Part shown: positions 1-64,000 of the stretch, one piece after another | Numbering within the stretch: position 1 is the first letter of the stretch | Layout of the letters: each line of letters begins with the position of its first letter | From: Flavobacterium dankookense | GTDB lineage: Bacteria; Bacteroidota; Bacteroidia; Flavobacteriales; Flavobacteriaceae | Direction: 5' to 3' | NCBI RefSeq assembly: GCF_004362665.1 | Contig: NZ_SNXR01000015.1 | Coordinates: forward strand, 248,001 to 312,000 | DNA: 64,000 nucleotides | Program-made: the position numbers and the translations under genes | The notes under the pieces: generated by a model | What the model saw: only the letters and a program-made list of their open reading frames with translations | Databases searched by the model: none | Told to the model about the DNA's origin: nothing

Positions 1-12
1 ATTTTAGAACTA

Positions 13-52
13 ATCAACAATCAACAATCAACAATCAACAATCAACAATCAA
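13..52. repeat. 7-bp tandem repeat before the thiolase gene
   Basis: Unit ATCAACA is repeated five times in a row with a degenerate sixth copy, ending 2 bp before the thiolase start codon. It occupies the place where the leader and any promoter would be, and no TAnnTTTG motif is visible inside it. A change in copy number would alter leader spacing, but this is only a possibility. Confidence 0.85.
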
Positions 53-54
53 AC

Positions 55-1263
55 ATGGAAGCATACATCATAGACGGAGTAAGAACTCCAATCGGAAATT
101 ACCAAGGAACACTAGCATCGGTTCGTCCAGATGATTTAGGTGCATTGGTAATAAAAACCGTAGTAGAAAATAACCCAAACATCCCAAAAGAAGCGTATGA
201 TGACGTAATCATGGGTTGTGCCAATCAAGCCGGTGAAGACAATCGTAATGTGGCTAGGATGTCACTTTTATTAGCAGGATTACCATTCACAGTTCCAGGT
301 GAAACTGTAAACCGACTTTGCAGTTCGGGATTGTCAGCCATAATCCACGCAAATCGTGCCATAAAAGCAGGCGACGGACAAATCTTTATAGCAGGCGGAA
401 TCGAAAACATGACTCGCGGTCCATTAGTAGTTTCTAAACCATCATCAGCTTATGGAACCGATTCTAAAATGTACGACACTAGTTTTGGATGGCGTTTTAT
501 AAACCCAAAACTGCACGAAATGTATGGTACTGACGCAATGGGTGAAACTGCCGAAAATTTGGTAGAAAAATACAATATCACTCGCGAAGACCAAGATTCA
601 TTCGCTTTAAATAGCCAACAAAAAGCAACAGCAGCCCAAACTTCAGGAAGATTAGCCAAAGAAATAGTAACCGTAGAAATTCCCCAACGAAAAGGCGATG
701 CGATTCAGTTTTCAAAAGACGAATTCATTAAGTCAACTACTTCTATGGAAGGTTTATCAAAATTACGTCCAGCCTTCAAAAAAGACGGAAGTGTAACAGC
801 AGGAAATGCGTCAGGATTAAATGACGGAGCTTGTGCAACAATCATAGCATCAGAAGAAGCAGTAAAAAAATACAATCTAAAACCTTTAGCTCGAATAGTA
901 AGTTCATCCGTAGTAGGAGTAGAACCAAGAATCATGGGAATTGGTCCAGTAGAAGCCACCAAAAAAGCACTAGAAAAAGCAGGTTTAACATTGGATCAAA
1001 TCGACATAATAGAATTAAACGAAGCCTTCGCAGCTCAAAGTATAGCATGCATTCGCGAATTAGGATTAAAAGACAACGATACAAGAATAAATCCAAACGG
1101 TGGCGCAATAGCAATCGGTCATCCACTAGGAGTAACCGGAGCAAGAATTGCCTATTCAGCAGCCTTAGAATTACAACTAACAGGAAAACGATACGCATTA
1201 ATTACAATGTGCATCGGAGTTGGACAAGGCTACGCCGCAATTATCGAACGCGTAGCTGAATAG
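55..1263 (+). CDS. paaJ: acetyl-CoA C-acyltransferase, beta-ketoadipyl-CoA thiolase type
   Basis: A 402-residue thiolase, the usual family length. The acyl-accepting cysteine lies in NRLCSSGLSA near residue 89, the catalytic histidine in AIGHPLGVTGAR near residue 359, and the second cysteine in TMCIGVGQG near residue 389. The family cleaves 3-oxoacyl-CoA with CoA. The PcaF/PaaJ subgroup splits beta-ketoadipyl-CoA to succinyl-CoA and acetyl-CoA, the last step of phenylacetate and beta-ketoadipate catabolism. The subgroup call rests on overall resemblance and on paaZ directly downstream. The ATG follows a 7-bp tandem repeat. A general fatty-acid thiolase (FadA-like) is the main alternative. Confidence 0.85.
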   Translation: MEAYIIDGVRTPIGNYQGTLASVRPDDLGALVIKTVVENNPNIPKEAYDDVIMGCANQAGEDNRNVARMSLLLAGLPFTVPGETVNRLCSSGLSAIIHANRAIKAGDGQIFIAGGIENMTRGPLVVSKPSSAYGTDSKMYDTSFGWRFINPKLHEMYGTDAMGETAENLVEKYNITREDQDSFALNSQQKATAAQTSGRLAKEIVTVEIPQRKGDAIQFSKDEFIKSTTSMEGLSKLRPAFKKDGSVTAGNASGLNDGACATIIASEEAVKKYNLKPLARIVSSSVVGVEPRIMGIGPVEATKKALEKAGLTLDQIDIIELNEAFAAQSIACIRELGLKDNDTRINPNGGAIAIGHPLGVTGARIAYSAALELQLTGKRYALITMCIGVGQGYAAIIERVAE

Positions 1264-1283
1264 CCGTTGGCTTTAGCCAATGG
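1264..1283. repeat. short palindrome after the thiolase gene
   Basis: CCGTTGGCT and AGCCAATGG pair around a TT loop (one G-T wobble) directly after the thiolase stop. It is followed by A-rich GGAAAAAAT repeats. It could act as a weak terminator or an mRNA 3' stabiliser, but there is no U-tract on the + strand. Confidence 0.6.
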
Positions 1284-1338
1284 AAAAAATGGAAAAAATG
1301 GAAAAAAATGAAAAAAAGATTTTTATTTTAATATAAAA

Positions 1339-1351
1339 GCTCCGTAGGAGC
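1339..1351. repeat. GCTCC-GTA-GGAGC mini-hairpin
   Basis: A perfect 5-bp inverted repeat lies 14 bp before the paaZ start. A related GGAGC/GCTC hairpin occurs inside the dispersed element at 50139-50284, so it may belong to a family of short palindromes. Function unknown. Confidence 0.5.
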
Positions 1352-1365
1352 GACATATTGGTTAT

Positions 1366-3861
1366 ATGAACAAAACACAACATTACGTACAAGGAAAATG
1401 GACTTCAGCAATAGGAGAAGGGAAACCTTCTTTTGATGCAGTAACAGGAGAATTCATAGCAGAAACTTCTGTTGAAGGATTGGATATCCCAGCCATTTTA
1501 CATTATGGAAGAACCAAAGGCGGTGAAAAACTTCGCAAAATGACCTTCCAAGAACGTGGCAATATGATTAAAAGTTTGGCGATGTATTTAACCAAACGCA
1601 AAGAAGCATTTTACGAAATTAGTTATAGAACCGGTGCAACTCGCGTCGATTCGTGGATTGACATCGAAGGTGGTTTCGGAAATTTATATGCTAATGCGTC
1701 CTTGCGAAAATTATTCCCAAATCAATCCTATCACGTAGAAGGCGACCCAATCAATTTGTCAAAAGGTGGCCGATTTATGGCGCATCATATTCTAGTTCCG
1801 AAAAAAGGAGTTGCCATTCATATCAATGCTTTTAACTTCCCAATTTGGGGAATGTTAGAAAAATGTGCGTGCAATTGGATGGCCGGAATGCCAGCGGTTG
1901 TTTTACCAGCGCCAGTTACAGCTTATCTGACTGAAGCTGTTGTGCGTGAAATAATCGCATCAAATATTTTACCAGAAGGCGCATTACAATTAATTTCTGG
2001 AACTGCTAAAGATATTTTCGATACTATTGAAAGCCAAGATGTAATAACATTTACAGGTTCGGCAACAACTGGAAGAGTATTAAAATCGCATCCAAGAATA
2101 CTACAAGAATCAGTTCCGTTTACAATGGAAGCCGACTCATTAAACGCATCCATTTTAGGCGAAGACGCCGTTCCAGGAACGCCAGAATTCGATTTATTCA
2201 TAAACCAAGCTCGAAGTGAAATCACCGTAAAAGCAGGTCAAAAATGTACAGCAATCCGTCGTATGATTGTTCCAGAAAAACTGATGGATGACGTTCAATT
2301 TGCTCTTTCAAAATCATTAGATAAAGTTGCTATTGGCGACCCAAGATTAAAAGAAGTCCGAATGGGAGCATTGGTAAGTAAAGACCAAGTCGATGTTTTA
2401 AAAGGACGTGTTCAAGAATTATCAAAATCGGCCAAAATAGTTTACGGTGATTTAGAAAAAACCAACATAATCGGTGCCGATGAAAAAGGGGCTTTTGTGA
2501 GTCCAATTTTACTTCGCGAAGACAATCCGTTTACAAATATAGCCGTTCACGAAACCGAAGCTTTCGGCCCAGTTTCAACAATAATGCCTTATAAGAATCT
2601 TGATGAAGCGATTGAATTAGCCCAAATGGGTAAAGGTTCATTAGTATCTTCTATCGTTACAAATTCAGACGAAATTGCCAAAGAATATGTTGTAAATGCG
2701 GCCTCACATCACGGTAGAATTTTAGTTCTAAATCGTGAAAATGCGAAGCAAAGTACTGGTCACGGTTCGCCATTGCCATTATTGGTTCACGGTGGTCCAG
2801 GTCGTGCCGGTGGCGGAGAAGAAATGGGTGGCGTTCGCGGAATTAAACATTATATGCAACGTTGCGCGATTCAAGGTTCGCCAACAACTTTAACTGAAAT
2901 TACAGGCATTTATCAGGCGAATTCGGCCTACAAAGAAATCACGCAACATCCGTTCCAATACCATTGGGAAGACATCCAACCCGGAATGTCATTGCGAACT
3001 CATAACAGAACAGTTACCGATACAGATATCATCAATTTTGCCAATATCACTTGGGATCATTTCTACGCACATACCGATATTACTTCGCTTGACGGAAGTA
3101 TTTTCAAAAAACGAACGGCTCACGGCTACTTCATTTTAGCAGCTGCAGCAGGTTTGTTCGTGTACCCAAATAAAGGTCCGGTTGCCGCAAATTACGGATT
3201 AGAAGAATGTCGTTTCTTACGACCAATTTACCACAATGATACGGTTTATGTACGTTTAACGTGTAAACAAAAAGTTGATAGAGATGTGGCTTCTGCCGAA
3301 CATCCAAGCGGAATTGTAAAATGGTTTGTTGAAGTTTTTGATACCGAAAATGAATTAGTAGCAGTAGCAACAATTCTAACAATGGTTCAGAAAAAACAAG
3401 AGGTTTTCGTAGAAATGACTGATGAAAAAATAGTTGAATGTCTAAATAAACTAACCGAAAATTCAAAACCAAGTTGGGGAATTTTAACGCCACAACATTT
3501 GTTAGAACATTTGGAACAAGGCTACCGAATCATGTCAGGTGAAATTCAAGATTTCGAAATTGCAACACCCGAAAAGATTTTAGATAAAGTCCATAATTCG
3601 TTATACAATTATGATAAATTTCCAATTGGAACCAAGTTTCCAACGATGAAAAAAGACGAATTAGAAGATTTAATCCATCCCGATTTCGAGACAGCCAAAG
3701 CCAAATTTTTTGAAGCAAGAGAACAATATAAAACCTTTTTCAAAGAAAATCCAGAAGCGGTTTTAAAGAATATGGTTTTCGGAGAAATGAATAAATACGC
3801 GTCTTATTTATTAGAAAGAAAGCATTTGAACCATCACTTTGAACAGTTTAATATTTTGTAG
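1366..3861 (+). CDS. paaZ: PaaZ-type oxepin-CoA hydrolase / semialdehyde dehydrogenase with extra C-terminal DinB/DUF1569-like domain
   Basis: 831 residues, about 150 longer than the classical PaaZ of roughly 680. Residues 1-520 are an aldehyde dehydrogenase with Glu near 255 (MEADSLN) and the nucleophile Cys near 292 (AGQKCTA). Residues 525-680 are a MaoC-type hydratase with the D-x4-H pair in TWDHFYAH near 562-567. In PaaZ the hydratase opens the oxepin-CoA ring and the dehydrogenase oxidises the semialdehyde, in the cytoplasm. Residues 685-831 form a further helical domain (HLLEHLEQG, LNHHFEQF) resembling DUF1569/DinB-like proteins, joined in frame with no stop. The enzyme call is firm, while the third domain's identity and role are inferred. 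Confidence 0.9.
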   Translation: MNKTQHYVQGKWTSAIGEGKPSFDAVTGEFIAETSVEGLDIPAILHYGRTKGGEKLRKMTFQERGNMIKSLAMYLTKRKEAFYEISYRTGATRVDSWIDIEGGFGNLYANASLRKLFPNQSYHVEGDPINLSKGGRFMAHHILVPKKGVAIHINAFNFPIWGMLEKCACNWMAGMPAVVLPAPVTAYLTEAVVREIIASNILPEGALQLISGTAKDIFDTIESQDVITFTGSATTGRVLKSHPRILQESVPFTMEADSLNASILGEDAVPGTPEFDLFINQARSEITVKAGQKCTAIRRMIVPEKLMDDVQFALSKSLDKVAIGDPRLKEVRMGALVSKDQVDVLKGRVQELSKSAKIVYGDLEKTNIIGADEKGAFVSPILLREDNPFTNIAVHETEAFGPVSTIMPYKNLDEAIELAQMGKGSLVSSIVTNSDEIAKEYVVNAASHHGRILVLNRENAKQSTGHGSPLPLLVHGGPGRAGGGEEMGGVRGIKHYMQRCAIQGSPTTLTEITGIYQANSAYKEITQHPFQYHWEDIQPGMSLRTHNRTVTDTDIINFANITWDHFYAHTDITSLDGSIFKKRTAHGYFILAAAAGLFVYPNKGPVAANYGLEECRFLRPIYHNDTVYVRLTCKQKVDRDVASAEHPSGIVKWFVEVFDTENELVAVATILTMVQKKQEVFVEMTDEKIVECLNKLTENSKPSWGILTPQHLLEHLEQGYRIMSGEIQDFEIATPEKILDKVHNSLYNYDKFPIGTKFPTMKKDELEDLIHPDFETAKAKFFEAREQYKTFFKENPEAVLKNMVFGEMNKYASYLLERKHLNHHFEQFNIL

Positions 3862-3872
3862 AATAATAATTT

Positions 3873-3952
3873 GGAGCTAATCCTGCTATCCGTTGCAATC
3901 TTTTCTTTTTTAAAGAAAAAAAAGAAAAGGATTTCCACTACTATCAGGGCTA
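3873..3952 (+). repeat. dispersed element copy A (conserved ends, variable hairpin core)
   Basis: It begins GGAGCTAATCCTGCTATCCG and ends GGATTTCCACTACTATCAGG plus GCTA. The core is an inverted repeat of CTTTTCTTTTTT against AAAAAAAAGAAAAG. The same ends with different hairpin cores recur at 31868-31957, 43186-43293 and 50139-50284, and in reverse at 10101-10192. Confidence 0.7.
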
Positions 3953-3970
3953 GGAATATAGAATAAAAAG

Positions 3971-4015
3971 AAAATCAGCGGTAATCAGTTAAATCTGTGT
4001 CATCCGCGTTCAAAA
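3971..4015. repeat. intergenic ATCAG/ATCTGTGTCATCCGCG repeat-like segment
   Basis: A low-complexity stretch of AATCAG and ATCTGTG-like words sits directly before the enoyl-CoA hydratase start. It looks like one of the short intergenic repeats common in flavobacterial genomes (from memory, not searched). It contains a spurious in-frame GTG at 3997. Confidence 0.4.
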
Positions 4016-4023
4016 AAATAATT

Positions 4024-4776
4024 ATGTCAGAAGCATACGTTATAAAAGAAATAAACAACAACATCGCCACTATCGAGTTCTTTCATCCTGAACAAAACTC
4101 CTTGCCAAGTGATATATTAGCACTATTAGCCAACACAATAACAGAAGTTGGAAATAATTCAGAAGTAAAAGTAATCATCCTAAAAAGTGGTGGCGACCGA
4201 ACATTCTGTGCTGGAGCAAGTTTTCAAGAACTAATTTCCATCAACGATGCCGCAACCGGAAAAGTATTTTTCTCAGGATTTGCCAATGTAATCAATGCCA
4301 TGAGAAAATGTCCAAAATTTATCATCGGACGCATTCAAGGAAAAACCGTTGGTGGCGGAGTTGGAATTGCAGCATCAACCGATTATTGTATGGCAACTAA
4401 ATTTGCAGCCATTAAATTATCAGAATTAAACGTTGGAATTGGTCCTTTTGTGGTTTCACCAGCAATCGAAAGAAAAATGGGAGTTTCAGCAATGTCACAA
4501 ATAGCAATCGATGCCAACACATTTTATGATGCAAATTGGGCAAAAGAAAAAGGATTGTTTTCTCAAGTATTTGAAAATATAGAAGAAATGGACGAAGCCG
4601 TTCAAAAATTCGCCGAACATTTATGCACCTACAATCCAGACGCCATGACCGAAATGAAAAAGGTTTTTTGGAGAGGAACAGAAGATTGGGACAGTTTACT
4701 AGCGGAAAGAGCCGCAATAAGTGGACGATTAGTATTGTCTGATTTTACGAAAGAGACGTTGAAGAAATTTAAGTAA
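4024..4776 (+). CDS. enoyl-CoA hydratase/isomerase family protein
   Basis: A 250-residue crotonase-fold protein. The oxyanion-hole signatures are visible as TFCAGASFQEL near residues 60-70 and GKTVGGGVGIAAS near 105-120. The family hydrates or isomerises enoyl-CoA esters. Between paaZ and paaY it most likely serves the PaaF/PaaG steps of phenylacetate catabolism. I cannot tell hydratase from isomerase, because the acidic residues usual in hydratases are not obvious. ATG 4024 was chosen over an in-frame GTG at 3997, because the upstream nine codons lie in a repeat-like intergenic segment. It lies 162 bp after paaZ. Confidence 0.8.
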   Translation: MSEAYVIKEINNNIATIEFFHPEQNSLPSDILALLANTITEVGNNSEVKVIILKSGGDRTFCAGASFQELISINDAATGKVFFSGFANVINAMRKCPKFIIGRIQGKTVGGGVGIAASTDYCMATKFAAIKLSELNVGIGPFVVSPAIERKMGVSAMSQIAIDANTFYDANWAKEKGLFSQVFENIEEMDEAVQKFAEHLCTYNPDAMTEMKKVFWRGTEDWDSLLAERAAISGRLVLSDFTKETLKKFK

Positions 4777-4812
4777 TTGTATACTGTAAAATGTATATTG
4801 TATACTGAAAAG

Positions 4813-4878
4813 AGCAATATACATTATACAACAATACATTATACAACAATACATTATACAACAATACATTATACAATA
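4813..4878. repeat. 15-bp tandem repeat before paaY
   Basis: The unit AACAATACATTATAC is present in three exact copies preceded by a diverged one. It ends a few bases before the paaY ATG at 4883. Its position parallels the tandem repeats before the thiolase and E2 genes, but the unit is different. Confidence 0.85.
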
Positions 4879-4882
4879 AAAC

Positions 4883-5479
4883 ATGATATACGAATTCAAA
4901 GGGTTCATCCCAGTAATACACGAAAGTAGTTTCATCCATCCGCAAGCTGCGGTAACGGGTAACGTGATTATTGGAAAAAATGTTTACGTTGGTCCAGGCG
5001 CGGCTATTCGTGGCGATTGGGGAGAAATTATAATTGAGGACGGCTGTAACGTTCAAGAAAATTGTACGATTCATATGTTTCCTGGAAAGACAATGGTATT
5101 GAAAACTGGTGCGCACATCGGTCACGGAGCCATTATTCACGGAGCAAATATTGGTGCGAATTGCTTAGTTGGAATGAACGCCGTAATTATGGATGACGTA
5201 AATGTTGGTGATGAATGTATTATCGGCGCATTAAGTTTCATAAAAGCCGGAATGCAAATCCCAAACCGAAAAATGGTAGTAGGAAATCCAGCTACAATTA
5301 TAAAAGACGTTTCCGATGAAATGATTGATTGGAAAACCAAAGGAACCGCATTATATCAGCAATTACCAAAGGAATGTTATGAAACCTTAAAAGCCGTTGA
5401 ACCGTTAAGAGAAATTCCAGCCAATCGACCAACACAAGAAGCTTTTTATAAAACATTAGAAGAATTTAAAAAAAAGTGA
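4883..5479 (+). CDS. paaY: PaaY-like gamma-carbonic anhydrase / hexapeptide-repeat thioesterase
   Basis: A 198-residue left-handed beta-helix protein with hexapeptide repeats over residues 12-145. Metal-ligand-type histidines are His64, His81 and His86 in CTIHMF and HIGHGAIIHG, as in gamma-class carbonic anhydrases. PaaY proteins are trimeric thioesterases that clear dead-end CoA adducts of the phenylacetate pathway, which suits this position after paaZ. Length and the C-terminal helix (TQEAFYKTLEEFKKK) fit PaaY better than short carbonic anhydrases. A caiE-type or generic transferase is less likely. Confidence 0.85.
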   Translation: MIYEFKGFIPVIHESSFIHPQAAVTGNVIIGKNVYVGPGAAIRGDWGEIIIEDGCNVQENCTIHMFPGKTMVLKTGAHIGHGAIIHGANIGANCLVGMNAVIMDDVNVGDECIIGALSFIKAGMQIPNRKMVVGNPATIIKDVSDEMIDWKTKGTALYQQLPKECYETLKAVEPLREIPANRPTQEAFYKTLEEFKKK

Positions 5480-5481
5480 TC

Positions 5482-5544
5482 AGTATTCAGTGGTCAGTTT
5501 GCAGAAATGCGAGACTGAACACTGAACACTGAACACTGAATACT
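5482..5544. repeat. ACTGAAC tandem repeat inside an inverted repeat
   Basis: AGTATTCAGT at the left end is the exact reverse complement of ACTGAATACT at the right end. The right half is a tandem array of the 7-bp unit ACTGAAC. The element ends 7 bp before the E2 start codon. Related CTGAA/CAGT words recur at 10264-10301 and in the rpoB-rpoC gap near 60684-60727. Confidence 0.8.
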
Positions 5545-5550
5545 ATATAA

Positions 5551-6840
5551 ATGATAACAGAATTCAAAATGCCCAAAATGGGTGAAAGTATTTCAGAAGC
5601 AACAATAATCAGTTGGTTGAAAAACGTAGGTGATTTTGTGGAAGCCGAAGAAACTATTTTAGAAGTAGCTACCGATAAAGTCGATAGTGAAGTGCCTGCG
5701 CCAGTATCTGGAGTAATAACTGAAATTCGTTTTCAAAAAGATGATGTGGTTGAAGTTGGAACTGTTTTGGCTTTGATAGATTCTGATGGAAAAACAGAAA
5801 CAAGAAACAAGAAGCAAGATGTATCTGAAAAGAATAGTATCAAAGCGAGTTCAGTCGAGGTACAACAGCCAAAAATTGACATCCAAAAACTGACAACTAA
5901 TCCAAATGCTTTCATTTCGCCATTAATAATTTCTATCGCTCAAAAAGAAAATCTTTCGATAGAAGAATTACAAGCCATTCCAGGTTCGGGAGCAGAAGGA
6001 AGATTGCAAAAAAGCGACGTTTTTAATTATCTGAAGAATCGTAAATATCCACTTCAATCTAAACCGATAATTGACAACCGACAACTGTCAACCTCTTCTT
6101 ATCCTAAACCAAAAATCAATTTCGTTGAAGGAAAAGACCGCATTGTAGAAATGGACAGAATGCGCAAGATGATTGCCGATCACATGGTGTATTCTAAGCA
6201 AACTTCGCCTCACGTAACTTCTTACATTGAAGTCGATGTTACGAATTTGGTAAATTGGAGAAACGGAAACAAAGACAAATTTCAAGAAAAACACAACGAA
6301 AAACTAACGTTTACTCCAGTTTTTGTTCAAGCTGTAGCCAAAGCTGTAGCTGATTTTCCAATGATTAATGTTTCGGTAGATGAGAAAAACATCATTGTCC
6401 ACAACGACATCAATATCGGAATGGCAACCGCATTACCATCAGGAAATTTAATAGTTCCTGTAGTGAAAAATGCCAATGAAAAAGATTTAGTTGCTTTAGC
6501 AAAAGATGTAAATAATTTGGCGGAAGCTTCACGAAATAACAAATTAAAACCTGAACAAATTCAAGGAAGTACGTTCACTATTTCCAACGTAGGAACTTTT
6601 GGAAGTTTGATGGGAACACCAATTATAAACCAACCTGAAGTTGCCATTTTAGCATTAGGAATTATTAAAAAACGTCCCGAAGTTATCACAACTGAAAAAG
6701 GAGACGAAATCGCCATCAGAAGCATGATGTATCTTTCTTTATCGTTCGACCATAGAGTAGTGGACGGATTTTTAGGAGGTTCATTCTTACGAAAAGTAGG
6801 CGATTATTTAGAACAATTTGACACAAACACAACGATATAA
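5551..6840 (+). CDS. 2-oxoacid dehydrogenase E2 (dihydrolipoamide acyltransferase)
   Basis: A 429-residue E2 with one N-terminal lipoyl domain (lipoyl Lys43 in EVATDKVDSEV), a peripheral-subunit binding domain near residues 125-160 (FISPLIISIAQ, GAEGRLQKSDV) and a C-terminal acyltransferase domain with SFDHRVVDG near residue 398 supplying His and Asp. It transfers the acyl group from E1 to CoA. The aminotransferase and E1 genes downstream suggest branched-chain 2-oxoacids as substrates, but pyruvate or 2-oxoglutarate cannot be excluded by motif. Both linkers are low in complexity and their DNA resembles simple intergenic repeats (near 5800-5822 and 6068-6092). The gene ends 3 bp before the next start. 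Confidence 0.85.
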   Translation: MITEFKMPKMGESISEATIISWLKNVGDFVEAEETILEVATDKVDSEVPAPVSGVITEIRFQKDDVVEVGTVLALIDSDGKTETRNKKQDVSEKNSIKASSVEVQQPKIDIQKLTTNPNAFISPLIISIAQKENLSIEELQAIPGSGAEGRLQKSDVFNYLKNRKYPLQSKPIIDNRQLSTSSYPKPKINFVEGKDRIVEMDRMRKMIADHMVYSKQTSPHVTSYIEVDVTNLVNWRNGNKDKFQEKHNEKLTFTPVFVQAVAKAVADFPMINVSVDEKNIIVHNDINIGMATALPSGNLIVPVVKNANEKDLVALAKDVNNLAEASRNNKLKPEQIQGSTFTISNVGTFGSLMGTPIINQPEVAILALGIIKKRPEVITTEKGDEIAIRSMMYLSLSFDHRVVDGFLGGSFLRKVGDYLEQFDTNTTI

Positions 6841-6843
6841 ATT

Positions 6844-7911
6844 ATGACAGAGAGTATGACATCAGAAATAAAAATAACCAAAGTCACACAATCAAGAGTT
6901 TCAGAAGTGAATCTTGAAAACATTACTATGGGAACCAATTTCACCGATCACATGTTTATTTGCGATTATGAAAATGGTGAATGGCAAAATCCAAGAATTG
7001 AACCTTTGGCGTTAATTCCAACGCATCCTGCGGCAATGGCTTTACATTACGGACAAGCTATTTTTGAAGGAATGAAAGCGACTTTAGGAAAAGACGGAAC
7101 ACCATTGTTATTTCGCCCAGAAGAAAACGCAAAAAGAATGAACTTTAGCGCGGATAGAATGGGAATGCCTTCATTTCCAGAAGATTTATTTGTAGAAGCA
7201 TTAAAACAATTCACTGCTTTAGAGAAAAATTGGATTCCAACTTCAACAGGAAGCGCTTTGTATTTGCGTCCGTTTATGTATGCTGATGAAGCTTTTATCG
7301 GAATGCGTGCAGCGACGAGTTTTAAATTCATCGTAATGGCATCGCCAGCTGGACCATTTTTTAGTAGAAAAATTAAATTATACGCGGAGAAAAAATACGT
7401 TCGTGCCGTAAATGGAGGAACAGGAGAAGCCAAAGCAGCCGGAAATTACGCTGCAGCAATTCGTCCAACGGAATATGCGAAAGCGAAAGGTTTTGACCAG
7501 GTTTTATGGTTAGATGCACAAGATTTTGAATACATTCAAGAAGTGGGAACAATGAATATCTTCTTCAAAATTGATGGGAAATTCATCACACCAAGTTTAA
7601 CGGGTTCGATTTTATCAGGAATTACCCGAATGAGCATAATCGATTTGTTAAGAAGTAAAGGATTTGAAGTAACCGAAAGACCAATCACTATTTCAGAGAT
7701 CATCGAGGCATCTAAAAACGGAACTTTAGAGGAAGCATTCGGAACAGGAACAGCAGTAGGAATTGCGATGGTAGAAGAAATTGGAAACAATGATTTGTCA
7801 ATTAAATTCCCAGTAGAAAATCCAGTTTCTGTGATGGTAAATGATACGTTGAATGCTATTAAAGTTCAAGATATTAAAGATGAATTTGGTTGGATTGTAG
7901 AAGCAAAATAA
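6844..7911 (+). CDS. ilvE: branched-chain amino acid aminotransferase
   Basis: A 355-residue fold-type IV PLP aminotransferase of the long (BCAT2-like) group. The PLP lysine is expected in GEAKAAGNYAA near residue 197, and the phosphate-binding loop in TGSILSGITR near 255. It interconverts leucine, isoleucine and valine with their 2-oxoacids. It lies 3 bp after the E2 gene and is followed by E1, so it probably feeds deaminated branched-chain acids to the dehydrogenase as well as serving synthesis. An alternative Met lies five codons downstream. Confidence 0.92.
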   Translation: MTESMTSEIKITKVTQSRVSEVNLENITMGTNFTDHMFICDYENGEWQNPRIEPLALIPTHPAAMALHYGQAIFEGMKATLGKDGTPLLFRPEENAKRMNFSADRMGMPSFPEDLFVEALKQFTALEKNWIPTSTGSALYLRPFMYADEAFIGMRAATSFKFIVMASPAGPFFSRKIKLYAEKKYVRAVNGGTGEAKAAGNYAAAIRPTEYAKAKGFDQVLWLDAQDFEYIQEVGTMNIFFKIDGKFITPSLTGSILSGITRMSIIDLLRSKGFEVTERPITISEIIEASKNGTLEEAFGTGTAVGIAMVEEIGNNDLSIKFPVENPVSVMVNDTLNAIKVQDIKDEFGWIVEAK

Positions 7912-7914
7912 ATT

Positions 7915-8007
7915 TTAAACCACTAAGACACTAAGAAAGTACAATGAACACAAAGTAACTAAATAGTGAGCTTCGCGATTTCTTTGTGAGCTTTGTGGTT
8001 AAATTTT
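7915..8007. repeat. intergenic imperfect inverted repeat between ilvE and E1
   Basis: The left arm TTTTAAACCACTAAG and right arm CTTTGTGGTTAAATTTTAAA are nearly complementary. They flank ACTAAG and CTTTGTG-like direct repeats. It fills the whole gap. Similar AACCAC-aag words are frequent between flavobacterial genes as far as I recall. Confidence 0.6.
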
Positions 8008-8014
8008 AAAACAG

Positions 8015-10060
8015 ATGTTAGATAAAAAAATACTAGAAAAAGCGTTTTCAACAATGGCAACTGCCAAAGCCATGGCAACCTTGTATGAAGATAATTTCAA
8101 AATAGTTTCTAAATACGTACACGCAACTTCACGCGGACACGAAGCCATTCAAATTGCGATGGCGATGCAATTGTTGCCACAAGATTATGCGTTTCCGTAT
8201 TATCGTGATGATGCCATGATGCTCGGAATTGGAATGCAGCCTTACGATTTGATGTTGCAATTGATGGCAAAAAAAGACGATCCGTTTTCGGGCGGACGAA
8301 CTTATTATTGTCATCCGAGTTTGAACGATGCTGATAAACCTAAAATTCCGCACCAATCATCAGCTACAGGAATGCAAGCTATTCCAGCAACTGGAGCTGC
8401 GATGGGATTTTGGTACAAAGAAAACATAGGGATTCAAGAAACTAATCAAGAAAAACCATTCGTTGTTTGTTCACTTGGTGACGCATCTGTTACCGAAGGA
8501 GAAATCGCCGAAGCATTGCAAATGGCAGCTTTAAAACAACTTCCAATTTTGTATTTAGTACAAGATAATGGTTGGGATATTTCGGCAAATGCGGCGGAAA
8601 CTCGTGCGCAAAATGCATTTGAATACGCCAAAGGATTCCACGGAATTGAAGCCATTTCTATTGATGGAGCGAATTTTACCGAGAGCTATTTAGCCGTTCA
8701 AAAAGTGGTAAAAACCATTCGTGAAGAACGTCGTCCATTTTTGGTTCATGCCAAAGTTCCGTTGTTAAATCATCATACTTCAGGTGTTCGAATGGAATGG
8801 TATCGTGACGATTTGGAAGAAGCACAATCGCGTGATCCTTTTCCAGTTTTAGTACAACAATTGTTGGAAGCTGGATTTACCGAAGAAGAAATAGATGCTA
8901 TTGAAAATACAGCTGTAGCCAAAGTGCAAGCCGATTTTGATAAAGCACAATTAGCCGAAGATCCAACTCCAGAAGATTTATTCACGCACGATTTTGCTCC
9001 AACGCCAATCACAGAAGAAGTTGGAGAACGAAATCCAGAGCGTGAAGATAAAGTCGTAATGGTGGATTGTGCGCTTTTCGCCGTAGAAGAATTAATGAAA
9101 AAGCACCAAGAATGTTTGCTATACGGACAAGACGTAGGCGGACGATTAGGTGGAGTTTTCAGAGAAGCAGCAACATTAGCACAAAAATTCGGAGACGAAC
9201 GCGTTTTTAATACGCCAATTCAAGAAGCATTTATCGTTGGTTCTACAGTCGGAATGTCGGCTGTTGGCTTGAAACCGATTGTTGAGGTGCAGTTTGCCGA
9301 TTACATTTGGCCAGGATTGAATCAGTTGTTTACCGAAGTCAGCCGTTCGTGTTATTTATCCAACGGAAAATGGCCTGTGAGTATGATTTTGCGTGTTCCA
9401 ATTGGAGCTTACGGAAGTGGCGGACCTTATCATTCCTCGTCTGTAGAAAGTGTTTTGACCAATATTCGCGGTATTAAAATTGCTTATCCAAGTAATGGCG
9501 CTGACTTAAAAGGACTTTTGAAATCTGCTTATTACGACCCAAATCCAGTGGTGATTTTGGAGCATAAAGGTTTGTATTGGAGCAAAGTAAAAGGAACTGA
9601 TGCCGCAAGAGTAAACGAACCAAGCGAAGATTACATTTTACCTTTCGGGAAAGCTAATATTGTTCAAGAAATTTGGGAACAAGAAACCGACGAAACAATT
9701 ACGGTAATTACTTACGGAATGGGAGTTCATTGGGCATTGAATGCTTCTACTACAATTAAAAATCAAGTAGAAATTATCGATTTACGAACCTTGTGTCCAC
9801 TTGATGAAGAAACAATCTTTAAATCGGTTAAAAAAGCCAAAAAATGTCTTGTCGTAACCGAAGAACCAACCAACAATTCCTTTGCAAGAAGTTTAGCTGG
9901 ATTGATTCAAGAAAAATGTTTCAAATATCTTGATGCGCCAGTAATGGTAATTGGTTCAGAGAATATGCCTGCCATTCCGTTAAATAGTACTTTAGAGTTT
10001 ACTATGATTCCGAATGTCGATAAAGTGAAAGTTAAAATAGAAGAACTTTTGAAGTATTAG
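8015..10060 (+). CDS. 2-oxoacid dehydrogenase E1, fused alpha-beta subunits (branched-chain type)
   Basis: 681 residues with an alpha-like half (1-335) and a beta-like half (345-681). The thiamine-diphosphate signature runs from GDASVTEGE to QDNGWDIS near residues 155-190. The beta half shows GQDVGGRLGGVF and the IGAYGSGGPYHSSS loop. Separate alpha and beta proteins are about 330-400 and 325-340 residues, so this is a true fusion. It decarboxylates a 2-oxoacid and passes the acyl group to the lipoyl arm of the E2 encoded upstream. No E3 gene is in view, so dihydrolipoamide dehydrogenase is presumably shared. The branched-chain assignment rests on resemblance and the adjacent ilvE. Confidence 0.87.
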   Translation: MLDKKILEKAFSTMATAKAMATLYEDNFKIVSKYVHATSRGHEAIQIAMAMQLLPQDYAFPYYRDDAMMLGIGMQPYDLMLQLMAKKDDPFSGGRTYYCHPSLNDADKPKIPHQSSATGMQAIPATGAAMGFWYKENIGIQETNQEKPFVVCSLGDASVTEGEIAEALQMAALKQLPILYLVQDNGWDISANAAETRAQNAFEYAKGFHGIEAISIDGANFTESYLAVQKVVKTIREERRPFLVHAKVPLLNHHTSGVRMEWYRDDLEEAQSRDPFPVLVQQLLEAGFTEEEIDAIENTAVAKVQADFDKAQLAEDPTPEDLFTHDFAPTPITEEVGERNPEREDKVVMVDCALFAVEELMKKHQECLLYGQDVGGRLGGVFREAATLAQKFGDERVFNTPIQEAFIVGSTVGMSAVGLKPIVEVQFADYIWPGLNQLFTEVSRSCYLSNGKWPVSMILRVPIGAYGSGGPYHSSSVESVLTNIRGIKIAYPSNGADLKGLLKSAYYDPNPVVILEHKGLYWSKVKGTDAARVNEPSEDYILPFGKANIVQEIWEQETDETITVITYGMGVHWALNASTTIKNQVEIIDLRTLCPLDEETIFKSVKKAKKCLVVTEEPTNNSFARSLAGLIQEKCFKYLDAPVMVIGSENMPAIPLNSTLEFTMIPNVDKVKVKIEELLKY

Positions 10061-10100
10061 TTCTTTTGAAATGCTGCCTCTATTCAATACAAAACCTATC

Positions 10101-10192
10101 TATCCCGAAGTTTCGGGACTGATTGCAGTGGCACGAAGTAGAGCGGAAAGCAGGAATAGAGAAACCAAAAGGAACCAAGCCATTCGCTCCTA
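10101..10192 (-). repeat. dispersed element copy E (reverse orientation)
   Basis: Read on the minus strand it starts AGGAGCGAAT, continues with ATTCCTGCTTTCCGCT and ends with GCCACTGCAATC plus the palindrome TCCCGAA-AC-TTCGGGA. It is closest to copy C at 31868-31957. It begins 40 bp after the E1 stop and creates a spurious ORF on the + strand. Confidence 0.65.
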
Positions 10193-10216
10193 AAATTCAT
10201 AGCATAAATCATAAAA

Positions 10217-10254
10217 AAAAAACACTATTTCGGCAGTACGAGATAGTGTTTTTT
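10217..10254. terminator. bidirectional terminator between E1 and the DUF4136 gene
   Basis: AAAAAACACTAT and ATAGTGTTTTTT form a perfect 12-bp stem with A- and T-tracts at both ends. It lies between convergent genes, so it can end transcription from both sides. Confidence 0.85.
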
Positions 10255-10263
10255 ATATTTTCC

Positions 10264-10301
10264 GCAACATCAACTGAATACTGTCAACTGAAAACTGTGT
10301 A
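10264..10301. repeat. CTGAA-type intergenic repeat
   Basis: CAACTGAATACTGTCAACTGAA and following ACTGTGTACT words resemble the repeat at 5482-5544 and that after rpoB. It abuts the stop codon of the DUF4136 gene. Confidence 0.5.
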
Positions 10302-10838
10302 CTATTTTTTCGGTGGATATTGTTCTAAAATTTTGGAAACAAATTCTTTTATTTTTTCGTCTTTTTTTTCGGTTCGTTTGGTTAAAGCGCCTTCGCCTTC
10401 ACCTTGCCAAATTAGTTCTTTTTTCTTGGCATCTATGATATCAATGGTTAAAATACCTTCGGTGTAGCGATTGACGGAAGTTGTATTACCCCATAACCAA
10501 GGGTTCCAACCCCAACCCCAACCCCAACCAAAGCCCCAGCCAGCATTGAATTGGTTGACATCTACCTGCTCTCTTTCTTTGGTTGTGAAGTTTATCAGAA
10601 CTTCTGGATTTTCACTTTTTGTAAAACCTTTTGTAGCCATTACTTCGTCTATGGAACGAAGAATTCTTTTTTTGTCTAAATCGGAAATCTCCGCTTTGTC
10701 AATGCCACTTTTATGATAAGCATAGGTTTTATACTGACTAAAATCGGCATTTTTGTCGTAGTCTTGGTATACCCTAACCGAACTGCACGAAGCAAGAACG
10801 AAGAGTAGGAGTAACGGTAAAAATTTGAGCGTTTTCAT
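10302..10838 (-). CDS. DUF4136-like lipoprotein
   Basis: 178 residues with a lipoprotein signal peptide and lipobox LASC near residue 18, so the mature protein probably starts at Cys18 and is membrane anchored. The body has the DUF4136-type opening (YDKNADFSQYKTYAY) and a late beta strand (GILTIDIIDAKKKELIWQG). Between them is a striking aromatic run, alternating Gly-Trp, near residues 100-118. The family has no established function, though members are usually small envelope lipoproteins. It stands alone, convergent with the E1 gene and 78 bp downstream of hutU. Confidence 0.8.
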   Translation of the reverse strand: MKTLKFLPLLLLFVLASCSSVRVYQDYDKNADFSQYKTYAYHKSGIDKAEISDLDKKRILRSIDEVMATKGFTKSENPEVLINFTTKEREQVDVNQFNAGWGFGWGWGWGWNPWLWGNTTSVNRYTEGILTIDIIDAKKKELIWQGEGEGALTKRTEKKDEKIKEFVSKILEQYPPKK

Positions 10839-10916
10839 TATCTTTTGAATTTTAGATTATTAAATTTTCAGATTGCTAGATTTATTATTCTTGACAATTC
10901 TAACAATTCTAATTGT

Positions 10917-12899
10917 CTAAAAATCTAACAATCCGTCTTCAACTATATTAGGGATGGTAACTTTTAATAAAGGTTGCGTTTCCATGGCTCTTTTTATGGC
11001 AAAAATGGCACCTTCATTTCTAGCCCAACTACGTCGCGAAATTCCGTTATTGACATCCCAGAAAAGCATTGACTGTAAACGTCTTGATGCTTCTTTAGTT
11101 CCATCAAGAACCATACCAAAACCACCATTAATAACTTCGCCCCAACCAACGCCACCACCATTGTGAATGGAAACCCAAGTAGCACCACGGAAACTGTCGC
11201 CAATAACGTTTTGGATAGCCATATCGGCAGTAAATCGTGAACCGTCGTAGATGTTTGATGTTTCTCTGTATGGCGAGTCTGTACCGGAAACGTCGTGATG
11301 ATCGCGACCTAAAATGATATAGTCAATTTCGCCTCGAGCAATGGCTTGATTAAAAGCTTCTGCGATTTTAATTCTTCCTTCGGCATCGGCATAAAGTATT
11401 CTGGCTTGCGAACCAACTACTAATTTATTTTCTTGTGCGCCTTTTATCCATTGGATATTATCAGCCATTTGCTGTTGGATTTCTTCTGGAGAATTTTTCA
11501 TCATTTCTTCCAAAACATCGCAAGCAATTTTGTCGGTTTTGGCTAAATCTTCGGGATTTCCTGAAGCACAAACCCAACGGAATGGTCCAAATCCGTAATC
11601 GAAACACATTGGACCCATAATGTCTTGAACGTAGCTATTGTATTTGAAATCGATATGATTTTCTGCAAAAACATCAGCGCCAGCTCGAGAAGCTTCTAGT
11701 AAAAATGCATTTCCGTAATCGAAGAAATACGTTCCTTTTGCAGTATGTTTGTTGATTGCATCTGCATGACGACGCAATGTTTTTTGAACTTCTTCTTTGA
11801 ATTTATCAGGATTATTTGCCATTAAATCATTGGATTCTTCAAAAGTGTAACCAATTGGATAATATCCTCCAGCCCAAGGATTGTGCAACGAAGTTTGATC
11901 GGAACCTAAATCGATATGCAGATTTTCTTGGTCAAATCGTTCCCAAACATCAACTACATTTCCGAGATAGGCAATGGAAACAATTTCGTTGTTTTCTAAT
12001 GCTTTTTTAACTCTTGGAACTAATTCGTCAATGTTTTCAATAATTTCATTTATCCAACCTTGTGAATGACGAATGTGAGTTATTTTCGGATTAACTTCTG
12101 CGCAAACAGTAACGCAACCTGCAATATTTCCAGCTTTGGGTTGTGCACCAGACATTCCTCCAAGTCCAGAAGTAACGAATAATCCACCTTTGGGTGATTT
12201 TTTTATTTTTCTGAATCCGTTTAAAACCGTGATTGTAGTTCCGTGAACAATCCCTTGCGGTCCGATGTACATGTAACTTCCGGCTGTCATTTGTCCGTAT
12301 TGTGAAACGCCTAATGCATTCATTTTTTCCCAATCGTCCGGTTTTGAATAATTTGGAATCACCATTCCGTTAGTAACTACGACTCTTGGTGCTTCTTTGT
12401 GAGAAGGAAATAATCCCATTGGATGACCGGAATACATTGCTAAAGTTTGCTCATCGGTCATTTCTGCCAAATATTTCATGGTTAGTAAATACTGAGCCCA
12501 ATTTTGAAAAACTGCGCCGTTTCCGCCATATGTAATTAGTTCATGAGGATGTTGCGCAACTGCATAATCCAAATTATTTTGTATCATCAACATAATGGCT
12601 TTTGCTTGTTCGGATTTTCCCGGATATTCCGAAATTGGTCGTGCATACATTTTGTAATCAGGACGTAAGCGATACATGTAAATTCTTCCGTAGGTTTCTA
12701 ATTCGGCTTTGAATTCGGGAAGTAATTCGGCATGATGTTCTGGTTTAAAATAGCGCAAAGCATTTTTAAGAGCTAACTTTTTTTCCTCGTCAGATAGAAT
12801 TTCTTTTCGTTTTGGCGCGTGATTTATTTCGACTTCGTAGGGTTTTGGATTTGGTAAAACCGATGGAATTCCTTGTAGTATTTGTTCTTTGAAGGTCAT
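10917..12899 (-). CDS. hutU: urocanate hydratase
   Basis: 660 residues, the longer form of the family. NAD-binding segments such as TSGLGGMSGAQPKAG near residues 242-256 and the cysteine of FRWVCASGNPED near 443 are conserved. It converts urocanate to imidazolonepropionate, the second step of histidine degradation, in the cytoplasm. No hutH, hutI or hutG is in the window, so the pathway must be completed elsewhere. The gene starts 1 bp after the stop of the PH-like gene, so the two are probably co-transcribed. Its last codons lie in a TCTAACAATC-rich segment resembling the intergenic repeat beside it. Confidence 0.95.
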   Translation of the reverse strand: MTFKEQILQGIPSVLPNPKPYEVEINHAPKRKEILSDEEKKLALKNALRYFKPEHHAELLPEFKAELETYGRIYMYRLRPDYKMYARPISEYPGKSEQAKAIMLMIQNNLDYAVAQHPHELITYGGNGAVFQNWAQYLLTMKYLAEMTDEQTLAMYSGHPMGLFPSHKEAPRVVVTNGMVIPNYSKPDDWEKMNALGVSQYGQMTAGSYMYIGPQGIVHGTTITVLNGFRKIKKSPKGGLFVTSGLGGMSGAQPKAGNIAGCVTVCAEVNPKITHIRHSQGWINEIIENIDELVPRVKKALENNEIVSIAYLGNVVDVWERFDQENLHIDLGSDQTSLHNPWAGGYYPIGYTFEESNDLMANNPDKFKEEVQKTLRRHADAINKHTAKGTYFFDYGNAFLLEASRAGADVFAENHIDFKYNSYVQDIMGPMCFDYGFGPFRWVCASGNPEDLAKTDKIACDVLEEMMKNSPEEIQQQMADNIQWIKGAQENKLVVGSQARILYADAEGRIKIAEAFNQAIARGEIDYIILGRDHHDVSGTDSPYRETSNIYDGSRFTADMAIQNVIGDSFRGATWVSIHNGGGVGWGEVINGGFGMVLDGTKEASRRLQSMLFWDVNNGISRRSWARNEGAIFAIKRAMETQPLLKVTIPNIVEDGLLDF

Positions 12900-12900
12900 T

Positions 12901-13344
12901 TTATATTTTTTCTAAGATAATGTTAGGATTATTTTTTTTTAATTCGTCTAGAAATAACTCTTCATTTTCAGGAGTTATGTATAAATCGTTTCTATGTTTC
13001 GTAAAAATAATTAACCCGTTTGTAGATGTACCAAATTTATTAAATCCACTCCACATAGTTTCACCTTTTCTTATTTTATAAATTTTATTAATATCTGTTT
13101 TGTAGAGTGTAAAAATTATTTTTACTACAAGAAAATTTCCTTGGATACTAATTTTTAATTTTAGAATAGAAACAATTAAAATTGATATGATAAGAGTAAA
13201 AATACTTTCCATGACGATAAACGGATATAAACCATTTTTTGTCAATAACAAAGGTAAAGGCATAAGTAGCATAAATAGAAATAAAAAAATGTAAATCTTC
13301 TTAAATATTCCATTTATTTTTTTTGATTTATAGTCAATAATCAT
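12901..13344 (-). CDS. small membrane protein with bacterial PH-like domain
   Basis: 147 residues. Two hydrophobic segments near residues 15-35 and 40-62 predict a hairpin in the membrane. The rest is a beta-rich cytoplasmic domain ending GLIIFTKHRNDLYITPEN and LDELKKNNPNI, typical of bPH (DUF1200-type) proteins. Function is unknown. It is immediately upstream of hutU on the same strand with a 1-bp gap, which suggests shared transcription but not a shared job. Confidence 0.65.
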   Translation of the reverse strand: MIIDYKSKKINGIFKKIYIFLFLFMLLMPLPLLLTKNGLYPFIVMESIFTLIISILIVSILKLKISIQGNFLVVKIIFTLYKTDINKIYKIRKGETMWSGFNKFGTSTNGLIIFTKHRNDLYITPENEELFLDELKKNNPNIILEKI

Positions 13345-13411
13345 AGAATTTTGATGTTTTTAATGAATAGTAAGTTTAAACAGATTAGACAAGAGCTCAC
13401 AAAGAATTAGC

Positions 13412-13588
13412 TTACTTCTTGATTGTGCCTGTTTTTTTATCAAAACCATACGGACAATGTCGGCAACCGCTTTTGCAACAATAACCACGTTTTAGATGGT
13501 ATTTTTCGGTGAAACATCGATAACCTTCGGGCGTTAGATAATAATCTTCACCTTCTATTGGTTTTTTTTCGTTATTTTGGTCATTCAT
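13412..13588 (-). CDS. Cys-rich miniprotein (DUF5522-like)
   Basis: A 58-residue protein with the core YYLTPEGYRCFTEKYHLKRG followed by YCCKSGCRHCPYG, giving Cys37, Cys38, Cys42 and Cys45. The spacing suggests metal binding, though this is not proven. The family is conserved in Bacteroidota without known function. I chose the internal ATG at 13588 rather than a 100-residue reading from 13714, because homologues as I remember them start here and the upstream part overlaps the divergent gene at 13617. Confidence 0.75.
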   Translation of the reverse strand: MNDQNNEKKPIEGEDYYLTPEGYRCFTEKYHLKRGYCCKSGCRHCPYGFDKKTGTIKK

Positions 13589-13616
13589 AGCTACAAATTT
13601 AAAGAGTTTATAACAA

Positions 13617-13943
13617 ATGTTGATAATTGTTTCAAGATATTTAATACCAAAAGGTTTTAGAGGATTTACTTTTTTTCCTTTTGTTTTTTTGAAATATAGA
13701 AAAGATACAGCCAATGAAGTCTTACTTAATCATGAAAAAATTCATATTCAACAACAGTTAGAAATGCTTGTTGTTCCTTTTTTTATTTGGTACTTGTTAG
13801 AATACACATATCGTTTAATTCAATATAGAAATAGTCAAGACGCATATAGAAATATTTCGTTTGAAAGAGAAGCGTATGATAATGAAAAAGACCTCAACTA
13901 TTTAAAGCTAAGGTCTTTTTGGCAGTTTTTGAAAAAACTTTGA
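13617..13943 (+). CDS. small membrane protein with HExxH motif (putative minimal metallopeptidase-like)
   Basis: 108 residues. HEKIHIQQQLE near residue 39 has the HExxH zinc-binding pattern. It is followed by a hydrophobic segment (MLVVPFFIWYLLEYTY), and then FEREAYDNE near residue 84 could give the third (Glu) ligand. This layout resembles a pared-down membrane gluzincin, but no proteolytic activity is known to me for the family and a structural role is possible. It is divergent from the Cys-rich miniprotein gene (28 bp apart). Its stop codon touches the stop of the convergent surface-protein gene, and a terminator hairpin lies inside its 3' end. Confidence 0.65.
   Translation: MLIIVSRYLIPKGFRGFTFFPFVFLKYRKDTANEVLLNHEKIHIQQQLEMLVVPFFIWYLLEYTYRLIQYRNSQDAYRNISFEREAYDNEKDLNYLKLRSFWQFLKKL
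13885..13920 (-). terminator. terminator embedded in the 3' coding end of the HExxH gene
   Basis: AAAAAGACCT and AGGTCTTTTT form a perfect 10-bp stem with a 16-nt loop. It lies 24-59 bp past the stop of the convergent gene at 13944-17111, where that gene's terminator is expected, yet it is inside the reading frame of 13617-13943. Confidence 0.75.
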
Positions 13944-16900
13944 TTACTCTTGAAATTCTGTTTTTTTGATTTCAAATTCTTTTAAAGGTTCAATGTTTTT
14001 TTGCATAGAATTATTATTGGTTTGATATTCTTTTGATTGTTTGTTTAACACTTGCTTTTGGTTTTCAAAATTATTTTTGGTTACAACTTGTGTTTCAATT
14101 TCCGTTGGTTTTAGAATACTTTTTTCTTTTAATTCTGGCATACGAATATCTTCTTTCCCTTTCCAGATTGCGTAAATGCTGAACTGAACAATTCCATTAC
14201 TATTTCCACCTAAATCTTCAAGAAGAAATGATTTTTCAGTTTGATTTCGGGTAATTTTTATAGATCCTAATGTGTTTTCTGCACCTTGTACAAAAACTTT
14301 GAAAGGTTTGCTATCTGAAATTGTTTCAGTAAAAAGAGGATCAAGTTGTACTGTTGCTTTTCCGTTAACTAATTGTACTTCTCCCATGTCAAAAAACCAA
14401 TTTTCTGTTGCCTCAGGAGCAAACATAATTCGTTCACCTTGAGAGGTTTTCATGGTTGTAGAAACAGAACCACCACCAGTTCCTAATATTTTGTAATTTA
14501 CACCTCCAACTCTTGCTCCAACATAAACGTTATCTAAAGTGCTTCCGCCAGAAGTATAGTTTCCAGTTAAAACAGCTCTGTCAGTTGCGTCATTTGCTAC
14601 ATCAGTTATGGTCGAAATACCTGTAATTGCCCATTGAAGTCCAGTAAATGCTCCTCCAGCGCCATTAGCTAAAGTAGAAATGGCTACATTATTTCCAGCT
14701 CCAGCTATTCCGATTCCGCTTGCGGTATTTGTACCAAAAGAGACAGAGCCATAGTTAGTTCCTGTAAATGCACCGCCACTTCCGTTAGTCAGATATAAAG
14801 CTGTTCCATTATTACCACTTCCAAATACTCCTGTTCCTGAGGTGTTTGTGTTTGTACCAAAAACACCAGAACCACTTGCTCCTGAACCTTCGCCATAAAC
14901 TCCATCTGAAGCTGTTCCACTTGCTAATCCAACTACACCTGCTGCAGTGTTTCCTGTTGAATTTCCAATGACGCCGATTCCTGTTGCACCAGTACTTGAA
15001 CCTGACATTCCAACACCTGTTGCATTATTGTTAATTCCTCGAACTCCAATTGCGGTTGCCCCACTTGCAGTTCCAAGAACACCATTTCCTGATGTTCCGG
15101 TAGTTTCTCCACTAACTCCATTGGAATTATTTCCTGTTGACGAACCATAAACTCCAATTCCTGTAGCATTATTATTTAATCCCCAAACTCCATATCTGTT
15201 TGCTTGATTTGCTTCACCAAAAACGCCAGTTCCACTTACTCCAGAGGATTGACCTAAAACTCCAATTCCATTTCCACCAGATGAATTTCCAAAAACGCCA
15301 CGACCATTTAATCCATTTGAAGTTCCATAAGTTCCAACTCCATTGGCTACATTTCCAACTCCAAAAACTCCTGCGCTAGTTGCACTTGTGCTTGTTCCAT
15401 AAACTCCAGCGCCAGTTCCTGTATTTTGACCAAAAACAGCTAGACCATTTCCAGTATTTGAACCAAAAACACCAACGCCATTTGATGTTGAGTATCCATT
15501 AATTGCATAGTCACTTGTTGTAGTGTTGTAAACGCTAAACCTGTCTGTTGCTGCTGGAGCTGCAATATTATTTATAACTACTTGTCCATTGGCTAAAACT
15601 CTAATTCTTTCTGTACTTGCTGTTGATAATTTCAAAGCAACTGCATCAGTTGTTCCAATAAAATTTGCTGCACCTGTTCCCGCATTTCCAGTTATTGTCC
15701 AATCGTTAGAGTTGACAGTAATAAAAGGCGTCCAAGATGTTGCATTCCAATAATAAAATCCAGGAACGACGTTGTTTGGAGCTACACCACTTGTTGCGGT
15801 ATTATAAACTAATAATGATGTTGCAGGTGCGGTTATTGGTCCAGCAGCATTTCTTGCTGTAAGCGCAACTCTTGGAATTAAAAGTCCTTTATCTGTAGCG
15901 GTTATGTCCATTTTTGCAGAGGCATTTGGTGTTACACCAATACCAACATCGCCATCAGCTTCAACTCTCACTTTTTCAGTTCCAGCAGTTGCAATATTTA
16001 AAATATCACCGCCAGCACTAAATATTCCAGTATTTGTATCAGCACCGAAAGAATAAAATGGAGCATTAGCAGTTCCAAGATTTAGCGCATGAATTTGATT
16101 AGCATTTGGAATTCTGAGGCGAGCATTTCCATTGGTCGAAAAATCTAAAGCATCATTTCCTGAACTGAATATTCCAGTATTTGTATCAGCATTAAATGAG
16201 TAAAAGGGGTCATTATTTGTTCCTCTATCCATCGCAAGGATTTGATATTCGTCGGGAATTCGTAACCTAGATTCTCCCCAAGTTGCAAAATCTAATGTAT
16301 TTTCTCCTGAGCTAAACATACCAGTATTTGTGTTTATATCTTGTTGGAAAGAATAGAAGGGTTCGTTTTCAGAACCTCGATTCATAGCTAATACCTGAGT
16401 ATTAGTGATTCTGAAACGGCTATCACCTTGTGTTGAAAAATCTAATATGTTTGGATTAGAACTATACATTCCAGTATTTGGATCTGCAGAAAAACTATAG
16501 AACGGTAAGTCATCAGTTCCTCTCGATAAAGCATGAACTTGATTAGCATTAGGAATTCTAAATCGGGAAGTTCCACCAGTAGTAAAATCTAAAGCATCGG
16601 ATCCAGAGCTATACATTCCAGTATTTTGATCTGTTTGAAACGAATACGTAGGTAATGCTGTTGTACCCAATGAATAAGATTGTAATTGACCTAAGTTAGC
16701 ATTTGAAATATTCCATCGGTCAATATTATTTGTTTTAATTCTAATGTCAACAGCATTTATTGTTCCAAGAAAGTTTGTTCCTGGAGTTGTACCATTATTG
16801 CCAGTTAAAGACCAATCTGAGCTTACTCCAGAATTTATTGGAACCCAAACAGTACCATTCCAATAATAAAAACCGTTTGGTGCAAAACCGTTATTATAAA

Positions 16901-17111
16901 CCAATAGCGATAATGCAGGTGCAGTAATTGTTGCTGTATCTGTTACACTTAATAATCCAACTCTTGGAATTAATAATCCTTTGTCGGGAGAAGTGATATC
17001 AAGTATTGATGAACCAGATGGATTAGTCGTACCAATTCCAACCTGACCAAAAGTATTGCAAAAATTTAAATGCAATACAACAATAAAAAAAAAGTAGTAT
17101 AGCTTTCTCAT
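13944..17111 (-). CDS. large exported repeat protein, tail-fibre-like
   Basis: 1055 residues with a signal peptide (1-22). Residues about 24-130 and 390-520 are duplicate modules (DKGLLIPRV, LLVYN, GFYYWN, DW-TGN). Residues about 149-385 hold five repeats of about 46 residues with the core NTGMYSSG-LDF-RFRI, a pattern known from phage tail fibres. Residues about 540-765 hold some 19 short GVGVFG-type repeats, likely a beta-helix or trimeric stalk. A globular domain follows, and then a polar Gln/Lys/Glu-rich tail. I see no T9SS sorting domain. It is probably a surface fibre or adhesin, though neither attachment nor function is shown. Confidence 0.7.
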   Translation of the reverse strand: MRKLYYFFFIVVLHLNFCNTFGQVGIGTTNPSGSSILDITSPDKGLLIPRVGLLSVTDTATITAPALSLLVYNNGFAPNGFYYWNGTVWVPINSGVSSDWSLTGNNGTTPGTNFLGTINAVDIRIKTNNIDRWNISNANLGQLQSYSLGTTALPTYSFQTDQNTGMYSSGSDALDFTTGGTSRFRIPNANQVHALSRGTDDLPFYSFSADPNTGMYSSNPNILDFSTQGDSRFRITNTQVLAMNRGSENEPFYSFQQDINTNTGMFSSGENTLDFATWGESRLRIPDEYQILAMDRGTNNDPFYSFNADTNTGIFSSGNDALDFSTNGNARLRIPNANQIHALNLGTANAPFYSFGADTNTGIFSAGGDILNIATAGTEKVRVEADGDVGIGVTPNASAKMDITATDKGLLIPRVALTARNAAGPITAPATSLLVYNTATSGVAPNNVVPGFYYWNATSWTPFITVNSNDWTITGNAGTGAANFIGTTDAVALKLSTASTERIRVLANGQVVINNIAAPAATDRFSVYNTTTSDYAINGYSTSNGVGVFGSNTGNGLAVFGQNTGTGAGVYGTSTSATSAGVFGVGNVANGVGTYGTSNGLNGRGVFGNSSGGNGIGVLGQSSGVSGTGVFGEANQANRYGVWGLNNNATGIGVYGSSTGNNSNGVSGETTGTSGNGVLGTASGATAIGVRGINNNATGVGMSGSSTGATGIGVIGNSTGNTAAGVVGLASGTASDGVYGEGSGASGSGVFGTNTNTSGTGVFGSGNNGTALYLTNGSGGAFTGTNYGSVSFGTNTASGIGIAGAGNNVAISTLANGAGGAFTGLQWAITGISTITDVANDATDRAVLTGNYTSGGSTLDNVYVGARVGGVNYKILGTGGGSVSTTMKTSQGERIMFAPEATENWFFDMGEVQLVNGKATVQLDPLFTETISDSKPFKVFVQGAENTLGSIKITRNQTEKSFLLEDLGGNSNGIVQFSIYAIWKGKEDIRMPELKEKSILKPTEIETQVVTKNNFENQKQVLNKQSKEYQTNNNSMQKNIEPLKEFEIKKTEFQE

Positions 17112-17127
17112 GATGTTTTGTTTTATT

Positions 17128-17135
17128 CAAAATTA
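17128..17135 (-). promoter_or_regulatory. -7 promoter motif for the tail-fibre-like gene
   Basis: On the minus strand the sequence is TAATTTTG, matching TAnnTTTG, 17 bp before the start codon at 17111. No clear -33 TTG is seen. Confidence 0.4.
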
Positions 17136-17290
17136 CTATATAATGGATTGTAAGTGTTTGAAAATCAGTTAAAATGCTTTTATAGCCGATAAAGTGTCGT
17201 TTTTTTAATTATTGTGCATTTCATCAAATTTTTTTGCATTTGAGGTGTAAAATTTAGATAGATAAATACTTATTAAGTAATTTGTATTTA

Positions 17291-17298
17291 TATCTTTG
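17291..17298 (+). promoter_or_regulatory. -7 promoter motif for the 618-aa T9SS protein gene
   Basis: TATCTTTG matches the Bacteroidota -7 consensus TAnnTTTG and lies 20 bp before the ATG at 17319. The -33 element is weak. Confidence 0.55.
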
Positions 17299-17318
17299 TA
17301 TCTCAAAATCAGAAAGTC

Positions 17319-19175
17319 ATGAAAAAATTATATATTTTACTCTCAACAGTTATTTTTTTAAATTCATTTGATGTAGAAGCCCAACTATTTGTTAGTGATA
17401 GTTATGTGTATGTTGGAAATCAGTATTTGTATGTAAAACAGAATATTGAACTCGAAACAGATGGTAATATCTTGTTAAGAAGAGAAGGACAGCTTTTACA
17501 AGGAACAACAGCAGGTTCTGCAAATGTTGGAGTTGGAAAACTTTCAACCTATCAAGAAGGAACTTCGGATAATTTTGCATTTAATTATTGGTGTTCACCA
17601 GTTGGAAACGCATCAAATAGTATAGGAAATGAAAATTTTGGAATTACAATGTTAGAACAACCAACATCGGTTGAAAATAGTAATCCTGCAATCATCTTAC
17701 CTATGAGTGCTACTAATAGTATTTCTAGTCCATTATCTATAGCTCCAAGATGGATTTATAAATTTACACCGATTATCAATAATGCTCAGATTTATGCAGA
17801 TTGGATTACTGTTGGTTCGACTTCAACCATTGGAGCAGGACAAGGATTTACAATGAAAGGAACTGGATATGGAGCATTAGATGGATATACACCTACAGGC
17901 GAGTCGGCACCAAATAATCCTGGTGGAGCACAACGATATGATTTTAGAGGAAAACCAAATGATGGGAACATTACTATTGATGTGGCTGATGATAAATTTA
18001 CTTTAACAGGAAATCCTTATCCATCTGCAATTGATTTGTCTGATTTTTTGACAGACAATTTAAATTGTACAGGTATTGCTTATTTTTGGGAACATGATAA
18101 AAATGCAAATTCTCATATAATTTATCAATATCGAGGTGGTTACGGCATTTATTCTCCTATCTCTCGTAGTGGAACAGGGATGTATATACCGCCAGCTTAC
18201 AGTGCATACGACATTAGTGGAAATCCAACAGGTGTTACTGGTGCACCACCATCACCACTAGGACCATCTTCGAGATATTTTTCACCTGTTGGACAAGGAT
18301 TTATGATTGAAGGAAATGGTGTAGGAAGTACGGTTTTAATGAGAAATGATTATAGAGTTTTTACTAAAGAAAATTCAACAACATCTGTTTTTGAAAGAAA
18401 TGCTGAAAACTCAGAAGCTAATGAAAATGAGTTTTTACCTTACACTCCTTCTGTTTCTGGATTTGATTACACAACAGTAAGAAAGGGTGAAGTTCCTCAT
18501 ATCAAAATCAATACTTTGATAAACGGTCAAGGAATTAAACAAATTGCTGTAGCTTTTGATGATGAAGCTACTGATGGAATGGATCATGCAAAAGATGCAA
18601 AAAATCCAAACGGAAATGCAATAGACGTTAATTTTGTTGTTGAAACTAATAATTGTGTATTATCTGTTATTCAATTTGATGAAAGCAAAAGATTACCATT
18701 GTCGATAAAGTCTAATGCTAATGCCACTTTTACTATGAAAGCTGTAGACTTTGTTAATTTTAACCAAGCTGAGAATGTTTACCTATATGATGCAGAAACA
18801 AATTTATATCATGATATAAAAAACAGTCAATATGATTTTGTATTACCACAAGGTGAATTCAATGATAGGTATGAGATTACATTTAGAAATAGCACACTTT
18901 CTATTGATGATAATGTGAAATTAAATATAGGTATTCATCAAAACAATGCTATAAAATCTTTGGTTGTTTCTAATCCTAATTTAATTGATTTGAAATCGGT
19001 TTCACTTTATGATTTAACTGGAAAAAGAATATTTGAAAAGAATAATCTTGGACCACAAGAAAAACATGAGTTTTCAACATCATCAATTGCTGAAGCAGTT
19101 TATTTAGTTGAATTAATTACTTCTGAGAATAAAAAAGTTACTCAAAAAATAATAGTTACTCAGTCTAAGAACTAA
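17319..19175 (+). CDS. exported protein with T9SS type A sorting domain
   Basis: 618 residues with a signal peptide (about 1-21, ending VEAQ). The C-terminal 80 residues form a T9SS type A sorting domain (SLYDLTGKRIFEKN, VYLVELITSENKKVTQKIIV). The middle contains FNYWCSPVG, GNPYPSAIDLSDF and GQGFMIEGNG, a module set shared with the C-terminal half of the 1606-residue protein at 19293-24083. It should be exported through the outer membrane by T9SS and attached or released at the surface. Substrate or ligand is unknown. It is transcribed alone from a TATCTTTG promoter and ends at a shared terminator. Confidence 0.8.
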   Translation: MKKLYILLSTVIFLNSFDVEAQLFVSDSYVYVGNQYLYVKQNIELETDGNILLRREGQLLQGTTAGSANVGVGKLSTYQEGTSDNFAFNYWCSPVGNASNSIGNENFGITMLEQPTSVENSNPAIILPMSATNSISSPLSIAPRWIYKFTPIINNAQIYADWITVGSTSTIGAGQGFTMKGTGYGALDGYTPTGESAPNNPGGAQRYDFRGKPNDGNITIDVADDKFTLTGNPYPSAIDLSDFLTDNLNCTGIAYFWEHDKNANSHIIYQYRGGYGIYSPISRSGTGMYIPPAYSAYDISGNPTGVTGAPPSPLGPSSRYFSPVGQGFMIEGNGVGSTVLMRNDYRVFTKENSTTSVFERNAENSEANENEFLPYTPSVSGFDYTTVRKGEVPHIKINTLINGQGIKQIAVAFDDEATDGMDHAKDAKNPNGNAIDVNFVVETNNCVLSVIQFDESKRLPLSIKSNANATFTMKAVDFVNFNQAENVYLYDAETNLYHDIKNSQYDFVLPQGEFNDRYEITFRNSTLSIDDNVKLNIGIHQNNAIKSLVVSNPNLIDLKSVSLYDLTGKRIFEKNNLGPQEKHEFSTSSIAEAVYLVELITSENKKVTQKIIVTQSKN

Positions 19176-19196
19176 TTTCATTTTAAAAAATATAAT

Positions 19197-19229
19197 AAAA
19201 AACCTTAACAATTTTGTTAAGGTTTTTTT
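19197..19229. terminator. bidirectional terminator between two convergent T9SS genes
   Basis: AACCTTAAC and GTTAAGGTT pair perfectly, extended by A- and T-tracts, with a 6-nt loop. It lies 22 bp after the + gene stop and serves both convergent genes. Confidence 0.85.
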
Positions 19230-19292
19230 ATTTGGCATTTAAGATTAAAATGGATAATGGTTTAACTCTTTAATTGACTTGAAAATTCTAAT

Positions 19293-22200
19293 TTAGTAAA
19301 TTACTTTCTTTGTTACTATAATTCCATTTTCAAGTTTAATCTTTAACAGTAATGAAGTGTTGCTTTTTGCGATAGAATTAATTATGACGTTTTCTCTATC
19401 AATGTTATTGATAGCTTCTATTTTTTGACCTAGGATATTAAATACTTCTATAGAATCTATTACTTCATTAGAAACAATATTAATTTCATTTTTAGTAAAA
19501 ACAATAACTTCATTTTTACTTGATATTTCTCCGATGGATAATGTTGAATTTCTGTAAATGATTTCAAATCTATTATTGAACATTCCGTTAGATGAATAAA
19601 ATTGATATGGGTTAGCTTTAATATCGTGAACTGTATTCAATAAATTATCTCTCAGATATATTTCATGTGAATTGAATATACCATCAACTCCAGCAATAGC
19701 GATAGTATGGTTTCCTGCGGTTTGTATAACAATACCAATTGGAACAACGTCATTTTCATCAAAAGGAAGTTCTTTTCCTTGAATTAAATATTTATCATTA
19801 TTTGATAATGTATATATTGTCATTAGTCCTATATTTTGAGTTAAACAATCATAAAAATGATCTAGATTGTTCGTTGCTCCTTCTATATATCCGAATAATG
19901 TTCTTTCAGATTTATTAGTTGAATTTATAATATCCAACCAAATTCTGTTTTTTTCTAATTGATTGACATTTACATTGATGTCATTGTTTTGAGTAGGATT
20001 TTCAAATCTAAAGAAATAATCATTTGGATAGGATGCATTTCTTAATCCGTTGTTGAACGCTACAACATCACTACCTTCTGGTCCATCCAGCATTTGAACC
20101 ATAAATCCTTGTCCAGCACCAATAAATAAATCATCCTCTGCAGCTGGACAACAACTTGTTCCAGTAAAAGTATATGTCAAATAGTCGCCAGGTGTGTAAT
20201 TATAACCAAAAGAGTCGTAAAAAGGGTTTGTGTTGTAAATTGGAAGATTTCCATGTGTCCATAATCTAACATTCCCTAATATTTTTGTTCTGTTATTGAA
20301 TAAAAACTGACTAGCACGAATAGAAGAAGGATAAGGATTACCTATTAAGTTCCAATTATCGCTGAAATTTGATATTTCTATTCCATTCGCGCCAAAATGT
20401 GGTAATGGGTTTTCGTCATCACCTCTTGAAATTTGCGTAAATATGTCACCATTATTGGCTACTCCAGTAAATGTGCCAACTAGAATGTTTGGAGTTGTGT
20501 TATTAAATCCAGAAGTGCTTGGACCTCTAATAATATATCCTTTACCTCTTGTCATTGTTGTTGTGCTTGGAACTGTCCAATTTCCTTGAGTATTATTAGG
20601 GTTATCAATTGTTGGATTCCACTGATAAATTGGTCCAGAAACAATAGGTGATGTTATACCACTAAAGACTTGATTAAATACTGGTGATGACCAATAAACA
20701 TAGTCTAACGTTCTTATGTTTGCTTCTCTTTTATAAGTTATGTTTCCTGTGTTAGTAACATTGTTTATTTGAACTAAACTTGCATCATTATTGATTAAAA
20801 AAGTACCTCCAGTGTTAACATCTACAAAATCAGTAACTGTTATACTGTTGTTAGAATTAACAGTTAAAATAGCGTTATTGTGAATTGTTAGAGTTCCAGC
20901 CAATCCATTATAATTTGTTCCTGAAATTATTGGGTCATTTACTGTATTTGGTATCGTTACACAATCTGAACCGTTTGGAATCCCAACAGGTATCCAGTTG
21001 TTTGGCTTGTTCCAATCAAAATCTACGGAACCATTCCAAACTTTATCTGGATTGACAGTTACAGTAGTTTGATCTAATTCTGTAATAGTTCCACCAGTAC
21101 ACAAATTATAAGTTACTTGTGCAGTGTAGGTAGTTGTAGTTGTTGGACAGACACTCAAAACATCTGTAGTTCCAATAGCTGGTCCTGTTATTCCAGCACC
21201 TTCATACCATGTGATTGAAGTTAAAGTATTTCCGCTTGGAGTAAATCGCCATGCTTCGTTACTTGTAGCCCAATTGGTATCCAATCCATTTCTGCCAGGA
21301 GCAACAGTTGCAAGCGTTCCTGCAGCATTTTGAAGACCAATAATTGCATTACCGTCATTCCAGTTTGTTGAACCATTAAACTCAATGTTTTTTTCTTTAA
21401 CATATACTTCAATAATGTTTGTATTTTCATAAAGAACAATCATACCAGAATATAAAATACTATTTGTTCTAAACATTGGAACATTACTCCATGCAGCAAC
21501 CAAAGCTCTACAACCAGTGTCTAAAGTAATGAGTTCCCAGCCAACTTCACCACCTTTACTCGGATCAATATCATGATAAACGCCGTAGATAGTGTTTGCA
21601 AATAAAGCGCCAACTGTGCTAGGCAAATTATTACTAAAAGAATAACCCGTTGCTCCACCAGGAGTTCCAGTATTAAAAGTAATCATTCCGTTTGATCCAA
21701 CTAAACAAGAATTATATGTATTTCCATAAAAACAAAAGTTAAAAGGAAGGTTTACAATTGGTGACCATACATCGTCAATATTAACACTCACAGGATTCGC
21801 CAAACACTCAAAATTATATGGTGGTGGATTATAATTTATTTGTTCTACTGAATAAGATGTAGTTTCGCCAACAACTAAATAACTTGCTTCAAGTTCAACA
21901 CAGCTCGAAGCATTACAAGCATCTAAAGGATCTGGATCAGCACCAATAAGCCCTAAACCACCAGTCACAATTACAGGACAACCCGCAGTAGTATTTCCTT
22001 GACCATTTCCGGGAGTACAAGGTGTGCTTAAACAAATACCAAAAGTACCCGGATTGTCATTATTGGTTTCCCAAAAACGAATGTATAATATATTTCCAGG
22101 CGTTTGACCAGTTAAGTTTAAATAAGGCATTGCACCATTAACGCTACTATCGTTATCACATTGAATTAATGTTAATCCTGTACATGTTCCAGAATAAACT

Positions 22201-24083
22201 GCCAATCCACCATCTAAAACCTGACCGATTTGTGTATCTATTCTAACAATTCCATTGGCAGGAACTGTGGTTGTAAACCATACATCACCACTAGTATAAC
22301 TTGCACAACCTGGCGCAGGAACTCCAGGACTTGCAGTAGCTGCTAATGTGGTAAAACTTTGAAAGCTACAAGTTGTATTTGTATTCAAATCTATAGCAGA
22401 ACAAGGATTGTCATTTATTGGCGGATTTGGTGTTGTAACACAAATTCCAAATGTGCCATTGTTGTCGTTTCCATATTCCCAAAATCGAATGTAAATAGTA
22501 CTTCCTGGGGTTTGATTTATTAATCTTAAAAAAGGCATTGCTCCATTGGCGCTATCATCATCATCACATTCAATTAATATTAATGAACCACAAACTCCTC
22601 TGTAGGCAGCCACTCCGCCATCTGTTACAACACCTTGAATTGTATCAATGAGCAATATTCCATTTGCTGGAACAACCGCACTAAACCAAACATCTCCACC
22701 AGAATAGGATGCACAACCTGGTGCAGTTTCGATACTGGCTGTTGCACCACTTGTAGAATAAGTAGCATAAGTACAAACACTTCCTGTAGGTGTTAATGAT
22801 ATAGCACCTAAACAATTATCGTTTATTGGTGGTGGTATAGGACAAGTAATACTAAAGCTTACGCTTCCGCCTGTATTACTTTCTGGGTCTAAAAGAAAAA
22901 AATATTGTGTTCCTGCTGTAAGTGTAAATCCTAAACTCGAACTTGCTCCAAATATATCATCGATACAAGTCCAGCCAGTAGCACTACATCCTAAACTTGC
23001 TAATTTATATTGATAATCAATAAAAGTGAAAGAACTAGTTTGATTTATAGTATAAAGTCCTGTAACAGTTGGAGTAAAACTATAAATTAATTCATTTCCG
23101 GGAGTTGTAAATCCACAAGCTGATGTCGAATATGTTCCGGTTCCAGCGGGGATTGTCACAGAAATAGGTGTATTACAAGCTGTAATAGTAGTTATGCTTG
23201 AACATGGATTGGGTGGAGTTGTAACACAAACACTAAAAGTTCCTTGTCCGGTTGAGTTTCCAAAACTATAAACTCGAACAAAATAAGTTGTTGATGGGGT
23301 TAATCCTGATAATGCAATGGTTTCTGCTCCGCTAAAAGTTCCGTCAACACACGAAACACTTGTCAAACTTCCACAACTTCCACTAAAAACTTCTAAAACA
23401 GCATCAGATAATGATCCAGGAGTTACGGTTATTGTATGTGCTGTGCTTGTAGCTACGAAACTATACCAAACATCATCATCGGCTGCGCCAAGGCAACCTG
23501 TTTGAGATTGGGTTGCATTGATGGTTGTTCCAGACGAATTTGTAGTACATGTTGCTGTTGGATTTACTGTTAAATTTGTTGCTCCTGAACAATTATTATT
23601 ACTTGGTGGTGTTGAAACACATAAACTAGAAATATTTATATTTCCAGCATTACCTACGTTGGATGCTTTAATAAAATAAGTTCCTGCAGGAAGTGAATTA
23701 TATTCTATAATTTCAGTTTGAGCGCTATTATTGTTAACAGTATTTGCACATGCCAATTCAGATAAAGTTCCTCCACAAGTTCCATTTATAAGTTGTAAAT
23801 ATAAATTTCTGTTATTGTTTGTTGATGTTCCTCTAATTACTATATTTTGCGGACCAGTAGCTAAAGTAAATGTGAACCAGCTTTCTCTATTGAATGTTCC
23901 AGGACAATTAACACCAACATTTGGAGCATTTGGTGAAGTGTCTGAGGCGTTGATTGCTCCACAAGTTCCGTTCAAAGTGATTGGCAAAGCTGTTGAACAT
24001 GATGTTTGAGAAAAACATACACTATAAAAAAGCAATAAACCAAAAAATAATAAATGATTTAAAAATCTTGAATGCTTTTTCAT
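19293..24083 (-). CDS. giant T9SS-exported protein with repeated beta-sandwich domains
   Basis: About 1596 residues from the chosen Met (the frame extends ten codons upstream to 24113). The preferred start gives a clean signal peptide ending CFSQ. Four to six domains of about 125 residues with DDVWYSF or GDVWF cores and TPSTTYFVRVY ends resemble pre-peptidase C-terminal (PPC)-like domains, the last two being near duplicates. A nidogen-like region (VGSNGMITFN) follows. After that come a WNG-FDWNKPNNW module, a YWSSPV and GNPYPSSIRASQF region like that of the neighbouring 618-residue protein, and a T9SS type A sorting domain (VFNILGQKIEAIN). It is likely a surface adhesin. No catalytic site was recognised. 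Confidence 0.78.
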   Translation of the reverse strand: MKKHSRFLNHLLFFGLLLFYSVCFSQTSCSTALPITLNGTCGAINASDTSPNAPNVGVNCPGTFNRESWFTFTLATGPQNIVIRGTSTNNNRNLYLQLINGTCGGTLSELACANTVNNNSAQTEIIEYNSLPAGTYFIKASNVGNAGNINISSLCVSTPPSNNNCSGATNLTVNPTATCTTNSSGTTINATQSQTGCLGAADDDVWYSFVATSTAHTITVTPGSLSDAVLEVFSGSCGSLTSVSCVDGTFSGAETIALSGLTPSTTYFVRVYSFGNSTGQGTFSVCVTTPPNPCSSITTITACNTPISVTIPAGTGTYSTSACGFTTPGNELIYSFTPTVTGLYTINQTSSFTFIDYQYKLASLGCSATGWTCIDDIFGASSSLGFTLTAGTQYFFLLDPESNTGGSVSFSITCPIPPPINDNCLGAISLTPTGSVCTYATYSTSGATASIETAPGCASYSGGDVWFSAVVPANGILLIDTIQGVVTDGGVAAYRGVCGSLILIECDDDDSANGAMPFLRLINQTPGSTIYIRFWEYGNDNNGTFGICVTTPNPPINDNPCSAIDLNTNTTCSFQSFTTLAATASPGVPAPGCASYTSGDVWFTTTVPANGIVRIDTQIGQVLDGGLAVYSGTCTGLTLIQCDNDSSVNGAMPYLNLTGQTPGNILYIRFWETNNDNPGTFGICLSTPCTPGNGQGNTTAGCPVIVTGGLGLIGADPDPLDACNASSCVELEASYLVVGETTSYSVEQINYNPPPYNFECLANPVSVNIDDVWSPIVNLPFNFCFYGNTYNSCLVGSNGMITFNTGTPGGATGYSFSNNLPSTVGALFANTIYGVYHDIDPSKGGEVGWELITLDTGCRALVAAWSNVPMFRTNSILYSGMIVLYENTNIIEVYVKEKNIEFNGSTNWNDGNAIIGLQNAAGTLATVAPGRNGLDTNWATSNEAWRFTPSGNTLTSITWYEGAGITGPAIGTTDVLSVCPTTTTTYTAQVTYNLCTGGTITELDQTTVTVNPDKVWNGSVDFDWNKPNNWIPVGIPNGSDCVTIPNTVNDPIISGTNYNGLAGTLTIHNNAILTVNSNNSITVTDFVDVNTGGTFLINNDASLVQINNVTNTGNITYKREANIRTLDYVYWSSPVFNQVFSGITSPIVSGPIYQWNPTIDNPNNTQGNWTVPSTTTMTRGKGYIIRGPSTSGFNNTTPNILVGTFTGVANNGDIFTQISRGDDENPLPHFGANGIEISNFSDNWNLIGNPYPSSIRASQFLFNNRTKILGNVRLWTHGNLPIYNTNPFYDSFGYNYTPGDYLTYTFTGTSCCPAAEDDLFIGAGQGFMVQMLDGPEGSDVVAFNNGLRNASYPNDYFFRFENPTQNNDINVNVNQLEKNRIWLDIINSTNKSERTLFGYIEGATNNLDHFYDCLTQNIGLMTIYTLSNNDKYLIQGKELPFDENDVVPIGIVIQTAGNHTIAIAGVDGIFNSHEIYLRDNLLNTVHDIKANPYQFYSSNGMFNNRFEIIYRNSTLSIGEISSKNEVIVFTKNEINIVSNEVIDSIEVFNILGQKIEAINNIDRENVIINSIAKSNTSLLLKIKLENGIIVTKKVIY

Positions 24084-24406
24084 TCTATTTTTGAATTTGT
24101 ATTTTTTTATCATATGCGTTTTAAATTTAACTTGAATAGTTTATAAAAGCACAATTATAAATTAAATGATATTTAATTATTTAGATTTAAAATGTTAACA
24201 AAACAGTTGCTTATTAACACTATTTTTTCTTTTTTTAAAGAAAAAAACCATAAAACCTAAAAACTTCATTATCAAATTAAAAAAAAATGTTAAGATAATA
24301 AACTATTTGAACGTAGAAAAGTAAATAAAGTCGATATAATACATCTTTTTATAAAAAATTTAATTTACATTTAATAAAATTAAACATTAAAAAATTAAAT
24401 AAAACA
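24084..24406. other. AT-rich intergenic gap with one poly-T/A hairpin
   Basis: No coding signal. It contains a 10-bp stem TTTTTTCTTT/AAAGAAAAAA at 24223-24246, similar to the hairpin core of element copy A, and otherwise AT-rich DNA. It must carry the divergent promoters of the giant T9SS gene and the deaminase-like gene, but I found no convincing TAnnTTTG motif. Confidence 0.6.
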
Positions 24407-25309
24407 TTGGATATTCAGTTACAAAAAATAGTCGAGTTTAAAAATCAAATATCACTCTTTATTAAACGTGAAGATTTAATACATCCAATCATTTCTGGTA
24501 ATAAATTTCGAAAGTTGAAATACAATTTAACTGAAGCCAAGAAACAAAATCAGACAACATTGTTGACTTTTGGAGGAGCTTTTTCAAATCATATTTTGGC
24601 TGTAGCAGCTGCGGGAAAAGAATATGGTTTTAAGACAATTGGTATTATTCGTGGTGAAGAATTAGAGACTAAAATTGAAGCTAATCCAACACTGAAAAAA
24701 GCTCAGGAATTTGGAATGGTTTTTGACTTTATTTCAAGAGAAGAATATAGAACTAAAAACAATCCCGAATTTGTTAATAAAGTTGAAAAAAAATTTGGCA
24801 ATTTTTATTTAATTCCAGAAGGTGGAACAAATGAATTAGCCGTTATTGGTTGTCAAGAAATTTTAACAAAAGTCGATGAAGATTTTGATTTTATTTGTTG
24901 TGCAGTTGGAACTGGAGGAACAATTTCAGGGATAATTAATAGTTCAAAAGATTGTCAAAAAGTTTTGGGTTTTCCGGCGTTAAAAGGTGACTTTTTACAA
25001 GAAGATATTCGTAAATTTGCAAACATGGATAATTGGGAATTGATAACCGATTACCATTTTGGTGGTTATGCAAAAATTGATGAAAAATTAATACATTTTA
25101 TCAACGATTTTTATATGAAATATAGTATTCCTTTAGATCCAATTTATACTTCCAAAATGACTTTTGGAGTAATCGATTTAATTGAAAAAGGATATTTTCC
25201 GCCAAAATCAAAAATTTTACTCATTCATACCGGTGGTTTACAAGGTGTAAACGGAATGAATTCAGTTTTGAGAAAAAAAAATATAACCCAAATTAATATA
25301 AATGTATAA
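24407..25309 (+). CDS. PLP-dependent ACC deaminase / D-cysteine desulfhydrase family protein
   Basis: 300 residues of the tryptophan-synthase-beta (fold-type II) family. The PLP lysine is in [11 protein letters not shown] near residue 34. [10 protein letters not shown] near 60 and the phosphate-binding loop VGTGGTISG near 170 are also clear. Family members release ammonia or sulfide from small amino acids such as ACC or D-cysteine, and the motif alone does not decide which. The best start is TTG 24407, since no ATG occurs in frame before residue about 103. Its 3' end overlaps the glucosaminidase gene by 8 bp, so the two are probably translationally coupled. Confidence 0.8.
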
Positions 25310-26198
25310 AAGATTTTTTTTAGTGTTTTTGTCGATTTTTGTTATTGCTTGTAGTTCCAATAAAACAGTAGTTAGAACTACCAAATCTGCTCCAACAAAA
25401 CCACGAATAGCAACAGTACAAACTGCCCGAAAAACGCTTCAATCGACTTCGCATTCGCAAACAAAAATTGAAACTAAAAAGCCTTCAGATAATAATTCCA
25501 CAAATAATTCTAGAGGTGAAATTGTTATTTTAGAAGCTACAACAAAAGTGAAAGTTACTACCGAATTGGTTTTGGCATACATCGATAGATACAAAGAAAT
25601 TGCCAAAGATAATATGAATAAAAACGGAGTTCCAGCTAGCATTACTTTGGGACAAGCTATTTTAGAATCGGGAGCTGGAACAGGACCTTTAAGTGTTCAA
25701 GGAAATAATCATTTTGGAATAAAATGTCACAAAGAATGGACTGGCGCAAGTATCCGCCATACCGATGATGAAGAAAATGAATGCTTTAGAAAATATGACG
25801 ATCCAAGCCATTCGTTTCGTGATCATTCCTATTTCTTAGTAAGTCGTCCACGATATGCCGATTTGTTCAAGCTAGGAAAAGATGATTATAAAGCTTGGGC
25901 AAAAGGTTTAAAAGCTGCAGGTTATGCAACAGACCCAAAATATCCTGATAAATTAATCAGTTTGATAGAACGTTATCAATTGCAAAAATACGACGCTGAG
26001 GTTTTAGGAAATGAGTTTATTCCAAATTCCAAATCTGAGCCAATTGCCTACAATGATGAATCTAAATACACTGTTGTGAAAGGCGATACGTTGTATTCAA
26101 TCTCAAAACGATTTAATATTTCGGTTGATGATTTAAAAAAGAAAAACAACCTTACCGATAATTCACTTTCATTAGGACAAAGTATAATTATCAAATAA
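25302..26198 (+). CDS. glucosaminidase (GH73-like) lipoprotein with C-terminal LysM
   Basis: 298 residues. The lipobox is FVIACSS with Cys17, so it is probably an envelope lipoprotein. A Ser/Thr/Lys-rich linker runs to about residue 75. Residues 88-230 are a glucosaminidase domain ([15 protein letters not shown] with the likely catalytic Glu, then GNNHFGIKC and [11 protein letters not shown]). Residues 250-298 are a LysM motif ([18 protein letters not shown]). It should cleave peptidoglycan glycan strands, perhaps in cell separation. It overlaps the deaminase-like gene by 8 bp and precedes hemL by 9 bp, so the three probably form an operon although their roles are unrelated. Confidence 0.88.
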
Positions 26199-26207
26199 TT
26201 TCAAAAA

Positions 26208-27494
26208 ATGATATACCAAAGAAGCAGTCAGCTTTTTGCTGAAGCAGAAAAAGTAATTCCTGGCGGTGTAAATTCCCCAGTTAGAGCGTTTAAAGGAGTT
26301 GGAGGAACTCCAATTTTTGTAAAAAGTGCAAAAGGTGCCTATCTTTATGATGAAGATGATAATCGATTAATTGACTACATCAATTCTTGGGGACCAATGA
26401 TTTTAGGTCATGCATTTGAACCTGTAGTTGCTGCAATAATCGAAAAAGCTAAAAAAGGAACATCTTTTGGAATGCCGACTGAACTTGAAACAAAAATTGC
26501 TGAATTAGCAGTTTCGATGATTCCAAATGTAGATAAAATTAGATTTGTAAATTCAGGAACAGAAGCTTGTATGAGTGCTATTCGTTTGGCAAGAGGTTAT
26601 ACAAAAAGAGATAAAATCATTAAATTTTCTGGATGTTATCACGGTCACTCCGACTCGTTTCTGATTGCCGCTGGAAGTGGTTTATCCACTTTTGGTGTGC
26701 CAAATTCTCCAGGAGTTACTCAAGGAACTGCGAAAGATACTTTATTAGCTAACTATAATGATGTCGAAAATGTAAAAGCATTATTCGAAGCAAATAGAAA
26801 TGAAATTGCAGCCATTATAGTTGAACCTGTCGCTGGAAATATGGGTTGTGTACCACCAAAAGATGGTTTTTTACAATCATTAAGACAACTTTGTGATGAG
26901 AATAATACTTTGCTAATTTTTGACGAAGTGATGACGGGATTTCGCTTAGCTAAAGGTGGAGTTCAAGAATTATATAATGTCAAAGCAGATATAGCTTGTT
27001 TTGGTAAAGTTATTGGTGGTGGTTTACCTGTCGGTGCTTTTGCTGCTAGAAATGAAATCATGAATTATTTAGCGCCAATTGGACCGGTTTATCAAGCTGG
27101 AACTTTATCTGGAAATCCATTGGCTATGGCAGCAGGATTGGCAATGTTAGAAGCTTTGAATAATGACTCAGAAATTTTTAATCGATTAGATCAAAAAACG
27201 GTTTATTTAGAAAAAGGAATTCAAACTGTTTTGACTAAAAATAATATTGAATTTACCATAAATAGAGTAGGTTCGATGATTTCTGTTCATTTTGATAAAA
27301 ATCAAGTTGTAGATTTTGAAACAGCAAAAAATGGAGATAACGAAACCTTTAAAAAATTCTTCCACGGACTGTTGAATGAAGGCGTTTACATTGCGCCATC
27401 TGCTTATGAAACTTGGTTTATTACTGATGCCTTGACTTATCAAGATTTAGATTTTACAATAAACGCAATAGATTTAGTTGCAAAGACATTATAA
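26208..27494 (+). CDS. hemL: glutamate-1-semialdehyde 2,1-aminomutase
   Basis: 428 residues, the standard length. The PLP lysine is in [14 protein letters not shown] near residue 266, the cofactor Asp in [11 protein letters not shown] near 240, and the [15 protein letters not shown] segment near 118-132. It makes 5-aminolevulinate from glutamate-1-semialdehyde in C5 tetrapyrrole synthesis in the cytoplasm. It starts 9 bp after the glucosaminidase gene and ends at a strong bidirectional terminator. Confidence 0.96.
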
Positions 27495-27498
27495 AAAC

Positions 27499-27528
27499 AA
27501 AACCTCTCGTTTATTTAGGAGAGGTTTT
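27499..27528. terminator. bidirectional terminator after hemL
   Basis: AAAACCTCTC and GAGAGGTTTT form a 10-bp stem with a 10-nt loop, lying between the convergent hemL and small secreted-protein genes. Confidence 0.88.
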
Positions 27529-27543
27529 ATTATTTATGTATTA

Positions 27544-27921
27544 TTATTGTTTAATTAATCTGTTTAGTAATTCAGGATTTTGATCTAATTTTTTCATTTG
27601 TTCAGCTGTAAGCCCAGCTCTTAATTTGGCTTCTATTGATCCAGCTAACTCAGATTTTCTCTCCGCTGTTAATCCTTCAGTAGTTAGTACTTTATATTTC
27701 TTTGTAAACAGTCTCGCAAAGGTTTCAAGATTTTTTTCATCTAAACCTAAATATTTAATAAGTTCAATAGCGTCATTTTTACCAGCAACTTCAGGAGGTA
27801 ATTCTTTTCTTAATTTTTCGGTTTTTGCTATCTCTTCTTTGGATAAACCTTTCTTGTCTTGAGCATTAGCTCCTAATGTAAACGCGAGGCATAATGTTAA
27901 AACTGCGATTATTTTTTTCAT
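27544..27921 (-). CDS. small secreted protein of unknown function
   Basis: 125 residues with a signal peptide (about 1-20, ending ANAQ). The mature part is highly charged and predicted helical, with SKEEIAKTEKLRKELPPEV and GLTAEQMKKLDQNPELLNRL. It resembles the small helical periplasmic proteins that neighbour Spy/CpxP-like genes in Bacteroidota, and the next gene upstream is of that kind. Function is not known. A good -33/-7 promoter lies upstream. Confidence 0.65.
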   Translation of the reverse strand: MKKIIAVLTLCLAFTLGANAQDKKGLSKEEIAKTEKLRKELPPEVAGKNDAIELIKYLGLDEKNLETFARLFTKKYKVLTTEGLTAERKSELAGSIEAKLRAGLTAEQMKKLDQNPELLNRLIKQ

Positions 27922-27952
27922 TTTTCTAAGTTTTTTAGTTGAATTAATACGT

Positions 27953-27984
27953 CAAAGCTAATTTATTTTTAGTTCAACTCAAAA
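27953..27984 (-). promoter_or_regulatory. promoter of the small secreted-protein gene
   Basis: Read on the minus strand, TTG is followed after 19 bp by TAGCTTTG, matching the Bacteroidota TTG / TAnnTTTG promoter. It lies 32-63 bp before the start codon at 27921. Confidence 0.65.
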
Positions 27985-27998
27985 TTTATTTTTTATTT

Positions 27999-28442
27999 TT
28001 ACTCCTCTGAAGGTTTTTCTAATGATTTTGCTTTACGATTTTTCATCCTACTTTTCATTTTAGATTTTGCTTCATCGCGATTTTGTTCCCATTTTGAAAA
28101 TTGTTCTGCAGTTAGAACTTTTTTCATCTCAGCTTTGTGAGCGATTTGTTCATCTAGCATTTGGTTTTTTAATGCAAACCTTTCATCAGCAGTTGGTTTT
28201 TGTCCCTCTACTTTTTTTGCTTTTAACTCTGCTTTTTTTGCCTCTCTTTTTTCAATTTGTTTTGACATAATTTTTTTAACTTCTACAATTTGTTTGTCAT
28301 TCAAATCTAGTTCAAGTTTCATTCTCTTTACTTGTAATTCTACTTGTTGTTCAGGAGTTAATTGTTCTCTTTTTTCTCCTTTTTTCTGAGCAAATGTTGT
28401 TGTTCCAACAACTAATAATGCTAATAAAAATAATTTTTTCAT
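27999..28442 (-). CDS. small secreted Lys/Glu-rich helical protein (Spy/CpxP- or DUF4890-like)
   Basis: 147 residues with a signal peptide (1-18, ending TFAQ). The mature chain is very rich in Lys, Glu and Gln, with LTPEQQVELQVKRM, LDLNDKQIVEVKKIM and LTAEQFSKWEQ. These LTPEQ-type helices are typical of Spy/CpxP-like periplasmic proteins involved in envelope stress, but the assignment is by pattern only. It lies upstream of the other small secreted gene, which has its own promoter. Confidence 0.6.
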   Translation of the reverse strand: MKKLFLLALLVVGTTTFAQKKGEKREQLTPEQQVELQVKRMKLELDLNDKQIVEVKKIMSKQIEKREAKKAELKAKKVEGQKPTADERFALKNQMLDEQIAHKAEMKKVLTAEQFSKWEQNRDEAKSKMKSRMKNRKAKSLEKPSEE

Positions 28443-28525
28443 AAATACTAATTAAGTGTTATGCAAATAAGAATAAGGATATTTAAAAAGGTTTAATTGT
28501 TAACAAAACATTTGCATTTGAAAAA

Positions 28526-30046
28526 TTAAAAAGTCAAATAACCATACCAAGCACTATTACCACATTTTGCTCTTACAATATAATTTCCATCACTGATTTT
28601 AACTCTAAATGAAGTATCTAATTCGTAACAGTGTTTTTTTGTATTTCCAACTCCAGCACTAAGTAACTCTACTCTTTCAATGGTTTTTCCCGAGGAATCA
28701 ATGGTTTGTAAAACTGGAATTCTACTGTTGTATAATATAGAAACCAATCCTTTATTTAGGTTTTTCGTATCGTTATAAATCAATGAAAGTTTGTTATTTT
28801 TTAAGAAATACAAACTGCTAAAAAATTCACCATTATCATTAATTGTTCCTGGTTCATCATTTTTAATGTCAGTAATCCAATCTAATTTTCCTGTGATTAA
28901 ATCTACCATCGCAATTGTCATTCCAGCAGAATCATATTTATATTCATATTTAAAATCAAATGCTGCTGCGCCAGGTTGTTGAGGTAATCTCTTAGTTTCT
29001 TTATAAACTTGATCAAATAGTAACCATGTTTTATTTCCATCGACCAAAACATCTTTTATTAAAAAGTTTTTATATCTCTCGGTTGGATTTGAAACAAAAT
29101 AATTCATTTCTCCTGAATTGGCATTGAATTTAGACGAAAAAATCCCCGTAGAAGGAGAAGATTGTCCATAGCTGACAGAAAAAAATCGAGCACTATCAGA
29201 ATAAAATCCCTGCAAGTAAAAATTATCATCAATGAAGTGACCTTTAAATTGATTGATTTGCAAAATATCTTGTTCTAATTTTAAACTTTTTTCAGTTATT
29301 TTGTTTTCTTGAGTGTTCCAAAAATACAATGACATATAAGGTTTCATTTTTGGTAAATCGATATTTTTGACCATGAATACATTTCCTGAATTAGAAACAT
29401 AAAGTGTGTTATCACCTGATTGTTTTGATGAAAAAGGAAATTCGTATTCAATTTCTTTTACTGTTTTTAATTTGTCATCCAAAAGACATAAAACAACTTT
29501 TTCATTCACTTTTTTGTCGTAGGATGGTTGTTTTAAAACTACATATAATTGTTTGTTTTCTGATTGTGCGACATAGAACTCACCCGGATTTGTACCGTTT
29601 TTTCCAGGCATTTTTGTCACCATTTGAATTCTAGATTTTGTCCTAGTATCAATATTTACTTTTTGGAAAAACAACTCGTTTTCTCTTGAAGTTTTGTTAT
29701 ATTCATCTAAAAAATGGATGTATTCTTTTCCAGACAAGCGAAACATAGTATTGAAAGTTAACATGTTTAAACCCATAACAGGTTGCTCTACAGACAATGT
29801 ATTAGTGTCGTCTTTTTCGAAATCATCATTTGGAGAATAAATGTCAACCAAAACATCAGTATTGAACGTTTTTTCGTTATATTTTGACTTTACTTTAAAT
29901 AATCGTCCCGACTCGTAAATGTGTTCTACATTAAACTCGGTTTCGTGTTCAATAGTTGTTGGTTCTATACTCCATTTAAAAGTGGGTTGAACTTGCGCAA
30001 AACTCGAAATACATAAAAGTAAAAGTGTAATGATTTTAATTTTCAT
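28526..30046 (-). CDS. secreted protein of unknown function
   Basis: 506 residues with a signal peptide (1-17, ending SFAQ). I recognise no domain. The sequence is rich in beta-type segments alternating with charged turns (LYVVLKQPSYDKKV, MTIAMVDLITGKLDWI), compatible with a beta-propeller, but this is a guess. There is no T9SS sorting domain and no lipobox, so it is probably periplasmic. It lies 50 bp downstream of lysS but behind lysS's terminator. No promoter motif was found. Confidence 0.6.
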   Translation of the reverse strand: MKIKIITLLLLCISSFAQVQPTFKWSIEPTTIEHETEFNVEHIYESGRLFKVKSKYNEKTFNTDVLVDIYSPNDDFEKDDTNTLSVEQPVMGLNMLTFNTMFRLSGKEYIHFLDEYNKTSRENELFFQKVNIDTRTKSRIQMVTKMPGKNGTNPGEFYVAQSENKQLYVVLKQPSYDKKVNEKVVLCLLDDKLKTVKEIEYEFPFSSKQSGDNTLYVSNSGNVFMVKNIDLPKMKPYMSLYFWNTQENKITEKSLKLEQDILQINQFKGHFIDDNFYLQGFYSDSARFFSVSYGQSSPSTGIFSSKFNANSGEMNYFVSNPTERYKNFLIKDVLVDGNKTWLLFDQVYKETKRLPQQPGAAAFDFKYEYKYDSAGMTIAMVDLITGKLDWITDIKNDEPGTINDNGEFFSSLYFLKNNKLSLIYNDTKNLNKGLVSILYNSRIPVLQTIDSSGKTIERVELLSAGVGNTKKHCYELDTSFRVKISDGNYIVRAKCGNSAWYGYLTF

Positions 30047-30064
30047 GATGTTTTTGTTTAAAAA

Positions 30065-30090
30065 AAAATCTACTCAATTGAGTAGATTTT
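30065..30090. terminator. perfect palindromic terminator after lysS
   Basis: A 26-bp perfect palindrome. Arms AAAATCTACTC and GAGTAGATTTT flank AATT, 7 bp past the lysS stop on the minus strand. Confidence 0.85.
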
Positions 30091-30096
30091 ATATTG

Positions 30097-31794
30097 TTAT
30101 TTCCCTAAGTATTCTACAATTTTAGCATCGCCATTAACTACTACTTTCATCAATCCATGTTTGCTAATTCCTTTGCTTGCAGTATCCCATTTTTTGCCAC
30201 TTAAAGCCGATTTCTCTTTTAAATCACCAATCGAAATTCCTTCATTTGCTTTTAAGATTTCGATAATCCATTTTTCATCTTCCGTCAATTCGATTTGTTT
30301 TTTCTCTGGACGCATTTGAGGGAAAAACAACACCTCTTGAATAGAAGGATTATTGGTCAAGAACATGATTAATCTATCCATTCCAATTCCTAATCCAGAC
30401 GTTGGCGGCATTCCATATTCTAAAGCTCTCAAGAAGTCTTCGTCTATAATTCCGTTAGCTTCATCATCACCTTTTTCAGATAATGCCATTTGCGCTTCAA
30501 ATCGTTCGCGTTGGTCAATTGGATCATTCAATTCTGAGTAGGCATTGGCAATTTCTTTACCGCAAACCATCAACTCAAAACGCTCCGTCAATTCAGGATT
30601 GTCTCTGTGTGATTTACACAACGGCGACATTTCCTTAGGATAATCAGTAATAAACGTTGGCTGAATAAAATTTCCTTCACATTTAGCTCCAAAAATCTCA
30701 TCAATCAATTTTCCTTTACCCATGGTTTCATCCACTTCAATTCCCATTGATTTGGCAGCTTCAAAAAGCTCTGCTTCTGTTTTTCCAGAAATATCAAATC
30801 CTGTAAAGTTTTTAATCGCATCGGTCATTCTAACTCGTGCATAAGGTGCTTTAAAACTCACTTTATGTTCGCCAAAAGTTGCGTCTGTAGTTCCGTTTAC
30901 AGCCTTGGCACAATGTTCCAATAAGTTTTCGGTAAACTCCATCATCCAATTGTAGTCTTTGTAAGCTACATATATTTCCATTGCGGTAAATTCAGGATTA
31001 TGTGTTCTGTCCATTCCTTCATTTCTAAAGTTTTTCGAGAATTCATAAACACCGTCAAATCCACCAACAATTAATCGTTTCAAGTACAATTCATTCGCAA
31101 TTCTCAAATACAAAGGAATATCCAAAGCATTGTGGTGCGAAATAAAAGGTCGTGCCGCAGCGCCACCAGGAATAGCTTGTAAAATTGGAGTTTCAACTTC
31201 CATGTAACCAGCATCGTTGAAGAAACTTCGCATTGCAGAAAAAAGCTTCGTTCTTTTCACGAAAACTTCTTTCACATTTGGGTTTACCACCAAATCAACA
31301 TAACGCATTCTATAACGCAATTCAGTATCGGTAAAAGCATCGTGTACTTTTCCTTCTACATCTACTCTTGGAAGAGGCAAAGGTCTAAGTGTTTTACTCA
31401 AAAAAGTAAAATTTTTAACCATTACACATTGAGCACCAACTTTAGTAGTAAAAAGTTCGCCTTCTACACCAATAAAATCCCCTAAATCAGTCAGTTTTTT
31501 AAAAACCTGATTGTAAAGCGTTTTATCTTCGTCTTCGCAAATTACATCTCGGTTAAAATACAACTGCATACGACCTTCACTGTCTTGTAACTCAGCAAAA
31601 CACGCTTTTCCTTGGTCGCGAACACTCATCAATCTACCAGCAAGAACCACCTTTTTACCGTCTTCAAAATGTTCCTTCACCTGTTTAGAAGTGTCCTTTA
31701 CAGGATATAAATCTGCAGGATAAGGGTTAATTCCAAGTTCGCGTAAACCGTTAAGTTTTTCTCGTCTAATGATTTCTTGTTCCGAAAGTTGCAT
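30097..31794 (-). CDS. lysS: lysine--tRNA ligase
   Basis: 565 residues from the Met of MQLSEQEIIRREKL. An OB-fold anticodon-binding domain (about 50-165) is followed by a class II catalytic core with motif 2 (FRNEGMDRTHNPEFT) and motif 3 (GLGIGMDRLIMFL). A C-terminal extension of about 70 residues (ILKANEGISIGDLKEKSALS) goes beyond the E. coli enzyme and is usual in Bacteroidota as I recall. It charges tRNA-Lys. An in-frame extension to 31947 is rejected, because it is encoded by a dispersed repeat and lies upstream of the likely promoter (TATCTTTG at 31817-31824). Confidence 0.95.
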   Translation of the reverse strand: MQLSEQEIIRREKLNGLRELGINPYPADLYPVKDTSKQVKEHFEDGKKVVLAGRLMSVRDQGKACFAELQDSEGRMQLYFNRDVICEDEDKTLYNQVFKKLTDLGDFIGVEGELFTTKVGAQCVMVKNFTFLSKTLRPLPLPRVDVEGKVHDAFTDTELRYRMRYVDLVVNPNVKEVFVKRTKLFSAMRSFFNDAGYMEVETPILQAIPGGAAARPFISHHNALDIPLYLRIANELYLKRLIVGGFDGVYEFSKNFRNEGMDRTHNPEFTAMEIYVAYKDYNWMMEFTENLLEHCAKAVNGTTDATFGEHKVSFKAPYARVRMTDAIKNFTGFDISGKTEAELFEAAKSMGIEVDETMGKGKLIDEIFGAKCEGNFIQPTFITDYPKEMSPLCKSHRDNPELTERFELMVCGKEIANAYSELNDPIDQRERFEAQMALSEKGDDEANGIIDEDFLRALEYGMPPTSGLGIGMDRLIMFLTNNPSIQEVLFFPQMRPEKKQIELTEDEKWIIEILKANEGISIGDLKEKSALSGKKWDTASKGISKHGLMKVVVNGDAKIVEYLGK

Positions 31795-31816
31795 AGTATT
31801 GTTATATTTAAGCGTG

Positions 31817-31824
31817 CAAAGATA
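31817..31824 (-). promoter_or_regulatory. -7 promoter motif for lysS
   Basis: TATCTTTG on the minus strand (TAnnTTTG), 22 bp before the lysS ATG at 31794. TTG triplets occur upstream at slightly non-standard spacings. This supports the short start. Confidence 0.6.
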
Positions 31825-31867
31825 ATTGATTTTGTCCCAAGTTTCAAGTCCAAATTTTAATGTTTTT

Positions 31868-31957
31868 AGGAGCGAATCGTATAGGTTTTTCAGGACTCCA
31901 TTTTCCCGCTTTCCGTTATATCCCGAATTCTCGGGATGCCACTTCAATCGGGGCTAA
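31868..31957 (+). repeat. dispersed element copy C
   Basis: It begins AGGAGCGAATCG, includes TTTTCCCGCTTTCCGTTATA, then the palindrome ATCCCGA-ATTC-TCGGGAT, and ends GCCACTTCAATCGGGGCTA. It shares ends with copies A, B and D and is the same type as reversed copy E. It lies between the divergent lysS and lipB genes. Confidence 0.65.
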
Positions 31958-31988
31958 AGATTAGCGTCGAGTTTACTTATAAACTTTG

Positions 31989-31996
31989 TAACTTTG
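31989..31996 (+). promoter_or_regulatory. -7 promoter motif for lipB
   Basis: TAACTTTG matches TAnnTTTG and lies 13 bp before the lipB start, predicting a very short leader. Confidence 0.6.
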
Positions 31997-32009
31997 CAGC
32001 TTTAGAAGA

Positions 32010-32708
32010 ATGATGAACAAAAATATCCATTTACAAGATTTAGGGAATAAAGATTATAAAGTAGCTTGGGATTATCAAGAGCAGCTTTTTAAGGAAATTG
32101 TTGATTTTAAAATTCATAAGAGAAGTAATCCAGAAACTGTTACTCCAAATTATTTTTTATTTGTAGAACATCCACATGTTTACACCTTAGGGAAAAGTGG
32201 CGATGTTTCTAATCTTCTTTTATCTGAAAAACAATTAGAAACAAAAGGAGCTACTTTTTATAAAATAAATCGTGGTGGCGACATCACTTATCATGGTCCA
32301 GGACAAATTGTAGGTTATCCAATATTAGATTTAGAAAATTTCTTTACAGATATTCATAAATATTTGCGCTTTTTGGAAGAAGTCATAATTTTAACACTTT
32401 CAGAATACAATATAATAGGTGTAAGGAGTGAAGGTGAAACTGGCGTTTGGTTAGATGTTGGAACTCCGTTCGCGCGAAAAATTTGTGCGATGGGAGTTCG
32501 AGCCAGTCGATGGGTTACCATGCATGGTTTTGCACTAAATGTCAATTCCGATTTAGGCTATTTCGATAATATAATTCCATGTGGAATAAAAGGAAAAGCG
32601 GTTACTTCTTTAAATGTTGAACTTGGAGTTAAAGAAGTAAATGAACAAGAAGTTAAAGAAAAAATTCTAAACCATTTTTCAAACTTATTTCAATCTACAT
32701 TTATTTAA
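32010..32708 (+). CDS. lipB: lipoyl(octanoyl) transferase
   Basis: 232 residues. The RGGDITYHGPGQIVGYP segment near residue 90 is the family signature. The lysine of FARKICAMG near 155 and cysteine of IIPCGIKGKAVTS near 193 are the catalytic pair. It transfers octanoate from acyl-carrier protein to lipoyl domains, which LipA then converts to lipoyl groups. The E2 protein at 5551-6840 is one plausible recipient. Two tandem ATGs make the start ambiguous by one codon. It is convergent with rnhB, 13 bp apart. Confidence 0.95.
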   Translation: MMNKNIHLQDLGNKDYKVAWDYQEQLFKEIVDFKIHKRSNPETVTPNYFLFVEHPHVYTLGKSGDVSNLLLSEKQLETKGATFYKINRGGDITYHGPGQIVGYPILDLENFFTDIHKYLRFLEEVIILTLSEYNIIGVRSEGETGVWLDVGTPFARKICAMGVRASRWVTMHGFALNVNSDLGYFDNIIPCGIKGKAVTSLNVELGVKEVNEQEVKEKILNHFSNLFQSTFI

Positions 32709-32721
32709 ATTTTCAGATAAC

Positions 32722-33321
32722 TTAAAAATCAATTTTTAATTGTTCTGGCAATAATCGGAATGACATTCTGTGGTATATAGTAGTTCCATATTTTCTGATT
32801 GCCTCTCTATGTTCCAATGTTGGATAGCCTTTATTTTTTTTCCAGTTGTACATTGGAAACTCTTCATGAATAGTGTTCATGTATTCGTCTCGATAGGTTT
32901 TAGCTAAAACGGATGCAGCAGCTATACTCATATATTTACTGTCTCCTTTAATTATAGTTGAATATGGAATATTGTTTACTGGTTTGAATCTATTTCCATC
33001 AACTATTATGTATAAAGGAGTAGGATTAAGTTTTAAAACACATTCTTGCATGGCCTTAATTGAAGCGTTAAGAATATTGATTTCGTCAATAATTTTTGGC
33101 TCAAGATGGGTAACTGAAAAAGAAATTGCTTTTTCTTCTAATATTGGTTTTAATTTTTCTCTTATTTTTTCAGAAAGTTGTTTCGAGTCGTTGAGTAAAT
33201 CCAATTCAAATCCCTCTGGAAGTATAATTGCAGCAGCGGTGACTGGACCTGCAAGACATCCACGTCCAGCTTCATCCGTTCCACATTCTAAACCAAACTC
33301 TGAGAAATTAGATAGTAACAT
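32722..33321 (-). CDS. rnhB: ribonuclease HII
   Basis: 199 residues, usual length. The catalytic acidic cluster starts with [14 protein letters not shown] near residue 14, with further acidic residues in IIVDGNRF near 106 and KTYRDEYM near 140. It cuts the RNA strand at ribonucleotides in DNA, as in RNA-DNA hybrid removal. It is transcribed alone, divergent from the SusC gene. Confidence 0.95.
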
Positions 33322-33517
33322 GTATGTTTTTTTTATAAAAATATAAAAATAGACGCAACCAAATAATAAATATTACATCAAATAATAAGTTATGTGTAAA
33401 CAATTCAAATTTATTTTAGATTTATTTCTGTTAAAAAAGTATTATTCCGAAGTAATATTTGTTTTTTTAAGAAATAATTAAGAAGTTTGCGGAATAACTA
33501 ACTCAAATAAAAATAAT

Positions 33518-36500
33518 ATGAGATCGAAGTTCAAATGGATTTTTTCGCTACTATTAGCGTTTTCAATGCAGCTTTCCTTCGCACAAGAGAAAACTGTGAC
33601 AGGTGTTGTTACTGATAAACTTGGACCACTTCCTGGTGCCAATGTTGTCGTTAAAGGTTCAACCAATGGTGTGCAAACTGATTTTGATGGTAAGTATTCC
33701 ATCAAAGCCAAAGCAGGCGATGTACTGCAAATTTCCTTTACTGGTTATGATGCCAAATCTGTAACAGTTGGTTCTGCTAATAGTTACAATGTTGTTTTGA
33801 CTGAAGGTGTTGTGCTGGATGAAGTGGTTGTAGTGGGATATGGTACTTCGACTAAAGAACGATTTACAGGTACTGCTACAAAAGTTACAATGGAGAATAT
33901 TGAGGCAAAAGCGGTTACTAACGTGTCTCAAGCGCTTCGTGGTGAGGTAGCTGGTGTTAACGTTGTTTTAGGATCTGGTGCTCCAGGAAGTGAAGCGACA
34001 ATTCGTATCCGTGGATTTGGATCAATTAATGGTAACAGAAATCCATTGTATGTTGTGGATGGTGCTCCATTTAGTAGTGATATTTCGGCTATCAATCCAG
34101 CTGATATTGAGTCTATGGTTGTTCTAAAAGATGCTGCTGCAACCTCTATATATGGTTCCAGAGGTTCTAATGGGGTGATATTGATAACAACCAAACAAGG
34201 AAAGTCTGGTAAGTCTCAGATTTCGGTAGACTTTAAGACTAGTGTCAATTCAAATTCATTGCCTGCATATGATGTAATAACTTCACCTGAAGAATATATT
34301 GAGCTTTCTTGGAAAGCATTAAAAACTAAAGGAGCTCTATTAGGTGAGTCAAATCCAGCAGCATGGGCAAGTGCAAACTTGTATAGCGCTACTGGTGATG
34401 GAGAATCTATTAATAATGCTTACAATATTTGGAATGCTAGCGGTAATAGTCTTATAGATCCTTCTACAGGTAAATTTGCAAATGGTATTACAAGAAAATA
34501 CACTCCAACTAAATGGTCTGATGCAGCTTTTGGTACAGGTTACAGAAGTGAGGCAAATTTATTATTTAGTGGAGGAAATGAAAAAACAAAATATGCAACT
34601 TCATTTGGTTTTGTTGAAGACCAAGGGGTAGTTACAAATTCGTCTTACAAGCGTTATACCACTCGTATTAATTTGGAGCACAAACCGAAAGAATGGTTGA
34701 CTGCGTCTGGTAATATATCCTATACTGGCGCAAAATACACAAATTCTGGAAGTGATGAAGGTGAAGCAGGTTCTTCGGGAAATATTTTTGCATTAACGAG
34801 CACTACTCCAGCTATATATGATATTTTTTTAAGAGATACTAATGGAGATTTAGTTGAAGATCCAATATTTGGTGGAAATCAATATGATTATGGTGCTTTA
34901 ACTGGAAGAAGAGCATGGAATAGTACGAATGCAATTGCTGATGCAAAGTATGATAGAGTTAGAGATTTGGCTACTACTTTATTAGGTAATTTCAACTTTA
35001 AAATTGATATTACTAAAGATTTGGCTTTTGAAACTAGATACAGTGGGCAATATCAAAATAATGATTATGCCTCAAGAAACAATCCATTTTATGGTGGAAG
35101 TGCAGAAGTTGGTGGTTCTTTGTTTAAGGATATCCGTACTAATAAAAATCAAAACTTTTTACAATTATTGCGTTACAGTAAAACATTTGGACGTCATAAT
35201 TTAGAGACTTTTGTGGCGCATGAGTCAACTCAAAATGAGATTAACGTTATGACTGGTTCAGCACAAAATGCTGTTAACCCTTATACTTTTGACTTAGCTC
35301 AGTATACTACCGCAACAGGTAGAGCAGATTCATTCTCTCAGCGTTGGGCAATAGAAAGTTATTTTGCTCAACTAAACTATGATTTTTCCAAAAAATATTT
35401 TCTAACTGCTTCAGTAAGAAGAGACGGTTCTTCTCGTTTTATAAAAAATAAATGGGGAACTTTCGGTTCTGTTGGTTTAGGCTGGATAGCATCTAAAGAA
35501 AGTTTTTTATCAAATGTTAAAGCAATTGATTATTTGAAATTTAAAGCAAGTCTTGGTTCTATTGCTGACCAAGGAACTAATGTTCAGTATGGTTTCCAAA
35601 CATATTCAATTGAGAATACAGTTGGTGGATTATATTCTTTTTTAATATCTAACACAGCTGCTAACAGAAATCAAACTTGGGAAAGTGCTGAAATATTACA
35701 AGTTGGTTTAGAGACTGTTTTATTTGGTAATTCTTTGGAAATAGATGTTGATTATTATGTTAAGAATACCAATAACTTATTCTTTAATCAGGCACAGCCA
35801 GGTTCGTTTGGATTTGCTACACTTCAGATTAATGATGGACAGTTGCGCAATAGCGGTTTAGAGTTTGATGTTTTAGGACACATTTTTAAAGCAAAAAATG
35901 CAGGTGATTTTTCATTGTCTGTTGGTGTGAATGGGGAAATTTTGGAAAACAAAATAACTCAAATGCCTAGAGGTTTAGATGGTGTAAGAAGGGTATTTGA
36001 CACTGCTAATGAAATTTCTAAAGGTAGATCTCAATATGATTGGTTCATGAGAGAATGGGCTGGTGTTGATCCAGCTAATGGTTCTGCCCTATGGAATTTA
36101 TATTATAATGATGTTAATGGAAATGGTATTTTTGATGATGGTAATGTTAATGTTATTCCTAACATGGTTAATTATTTAAGTCAAAACCCTGATGCAAACG
36201 TTCAAAAAACTACAACTTCAAATTATGCTCTTGCAACACAAAAGTATGTAGGAAAATCTGCTATACCAACAGTTAGAGGTGCTTTCAGAATCAATGCAGG
36301 CTTCAAAAATCTTGATTTAACGGCACAATTTGGTTATAGTTTAGGAGGTTATGCATATGACAGCGGTTATGCTTTATTAATGAGTAATAGAGGTTTGATA
36401 GGTGCTGACAATTTCCATACTGATATAAGAAAGGCTTGGTCACAACCAGGTGATGTAACGGATGTTCCTAGAACATCGGCTTCTTTCGATACAGATGTAC

Positions 36501-36760
36501 AGTTTAGTGCAGAATCAACACGTTTCTTAATTAAATCTGATTATTTATCTCTTAATAATATACGTTTAGGCTATACTATTCCTAAAGATTTCTTGTCTAA
36601 GATGATGCTTTCAAATGTTAATTTATTCGTTTCAGGTGATAATTTATTTGTTCTTAGTGCAAGAAACGGTTTTAATCCTACTACTATTATTAGTACTACT
36701 AATACAGGTATATATACACCTATGACTACATTGAGTTTTGGTGCAAAAATTGAATTTTAA
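33518..36760 (+). CDS. SusC/RagA-family TonB-dependent outer-membrane transporter
   Basis: 1080 residues. A signal peptide (1-22) is followed by a carboxypeptidase-D-like plug-extension domain (VTGVVTDKLGPLPGANV, about 25-95) and DEVVVVGYGT. Next come the plug (ALRGEVAGVNVV, TIRIRGFGSINGN, YVVDGAP, VLKDAAATSIYGSRGSNGVI) and a C-terminal beta-barrel ending in Phe. It imports ligands too large for porins, using TonB energy, with its SusD partner as lid. SusD lies 11 bp downstream. The substrate is not shown by the sequence, but the subtilase downstream suggests peptides. Confidence 0.93.
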   Translation: MRSKFKWIFSLLLAFSMQLSFAQEKTVTGVVTDKLGPLPGANVVVKGSTNGVQTDFDGKYSIKAKAGDVLQISFTGYDAKSVTVGSANSYNVVLTEGVVLDEVVVVGYGTSTKERFTGTATKVTMENIEAKAVTNVSQALRGEVAGVNVVLGSGAPGSEATIRIRGFGSINGNRNPLYVVDGAPFSSDISAINPADIESMVVLKDAAATSIYGSRGSNGVILITTKQGKSGKSQISVDFKTSVNSNSLPAYDVITSPEEYIELSWKALKTKGALLGESNPAAWASANLYSATGDGESINNAYNIWNASGNSLIDPSTGKFANGITRKYTPTKWSDAAFGTGYRSEANLLFSGGNEKTKYATSFGFVEDQGVVTNSSYKRYTTRINLEHKPKEWLTASGNISYTGAKYTNSGSDEGEAGSSGNIFALTSTTPAIYDIFLRDTNGDLVEDPIFGGNQYDYGALTGRRAWNSTNAIADAKYDRVRDLATTLLGNFNFKIDITKDLAFETRYSGQYQNNDYASRNNPFYGGSAEVGGSLFKDIRTNKNQNFLQLLRYSKTFGRHNLETFVAHESTQNEINVMTGSAQNAVNPYTFDLAQYTTATGRADSFSQRWAIESYFAQLNYDFSKKYFLTASVRRDGSSRFIKNKWGTFGSVGLGWIASKESFLSNVKAIDYLKFKASLGSIADQGTNVQYGFQTYSIENTVGGLYSFLISNTAANRNQTWESAEILQVGLETVLFGNSLEIDVDYYVKNTNNLFFNQAQPGSFGFATLQINDGQLRNSGLEFDVLGHIFKAKNAGDFSLSVGVNGEILENKITQMPRGLDGVRRVFDTANEISKGRSQYDWFMREWAGVDPANGSALWNLYYNDVNGNGIFDDGNVNVIPNMVNYLSQNPDANVQKTTTSNYALATQKYVGKSAIPTVRGAFRINAGFKNLDLTAQFGYSLGGYAYDSGYALLMSNRGLIGADNFHTDIRKAWSQPGDVTDVPRTSASFDTDVQFSAESTRFLIKSDYLSLNNIRLGYTIPKDFLSKMMLSNVNLFVSGDNLFVLSARNGFNPTTIISTTNTGIYTPMTTLSFGAKIEF

Positions 36761-36771
36761 AAAAGAAAGAT

Positions 36772-38268
36772 ATGAAAAAAAGTGTTATTTATTCGATTGT
36801 CATTACTTCTTTACTTAGTGTTGGATGTGGTGAAGAGTTTTTAGATCCTGTTAGAAATACACAGGTTATAACTAGTGAAGAGTTAGCTGCCTTAGCTCCT
36901 GATAATCCTGCATTGATAGCGGGTACTCTTGAGGGAGTTTATAGCTTTATGGTTCAGCCAGGTGGTGTACTAGGAACAAGTCGTCATTACGACTTAGGTC
37001 AAAAAGGAGTTGATATATACACAGATATGTTATCTGGAGATATGGCATTATCTGCTAACTCTTATGGGTGGTATCAAAATGTTGCTAATCTTGTAACTAC
37101 TGTCGATTTTACAAGAGAAGAAAATAGAATTGTTTGGAATTATTATTACAAAGTTATTAATATATCCAACGCTGTAATTAATAATTTAGGTGGAAATGAT
37201 GCGGTTCCAGCAGATGCTACTACTAGACATTTTATGGGTCAAGCAAAAGCTGCAAGAGCTTATGCCTACTTTTATTTGACGCAATTATTTCAAAAAGAAT
37301 ATAACCCAACTCAAGAGATTTTACCTTTTTATGATGGTGTTATAGTAAGTCCTGCTAAAGTTCCTGCATCTCAAATCTATGATCAAATAATTGAAGATTT
37401 AAATCAGTCTATTGAGTATTTAAGTGATTACACTAGACCGTTAAAGAATCAAATAGATAAAAATGTTGCAAAAGGTTTATTGGCATATACGTATGCAGCA
37501 ATGGGTAACTATTCAGAAGCAAAGATTTTATCTGAAGATATCATAAATACAGGAGGTTATCCTCTTACTACAACTGGTCAGCTTGCTTTCCCTGGTTCTG
37601 GTTCAGGATTTAATAATGTAAACACTCCTTCTTGGATGTGGGGTTATGATATTACAAATGAAATGGGTCATCAATTAGTTAATTGGTGGGGTCAAGTTGA
37701 TTATTACACTTATAGTTATCAATGGGCTGGTGATAGAAAAGTTGTAGATAGCGGTTTATATGCTGCTATACCTTCAAATGATATCAGAAAATCACAGTTT
37801 GGAACTTCTGGTGTTACTAATGGTATGCCAATTAATAAGTTTTTTGATCCAGGAAGAGCTGCTGGTGGACAACAAGCTATTACAACGGATTATATTTTCA
37901 TGAGAATTGAAGAATTCTATTTATTAAGTGCTGAATGTTCAGCTAACTCTGGTGATGAAGCAACTGCTAAAAACAGACTTAAAGAATTGATGGCGCTACG
38001 TTTAGGTAGTTTGGCTAATGCTAATGCATATGTAGATCCATTGGTTGGACAAGCTCTTAAAGATGCTATCTATTTACAGACTAGGATTGAGTTTTGGGGT
38101 GAGGGTAAAAGTTATTTAGCTTTAAAACGTAATAAAGCAACTTCTACAAGAGGTACAAATCATGTTTTCCGTTCAGGACAGTCTTTCTTTTATAATACTG
38201 ACGAAATGTCTTTCCAGATACCAGAAAATGAATTGCTTAATAACCCAGCTATTACAACTCAAAATTAA
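36772..38268 (+). CDS. SusD/RagB-family nutrient-binding lipoprotein
   Basis: 498 residues. The lipobox LLSVGCGEEFLDP places the lipidated Cys near residue 19. TPR-like helices (FMGQAKAARAYAYFYLTQLF, AKGLLAYTYAAMGNYSEAK) and the C-terminal helical region are typical. It acts on the outer face of the outer membrane as the lid and ligand-capture subunit of the SusC pore. It follows SusC by 11 bp and precedes a further lipoprotein by 26 bp. Confidence 0.92.
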   Translation: MKKSVIYSIVITSLLSVGCGEEFLDPVRNTQVITSEELAALAPDNPALIAGTLEGVYSFMVQPGGVLGTSRHYDLGQKGVDIYTDMLSGDMALSANSYGWYQNVANLVTTVDFTREENRIVWNYYYKVINISNAVINNLGGNDAVPADATTRHFMGQAKAARAYAYFYLTQLFQKEYNPTQEILPFYDGVIVSPAKVPASQIYDQIIEDLNQSIEYLSDYTRPLKNQIDKNVAKGLLAYTYAAMGNYSEAKILSEDIINTGGYPLTTTGQLAFPGSGSGFNNVNTPSWMWGYDITNEMGHQLVNWWGQVDYYTYSYQWAGDRKVVDSGLYAAIPSNDIRKSQFGTSGVTNGMPINKFFDPGRAAGGQQAITTDYIFMRIEEFYLLSAECSANSGDEATAKNRLKELMALRLGSLANANAYVDPLVGQALKDAIYLQTRIEFWGEGKSYLALKRNKATSTRGTNHVFRSGQSFFYNTDEMSFQIPENELLNNPAITTQN

Positions 38269-38294
38269 CTTTAATTAATTTAAATTTATTAATC

Positions 38295-39110
38295 ATGAAA
38301 TTTAAAAAATCATTATTTTTTCTCTCATTACTATCGATACTTTTCACATCAATTAGTTGTGAAGACGATTCTGCAACTACGAGTAATTTATCGAGTTTTG
38401 TTGGAGTAGAAGAAGCAAAAAATGTTGGAGTAGTTCTTGGCGAAACTATTGTTGTTGAGTCTAAAGTATATGCTTCTAATGCAACAAATACTGATAGAGT
38501 TTTTAATTTAGTGGTAGATGCTGCTACAACTCATGCTCAAACTAATTTTGTTGTGCCAGCAACGGTTACTATACCAGCTGGTTCAAAAGAAGGTGTTTTT
38601 CAAGTTAGTATTGTTGGTAATAGTATTGCCAATGCAGGAAATAAACTTGTATTATCTATGGCTGAATTAGATGGTAATAATCAGAATTTCGTTTTCAATT
38701 CAGACTCTCAAACTTATTCAAATAAGAAAATTGTATACAATATCTCTGAAGTTTGTCAAACAGGTTTAACTAAAGTTCAATTAGCTATAAAATTTGATAA
38801 TTTCCCTGAAGAAACTGCATGGGAGCTTTATGACTCTAGTTTTAATGTAGTTTCATCTGGTGGTTTTACTGGTACTGCTATAACTGGTTATGCAGCTTTA
38901 GGTTTTGCTGACAGAAGTACTTTTATTTCAAACTTTTGTTTAGCTCCTGGTACGTATACTTTTGTTATCTATGATGATTATGGTGATGGAATGTATACTA
39001 GTGCTACAGTTTCTGGTGATTATTCATTGAAACTTGCTGATGGTACTGTCTTAGCATCTGGTGGTGGTGATTTCGGTACTTTTCAAGATACTGAATTTAC
39101 AATTCAATAA
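38295..39110 (+). CDS. lipoprotein of a SusCD locus, possible surface binding protein
   Basis: 271 residues with a lipobox near SISCEDD (Cys22), whose acidic residues after Cys resemble the lipoprotein export signal of Bacteroidota. The first half looks like a Calx-beta or DUF4843-like sandwich (VPATVTIPAGSKEGVFQVSI). The second half (TYTFVIYDDYGDGMYTSATVSGDYSLKL) is a small beta domain seen in secreted flavobacterial proteins. Third in the SusCD operon and ending at a strong terminator, it probably helps bind the imported substrate. No enzyme motif was seen. Confidence 0.7.
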   Translation: MKFKKSLFFLSLLSILFTSISCEDDSATTSNLSSFVGVEEAKNVGVVLGETIVVESKVYASNATNTDRVFNLVVDAATTHAQTNFVVPATVTIPAGSKEGVFQVSIVGNSIANAGNKLVLSMAELDGNNQNFVFNSDSQTYSNKKIVYNISEVCQTGLTKVQLAIKFDNFPEETAWELYDSSFNVVSSGGFTGTAITGYAALGFADRSTFISNFCLAPGTYTFVIYDDYGDGMYTSATVSGDYSLKLADGTVLASGGGDFGTFQDTEFTIQ

Positions 39111-39129
39111 GTAATTTTATTTATTTTTT

Positions 39130-39164
39130 AAAAACCGAAACTTTTTAGTTTCGGTTTTTTTTTT
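39130..39164 (+). terminator. terminator of the SusCD operon
   Basis: AAAAACCGAAAC and GTTTCGGTTTTT form a 12-bp stem with a 6-nt loop, followed by a long T-tract, 20 bp after the lipoprotein stop. Confidence 0.9.
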
Positions 39165-39192
39165 AAATCTTTATTTATTGATTCTTTTTTCA

Positions 39193-39200
39193 TATTTTTG
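39193..39200 (+). promoter_or_regulatory. -7 promoter motif for the subtilase gene
   Basis: TATTTTTG matches TAnnTTTG, 34 bp before the ATG at 39234. It suggests that the protease has its own promoter downstream of the SusCD terminator. The -33 match is weak. Confidence 0.45.
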
Positions 39201-39233
39201 AATTTAATATACAATTATCAAAAAAGTAAGTCT

Positions 39234-41159
39234 ATGAAAAAGTCACTTTTAATTTTTTTAGTAACCTCTTTTACTTGTTTTTCTCAAACGGTCAAAGAGA
39301 TTGAGTTTATAAGAAGTAAATATAATTTGGATGAAATTAATATTTTAAAAGAAAATATTATTAATTCAAATACATTACGTTCTAATAGGGTTCAGAATTA
39401 TTTAAATTCAAATTTTAATAAAAGTCTTGAATTTTATAGCGGTGGAATCAAATATATGATTTATGATGTTATTGATAACAGTCCAGTATATATTTCCACG
39501 GACAATAGATTGAGTGCATTAGCTTCAAAAACAAATACTCTCTACCCAGGAGGTAGCTTAGGATTAAATTTAACTGGTTCTGGTATGAAGGTAGGTGTAT
39601 GGGAAATTAATTGGCCTTTAGTTAATCATCAAGAATTTATGTCAAATTCGGTTTCAAAAGTTACTGTACCTGACTCTTCATCTCCAACTCCTAATGCGGA
39701 GTTGCATGCTACTCACGTTGTTGGAACTATTGCAGCTAAAGGTGTTGTAGCTAATGCGAAGGGTATGGCATATGAGTCTAATATTGTTGCCTATACTGCA
39801 TCTAATGATGCATTTGAAGTTACTGATGAAGGTTCAAATAATGGACTTTTAATATCTAATCATTCTTATGGTGTTCCTGTTCTTAATGATAATGGCGAGT
39901 TAAATGTTCCAAATTGGTATATGGGTTGTTACAATTCTACAGCAAGAGAATGGGATCAAGTTTCACAAAATTTACCTTATTATTTAATGGTAACTTCTGC
40001 TGGAAATTCTGGACTAGACAGTTACCCAAATGGACTTCTTGCCGGAATCGATAAGCTAACTGGTAACAAAAACTGTAAAAATAATTTAGTTGTTGCAAAT
40101 GCAAACCCGACTGTAAATCCTATCACTGGAGTGATGTCTAATTTAGTTATCAATCCGTCAAGTAGTCAAGGTCCATCTGACGATGGTAGAATTAAACCAG
40201 ATATTGCTGCGGATGGGACAAATCTATTTTCATCAAGTAGCGCTTCTACAACTAGTTATGATACTTTAACAGGAACATCGATGGCATCTCCAACTGTTGC
40301 AGGGACTTTAATATTATTGCAGCAACATTATAATAATTTGAATTCTAATTTCATGCGTGCAGCTACTATAAAAGGTTTAGTTTGTCATACAGCATTAGAC
40401 GACACTAGTAACATTGGTCCTGATCCATATTTTGGTTGGGGATTTTTGGATGCAAATTCAAGTGCAAGCTTAATAAGTAATGCTAGTTCTCCAAATCCAA
40501 CTGCTTTAATAACAGAAAGAACTATTTCGCAATCTGGTGTTAATAGTACTTATTCTTTTCAAGTAACTGTTAATGATCCCAAAACATTGAAGGCTACTTT
40601 GTGTTGGACTGATATTGCTGGTTCGTCAAGAGATAACCAGCTTAATTCATCAACTAGAGCATTATCTCATGATTTAGATTTAAAGATTATAAAAAACTCG
40701 GAAACTTTTTTTCCTTGGAAATTAGATTTAAATAATTTAGCTGGTCCAGCTATTAAGGGTGAAAATTTAGTTGATAACGTTGAAAAAGTTGAAGTAGATA
40801 ATGCGATTGGTACTTATACAATACAAATAACTAAAAAAGGATTTTTATCTGGAGGTTCCCAAGCATATAGTTTAATTGTTTCAGGTTTTGATCAAGTAAG
40901 TCTATCAAATAGTCAGTTTTCGCAGAATAAAATTGCTGTTTACCCAAATCCTGTTAATGATATTTTATATGTAAATAGTGAAGTAAATAATTTTACAGCT
41001 TATGAATTATTCGATATTCAAGGTAGACTAATAAAAAAAGAAATAGTTTCAAATTTAAATAGCTTTGAAATTGAAACATCTTCATTAATAAAAGGAGTTT
41101 ACATGCTAAACTTAAAATCTGACAATGGTGTATTTACACAAAAGATAGTTAAGAGATAA
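39234..41159 (+). CDS. S8 (subtilisin-like) protease with T9SS sorting domain, catalytic Asp replaced
   Basis: 641 residues from ATG 39234 (a TTG extension to 39198 would precede the signal peptide). The signal peptide ends CFSQ. The subtilase core has His in LHATHVVGTIA near residue 162, the oxyanion Asn in SAGNSG near 260 and Ser in GTSMASPTVAGT near 348. At the usual catalytic-Asp site the sequence reads KVGVWEINWP, so Glu replaces Asp. A beta-sandwich follows, then a T9SS type A domain (VYPNPVNDILYVNS, ELFDIQGRLIKKE). It is probably a surface or secreted peptidase. Activity is uncertain because of the Asp change. Confidence 0.85.
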   Translation: MKKSLLIFLVTSFTCFSQTVKEIEFIRSKYNLDEINILKENIINSNTLRSNRVQNYLNSNFNKSLEFYSGGIKYMIYDVIDNSPVYISTDNRLSALASKTNTLYPGGSLGLNLTGSGMKVGVWEINWPLVNHQEFMSNSVSKVTVPDSSSPTPNAELHATHVVGTIAAKGVVANAKGMAYESNIVAYTASNDAFEVTDEGSNNGLLISNHSYGVPVLNDNGELNVPNWYMGCYNSTAREWDQVSQNLPYYLMVTSAGNSGLDSYPNGLLAGIDKLTGNKNCKNNLVVANANPTVNPITGVMSNLVINPSSSQGPSDDGRIKPDIAADGTNLFSSSSASTTSYDTLTGTSMASPTVAGTLILLQQHYNNLNSNFMRAATIKGLVCHTALDDTSNIGPDPYFGWGFLDANSSASLISNASSPNPTALITERTISQSGVNSTYSFQVTVNDPKTLKATLCWTDIAGSSRDNQLNSSTRALSHDLDLKIIKNSETFFPWKLDLNNLAGPAIKGENLVDNVEKVEVDNAIGTYTIQITKKGFLSGGSQAYSLIVSGFDQVSLSNSQFSQNKIAVYPNPVNDILYVNSEVNNFTAYELFDIQGRLIKKEIVSNLNSFEIETSSLIKGVYMLNLKSDNGVFTQKIVKR

Positions 41160-41183
41160 TACAGCAGTTATTTTTTTATGTTT

Positions 41184-41229
41184 AATTTCTCATTACATTT
41201 GCTTTGTTAAGTAATTGTAATGAGAAATT
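41184..41229 (+). terminator. 13-bp inverted repeat spanning the porin start codon, with internal -7 motif
   Basis: AATTTCTCATTAC at 41184-41196 pairs perfectly with GTAATGAGAAATT at 41217-41229, which contains the porin ATG (41220) and is followed by a T-rich run. TACATTTG at 41194-41201 overlaps the left arm and loop and matches the -7 consensus. It could be the subtilase terminator, a start-codon trap for read-through mRNA, or both. Confidence 0.65.
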
Positions 41230-43163
41230 TTATTTTATTTTGTTTTTGTATTTATTCTATTAATATTTTTTCCCAAAGATCTTTGAGTATTGGAGGTGGT
41301 AAAAGCGAGAAAGACACTACATCCACAGCGAGTAAGGAGAAAAATTTTAAAACTTCAACTTTCGACCAATATCGAATCATAACCCTTCAAAAGGACACAA
41401 CCTACGTTGATACATCTTTAACCATAAAAAAAGAATACGAATACAATTATCTTCGTAAAGATATTTTTGGACTTTTACCTTTTGCCAATGAAGGGCAAAC
41501 CTATACAGCATTAGATTATGGTTATAAAAAACAATTTTCGTTCCCTGAAATTGGTTTTTCTGGCAAGCATTTCAATTATATGCAAGTTAACGACATTAAC
41601 TATTATTCAGTTGCAACACCAATAACTGAGCTATATTTTAAAACCGTCATGCAACAAGGGCAATCAGTTGATGCATTAATAGCGGTTAATACCTCAGAAA
41701 GATTTAATATGTCTGTTGCTTTTAAAGGACTACGTTCTCTTGGAAAATACATCAACCAGTTATCAAGTACAGGAAATTTTCGTTTTACGACAAGTTATAA
41801 CACTTTAAACAAAAGATATTTTCTAAACTTTCATTTTACAGGACAAGACTTTCTTAACGGTGAAAATGGTGGAATAACCACTATTGAAGATTTTGAAGGA
41901 GAAAATCCAGACTTTGATAATCGTGCGCGACTTGAGGTTTATCTAACAGATGCCAAAAGTTTTATGAAAGGAAAAAGATATTTCTTAGACCATAATTTTA
42001 GAATTAATTCTAAAGCTGCTAGCAATAATCTTTTCATAACACATCAATTCAATTACGAAACCAAGTTCTTCGAATACAATCAACGCACAGTTCCATCTAC
42101 TATCGGAACAACAAGAATAAATCGTTTTGGAGATTCATATCTAACTGCTGGTATCAATGACCATACGCGCTACAACCGAATGTATAATAAAGTCGGTGCA
42201 ATATATGAAAACACAACACTTGGAAAGTTTCAGTTCTTTGCCGAAGATTTTCGATATAATTACTTTTACAACAAAATCTTAATTCTAGACTCAGGAATTG
42301 TTCCAAGCAAATTATCAGACGAAATTAATACCGTTGGTGGTCAATACGAATACAGAAAAAACAAATGGAACGGAATATTTCAATACTCAAATTCCATTTC
42401 AAATCAACCAATGACAAATCTTGATGCGCAACTGACATATAAACTCAACGAAAAAAACGAGTTTCATTTTCAGTACCAAATGTTGAATAAAATCCCAGAT
42501 CATATCTATAATTTATATCAAAGCAGCTATGTGCAATACAACTGGGCAAATGATTTTAACAACGAAAAAATAAACAATCTTCAAGCAACAGCTAAAACGC
42601 AATGGTTCGATGCAACACTAAAAATAAGTTCCATCAACGACTACCTATATTTTAGTAATGCTGCAACAAATCCTCTTCAACAAATCATTTCCCCAAAACA
42701 ATACGACAAAACCATCAACTACCTTTCCATAAAAGCTAGTCGCGAGTTCAAATGGTGGAAACTTGCCCTAGACAACACCATTTTATATCAACAAGTTGAC
42801 CAAAAAGACGATATACTAAATGTGCCACAAATCACCACTAGAAACTCACTTTATTTCACTAATTTTTTCTTCAAAAAAGCACTTTTTCTACAAACCGGTT
42901 TCACGCTCAACTACTTCACCAAGTATTACATGAATGACTACAACCCAGTCGTTACTGAAGCTTTTGTACAAACCGATAGGAAAATTGGCGACTTCCCAAT
43001 GCTAGATTTCTTTGTAAATGCACGAATTCGTCAAACAAGAATTTTTCTCAAAGCCGAACATTTTAACACGCTTTTCTCGCCAAACAAATACTATACAGCA
43101 CCAAATTATCCCTACCGCGACTTCATGGTTCGCTTCGGATTAATCTGGACTTTCTTTCAATAG
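41220..43163 (+). CDS. putative outer-membrane porin (Porin_10-like)
   Basis: 647 residues with a signal peptide (1-18, ending FSQR). After a short polar region, residues about 90-647 consist of alternating amphipathic beta strands with aromatic ends and a final Phe-Gln, typical of a large outer-membrane barrel. It resembles the 'putative porin' family common in Flavobacteriia (DIFGLLPFANEGQ, ALDYGYKKQFSFPEIGF). The substrate is unknown. It follows the subtilase by 60 bp, with the start codon inside an inverted repeat. Confidence 0.8.
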   Translation: MRNFILFCFCIYSINIFSQRSLSIGGGKSEKDTTSTASKEKNFKTSTFDQYRIITLQKDTTYVDTSLTIKKEYEYNYLRKDIFGLLPFANEGQTYTALDYGYKKQFSFPEIGFSGKHFNYMQVNDINYYSVATPITELYFKTVMQQGQSVDALIAVNTSERFNMSVAFKGLRSLGKYINQLSSTGNFRFTTSYNTLNKRYFLNFHFTGQDFLNGENGGITTIEDFEGENPDFDNRARLEVYLTDAKSFMKGKRYFLDHNFRINSKAASNNLFITHQFNYETKFFEYNQRTVPSTIGTTRINRFGDSYLTAGINDHTRYNRMYNKVGAIYENTTLGKFQFFAEDFRYNYFYNKILILDSGIVPSKLSDEINTVGGQYEYRKNKWNGIFQYSNSISNQPMTNLDAQLTYKLNEKNEFHFQYQMLNKIPDHIYNLYQSSYVQYNWANDFNNEKINNLQATAKTQWFDATLKISSINDYLYFSNAATNPLQQIISPKQYDKTINYLSIKASREFKWWKLALDNTILYQQVDQKDDILNVPQITTRNSLYFTNFFFKKALFLQTGFTLNYFTKYYMNDYNPVVTEAFVQTDRKIGDFPMLDFFVNARIRQTRIFLKAEHFNTLFSPNKYYTAPNYPYRDFMVRFGLIWTFFQ

Positions 43164-43185
43164 AAACCAATCGGTAGGATTATCA

Positions 43186-43293
43186 GCAAATGCAATTCCT
43201 GCTGTCCGTTTCAATCTGTCATTGCGAGGAACGAAGCTAATCACATCAACAATTTGATATGCAATGACAGGATTTCCACTACCATCAGGGTTA
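43186..43293 (+). repeat. dispersed element copy B
   Basis: It has conserved ends (GCAATTCCTGCTGTCCGTTT on the left, GGATTTCCACTACCATCAGG on the right). The core TGTCATTGC/GCAATGACA is an inverted repeat around a different, 40-nt loop. It fills most of the porin-cystathionine synthase gap. Confidence 0.7.
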
Positions 43294-43402
43294 AACGATA
43301 AACTATCCGAATTTTTGGAAACAATACAAATAGCATTACCTTTGTAAAGAAATAAAAGTCTATTATCTATCAGTCTATTATCTCTTTTCTCAAAATTTAA
43401 AA

Positions 43403-44764
43403 ATGAAATACGCAAAAAACATACTCGAAACAATTGGGAATACGCCATTAGTAAAACTAAACAAAGTCGTAGAAGGAATTGATGCCTTAGTTCTAGCAAA
43501 AGTAGAAACCTTCAATCCAGGAAATTCTACCAAAGATAGAATGGCTCTAAAAATGGTCGAAGATGCCGAAGCCGACGGACGATTAAAACCAGGCGGAACC
43601 ATCATCGAAGGAACATCTGGAAACACCGGAATGGGATTAGCATTAGCTGCCATTGTAAAAGGATACAAATGTATTTTTGTAATCACGGACAAACAATCCA
43701 AAGAAAAAATGGACATACTTCGAGCCGTTGGCGCAAAAGTAATCGTTTGTCCAACTGATGTTGAACCAACCGATCCGCGTTCGTATTATTCCGTTTCAAA
43801 ACGATTAGGAACAGAAATTCCAAATTCTTGGTACGTAAATCAATACGATAATCCATCAAACGCAACAGCACATTACGAACAAACAGGACCAGAAATTTGG
43901 GAACAAACCGAAGGTAAAGTTACTCACTTTGTGGTTGGCGTAGGAACAGGTGGAACCATTTCTGGTGTTGCAAAATACCTAAAAGAAAAAAATCCAAACA
44001 TCAAAATTTGGGGAATTGATACGTATGGTTCGGTTTTCAAAAAATACCACGAAACTGGGATTTTTGACGAAAACGAAATCTATTCATACATCACCGAAGG
44101 AATTGGAGAAGACATTCTTCCAAAAAATGTTGACTTTTCGCTAATCGACGGTTTCACAAAAGTAACCGACAAAGATGCTGCTGTTTATACGCGCAAAATT
44201 GCTCTCGAAGAAGGTGTTTTCGTTGGTAATTCAGCTGGCGCATGCGTAAAAGGTTTACACCAACTAAAAGACCATTTCAAACCAGAAGATGTAGTGGTTG
44301 TTCTTTTCCACGACAGCGGAAGCCGTTATGTTGGGAAAATGTTCAACGACGATTGGATGCGAGAAAGAGGTTTCCTTGACGAAGAAATTACCAAAGCCGA
44401 AGACGTAATCAAAGATCACAAAGACAAGCCATTAGTAGTTGTTCGAACGGAAGAATTAGTTTCTCACGCAATTGAACGTTTGAAAAAATATAACATTTCT
44501 CAAATTCCAGTAATTGATACTACAGGTTTTGTAGGTAGCATCGATGAAACTGATTTGTTCCGCAGTTACGTTGAAGATAAAAACATAGCCGAAAAACCAA
44601 TCCGTGAAATTATGGGAAAACCATATCCAATTGTGAGCGGCAACGCACCAATTGAAGAAATTTCTAAACTAATCAATAAAGACAATCAAGCTGTCTTAGT
44701 CGATTTAGGAAATGGTAAACATCATATTATTACTAAACATGACATTATCAGTTCTATAAAATAA
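43403..44764 (+). CDS. cystathionine beta-synthase / cysteine synthase-like PLP enzyme with CBS domains
   Basis: 453 residues. A fold-type II PLP core (1-320) has the Schiff-base lysine in FNPGNSTKDRMA near residue 42, EGTSGNTGMGLA near 72 and the phosphate loop VGTGGTISG near 182. Residues 340-453 are a pair of CBS domains (SHAIERLKKYNISQIPVID, LINKDNQAVLVDLGNG). The architecture matches bacterial cystathionine beta-synthases, which condense serine or O-acetylserine with homocysteine or sulfide. CBS domains suggest nucleotide control. It is transcribed alone, ending at a strong terminator. Confidence 0.85.
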   Translation: MKYAKNILETIGNTPLVKLNKVVEGIDALVLAKVETFNPGNSTKDRMALKMVEDAEADGRLKPGGTIIEGTSGNTGMGLALAAIVKGYKCIFVITDKQSKEKMDILRAVGAKVIVCPTDVEPTDPRSYYSVSKRLGTEIPNSWYVNQYDNPSNATAHYEQTGPEIWEQTEGKVTHFVVGVGTGGTISGVAKYLKEKNPNIKIWGIDTYGSVFKKYHETGIFDENEIYSYITEGIGEDILPKNVDFSLIDGFTKVTDKDAAVYTRKIALEEGVFVGNSAGACVKGLHQLKDHFKPEDVVVVLFHDSGSRYVGKMFNDDWMRERGFLDEEITKAEDVIKDHKDKPLVVVRTEELVSHAIERLKKYNISQIPVIDTTGFVGSIDETDLFRSYVEDKNIAEKPIREIMGKPYPIVSGNAPIEEISKLINKDNQAVLVDLGNGKHHIITKHDIISSIK

Positions 44765-44784
44765 TTTTTTTAACCAAGATCTAC

Positions 44785-44829
44785 GAGTCAAGAAGTAAGA
44801 GTGTTTTCTTTTTTCTTGGCTCTTTTTTC
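44785..44829. terminator. terminator between cystathionine synthase and PNGase-like genes
   Basis: GAGTCAAGAA pairs with TTCTTGGCTC (one G-T wobble), followed by TTTTTT. It lies in the 71-bp gap between convergent genes. Confidence 0.7.
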
Positions 44830-44835
44830 TTTTAT

Positions 44836-46482
44836 CTATTCTCCAATCAAAACTCCCGAAATATTCCAAGAACTAAAACTCGTTCCTTCGGGTAAGCCTT
44901 GTGGAATTTTGATTTGAATATCATGTGTTCCAACTTCCAAATCACCCAAATCGATATAAATTGGAAACGTTACCATTCCTGGACACCAATTCGAGCGACT
45001 ATAATCTGACGATGATAATCCATTTGGAAAATTTCCCGAAGCTGGATTATACAATCGATACGAACCACAATCCTGTCGCCAAGGCGTAAAGCTGAAAGTT
45101 TCTTTTCCGTCTAAATAAATAGAATTCTTTTTCGGAACAAATTCGTCGCCGTTTTCCCAACCGCCATGTCCAGTTGTAACATATCGTAGTTTAGCTTTTT
45201 TCATAGGTTTGTCGAGCGTGAAATTGACCTCAAGACCTTTTTCGTTGCTGAACATCGTGCCATATTCTTGTCCAGCCATTTCCATTACATTATTGGTGCA
45301 AAATAGCGGCAAAATTTCTTTAGCTTTTGCTGAACTTTCCTCAGGATGAATAGTAATATTTGCCAAAACTTTGTGTCCGCCTTTGTCATAATTGCCAATA
45401 TTGATGCCAATCCAAACTTCTTTTCCACTTATTAGATTTGCCAAATCCGAAATGTCCTGACGATACATCACTTTGTCATGCCAAATTTTATCTTTTAACT
45501 CCAAATAATTATATTGCTTAATTCCAAAAGGAGTGAAGAAACGCATCATTTCCACAATTGGATTGTAGTTTTTTGTAGCAACAACACCTTGATACTCTTT
45601 TCCATTTCCATTAGAATAAATAGGTAAAGATTTCACACCATTATTCAAACCGTTTAAAAATGAAAGTTCTTTATCAGTAGGAATGATAAAAAACGAACCA
45701 GTTCTGTCATAAGCATCGCCATTGGATTGTTCGGTTACATCAGCAAAAATTTGACTTCCCGATTTTATAGCGGGAAATTTTACTTTTCTAACCGCAATTG
45801 TTCCATTGGCAAATCGTAAAATACTATCATTCGATATAGATTCGCTAGAAAAGTTGATAATTTGGTCTTTAAAAATTTCAATCGTAGTAAATCGACTTTT
45901 CCAAACCAAATCTTTATAAGTTAAAACATCAACATTCTTTTTTGGAAGCGAAACGACCGGAAATGCTTTGATTTTTTCCACTTTGGTTGCGGCAATAACA
46001 AAGTTTCCGTTGCGAACCATTTCGAGTACTAATCCAAGATTTTGTCCCAAAATAGTTGGCGCACCATTTACTTTTAAGTCTTCAGTGTACCAAAGTTCAA
46101 TCGTGTTGGAATTGATAATCGTTTTAGCTTTTTTACAATGGTAACCTAATATTTTTTTGGTTTCCGATAGAAATTCAAAATTTTGTTTTTTTAATGATGT
46201 GCTATCTTTTGTGGAAACAATTTCTTTTTCATTCAAATTGGTCATTTGCTGAAAGAAATTATTGTTTCGGTTAATGAAAGTCTGCTCAAAAGGGAATTCA
46301 CTTTTTTTATTTATGATTCTATCAGAACTAATTAATGATTGACTACTATTGGTAAAAACCCATATAGCATCTTGATTTTCAATCAAATTTCCGTTTGAAC
46401 TTCTTTGATAAGTGATTTTATATTCTTGCGAAAAACTGGACTTAAAAATAAAAATCAAACTAATGATTAGGAATTTTTTCAT
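44836..46482 (-). CDS. PNGase F-like peptide N-glycosidase with GLPGLI-like N-terminal domain
   Basis: 548 residues with a signal peptide (1-18, ending SFSQ). Residues about 20-190 resemble the GLPGLI family (KITYQRSS, ILGYHCKKAKT, LWYTEDLKVNGAP). Residues about 215-370 align with the PNGase F N-domain, with NGDAYDRTGSFFI matching the Asp60 region. Residues 375-548 match its C-domain (TGHGGWENGDEFV, matching Glu206, then NWCPGM). PNGase F cleaves N-glycans from asparagine. I cannot place the third active-site residue, Glu118. Longer PNGase F homologues with an extra N-terminal domain are known. Secreted, probably acting on glycoproteins. The glycosidase identification is by motif only. Confidence 0.75.
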   Translation of the reverse strand: MKKFLIISLIFIFKSSFSQEYKITYQRSSNGNLIENQDAIWVFTNSSQSLISSDRIINKKSEFPFEQTFINRNNNFFQQMTNLNEKEIVSTKDSTSLKKQNFEFLSETKKILGYHCKKAKTIINSNTIELWYTEDLKVNGAPTILGQNLGLVLEMVRNGNFVIAATKVEKIKAFPVVSLPKKNVDVLTYKDLVWKSRFTTIEIFKDQIINFSSESISNDSILRFANGTIAVRKVKFPAIKSGSQIFADVTEQSNGDAYDRTGSFFIIPTDKELSFLNGLNNGVKSLPIYSNGNGKEYQGVVATKNYNPIVEMMRFFTPFGIKQYNYLELKDKIWHDKVMYRQDISDLANLISGKEVWIGINIGNYDKGGHKVLANITIHPEESSAKAKEILPLFCTNNVMEMAGQEYGTMFSNEKGLEVNFTLDKPMKKAKLRYVTTGHGGWENGDEFVPKKNSIYLDGKETFSFTPWRQDCGSYRLYNPASGNFPNGLSSSDYSRSNWCPGMVTFPIYIDLGDLEVGTHDIQIKIPQGLPEGTSFSSWNISGVLIGE

Positions 46483-46512
46483 AAATAATTTTGAGTATAA
46501 AGGTAAATTTCT

Positions 46513-46520
46513 TACTTTTG
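46513..46520 (+). promoter_or_regulatory. -7 promoter motif for the DUF2851 gene
   Basis: TACTTTTG matches TAnnTTTG and lies 17 bp before the GTG start at 46538. Confidence 0.55.
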
Positions 46521-46537
46521 ATTTTTATTGATAATTT

Positions 46538-47806
46538 GTGAAAGAAGATTTTCTACATTATGTATGGCAATATAAGAAGTTTGATTTTTCAAACCTAAAA
46601 ACTTGTGCTGGAGATTCAGTTATAATTGTTAATTCAGGACAGTATTTACAACTTGCTGGACCTGATTTTTTTAATGCTCAAATAATTTTGAACGAACAAA
46701 AATGGGCTGGAAACGTAGAAATTCATTTAAAATCTTCCGATTGGTACTTACATCAACATGAAAATGATACTGCATATGATAATGTAATTCTCCACGTAGT
46801 ATGGGAAAACGATGTGCCAATTTTTAGAAAAGATAATAATGAAATCCCAACATTGGAACTCAAAAATTATGTTTATAAAGAAGTTTTGGAGAATTATTTG
46901 AAGCTGAAAACTCAAAAATCATGGATTTATTGTGAAAATCAAATTAAAACGATTGATGATTTTGCGCTGCAAAATTGGCAAGAACGATTGTTTTTTGAAC
47001 GATTAGAACGAAAAGAAATTCCAATTTTGGCATTGTTAAAAGAAACAGAAAATGATTGGGAAGCTGTTTTGTTTTGTATGTTAGCTAAAAATTTTGGTTT
47101 AAATACCAACGGAGAAGCTTTTTTAAAAATAGCCAAGTCAATTCCGTTTTCAGTCATTAGAAAAGAAAGTTTTGAAATAGAAAATTTGGAAGCAGTATTA
47201 TTTGGAATGTCTGATTTGATTCCACTTGAAGCAGAAGATAATTATGCAAAAGATATTCAAAAAAGATTTGATTATTGTCTTCAAAAATACCAGTTTCAAA
47301 AAAAAATAAATCCGCAAGTTCAATTTTTTAAGCATCGACCAGATAATTTTCCAACCATTCGATTGGCTCAGTTAGCAATGTTATATAATACGTATCAAAA
47401 TTTATTTTCAAAAATTATGGCTATAACAAAAACGGACGATTTCTATAAACTATTTGATATTTCAGTTTCAAATTATTGGCAAACACATTATCAATTTGAT
47501 AAAGTAAGTGCTAAGAAGAAAAAGAAGTTTTCAAAGTCTTTTATTGATTTACTCATCATAAATACGATTGTTCCAATTCAATTTTCGTATGCAAAAAGTC
47601 AAGGAAAAGAAATCACAGAGGTTATTTTAAATATTATGAATTCCATACAGTTTGAAAAAAATAGCATCGTTGAAAAGTTTGCTTTCTTTGGTATTAAATC
47701 ACAAAATGCTTTTGAAACACAATCATTATTACAATTGAAAAACGAATATTGTAATCAGGGTAAATGTTTGAATTGTGCTATTGGAATTCAACTTTTAAAA
47801 AATTAA
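46538..47806 (+). CDS. DUF2851 family protein
   Basis: 422 residues, matching the Bacteroidota DUF2851 family in its opening (MKEDFLHYVWQYKKFDF), GPDFFNAQIILNEQKWAGNVEIH near residue 45 and the C-terminal NQGKCLNCAIGIQLL with a CxxC pair. The early acidic/His region loosely recalls nuclease folds, but no function is established. The start is a GTG, chosen because no in-frame ATG exists near the conserved opening. It is followed by the pspC-like gene after 3 bp, so they form an operon. Confidence 0.85.
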   Translation: MKEDFLHYVWQYKKFDFSNLKTCAGDSVIIVNSGQYLQLAGPDFFNAQIILNEQKWAGNVEIHLKSSDWYLHQHENDTAYDNVILHVVWENDVPIFRKDNNEIPTLELKNYVYKEVLENYLKLKTQKSWIYCENQIKTIDDFALQNWQERLFFERLERKEIPILALLKETENDWEAVLFCMLAKNFGLNTNGEAFLKIAKSIPFSVIRKESFEIENLEAVLFGMSDLIPLEAEDNYAKDIQKRFDYCLQKYQFQKKINPQVQFFKHRPDNFPTIRLAQLAMLYNTYQNLFSKIMAITKTDDFYKLFDISVSNYWQTHYQFDKVSAKKKKKFSKSFIDLLIINTIVPIQFSYAKSQGKEITEVILNIMNSIQFEKNSIVEKFAFFGIKSQNAFETQSLLQLKNEYCNQGKCLNCAIGIQLLKN

Positions 47807-47809
47807 ATT

Positions 47810-48037
47810 ATGTCACCAATAATAAAATTAAAATACTTCTTTGAGAAACACGGTTTTCACGTTTCTTCTCGCTTGGCCGATAAACTAGGAATGCGAGCTT
47901 CAAATGTTCGATTGTTTTTTATCTACATCACTTTTGTAACCGCGGGTTTGTGGTTTGGCGTATATCTAACATTGGCGTTTTGGATACGATTAAAAGATTT
48001 AATCAGAGGCAAAAGAACTTCCGTTTTTGACTTATGA
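47810..48037 (+). CDS. PspC domain membrane protein
   Basis: 75 residues. A short cytoplasmic stretch (GFHVSSRLADKLGMRASNVRL) is followed by one hydrophobic helix (FFIYITFVTAGLWFGVYLTLAFW) and a basic tail, the usual PspC-domain layout. PspC proteins sense or respond to envelope stress in proteobacteria. In Bacteroidota the role is not established. The gene lies 3 bp after the DUF2851 gene and overlaps the next by 4 bp. Confidence 0.8.
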   Translation: MSPIIKLKYFFEKHGFHVSSRLADKLGMRASNVRLFFIYITFVTAGLWFGVYLTLAFWIRLKDLIRGKRTSVFDL

Positions 48038-48915
48038 ACACTCAAGACTCCTTTCTACAAACCCTACTAAGTTATTCTAAAAGTCAACGAATTGGAATAA
48101 TTATGTTGTTTTTATTGATTTTTATTTGCCAACTAATCTACTTTTTTTTCAATTTTAAATCAGTTGAAAACAATGTTAGTGAAAAAGAAAAATGGCTGTC
48201 GTATCAAAAAGAAATCGATAGTTTAAAATTGCTAAAGTCAAATTATAAACCAACCATTTATCCTTTTAATCCAAACTTCATTACCGATTTTAAAGGCTAT
48301 AAACTTGGAATGTCCGTAGCAGAGATAGATAGATTATTAGCTTTTAGAAAGCAAAATAAATTTGTAAATTCAGCTAAAGAATTTCAACAAGTAACCCAAG
48401 TTTCGGACAGTTTGTTAAACGCGATTTCACCTTATTTCAAATTTCCTGATTGGGTAAAAAACAAAAAGAATTTTTCCAATTCGTTTGAGAAAAAAGATTT
48501 TTCAAAAACCGAAAAGAAAATCATTTTAGATATAAATCTAGCAACGCAAGAAGATTTGATGAAAGTTTACGGAATAGGCGAAGGATTATCTAAAAGAATT
48601 TTAGAACAAAAAGAAAAGTTTGGCGCTTTTGTCAGCATGGAACAAATGACTGATGTCTGGGGTTTATCTCCCGAAGTTATTGACAATTTGAATAAAAGTT
48701 TTTTTGTAAAAAATACAACAAGCCTAAAAAAGATTAAAATCAATTCAGCTACTATCAAAGAGTTATCTCAGTTTCCCTATTTTAGATATGCTCTAGCCAA
48801 AGAGATAGTAACATATCGAAGTATGAACAATGATATAAAAATTGAGGATTTAGCAAAAATTAAAGGATTTCCTGTTGAAAAAATAAAAATAATTGCCTTA
48901 TATTTGGAATTCTAA
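48034..48915 (+). CDS. helix-hairpin-helix (ComEA-like) membrane-anchored protein
   Basis: 293 residues. An N-terminal membrane anchor (IGIIMLFLLIFICQLIYFFF, about 20-40) is followed by three helix-hairpin-helix modules near residues 95-140, 165-225 (DINLATQEDLMKVYGIG, GLSKRILEQKE) and 230-290 (INSATIKELSQFP, IKGFPVEKIKII). ComEA-type modules bind DNA without sequence preference, so a role in DNA uptake is possible, but similar proteins in Bacteroidota are uncharacterised. The ATG overlaps the pspC-like stop (ATGA), implying translational coupling. Confidence 0.82.
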   Translation: MNTQDSFLQTLLSYSKSQRIGIIMLFLLIFICQLIYFFFNFKSVENNVSEKEKWLSYQKEIDSLKLLKSNYKPTIYPFNPNFITDFKGYKLGMSVAEIDRLLAFRKQNKFVNSAKEFQQVTQVSDSLLNAISPYFKFPDWVKNKKNFSNSFEKKDFSKTEKKIILDINLATQEDLMKVYGIGEGLSKRILEQKEKFGAFVSMEQMTDVWGLSPEVIDNLNKSFFVKNTTSLKKIKINSATIKELSQFPYFRYALAKEIVTYRSMNNDIKIEDLAKIKGFPVEKIKIIALYLEF

Positions 48916-48945
48916 AAAAATAGAATAAAAATCAGCATTATTTAT

Positions 48946-50115
48946 ATGAATTCATCATACTTTACAGAAGAACACGAATTATTTAGAAAGAGTTTACAAG
49001 ATTTTTTGCGAGTTGAAGTAGTGCCACACATCGAAAAATGGGAAAAAACGGGTACGATAGAACGCTTCATCTGGAAAAAATTTGGTGAAATGGGCTTTTT
49101 CGGGATTGCCTATCCCGAAGCCTATGGCGGATTGAATTTGGATTTGTTTTATACTGTTATATTTTTAGAAGAACTCCAAAAAATAAAATCTTCTGGTTTT
49201 GCAGCCGCAATGTGGGCACATTCTTATCTAGCAATGACACATCTAAACGCAGAAGGAGACGAGCGCATAAAACAAGACTACTTAGCAACCAGTATTTCTG
49301 GTGAAAAAATTGGAGCATTATGTATCACTGAACCTTTTGGCGGAAGTGATGTGGCTGGAATGAAAACCACCGCAGTAAAAAATGGCGATAAATACATAAT
49401 CAACGGTTCCAAAACATTCATAACCAATGGTGTTTATGCTGATTATTATGTAGTTGCTGCAAAAACATCACCTGAATTAGGAAATAAAGGAATTAGCATA
49501 TTTCTGATGGATACCAATTTGAAAGGAATAACAGCAACCAAATTGGATAAATTAGGATGGCGTGCTTCAGATACAGCCGAAATATCATTCGATAATGTAG
49601 AAATTCCGCTAGAAAACCTGATGGGCGAAGAGGGAAAAGGATTTCCATACATCATGCAACATTTTGCTTTAGAACGATTAATCATGGCAATCAATGCACA
49701 CGCTAGAGCCGAATATGCCATAGATTACACCATAAATTACATGTCAGAACGTGAAGCATTTGGCACAACAATAAATAAATTCCAAGCACTAAGACACACT
49801 ATGGTCGAACATGCAACTGACGTTGAACATTGTAAAATATTCAATTATGCAGCCGTAGACAGATTAAACAAAGGTGAATATGTTGTCAAAGAAGCAACTA
49901 TGGCAAAACTTAAATCAACCAAAGTAGCCGATGAAACCATCTACAGTTGCCTTCAAATGCTTGGCGGTTATGGTTACATGGAAGAATACCCTTTGGCACG
50001 ATTACTTCGCGACAGTCGACTTGGACCAATCGGCGGAGGAACATCCGAAATACTAAAGGAAATTTTATCAAAAATGATAATAGACAAACAAAATTATCAG
50101 CCAGCAGTCAAGTGA
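48946..50115 (+). CDS. acyl-CoA dehydrogenase
   Basis: 389 residues, the usual family length. FAD- and substrate-binding signatures are LCITEPFGGSDVAGMKTTAV near residue 126 and the C-terminal LQMLGGYGYMEEYPLARLLRDSR near 345-365, where the catalytic Glu is expected in YMEEYP. GPIGGGTSEILKEIL ends the domain. It oxidises acyl-CoA to enoyl-CoA, passing electrons to ETF. The chain-length specificity is not visible. It starts 30 bp after the helix-hairpin-helix gene, and its terminator is within dispersed element copy D. Confidence 0.92.
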   Translation: MNSSYFTEEHELFRKSLQDFLRVEVVPHIEKWEKTGTIERFIWKKFGEMGFFGIAYPEAYGGLNLDLFYTVIFLEELQKIKSSGFAAAMWAHSYLAMTHLNAEGDERIKQDYLATSISGEKIGALCITEPFGGSDVAGMKTTAVKNGDKYIINGSKTFITNGVYADYYVVAAKTSPELGNKGISIFLMDTNLKGITATKLDKLGWRASDTAEISFDNVEIPLENLMGEEGKGFPYIMQHFALERLIMAINAHARAEYAIDYTINYMSEREAFGTTINKFQALRHTMVEHATDVEHCKIFNYAAVDRLNKGEYVVKEATMAKLKSTKVADETIYSCLQMLGGYGYMEEYPLARLLRDSRLGPIGGGTSEILKEILSKMIIDKQNYQPAVK

Positions 50116-50138
50116 TAAATCCAACAAAGATGATAAGA

Positions 50139-50284
50139 AGCCAATCCAGCTATCCACTATTATCTTTTTTATAAAATTATGTTTTTCTAAATATAAAAAA
50201 AGGAGCTTCCGTTGGTCGCTCTTTTTTTATATGAAAAACTATAATTTCATTAAAAAAGGATAACCGTTTCAATCTGGGCTAAAA
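50139..50284 (+). repeat. dispersed element copy D
   Basis: Ends AGCCAATCCAGCTATCC and GGATAACCGTTTCAATCTGG plus GCTA match the family. The core carries GGAGC-TTCCGTTGGTC-GCTC flanked by A- and T-tracts. It lies between the acyl-CoA dehydrogenase and rpsU. Confidence 0.65.
50193..50230 (+). terminator. terminator inside element copy D
   Basis: ATAAAAAAAGGAGC and GCTCTTTTTTTAT pair with one bulge and a short loop, followed by the T-tract. It is the likely terminator of the acyl-CoA dehydrogenase transcript. Confidence 0.65.
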
Positions 50285-50323
50285 ATAATTAACAAATCAC
50301 AATTCATAATTCAAAATTATTAT

Positions 50324-50331
50324 TACTTTTG
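50324..50331 (+). promoter_or_regulatory. -7 promoter motif for rpsU
   Basis: TACTTTTG matches TAnnTTTG, 31 bp before the rpsU ATG. The expected start of transcription leaves the Shine-Dalgarno sequence in the leader. Confidence 0.6.
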
Positions 50332-50344
50332 CACCCACTAAACG

Positions 50345-50354
50345 AGAGGAGGTG
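50345..50354 (+). promoter_or_regulatory. strong Shine-Dalgarno sequence before rpsU
   Basis: AGAGGAGGTG contains a near-perfect anti-SD complement, about 10 nt before the ATG. Other genes here lack one. In Flavobacteriia bS21 helps hide the 16S anti-SD, and a strong SD on rpsU is proposed to let ribosomes lacking bS21 raise its synthesis. Confidence 0.85.
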
Positions 50355-50362
50355 TCTAAATT

Positions 50363-50557
50363 ATGTTGATTATACCAATTAAAGACGGAGAAAACATTGA
50401 TAGAGCATTAAAGCGCTACAAGAGAAAATTTGATAAAACTGGAACTGTAAGACAACTTAGAGCGCGTCAAGCGTTTACTAAACCATCTGTAGTTAGAAGA
50501 GCGCAAGTTCAAAAAGCAGCTTATATTCAAAACTTAAGAGACAATGTAGAAGGATAA
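50363..50557 (+). CDS. rpsU: 30S ribosomal protein bS21
   Basis: 64 residues, very basic, with the family's IPIKDGENIDRALKRYKRKF opening and the VRQLRARQAFTKPSVVRR helix. It sits on the small subunit platform near the 16S 3' end. It starts after a strong SD, which fits autogenous control through bS21-dependent masking of the anti-SD. A terminator hairpin follows and overlaps the xerC start region. Confidence 0.97.
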   Translation: MLIIPIKDGENIDRALKRYKRKFDKTGTVRQLRARQAFTKPSVVRRAQVQKAAYIQNLRDNVEG

Positions 50558-50577
50558 AAAATCCTTTTAATAATATG

Positions 50578-50623
50578 ACCGTTACATTATAAAGTTTCAT
50601 AACTTTGATGTAACGGTTTTTTT
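50578..50623 (+). terminator. rpsU terminator ending at the xerC start codon, with -7 motif in its loop
   Basis: ACCGTTACAT at 50578-50587 and ATGTAACGGT at 50608-50617 form a perfect 10-bp stem. T617-T623 is the U-tract, and the next base is the A of the xerC ATG. TAACTTTG at 50600-50607 in the loop matches the -7 consensus. Confidence 0.8.
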
Positions 50624-51520
50624 ATGGAAAATTTTAAAAATAAATTTCAAGATTATCTGCAACTAGAGAAAAATTATTCCCAGCACACTTCATTGGCGTA
50701 TCTTGCTGATCTTAATTTTTTCCATGACTACATTAAAAAAGAATTCGAACAAGAAAATTTATTGGAAGTTAATTATTCTCTAATTCGTTCTTGGATAGTA
50801 TTACTGTCAGATAAAGGAATTTCGAATACGTCAATAAATAGAAAAATTTCCTCACTAAAAGCGTTTTACAAATTTCTATTAAAAACTAAACAAATAGAAT
50901 CAAGTCCGCTGCTAAAACACAAAGCATTAAAAACTCAAAAAAAACTTCAAATACCCTTTTCAGAAAAAGAACTTGATGCTGTGCTGAATCAGATACCATT
51001 CCAAGATGGATTTGAAGGAGTAAGAGATAAATTAATAATAGATTTGTTTTACTCAACAGGGATTCGAAGAACAGAATTGATCAATTTAAAATTTCAAAAC
51101 GTTGATTTGTCAAACAATACGATTAAGGTTTTAGGAAAAAGGAATAAAGAGAGGTTGATACCAATGCTTCCAAATTTAAAAAATCAAATCAAGAAGTATT
51201 TGATAGAAAGATCGGATTTACAATCTATTAGTGACAAAGAGTATTTTTTTCTATTGTTAAATGGAGTTAAAATGAACGATTCGTTTGTGTATCGAATAAT
51301 AAATTATTACTTTAGTAATGTTTCTGAAAAAGTAAAAAAGAGTCCGCATATATTAAGACACACTTTTGCGACTCATTTGCTTAACAATGGAGCAGATATA
51401 AATTCAGTAAAAGAATTATTAGGACATTCAAGTTTAGCATCAACACAAGTATATACAAATAGTAGTTTGTCAGAATTAAAAAAAGTATATAGCAATGCTC
51501 ATCCAAGGAATGAAAAATAA
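50624..51520 (+). CDS. xerC: tyrosine recombinase XerC/XerD type
   Basis: 298 residues. An N-terminal SAM-like core-binding domain (1-90) precedes the catalytic domain, with Arg in STGIRRTEL near 146, Lys in VLGKRNKERL near 172, HILRHTFATH near 241, LGHSSL near 264 and the nucleophile Tyr in STQVYTNS near 276. Length and placement after rpsU point to the chromosome-dimer resolvase rather than a mobile-element integrase, and no att-like repeats are seen. The ATG directly follows the rpsU terminator U-tract, and the predicted leader is about ten nucleotides at most. hpf follows after 33 bp. Confidence 0.93.
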   Translation: MENFKNKFQDYLQLEKNYSQHTSLAYLADLNFFHDYIKKEFEQENLLEVNYSLIRSWIVLLSDKGISNTSINRKISSLKAFYKFLLKTKQIESSPLLKHKALKTQKKLQIPFSEKELDAVLNQIPFQDGFEGVRDKLIIDLFYSTGIRRTELINLKFQNVDLSNNTIKVLGKRNKERLIPMLPNLKNQIKKYLIERSDLQSISDKEYFFLLLNGVKMNDSFVYRIINYYFSNVSEKVKKSPHILRHTFATHLLNNGADINSVKELLGHSSLASTQVYTNSSLSELKKVYSNAHPRNEK

Positions 51521-51553
51521 TTCAAAAAATGTTTAATCAATAAAAATAGTATT

Positions 51554-51856
51554 ATGAAGGTAAATGTTCATGCGGTAAATTTCACTGTCGACAGAAAATT
51601 AGTTGATTTCATTCAAGAAAGATTGATGAAACTTAATAAATATTATGACAAAGTTGTCTCTTCTGACGTTTTTTTAAAGGTAGAAAAGACAAGTGAGAAA
51701 GAAAATAAAATTGTAGAAGTAAAAATTCATGTACCAGGAGATGATTTTATGGTTAAAAAGCAATGCAAAACTTTCGAGGAAGCAGTTGAATTGTCATCAG
51801 AATCTCTAGAAAGATTGTTAGTAAAACGCAAAGAAAAAATCAGAACACATATTTAA
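51554..51856 (+). CDS. hpf: ribosome hibernation-promoting factor, HPF/YfiA family
   Basis: 100 residues with the beta-alpha-beta-beta-beta-alpha pattern of short HPF/YfiA (VNVHAVNFTVDRKLVDFIQERL, KENKIVEVKIHVPGDDFMVKK, FEEAVELSSESLERLLVKRKEK). It binds the 30S decoding area in stationary phase and blocks translation. It lacks the C-terminal dimerisation domain of long HPF. It lies 33 bp after xerC and 90 bp before the tRNA cluster. Confidence 0.9.
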   Translation: MKVNVHAVNFTVDRKLVDFIQERLMKLNKYYDKVVSSDVFLKVEKTSEKENKIVEVKIHVPGDDFMVKKQCKTFEEAVELSSESLERLLVKRKEKIRTHI

Positions 51857-51876
51857 ATAATTTTTTTATAAAAATG

Positions 51877-51907
51877 TTTTGATTAAAAGATAAAATCCAT
51901 ACATTTG
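51877..51907 (+). promoter_or_regulatory. promoter of the tRNA-tuf cluster
   Basis: TTTTG at 51877-51881 and TACATTTG at 51900-51907, 18 bp apart, match the Bacteroidota TTG / TAnnTTTG promoter. It lies 39 bp before tRNA-Thr. Confidence 0.75.
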
Positions 51908-51910
51908 CAG

Positions 51911-51937
51911 TCCGTTAGAAATAGCGGGCTTTTTTTA
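51911..51937 (+). terminator. weak hairpin with T-run upstream of tRNA-Thr
   Basis: TCCGTT-AGAAAT-AGCGG followed by GCTTTTTTT. The 5-bp stem is short. It could be the hpf terminator or a leader hairpin, since it begins about where the tRNA promoter should start transcription. Confidence 0.4.
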
Positions 51938-51946
51938 TTGAATAAT

Positions 51947-52020
51947 GCCAGCGTAGCTCAGTTGGCTAGAGCAGCTGATTTGTAATCAGCAGGTCGTGGG
52001 TTCGAATCCCTCCGCCGGCT
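51947..52020 (+). tRNA. tRNA-Thr(TGT)
   Basis: 74 nt. Anticodon stem GCTGA/TCAGC with loop TTTGTAA gives anticodon TGT. D-loop AGCTCAGTTGG and T-loop TTCGAAT are standard. The acceptor GCCAGCG/CGCCGGC has an A-C mismatch at position 4 and the T-stem GTGGG/CCCTC a T-T mismatch. CCA is not encoded. Confidence 0.95.
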
Positions 52021-52053
52021 CAAAAAGGCATATTGTTTTTGATAAAAAAAGTT

Positions 52054-52135
52054 GGGGAGATACTCAAGCGGCCAACGAGGGCGGACTGTAAATCCGCTGA
52101 CTACGTCTTCGCAGGTTCGAATCCTGCTCTCCCCA
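52054..52135 (+). tRNA. tRNA-Tyr(GTA)
   Basis: 82 nt, with the long variable arm of bacterial tRNA-Tyr. Acceptor GGGGAGA/TCTCCCC pairs fully. Anticodon stem GCGGA/TCCGC with loop CTGTAAA gives GTA. CCA is not encoded. Confidence 0.97.
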
Positions 52136-52182
52136 CAAAAGAATTTAGAAAAAAGAATTTGGAAATTTCTAAGTTCTCAATT

Positions 52183-52204
52183 CTATCCCGAAGTTTCGGG
52201 ACTG
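52183..52204. repeat. TCCCGAA-GT-TTCGGGA palindrome between tRNA-Tyr and tRNA-Thr
   Basis: The same 7-bp-arm palindrome as in dispersed element copy E. It sits in the 80-bp gap where other bacteria with this cluster have tRNA-Gly. Confidence 0.75.
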
Positions 52205-52215
52205 GACTCACAAAA

Positions 52216-52287
52216 GCCGGTGTAGCTCAGGGGTAGAGTGCTTCCTTGGTAAGGAAGAGGTCACGGGTTCAATTCCCGTCATTGGCT
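52216..52287 (+). tRNA. tRNA-Thr(GGT)
   Basis: 72 nt. Acceptor GCCGGTG/CATTGGC pairs with two G-T wobbles. Anticodon stem CTTCC/GGAAG with loop TTGGTAA gives GGT. T-stem ACGGG/CCCGT is perfect. It lies 57 bp before tuf. Confidence 0.96.
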
Positions 52288-52344
52288 CAAAATTGTAAAA
52301 TTTGAACACTAATAAATATATAACTAAGTTTAAAATTAATTAAA

Positions 52345-53532
52345 ATGGCAAAAGAAAATTTTAATCGTAACAAGCCACACCTTAATATTGGTACAATTGG
52401 GCACGTGGATCACGGAAAAACTACATTAACTGCTGCAATCACTAAAGTATTATCTGATGCAGGTTATTGTCAAGCAAAATCATTTGATCAAATTGATAAT
52501 GCTCCTGAAGAAAAAGAAAGAGGTATTACTATCAATACATCACACGTTGAGTATGAAACTGCTAACCGTCACTATGCACACGTTGACTGTCCAGGTCACG
52601 CGGATTACGTAAAAAACATGGTTACTGGTGCTGCTCAAATGGACGGTGCTATCTTGGTAGTAGCTGCAACTGACGGACCAATGCCACAAACTCGTGAGCA
52701 CATTCTTTTAGGACGTCAAGTTGGTATTCCAAGAATCGTTGTATTCATGAATAAAGTGGATATGGTTGATGATGCGGAATTGTTAGAATTAGTTGAAATG
52801 GAAATCAGAGATTTATTATCTTTCTACGAATATGATGGGGATAATGGTCCTGTAATTCAAGGTTCAGCTTTAGGTGGATTGAATAACGATCCAGCTTGGG
52901 TTCCAAAAATTATTGAATTAATGGAAGCTTGTGATAACTGGATTGAAGAGCCAATCCGTGATACTGCTAAGCCATTCTTGATGCCAGTTGAAGACGTATT
53001 TACAATTACAGGTCGTGGAACTGTTGCAACAGGTCGTATCGAAACTGGAGTTGCTAATACTGGAGATCCTGTTGAAATCATCGGTATGGGAGCTGAAAAA
53101 TTAACTTCTACTATTACTGGAGTTGAGATGTTCCGTAAAATATTAGATAGAGGTGAAGCTGGAGATAACGTAGGTCTATTGTTAAGAGGTATTGATAAAG
53201 AATCTATTAAAAGAGGAATGGTTATCATTAAGCCAGGTTCAGTAAAACCACACGCTAAATTCAAAGCTGAAGTTTATATCTTGAAAAAAGAAGAAGGTGG
53301 TCGTCACACACCATTCCACAATAACTACCGTCCACAGTTTTACGTACGTACAACTGACGTAACTGGAGTTATTTCTTTACCAGCAGGTGTAGAGATGGTA
53401 ATGCCAGGTGATAACTTAACTATCGATGTAGCTTTATTAAGTCCAATTGCAATGAACGTAGGTTTACGTTTCGCTATCCGTGAAGGTGGTAGAACAGTTG
53501 GTGCTGGTCAAGTAACTGAAATCGTAGAGTAA
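52345..53532 (+). CDS. tuf: elongation factor Tu
   Basis: 395 residues. G1 GHVDHGKT (19-26), G3 DCPGHADYV near 81 and G4 NKVDMVD near 136 are intact, and domains II and III are complete (ending [14 protein letters not shown]). It delivers aminoacyl-tRNA to the ribosome as the GTP form. It lies in the conserved tRNA-tuf-tRNA-Trp-secE order, 57 bp after tRNA-Thr(GGT), and ends at a strong terminator. Codons are strongly biased, as expected for very high expression. Confidence 0.99.
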
Positions 53533-53549
53533 TTTATTTTAAATAATAA

Positions 53550-53586
53550 AAATCCAGTGTTGTTTTTTACAGCACTGGGTTTTTTT
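53550..53586 (+). terminator. terminator after tuf
   Basis: CCAGTGTTG and CAGCACTGG form a 9-bp stem (one G-T wobble), followed by a run of seven T. It ends 5 bp before tRNA-Trp. Confidence 0.88.
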
Positions 53587-53591
53587 AACAA

Positions 53592-53662
53592 ACGGGCGTA
53601 GTTCAAGGGTAGAATAGCGGTCTCCAAAACCGTTGATGGGGGTTCGAATCCCTCCGCCCGTG
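53592..53662 (+). tRNA. tRNA-Trp(CCA)
   Basis: 71 nt. Acceptor ACGGGCG/CGCCCGT pairs fully. Anticodon stem GCGGT/ACCGT with loop CTCCAAA gives CCA. T-arm GGGGG-TTCGAAT-CCCTC. It is followed 15 bp later by secE. Confidence 0.96.
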
Positions 53663-53677
53663 CAAATTTCACAAACA

Positions 53678-53875
53678 ATGACAAAAGTTGTTAATTATAT
53701 ATCGGAAGCATTCGAAGAATTGAAATCAAATGTTTCTTGGCCAATTTGGGCTGATGTTCAGCGCTATACTATAATAGTAGCTGTTTTTTCAATTGTATTA
53801 GCTGTTGCTACTTGGGGAGTTGATGAGCTTTTTGCGAAATCAATTGCTGAGTTTTTCAATTGGTTAAAACCATAA
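53678..53875 (+). CDS. secE: preprotein translocase subunit SecE
   Basis: 65 residues, the short single-helix form. The amphipathic YISEAFEELKSNVSWPIWADVQR region is followed by one membrane helix (YTIIVAVFSIVLAVATWGV) and a short tail. It stabilises SecY in the inner-membrane translocon. ATG 53678 is the real start, because the frame extends back into tRNA-Trp, which cannot be coding. nusG follows after 10 bp. Confidence 0.95.
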   Translation: MTKVVNYISEAFEELKSNVSWPIWADVQRYTIIVAVFSIVLAVATWGVDELFAKSIAEFFNWLKP

Positions 53876-53885
53876 TATTAAAAAC

Positions 53886-54437
53886 ATGGCTGATATTAGT
53901 GCAAAAAAGTGGTATGTTGTAAGAGCCGTTAGCGGACAAGAAAATAAGGTTAAGTCTTATATTGAAACTGAAATTAGTAGAATCGGTATGGCTGATTTTA
54001 TTTCTCAGGTTTTGGTGCCAACTGAAAAGGTTTTTCAAGTTAAGGATGGCAAGAAAATATCCAAAGACAAGGTTTATTTTCCAGGATATGTAATGATTGA
54101 AGCTAACCTTACAGGTGAAATTCCTCATATTATTAAATCTATAACAGGAGTTATTGGTTTTTTAGGTGAGGTAAAGGGAGGTGATCCAGTTCCTTTAAGA
54201 ATGTCTGAGGTGAACAGAATGTTAGGGAAAGTTGATGAGTTGGCTGTTAATACAGATACTCAAAATATTCCTTTCAATATTGGAGAAACTATTAAAGTTA
54301 TTGATGGTCCTTTCAATGGTTTCAATGGAACAATTGAAAAGATAAATGAAGAAAAGCGTAAACTTGAAGTAATGGTTAAAATTTTCGGAAGAAAAACGCC
54401 TTTAGAATTGAGTTTCATGCAAGTTGAAAAAGTATAA
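53886..54437 (+). CDS. nusG: transcription termination/antitermination protein NusG
   Basis: 183 residues. The NGN domain (WYVVRAVSGQENKVKSYIE, FPGYVMIEANL, about 1-115) is followed by a linker and the C-terminal KOW domain (GETIKVIDGPFNGFNGTIEKIN). It binds RNA polymerase near the clamp and links it with Rho or the ribosome. It sits between secE and rplK as in most bacteria. Confidence 0.97.
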   Translation: MADISAKKWYVVRAVSGQENKVKSYIETEISRIGMADFISQVLVPTEKVFQVKDGKKISKDKVYFPGYVMIEANLTGEIPHIIKSITGVIGFLGEVKGGDPVPLRMSEVNRMLGKVDELAVNTDTQNIPFNIGETIKVIDGPFNGFNGTIEKINEEKRKLEVMVKIFGRKTPLELSFMQVEKV

Positions 54438-54500
54438 TTTGTTACACTATTATAAACCGCAATAATTTGCTTCCACATTTTATTGTAAATTTTAAAAACA

Positions 54501-54941
54501 ATGGCTAAAGAGATTAGTAAAGTAGTTAAACTACAAGTTAAGGGAGGTGCTGCGAACCCATCGCCACCGGTTGGACCTGCTCTGGGAGCTGCTGGTGTTA
54601 ATATCATGGAGTTTTGTAAGCAATTTAATGCTAGAACTCAAGATCAACCTGGCAAAGTGTTACCGGTACAAATTACCGTGTATAAAGACAAATCGTTTGA
54701 TTTTGTTGTAAAAACTCCACCTGCTGCAATTCAATTATTGGATGCTGCTAAATTGAAATCTGGTTCAGGCGAGCCAAACAGAAAAAAAGTTGCTAATGTA
54801 ACTTGGGATCAAATTAAGATTATCGCTGAAGACAAGATGACTGATTTAAACGCTTTCACAATTGAATCTGCTATGAGTATGATTGCTGGAACAGCTAGAT
54901 CTATGGGTATAACTGTAACTGGAGATTCTCCTCTAAAATAA
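54501..54941 (+). CDS. rplK: 50S ribosomal protein uL11
   Basis: 146 residues. The N-terminal [23 protein letters not shown] segment and the C-terminal rRNA-binding domain ([30 protein letters not shown]) are complete. It forms the stalk base with 23S rRNA at the GTPase-associated centre. It lies 63 bp after nusG and 8 bp before rplA. Confidence 0.98.
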
Positions 54942-54949
54942 GGTAAGAA

Positions 54950-55639
54950 ATGGCAAAATTGACAAAAAAACAAAAAGAAGCTGCTTCAAAAATTGAGAAG
55001 AACAAACTTTATTCATTAAAAGACGCTTCATCTTTATTGAAAACGGTTGCTTCTGCAAAATTTGACGAATCAGTTGATATTGCTGTTCGTTTAGGAGTTG
55101 ATCCAAGAAAAGCAAATCAAATGGTAAGAGGTGTTGTTACATTACCTCACGGAACTGGTAAAGATACTAAAGTTTTAGCTTTAGTTACTCCAGATAAAGA
55201 AGCAGAAGCTAAAGCAGCTGGTGCTGATTACGTAGGTTTAGATGATTACCTTCAAAAAATAAAAGATGGTTGGACAGACGTTGATGTAATCATCACTATG
55301 CCAGCTATAATGGGTAAATTAGGTCCTTTGGGTCGTGTATTAGGTCCAAGAGGTTTAATGCCAAACCCTAAAACGGGAACAGTTACTATGGAAATAGGTA
55401 AAGCTGTTGCTGAAGTAAAAGCGGGTAAAATCGACTTTAAAGTTGATAAAACTGGAATCGTTCATGCTGGTATCGGAAGAATTTCTTTCGAAGCAGACAA
55501 GATTGTAGATAACGCCCACGAAATTATTCAAACACTAGTTAAATTAAAACCAACTGCAGCTAAAGGAACATATATTAAGAGTATTCACATCTCTTCTACA
55601 ATGAGCCCTGCTATCGCTTTAGATCCTAAAGCAGTATAA
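54950..55639 (+). CDS. rplA: 50S ribosomal protein uL1
   Basis: 229 residues. Typical segments are [19 protein letters not shown] near residue 45, the [20 protein letters not shown] core near 125-145 and [14 protein letters not shown] near 170. It forms the mobile L1 stalk and in other bacteria represses its own rplK-rplA mRNA. It lies 8 bp after rplK, so it is probably coupled to it. Confidence 0.98.
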
Positions 55640-55662
55640 TTGGTAGTTAAACATATTTTATT

Positions 55663-56163
55663 ATGACAAGAGAAGAAAAATCAATCGCGATAGAAGATTT
55701 AACTGCAAAGTTGGCCGAAAGTAATATAGTATATATTGCCGACACCTCTGGGTTAGACGCAGAAACTACTTCAAGTTTAAGAAGAGCTTGTTTCAAAGCA
55801 GGTATCAAATTAGAAGTAGTAAAGAACACTTTGCTTGAAAAAGCAATGGAAGCTTCAAGTAATGATTATGGTGATTTGACATCTGTATTAAAAGGAAACT
55901 CTTCCATTTTTATTGCAGATATCGCAAATTCGCCTGCAAAAATCATTAAAGATTTTAGAAAAAAATCAGATAAACCAGCTTTCAAAGGAGCTTATATCAA
56001 TGGTGAAATATACATCGGTGATAACCTTTTAGATAGCTTGGCTTCATTGAAATCTAAAGAAGAAGTTATTGGAGAAATCATTGGATTACTTCAATCTCCT
56101 GCTCAGCGTATTATTTCAGCGTTATTAAACAATGCTGAGAAAAAAGGTGAAGCAGCAGAATAA
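55663..56163 (+). CDS. rplJ: 50S ribosomal protein uL10
   Basis: 166 residues. The RNA-binding N-domain (AKLAESNIVYIADTSGLDAE, KLEVVKNTLLEKAM) is followed by a C-terminal helix that holds bL12 dimers (ALLNNAEKKGEAAE at the end). It is the base of the L12 stalk, with rplL 53 bp downstream. No leader signal for autoregulation was recognised. Confidence 0.97.
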   Translation: MTREEKSIAIEDLTAKLAESNIVYIADTSGLDAETTSSLRRACFKAGIKLEVVKNTLLEKAMEASSNDYGDLTSVLKGNSSIFIADIANSPAKIIKDFRKKSDKPAFKGAYINGEIYIGDNLLDSLASLKSKEEVIGEIIGLLQSPAQRIISALLNNAEKKGEAAE

Positions 56164-56216
56164 TTAGAGCAGACTAAAAAAATAATAATTAAAGAACATT
56201 TTAAACGATAGAAAAA

Positions 56217-56591
56217 ATGGCAGATTTGAAACAATTCGCAGAACAATTAGTTAACCTTACAGTAAAAGAAGTTAACGATTTAGCTACAATATTAAAAGAT
56301 GAGTATGGTATCGAGCCTGCTGCTGCAGCTGTAGTAGTTGCTGCTGGTGGAGGTGCTGGAGCTGAAGCTGCTGAAGAGCAAACTGAATTTACAGTAGTAT
56401 TGAAAGATGCTGGTGCTTCTAAATTAGCAGTTGTAAAAGCAGTTAAAGAATTAACAGGTCTTGGCTTAAAAGAAGCAAAAGATTTAGTTGACGGTGCACC
56501 ATCTAATATTAAAGAAGGAGTTACTAAAGCTGAAGCTGAAGGTTTGAAAAAATCTTTAGAAGAAGCTGGAGCTGTTGTTGAATTAAAATAA
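56217..56591 (+). CDS. rplL: 50S ribosomal protein bL12
   Basis: 124 residues. The N-terminal dimerisation helices ([21 protein letters not shown]) precede an Ala/Gly-rich hinge near residues 38-52 and the C-terminal factor-binding domain ([37 protein letters not shown]). It recruits GTPase factors to the ribosome. It is followed by a 12-bp attenuator-like hairpin before rpoB. Confidence 0.98.
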
Positions 56592-56613
56592 TAAAACACC
56601 AGTTTTGGAACTA

Positions 56614-56656
56614 GGTTTAGGTCTTGAGTTAACCATCAAAGACCTAAACCATTTTT
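56614..56656 (+). terminator. rplL-rpoB attenuator-like hairpin
   Basis: GGTTTAGGTCTT and AAGACCTAAACC form a perfect 12-bp stem with a 13-nt loop, followed by ATTTTT. It lies 22 bp after rplL. In E. coli a partial terminator at the same place lowers rpoBC relative to rplL. Confidence 0.8.
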
Positions 56657-56854
56657 CGTATAATAAAATTATATATATTTTATTACTGCATTAGCTCAAA
56701 TTACGATGGAGCTTTTAATCATTACGAAGAAAAAAATAGACAATTTTTCCTGGTTTATTTTTAAGAGGTATTGATTATAAAAAAAAGGAAAGTAGAGATT
56801 GAACAGTGTTTTTACACAAAAATTACTTTTTTTAAATCAAAATTTTGTCCATTG

Positions 56855-59800
56855 ATGATAACAAATCAGACTGAAAGATTGAATTTTGCCTCAACAAAAA
56901 ACATACCTCAATATCCAGATTTTCTAGATGTTCAGGTTAAGTCTTTTAAAGATTTCTTCCAATTAGAAACGAAATCTGACGAAAGAGGCAACGAAGGTTT
57001 ATACAATACCTTCATGGAGAACTTCCCAATAACTGATACAAGAAACCAATTTGTATTAGAATTTTTAGATTACTTCGTTGATCCACCACGTTATACAATT
57101 GAAGAGTGTATTGATAGAGGTTTAACTTATAGCGTTCCGCTTAAAGCTAGACTAAAATTATACTGTACAGATCCAGAACACGAGGATTTTGAAACGATTG
57201 TTCAAGACGTATATCTTGGTACAATTCCATACATGACACCGAGTGGTACATTTGTTATCAATGGTGCCGAAAGAGTTGTTGTATCTCAGTTACACCGTTC
57301 TCCAGGCGTTTTCTTTGGTCAATCATTCCATGCAAATGGAACCAAATTATATTCTGCCAGAGTAATTCCTTTCAAAGGTTCTTGGATAGAATTCGCTACC
57401 GATATCAACAACGTAATGTATGCGTATATCGATAGAAAGAAAAAATTACCTGTTACAACTCTTTTACGTGCTATTGGATTTGAAAGAGATAAAGATATTC
57501 TTGAAATTTTTGACCTTGCAGAAGAAATAAAAGTTTCAAAAACAGGACTTAAAAAATATATCGGTAGAAAATTAGCTGCCCGTGTATTGAACACATGGCA
57601 CGAAGATTTCGTTGATGAAGATACTGGTGAAGTAGTTTCTATCGAGCGTAACGAAATTATATTAGATCGTGATACGATTATCGACAAAGATAATGTGGAA
57701 GAAATCATTGATTCTAATGTAAAATCAATTTTGTTACACAAAGAGGATAATAATCAAGTTGATTATGCAATTATCCATAACACATTGCAAAAAGATCCAA
57801 CAAACTCTGAAAAAGAAGCTGTTGAACATATATATAGACAATTACGTAATGCTGAACCGCCTGATGAAGAAACAGCGCGTGGTATTATTGATAAATTATT
57901 CTTCTCTGACCAACGTTATAACCTAGGTGAAGTAGGTCGTTATAGAATGAACAAAAAGTTAAACCTTGATATTCCAATGGAAAAGCAAGTTTTAACTAAA
58001 GAAGATATCATTACTATCATCAAATATTTGATCGAATTAATTAATGCGAAAGCTGATATTGATGATATTGATCACTTATCAAACCGTCGTGTTAGAACTG
58101 TTGGTGAACAACTTTCTCAACAATTTGGTGTTGGTTTAGCTCGTATGGCTAGAACTATTCGTGAGAGAATGAACGTTAGAGATAACGAGGTGTTTACACC
58201 AATCGATTTGATTAATGCTAAGACATTATCATCGGTTATCAACTCTTTCTTTGGTACTAATCAGTTATCTCAATTTATGGATCAAACCAATCCATTAGCT
58301 GAGATTACACACAAAAGAAGATTATCAGCACTTGGACCAGGCGGACTTTCTAGAGAAAGAGCTGGTTTCGAGGTTCGTGACGTTCACTATACACACTACG
58401 GAAGACTTTGTCCAATTGAAACTCCTGAAGGACCGAACATTGGATTGATTTCATCTCTAGGGGTTTATGCAAAAGTTAACGGAATGGGATTCATCGAAAC
58501 TCCTTACCGTAAAGTAACTAACGGAACTGTTGACTTAACTTCTGAACCAATTTACTTGAGCGCTGAAGAAGAAGAAGGTAAAATGATTGCGCAAGCAAAC
58601 ATCGAAATGGATGGAAAAGGAAAAATTACTGCTGATAAAGTTATTGCTCGTGAAGAAGGTGATTTCCCAGTTGTAGATCCAAATGAAATTCATTACACTG
58701 ACGTTGCACCTAATCAAATTGCTTCTATTTCGGCTTCATTAATTCCTTTCTTGGAACATGATGATGCGAACCGTGCCTTGATGGGATCAAACATGATGCG
58801 TCAAGCCGTTCCATTATTACGTCCAGAAGCTCCAATCGTTGGAACTGGTCTTGAAAGACAAGTGGCTTCAGATTCAAGAGTTTTAATTAACGCAGAAGGA
58901 AACGGAACTGTTGAATACGTTGATGCTAATATGATTACTATCAAATACGACAGAACGGAAGAAGAAAGAATGGTAAGTTTTGACGCTGATGAAAAAACAT
59001 ACCAATTAATTAAATTTAGAAAAACGAATCAAAGTACTTCTATTAACCTAAAACCTATTGTAAGAAAAGGAGATAGAGTTAAATTAGGTCAAGTTCTTTG
59101 TGAAGGATATGCTACTCAAAATGGAGAATTAGCACTAGGAAGAAATCTTAAAGTAGCGTTTATGCCATGGAAAGGTTATAACTTCGAGGATGCAATTGTA
59201 ATCTCTGAAAAAGTAGTTCGTGATGATATTTTCACCTCAATCCACGTAGATGATTATTCATTAGAAGTTAGAGATACTAAATTAGGTAACGAAGAGTTAA
59301 CTAATGATATTCCTAACGTTTCTGAAGAAGCAACAAAAGATTTAGATGAAAATGGTATGATTAGAATTGGTGCTGAAGTAAAACCTGGCGATATTCTAAT
59401 CGGAAAAATTACACCTAAAGGAGAATCAGACCCAACTCCAGAAGAAAAACTTTTAAGAGCTATCTTCGGTGATAAAGCTGGTGATGTAAAAGATGCATCG
59501 TTAAAAGCATCTCCTTCATTACACGGTGTAGTTTTGGATAAAAAATTATTCGCTAGAGCGGTAAAAGATAAAAAGAAACGTACCAAAGATAAAGATGATT
59601 TGACATCTTTAGAAATGGAATTTGAAACTAAATTTGTTGAGTTAAAAGACAGATTAATCGAAAAATTGTTTGTAATTGTTGATGGTAAAACATCGCAAGG
59701 AGTAATGAATGACTTAGGAGAAGAAGTACTTCCAAAAGGAAAAAAATACTCTAAAAAAATGTTGCAATCAGTTGAGGATTTTGCTCACTTAACAAAAGGG

Positions 59801-60667
59801 CAATGGGTTTCTGATGACGAAACTAACAGATTGGTTAACGACTTAATTCACAACTACAAAATCAAATTAAACGATTTACAAGGTGCGTTAAGAAGAGAGA
59901 AATTTACCATCACTGTTGGAGATGAATTACCAGCTGGAATACTGAAATTAGCAAAAGTTTATATTGCTAAAAAACGTAAACTAAAAGTGGGTGATAAAAT
60001 GGCTGGACGTCACGGTAACAAAGGTATTGTTGCACGTATTGTTCGTCACGAAGATATGCCATTCCTTGAGGATGGAACGCCAGTTGATATTGTATTAAAT
60101 CCACTTGGTGTACCTTCTCGTATGAACATTGGACAAATTTATGAAACTGTTCTTGGTTGGGCTGGAATGAATTTGGGTAGAAAATATGCTACACCAATTT
60201 TTGACGGAGCAACTTTAGATCAAATTAATGAATTAACAGACGAAGCAGGAATTCCAAGATTTGGTCATACGTATTTATATGATGGAGGAACTGGAGAACG
60301 TTTCCACCAAGCAGCAACAGTTGGAGTTATCTATATGTTGAAACTTGGACACATGGTTGACGATAAAATGCACGCACGTTCAATTGGACCATACTCACTT
60401 ATCACGCAACAACCACTTGGAGGTAAAGCTCAATTTGGAGGTCAGCGTTTTGGAGAAATGGAGGTTTGGGCACTTGAAGCATACGGTGCGTCAAGTACAC
60501 TTCGTGAAATATTGACTGTTAAATCGGATGACGTAATTGGTAGAGCTAAAACTTACGAAGCAATCGTAAAAGGTGAAACTATGCCAGAACCAGGATTGCC
60601 AGAATCATTCAATGTATTAATGCATGAATTGAAAGGTCTTGGATTAGACATCAGATTAGAAGAATAA
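56855..60667 (+). CDS. rpoB: DNA-directed RNA polymerase subunit beta
   Basis: 1270 residues from the Met of [13 protein letters not shown]. The Rif region has [19 protein letters not shown] near residue 466 and [13 protein letters not shown] near 483. The C-terminal part has [16 protein letters not shown] near 1045 and the end [10 protein letters not shown]. Wild-type-like residues at the usual rifampicin positions suggest no resistance change. A 28-codon in-frame extension to 56771 is rejected, because it is Lys/Phe-rich and lacks family similarity. The gene lies 263 bp after rplL and is followed by a long 271-bp spacer before rpoC. Confidence 0.98.
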
Positions 60668-60683
60668 ACAAGTAAACAGTATA

Positions 60684-60715
60684 AGTTTCAGTTAGCAATA
60701 ATGCTGACTGAAACT
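60684..60715 (+). promoter_or_regulatory. 14-bp hairpin between rpoB and rpoC
   Basis: AGTTTCAGTTAGCA pairs over all 14 bp (one T-G wobble) with TGCTGACTGAAACT around an ATAA loop, starting 16 bp after the rpoB stop. No T-tract follows, so it is not a classical terminator. It may be an RNA processing or stability site. The following CTGAAAACTGGATACT resembles the intergenic repeats at 5482-5544. Confidence 0.7.
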
Positions 60716-60938
60716 GAAAACTGGATACTTTTTCAAAATAAGTTTTTAAAGATTTATACCCGTAAACCGTTCCGATTTTTTATATAATAGTAAGTTGTAT
60801 AACTAGCACTTCAAGGTGAAAGAGACTTGAGGTTTTGAGAAGTAACTCGAGGTAGTAGCTGAATGATATACTCTTTTTAAGAGGAAAATCATAAATCTAA
60901 ATTCAATTTTAATTGCAAATAAATCAATAGTAAAAACT

Positions 60939-63900
60939 ATGATGAATAATAGAAACAATAAGGACAATAAGAATACTATCAAAAGATTTGATAGAATTTC
61001 AATTGGTTTGGCTTCACCAGAATCAATCTTGGCAGAGTCAAGAGGTGAGGTTTTAAAACCGGAAACTATCAATTATAGAACTCACAAACCAGAACGTGAT
61101 GGTCTTTTCTGCGAAAGAATTTTCGGACCAGTAAAAGATTTCGAATGTGCTTGTGGAAAATACAAAAGAATTCGCTACAAAGGAATTGTTTGTGACCGAT
61201 GTGGTGTTGAAGTTACAGAGAAAAAAGTACGTCGTGATAGAGTAGGACACATCAATCTTGTTGTGCCAATTGCTCACATTTGGTATTTCCGTTCACTTCC
61301 AAACAAAATTGGTTACATACTTGGATTGCCATCTAAGAAATTAGATATGATTATCTACTACGAAAGATATGTAGTAATTCAAGCAGGTATCGCTCAAAAT
61401 GCTGAAGGAGAATCACTTCAAAGACTAGACTTTTTGACTGAAGAAGAATATCTAAATATTTTAGATACACTTCCAATGGAAAATCAATATTTAGATGATA
61501 ATGATCCAAATAAATTCATTGCCAAAATGGGTGCTGAATGTATTATGGATTTATTAGCGCGTACAGATTTAGATGCATTGTCTTATGATTTAAGACATAG
61601 CGCTAATAACGAAACATCTAAACAAAGAAAAACAGAAGCGTTAAAAAGATTGCAAGTTGTTGAATCTTTCCGTGAAGCAAATCTAAATAGAGAAAACCGT
61701 CCAGAATGGATGATTCTTAAAGTTATACCAGTTATTCCACCAGAATTACGTCCGTTAGTGCCACTTGATGGTGGTCGTTTCGCGACATCTGATTTGAATG
61801 ATTTGTACCGTAGAGTTATCATCAGAAACAACCGTTTAAAAAGATTAATGGAAATCAAAGCTCCAGAAGTTATCTTAAGAAACGAAAAGCGTATGTTACA
61901 AGAATCTGTAGATTCATTGTTTGATAACACACGTAAAGCTTCTGCAGTTAAAACAGAATCAAATAGACCATTAAAATCACTTTCTGACTCGTTAAAAGGT
62001 AAGCAAGGTCGTTTCCGTCAAAACTTATTAGGAAAACGTGTTGATTATTCTGCACGTTCAGTAATTGTTGTTGGACCAGAAATGAAATTGTTCGAATGTG
62101 GTCTTCCAAAAGATATGGCTGCTGAATTATACAAACCATTCGTTATTCGTAAATTAATCGAAAGAGGAATTGTTAAAACAGTTAAATCGGCTAAAAAAAT
62201 AATTGATAAAAAAGAACCAGTAGTTTGGGATATTTTAGAAAATGTAATTAAAGGACATCCAGTATTACTGAATCGTGCTCCTACATTACACAGATTGGGT
62301 ATTCAAGCTTTCCAACCAAAATTAATTGAAGGAAAAGCTATCCAATTACACCCATTGGTATGTACAGCATTCAACGCGGATTTTGATGGTGACCAGATGG
62401 CAGTTCACTTGCCACTTGGACCTGAAGCTATTTTGGAAGCACAATTATTAATGTTGGCTTCGCACAATATCTTGAATCCTGCAAATGGTGCGCCAATTAC
62501 CGTTCCATCTCAAGACATGGTTCTTGGTCTTTATTATATGACCAAAGAAAGATTATCAACTCCAGAGCATCCAATTTTAGGTCAAGATTTGACATTCTAT
62601 TCTGCCGAAGAATGTAATATTGCATTAAACGAAGGAAGAGTTGAATTGAATGCAAGAGTTAAAATTAGAGCTAAAGATTTTAATGAAAATGGAGAATTAG
62701 TTTATAAAATTATTCAAACAACTGCAGGAAGAGTTCTATTTAATGAAGTGGTTCCACAAGCTGCAGGTTATATAAACGAAGTATTAACTAAAAAATCTTT
62801 ACGTGATATTATTGGAAAAATCTTGTCGGTAACTGATGTTCCTACAACTGCTGCTTTCCTTGATGAAATGAAAGATATGGGATATAAATTCGCTTTCAAA
62901 GGTGGTTTGTCATTCTCATTAGGTGATATTAGAATTCCTGAACAAAAAACTAAATTGATTGCTGATGCAAGAGAACAAGTAGAAGGAATTTCGTTAAACT
63001 ACAACATGGGACTTATTACCAATAACGAACGTTACAACCAAGTTATTGATATCTGGACTTCTGCCAATGCGCAATTAACAGAATTAGCAATGAAGAATAT
63101 CCGTGAGGACCAACAAGGTTTCAACTCGGTATATATGATGCTTGACTCTGGAGCGCGTGGATCTAAAGAACAAATTCGTCAGTTAACTGGTATGCGTGGT
63201 TTGATGGCTAAGCCTAAAAAATCTACTGCTGGTGGTGGTGAAATTATTGAAAACCCAATTCTTTCTAACTTTAAAGAAGGTCTTTCTATCCTTGAGTACT
63301 TTATTTCTACTCACGGTGCGCGTAAAGGACTTGCGGATACGGCTCTTAAAACTGCCGATGCAGGTTACTTAACTCGTAGATTACATGACGTTTCTCAAGA
63401 TGTTATTGTAAACTCTGTAGATTGTGGTACATTAAGAGGAATTGAAGTTTCTGCTTTAAAGAAAAACGAAGAAATTGTTGAAACATTAGGAGAAAGAATT
63501 TTAGGACGTGTTGCACTACAAGACGTTATTAATCCTCTTGATTCAAATATATTAGTTCACGCTGGTGAACAAATTACTGAAGCTATCGTTAAAGCAATTG
63601 AAGAATCTCCAGTTGAAAAAGTGGAAGTTCGTTCACCATTGACTTGTGAAGCTAAAAAAGGTATTTGTGCTAAATGTTACGGAAGAAACTTAGCTACTGG
63701 AAAAATGACCCAAAAAGGTGAAGCTGTTGGTGTTATCGCTGCACAATCTATTGGTGAGCCTGGAACACAGTTAACATTACGTACATTCCACGTTGGTGGA
63801 GTTGCTGGAGGAGTTTCGGAAGAATCAACAATTGTAGCAAGATTTGGTGGAAAACTTGAAATTGAAGATTTAAAAACTGTAGTTGGTGATGATAACGATG

Positions 63901-64000
63901 GAAATAAAGTTGATATTGTAATCTCACGTTCTACGGAATTGAAATTAATTGATGTTAAAACTGGAATTCTATTAAGTACTCACAACATTCCTTACGGTTC
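60939..64000 (+). CDS. rpoC: DNA-directed RNA polymerase subunit beta' (partial, runs off the window)
   Basis: The first 1020 codons are open to the window end. The N-terminal zinc site has Cys70, Cys72, Cys85 and Cys88 ([13 protein letters not shown]). The metal-binding active site [12 protein letters not shown] is near residues 479-490. The second zinc site has cysteines around [13 protein letters not shown] near 902, and [16 protein letters not shown] near 935 follows. Two tandem ATGs (60939, 60942) leave a one-codon doubt. It is the catalytic partner of rpoB. The C-terminal part (about 400 residues) lies outside. Confidence 0.98.

Follow-up and report, generated by a model that had tools for sequence, protein, structure and literature searches.

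The porin gene of the DNA studied here, a 64,000-nt stretch of a Flavobacterium genome of 3.21 Mb (the window), begins inside a hairpin that holds a conserved box, very probably the porin promoter, in its left arm, is followed by a U-rich tail and recurs at orthologous porin starts. We regard it as probable that this hairpin is the terminator of the upstream operon, fused with the promoter and the start of the porin gene, and that it also hides the start codon in read-through RNA. From the sequence we infer the transcription start, the termination and the block of translation, and the original prediction, which had read the repeat in a similar way, is as a whole partly supported.

According to the proposed mechanism, RNA coming from upstream would carry both arms, fold and be released at the U-rich codons 3–9 of the porin. 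In the molecules that read through, the stem would enclose the porin AUG, and translation would be poor. A polymerase starting from the −7 box in the left arm would produce an RNA with its 5′ end in the loop and no left arm; this short RNA would not be terminated at the hairpin, and its AUG would not be hidden by this stem. The left arm would thus act as a promoter in the DNA and as half of a terminator in the RNA, and the expression of the porin would be independent of the activity of the neighbouring operon.

Results

Genes at the junction

All genes of the junction lie on the forward strand. Upstream of the porin are genes for a SusC protein (33518–36760, Pfam Plug/TonB barrel), a SusD protein (36772–38268, Pfam SusD), a protein of 271 residues with no Pfam match (38295–39110) and a T9SS subtilase (39234–41159, Pfam Peptidase_S8 and Por_Secre_tail). 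They make up a variable cassette (33518–41159), probably form one operon, and their RNA is proposed to end at the hairpin. The porin gene (41220–43163) encodes a Porin_10 protein (PF14121). A match to this porin is present in 387 of the 398 Flavobacterium genomes searched, and the closest named record by porin is that of F. solisilvae with 85% identity, in a comparison from which records very near to the window may be left out.

Inverted repeat over the porin start

A perfect 13-bp inverted repeat with the porin ATG in its right arm had been described at this place. It is confirmed, with the arms AATTTCTCATTAC (41184–41196) and GTAATGAGAAATT (41217–41229), and is longer than described. The repeat reaches inward to give 21-nt arms on the forward strand, 41184–41204 and 41209–41229, with 19 of 21 positions paired (90%) and a 4-nt loop (41205–41208); the ATG (41220–41222) and codons 2–4 sit inside the right arm. 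The overlap of the −7 element with the left arm holds in full for the 21-nt arm, which contains the entire box TACATTTG (41194–41201), and for three bases only, the first ones of the box, in the 13-bp arm. The GTA in front of the ATG pairs with the TAC of the box.

When folded as RNA, a 62-nt stretch reaches −21.5 kcal/mol versus a mean of −5.25 for its shuffles (z −8.0), and 0 of 200 shuffles were as stable; the hairpin has, by these values, the stable stem-loop of an intrinsic terminator. It also has the U-tract. The U-rich TTATTTTATTTTG follows directly 3′ of the stem. In the window this tract is broken up, no T-run exceeding 4, which counts against the reading as a terminator; the longest T-runs in G200, G171, G281 and G301 are 7–10. 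The whole tract (41228–41245) covers porin codons 3–9 and is the proposed release site, as suggested by its sequence and by the comparison of T-richness given below. The outer stem is AT-rich, which counts against this reading too, and a simple consensus scan, which required a G+C-containing stem, a loop of 3–8 and a T-run, found 0 terminator-like sites at 41000–41500 and did not call the hairpin. The best stand-alone terminator-like hairpin between the subtilase and the porin has only −6.0 kcal/mol. Seven consecutive T (41171–41177) follow the subtilase stop; only a weak hairpin lies close by, and the run is possibly a decayed stand-alone terminator. The Rfam search gave three matches, every one below its gathering score.

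An invertible promoter of the phase-variation type was also considered and set aside as unlikely, judging from the mere 20 bp between the perfect arms; the core-pattern search described below could not have detected an inverted copy of the segment.

Probable promoter box and predicted short RNA

The sigma-70 scan is uninformative for this phylum. A box of the form TAnnTTTG begins 17–29 nt before the ATG in 103 of 143 distinct orthologous porin starts, a count to which one locus (L198), whose last box lies nearer to the ATG, was added by hand. In 22 more the box begins 40–56 nt before the ATG, and 8 of the 143 have none within 140 nt of it. Since the box is conserved at its place before orthologous ATGs, TACATTTG of the window, which begins at −26 and agrees with a published consensus (PMC9723704), is very probably the promoter of the porin, and the −7 element that had been proposed is supported. 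The mapped transcription starts of F. psychrophilum, as given in the promoter data of the same source, place the −7 box at −12 to −5 and show a median leader of 24 nt (PMC9723704). With this spacing the predicted first base of the porin RNA lies in the loop, at about 41206, which would leave a leader of about 14 nt and exclude the left arm, in agreement with the earlier suggestion that RNA from the internal promoter lacks that arm.

The two RNAs differ in their modelled folds. The long RNA from upstream pairs the AUG completely (mean pairing probability 1.00), so that it would hide the start codon as predicted and would have a start-covering stem of the sigG type (see Discussion). The short RNA, modelled at 45 nt, is almost unstructured (−0.5 kcal/mol); the AUG is nonetheless paired at a probability of 0.69 in its weak ensemble, which counts against our explanation. 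Members of the phylum initiate translation without Shine-Dalgarno sites. In F. johnsoniae, RNA structure between −20 and +20 tunes initiation (PMC6847099), which speaks for our explanation.

Two other arrangements were seen near porin starts. A stretch resembling TTTTTTTATGATTTTATTACAAATTGTTTTGTGTATTTTTGC is strongly conserved about 60 nt before the ATG in clade A (clades defined below), at porin loci such as L033, L047 and L114. These porins are without a start hairpin, the stretch exceeds the length needed for a −7 box, and it reads as a short in-frame ORF in some loci and is stopped in others. At the porin start L025 of genome G011, codons 2–4 pair with the −7 box through another perfect repeat of 9 bp, ACCTTTGTC/GACAAAGGT. 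This is a second way of joining the box and the start, at a locus that also has a strong stand-alone terminator.

Recurrence of the hairpin in Flavobacterium

A search of 398 Flavobacterium genomes for the pattern CTCATTACNTTTGN{6,20}GTAATGAG gave matches in 6, and the reversed pattern, used as a control, gave none. All six matches are located at the start of a Porin_10 ortholog and share five extra bases on each side, with different loops; their total length is 34–36, the spacing of the arms varying by two bases. Three of the porins are 79–100% identical to that of the window (clade A) and three are about 50% identical (clade B). Because the hairpin recurs at orthologous starts, chance is a poor explanation for it.

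The left arm alone, TTTCTCATTACnTTTG, was found in 32 of the 398 genomes, as against 9 for its reversed control, and it lies upstream of the porin in 14 of the 19 matches listed out of 30. Clade B keeps the left arm even where the right arm matches partially. The shared left arm was therefore rejected as a proof of structure, and its conservation is in part the conservation of a promoter.

Genome G277 has AAAATCTCATT/AATGAGATTTT in place of AATTTCTCATT/AATGAGAAATT, with both sides changed at two pairs and the pairing kept, and it also loses one inner pair. The covariation term of RNAalifold over the six loci is slightly unfavourable (+0.45). Matched outer arms of different sequence were seen by eye in G211 and G284. 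The arms of a locus pair better with each other than with swapped arms: the observed mean of clades A and B together was reached by 2 of 5000 permutations (33 of 5000 for clade B, 78 of 5000 for clade A), and that of 54 other loci with the box near by 121 of 5000. Removal of the six canonical loci weakens the joint result to 193 of 5000 and, with its three canonical loci removed, clade B gives 254 of 5000; the signal is absent in clade A without its canonical loci (3993 of 5000).

Start hairpin and stand-alone terminator

The order in most of the clade-A relatives read is the upstream stop, a GC-rich terminator, the promoter and the ATG. Fifty loci, 28 from clade A and 22 from clade B, were scored for a stand-alone terminator and for a start hairpin, and the two features are nearly mutually exclusive in these clades. 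Among the 9 loci that lack a strong stand-alone terminator, 5 have a start duplex of −15 or below, versus 1 of the 41 loci with such a terminator (Fisher 3.3e-4, and 3.9e-3 at a looser terminator cut-off), where the cut-offs for hairpin and terminator were picked after seeing the data and the Fisher tests, here and below, ignore relatedness.

The contrast follows the upstream gene. Six loci, namely L001 (the window), L032 (F. solisilvae), L113, L196, L206 and L217, have in common an upstream subtilase, 58–66% identical to that of the window, which ends 60–75 nt before the porin ATG. Upstream of the other 44 are other genes, subtilases of at most 42% identity or, at one locus, no ORF that could be found. 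A start hairpin of −12 or below is present at 6 of 6 loci with this subtilase versus 2 of 44 others (Fisher 1.8e-6), and a strong stand-alone terminator at 41 of the 44 others versus 0 of the 6. The sequence after the stem is richer in T at the six loci than at the other 44 (one-sided p 0.008), and its longest T-run is also longer (p 0.003). Three further porins, in G150, G101 and G141, lie downstream of a subtilase of 44–51% identity; their stand-alone terminators reach −12.9 to −23.1 kcal/mol, and their start duplexes are weak (−6.6 to −7.8). A strong terminator and the hairpin are both present in G325, and neither feature is present in G193, a sister of the carrier G281 with another gene upstream. 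Outside clades A and B, 4 of 93 loci reach −12 and 0 of 93 reach −15; three of these four (L079, L025 and L011) have strong terminators, and L111 is without one.

On a quick porin tree the presence of the hairpin (−12 or below) changes at least 8 times. A tree-aware test, with pairs on well-supported branches that differ in the terminator, yielded 6 independent pairs, on average 3.9 favourable versus 0.1 against, with a median p of 0.125, six pairs being too few to give significance in a sign test. The original prediction held that the hairpin could terminate RNA from upstream, and the comparative pattern suggests that it may indeed be the terminator of the upstream gene.

Counts in the same genome

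The original prediction asked for an excess of such nestings in the genome and took its lack as refuting. The sample covered 864 kb of the same genome (27%) with 718 predicted starts; each ORF of 100 codons or more was taken to begin at its first ATG, so that some starts are wrong. For a contiguous helix over the start codon the porin ranks first of the 718; shuffling of the upstream sequence produced 0.15 of them per 718 starts on average, and never more than 1 in any of 20 shuffles, versus the 1 observed, and at a lower cut-off 4 were observed versus 1.4 expected. The porin ranks second of 718 by duplex energy. A duplex of −16 or below was found at 2 starts versus 0.8 with swapped arms, and one of −15 or below at 8 starts versus a mean of 1.4 in five swaps (0–4), several of the top hits resembling, by eye, wrong starts or tRNA sequence. 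The TAnnTTTG box lies within 3 of 74 terminator-like hairpins in 334 tandem gaps; 29 permuted motifs gave a mean of 0.83 in the same survey, and one of them reached at least 3. No convincing excess was thus seen in the 864-kb sample for start helices or for boxes in terminators, and the strength of the hairpin by itself is unusual and possible by chance. We consider the excess test a weak one, since this structure is found again at orthologous starts.

The xerC gene had been named as a second such nesting in the window, and it proved to be a different one, with the ATG after the T-run and outside the stem. The arms of its terminator (50578–50587 and 50608–50617) are followed by T6 and immediately by the ATG (50624). 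A promoter box TAACTTTG (50600–50607) lies in the terminator loop, and the RNA is predicted to start inside the right arm. The xerC gap (508 nt) is outside the survey of tandem gaps.

Apparent exchange of the upstream cassette

Nine stretches around the porin, eight of them long, were compared with the window; the ninth, from G277, contained the subtilase and the porin only. The lipoate ligase gene lplA on the other flank (32010–32708 of the window) is 76–86% identical in the eight long stretches, and the identity of SusC to the window ranges from 27 to 66%. G200 and G171 have a SusC of 60% identity, versus 84–86% for the ligase and 79–85% for the porin on the flanks. The clade-B carriers G301 and G281 have SusC identities of 66% and 56%, though their porin is merely 52% identical. 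A distant SusC (27–31%) is found in three of four genomes without the start hairpin, and in G222 related SusC, SusD and 271-aa genes are present and the subtilase is absent. The six subtilases are 59–67% identical to each other, irrespective of the porin identity (48–85%). As the identity of the cassette does not track that of the flanks and the porin, the SusC-SusD-protein-subtilase cassette appears to be exchanged as a block between Flavobacterium genomes at a fixed site.

In the three clade-A carriers, residues 1–5 of the porin agree at 93% with those of the three clade-B carriers, versus 42% with their own clade. The same comparison for residues 6–19 gives 39% versus 32%, and 83 of 3276 triples are as high. 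These values are suggestive only: the porin 5′ end might move along with the cassette, or its likeness could be due to selection on the hairpin. Put tentatively, the cassette might spread with a terminator that is completed by the promoter, the start and the first codons of its neighbour, so that transfers would replace the porin 5′ end and the porin would stay insulated; we hold this to be possible and rather doubtful.

Discussion

Alternative explanations

The fused element has to be weighed against other explanations. The hairpin might only end the upstream RNA, with the start lying inside it for want of space and the hiding of the start having no role of its own. This is a possible account, less probable than ours; the trade-off with stand-alone terminators needs no effect on translation. 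The structure at the start is, on the other hand, expected from the cited part of the F. johnsoniae work to lower initiation in the genus (PMC6847099), and any read-through would bring some hiding. It could also be that the two arms are under independent constraints, the left one as a promoter and the right one as the start of the signal peptide (ATGAGAAATTT), and are complementary by accident, with the hairpin idle. The retention of the left arm where the right arm matches incompletely, the common start ATGAGA among these porins and the start-hairpin counts near those of shuffles in the genome sample all agree with such an accident. We nevertheless find it unlikely: strong pairing tracks a missing stand-alone terminator and one upstream gene, the GTA before the ATG pairs with the box, G277 altered both arms together at two pairs, and the T-rich tail is left over.

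A dimeric regulator might bind the inverted repeat as an operator in the DNA, given that the repeat spans the porin promoter and that six genomes carry the same arm sequence. The variation of the arm spacing by two bases among the six matches (34–36) and the one genome that retains the pairing with different bases argue against an operator, which would also leave the link with the upstream gene and its terminator unexplained; it was set aside as very improbable. Template-switch correction during replication can create perfect repeats and paired changes. It might have perfected a near-palindrome here with no selection for an RNA fold. The recurrence tied to the subtilase cassette and to the missing terminator would remain unexplained by it, as would the U-rich tail, and we give this origin only a slim chance. 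The terminator fused with the promoter and start of the porin is the reading that we prefer.

Significance and comparison with known systems

If this reading is true, the roles of terminator, promoter and translation start are combined in about 60 bp, in a phylum that makes no use of Shine-Dalgarno sites, and the comparative set suggests that the fusion is used when one particular cassette, without a terminator of its own, lies upstream. The junction would then be a testable example of an exchangeable operon that adjoins a conserved gene and leaves it undisturbed. It would also mean that a consensus scan can overlook a terminator that is AT-rich and overlaps signal-peptide codons. No description of this junction was found in a library of open-access papers.

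One likeness is to the stand-alone terminators of the relatives, which also place a hairpin and a T-run soon after the stop of the upstream gene. They differ in having a GC-rich stem, a separate promoter and then the ATG, whereas in the window all three share the 60 bp or so. Transposase genes and phage T4 transcripts offer another parallel: RNAs that start outside carry a 5′ arm which hides the start, and RNA from the internal promoter is without it. Those are genes of mobile elements or phages, whereas here a chromosomal porin stands beside an exchangeable nutrient-uptake cassette.

The principle has its closest precedent in sigG of B. subtilis. A large hairpin is proposed to block the translation of read-through RNA from the upstream spoIIG operon, and transcripts from the promoter of sigG itself are unable to form it, as set out in the part of the study on this hairpin (PMC5942855). 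The porin hairpin would act in the same way. A terminator role is absent from the description of sigG in the cited part, whereas the porin hairpin has a U-rich tract after its stem. The porin also differs from sigG, as described there, in having the AUG itself as part of the stem and the −7 box within the left arm, and in belonging to a phylum that uses no Shine-Dalgarno sites.
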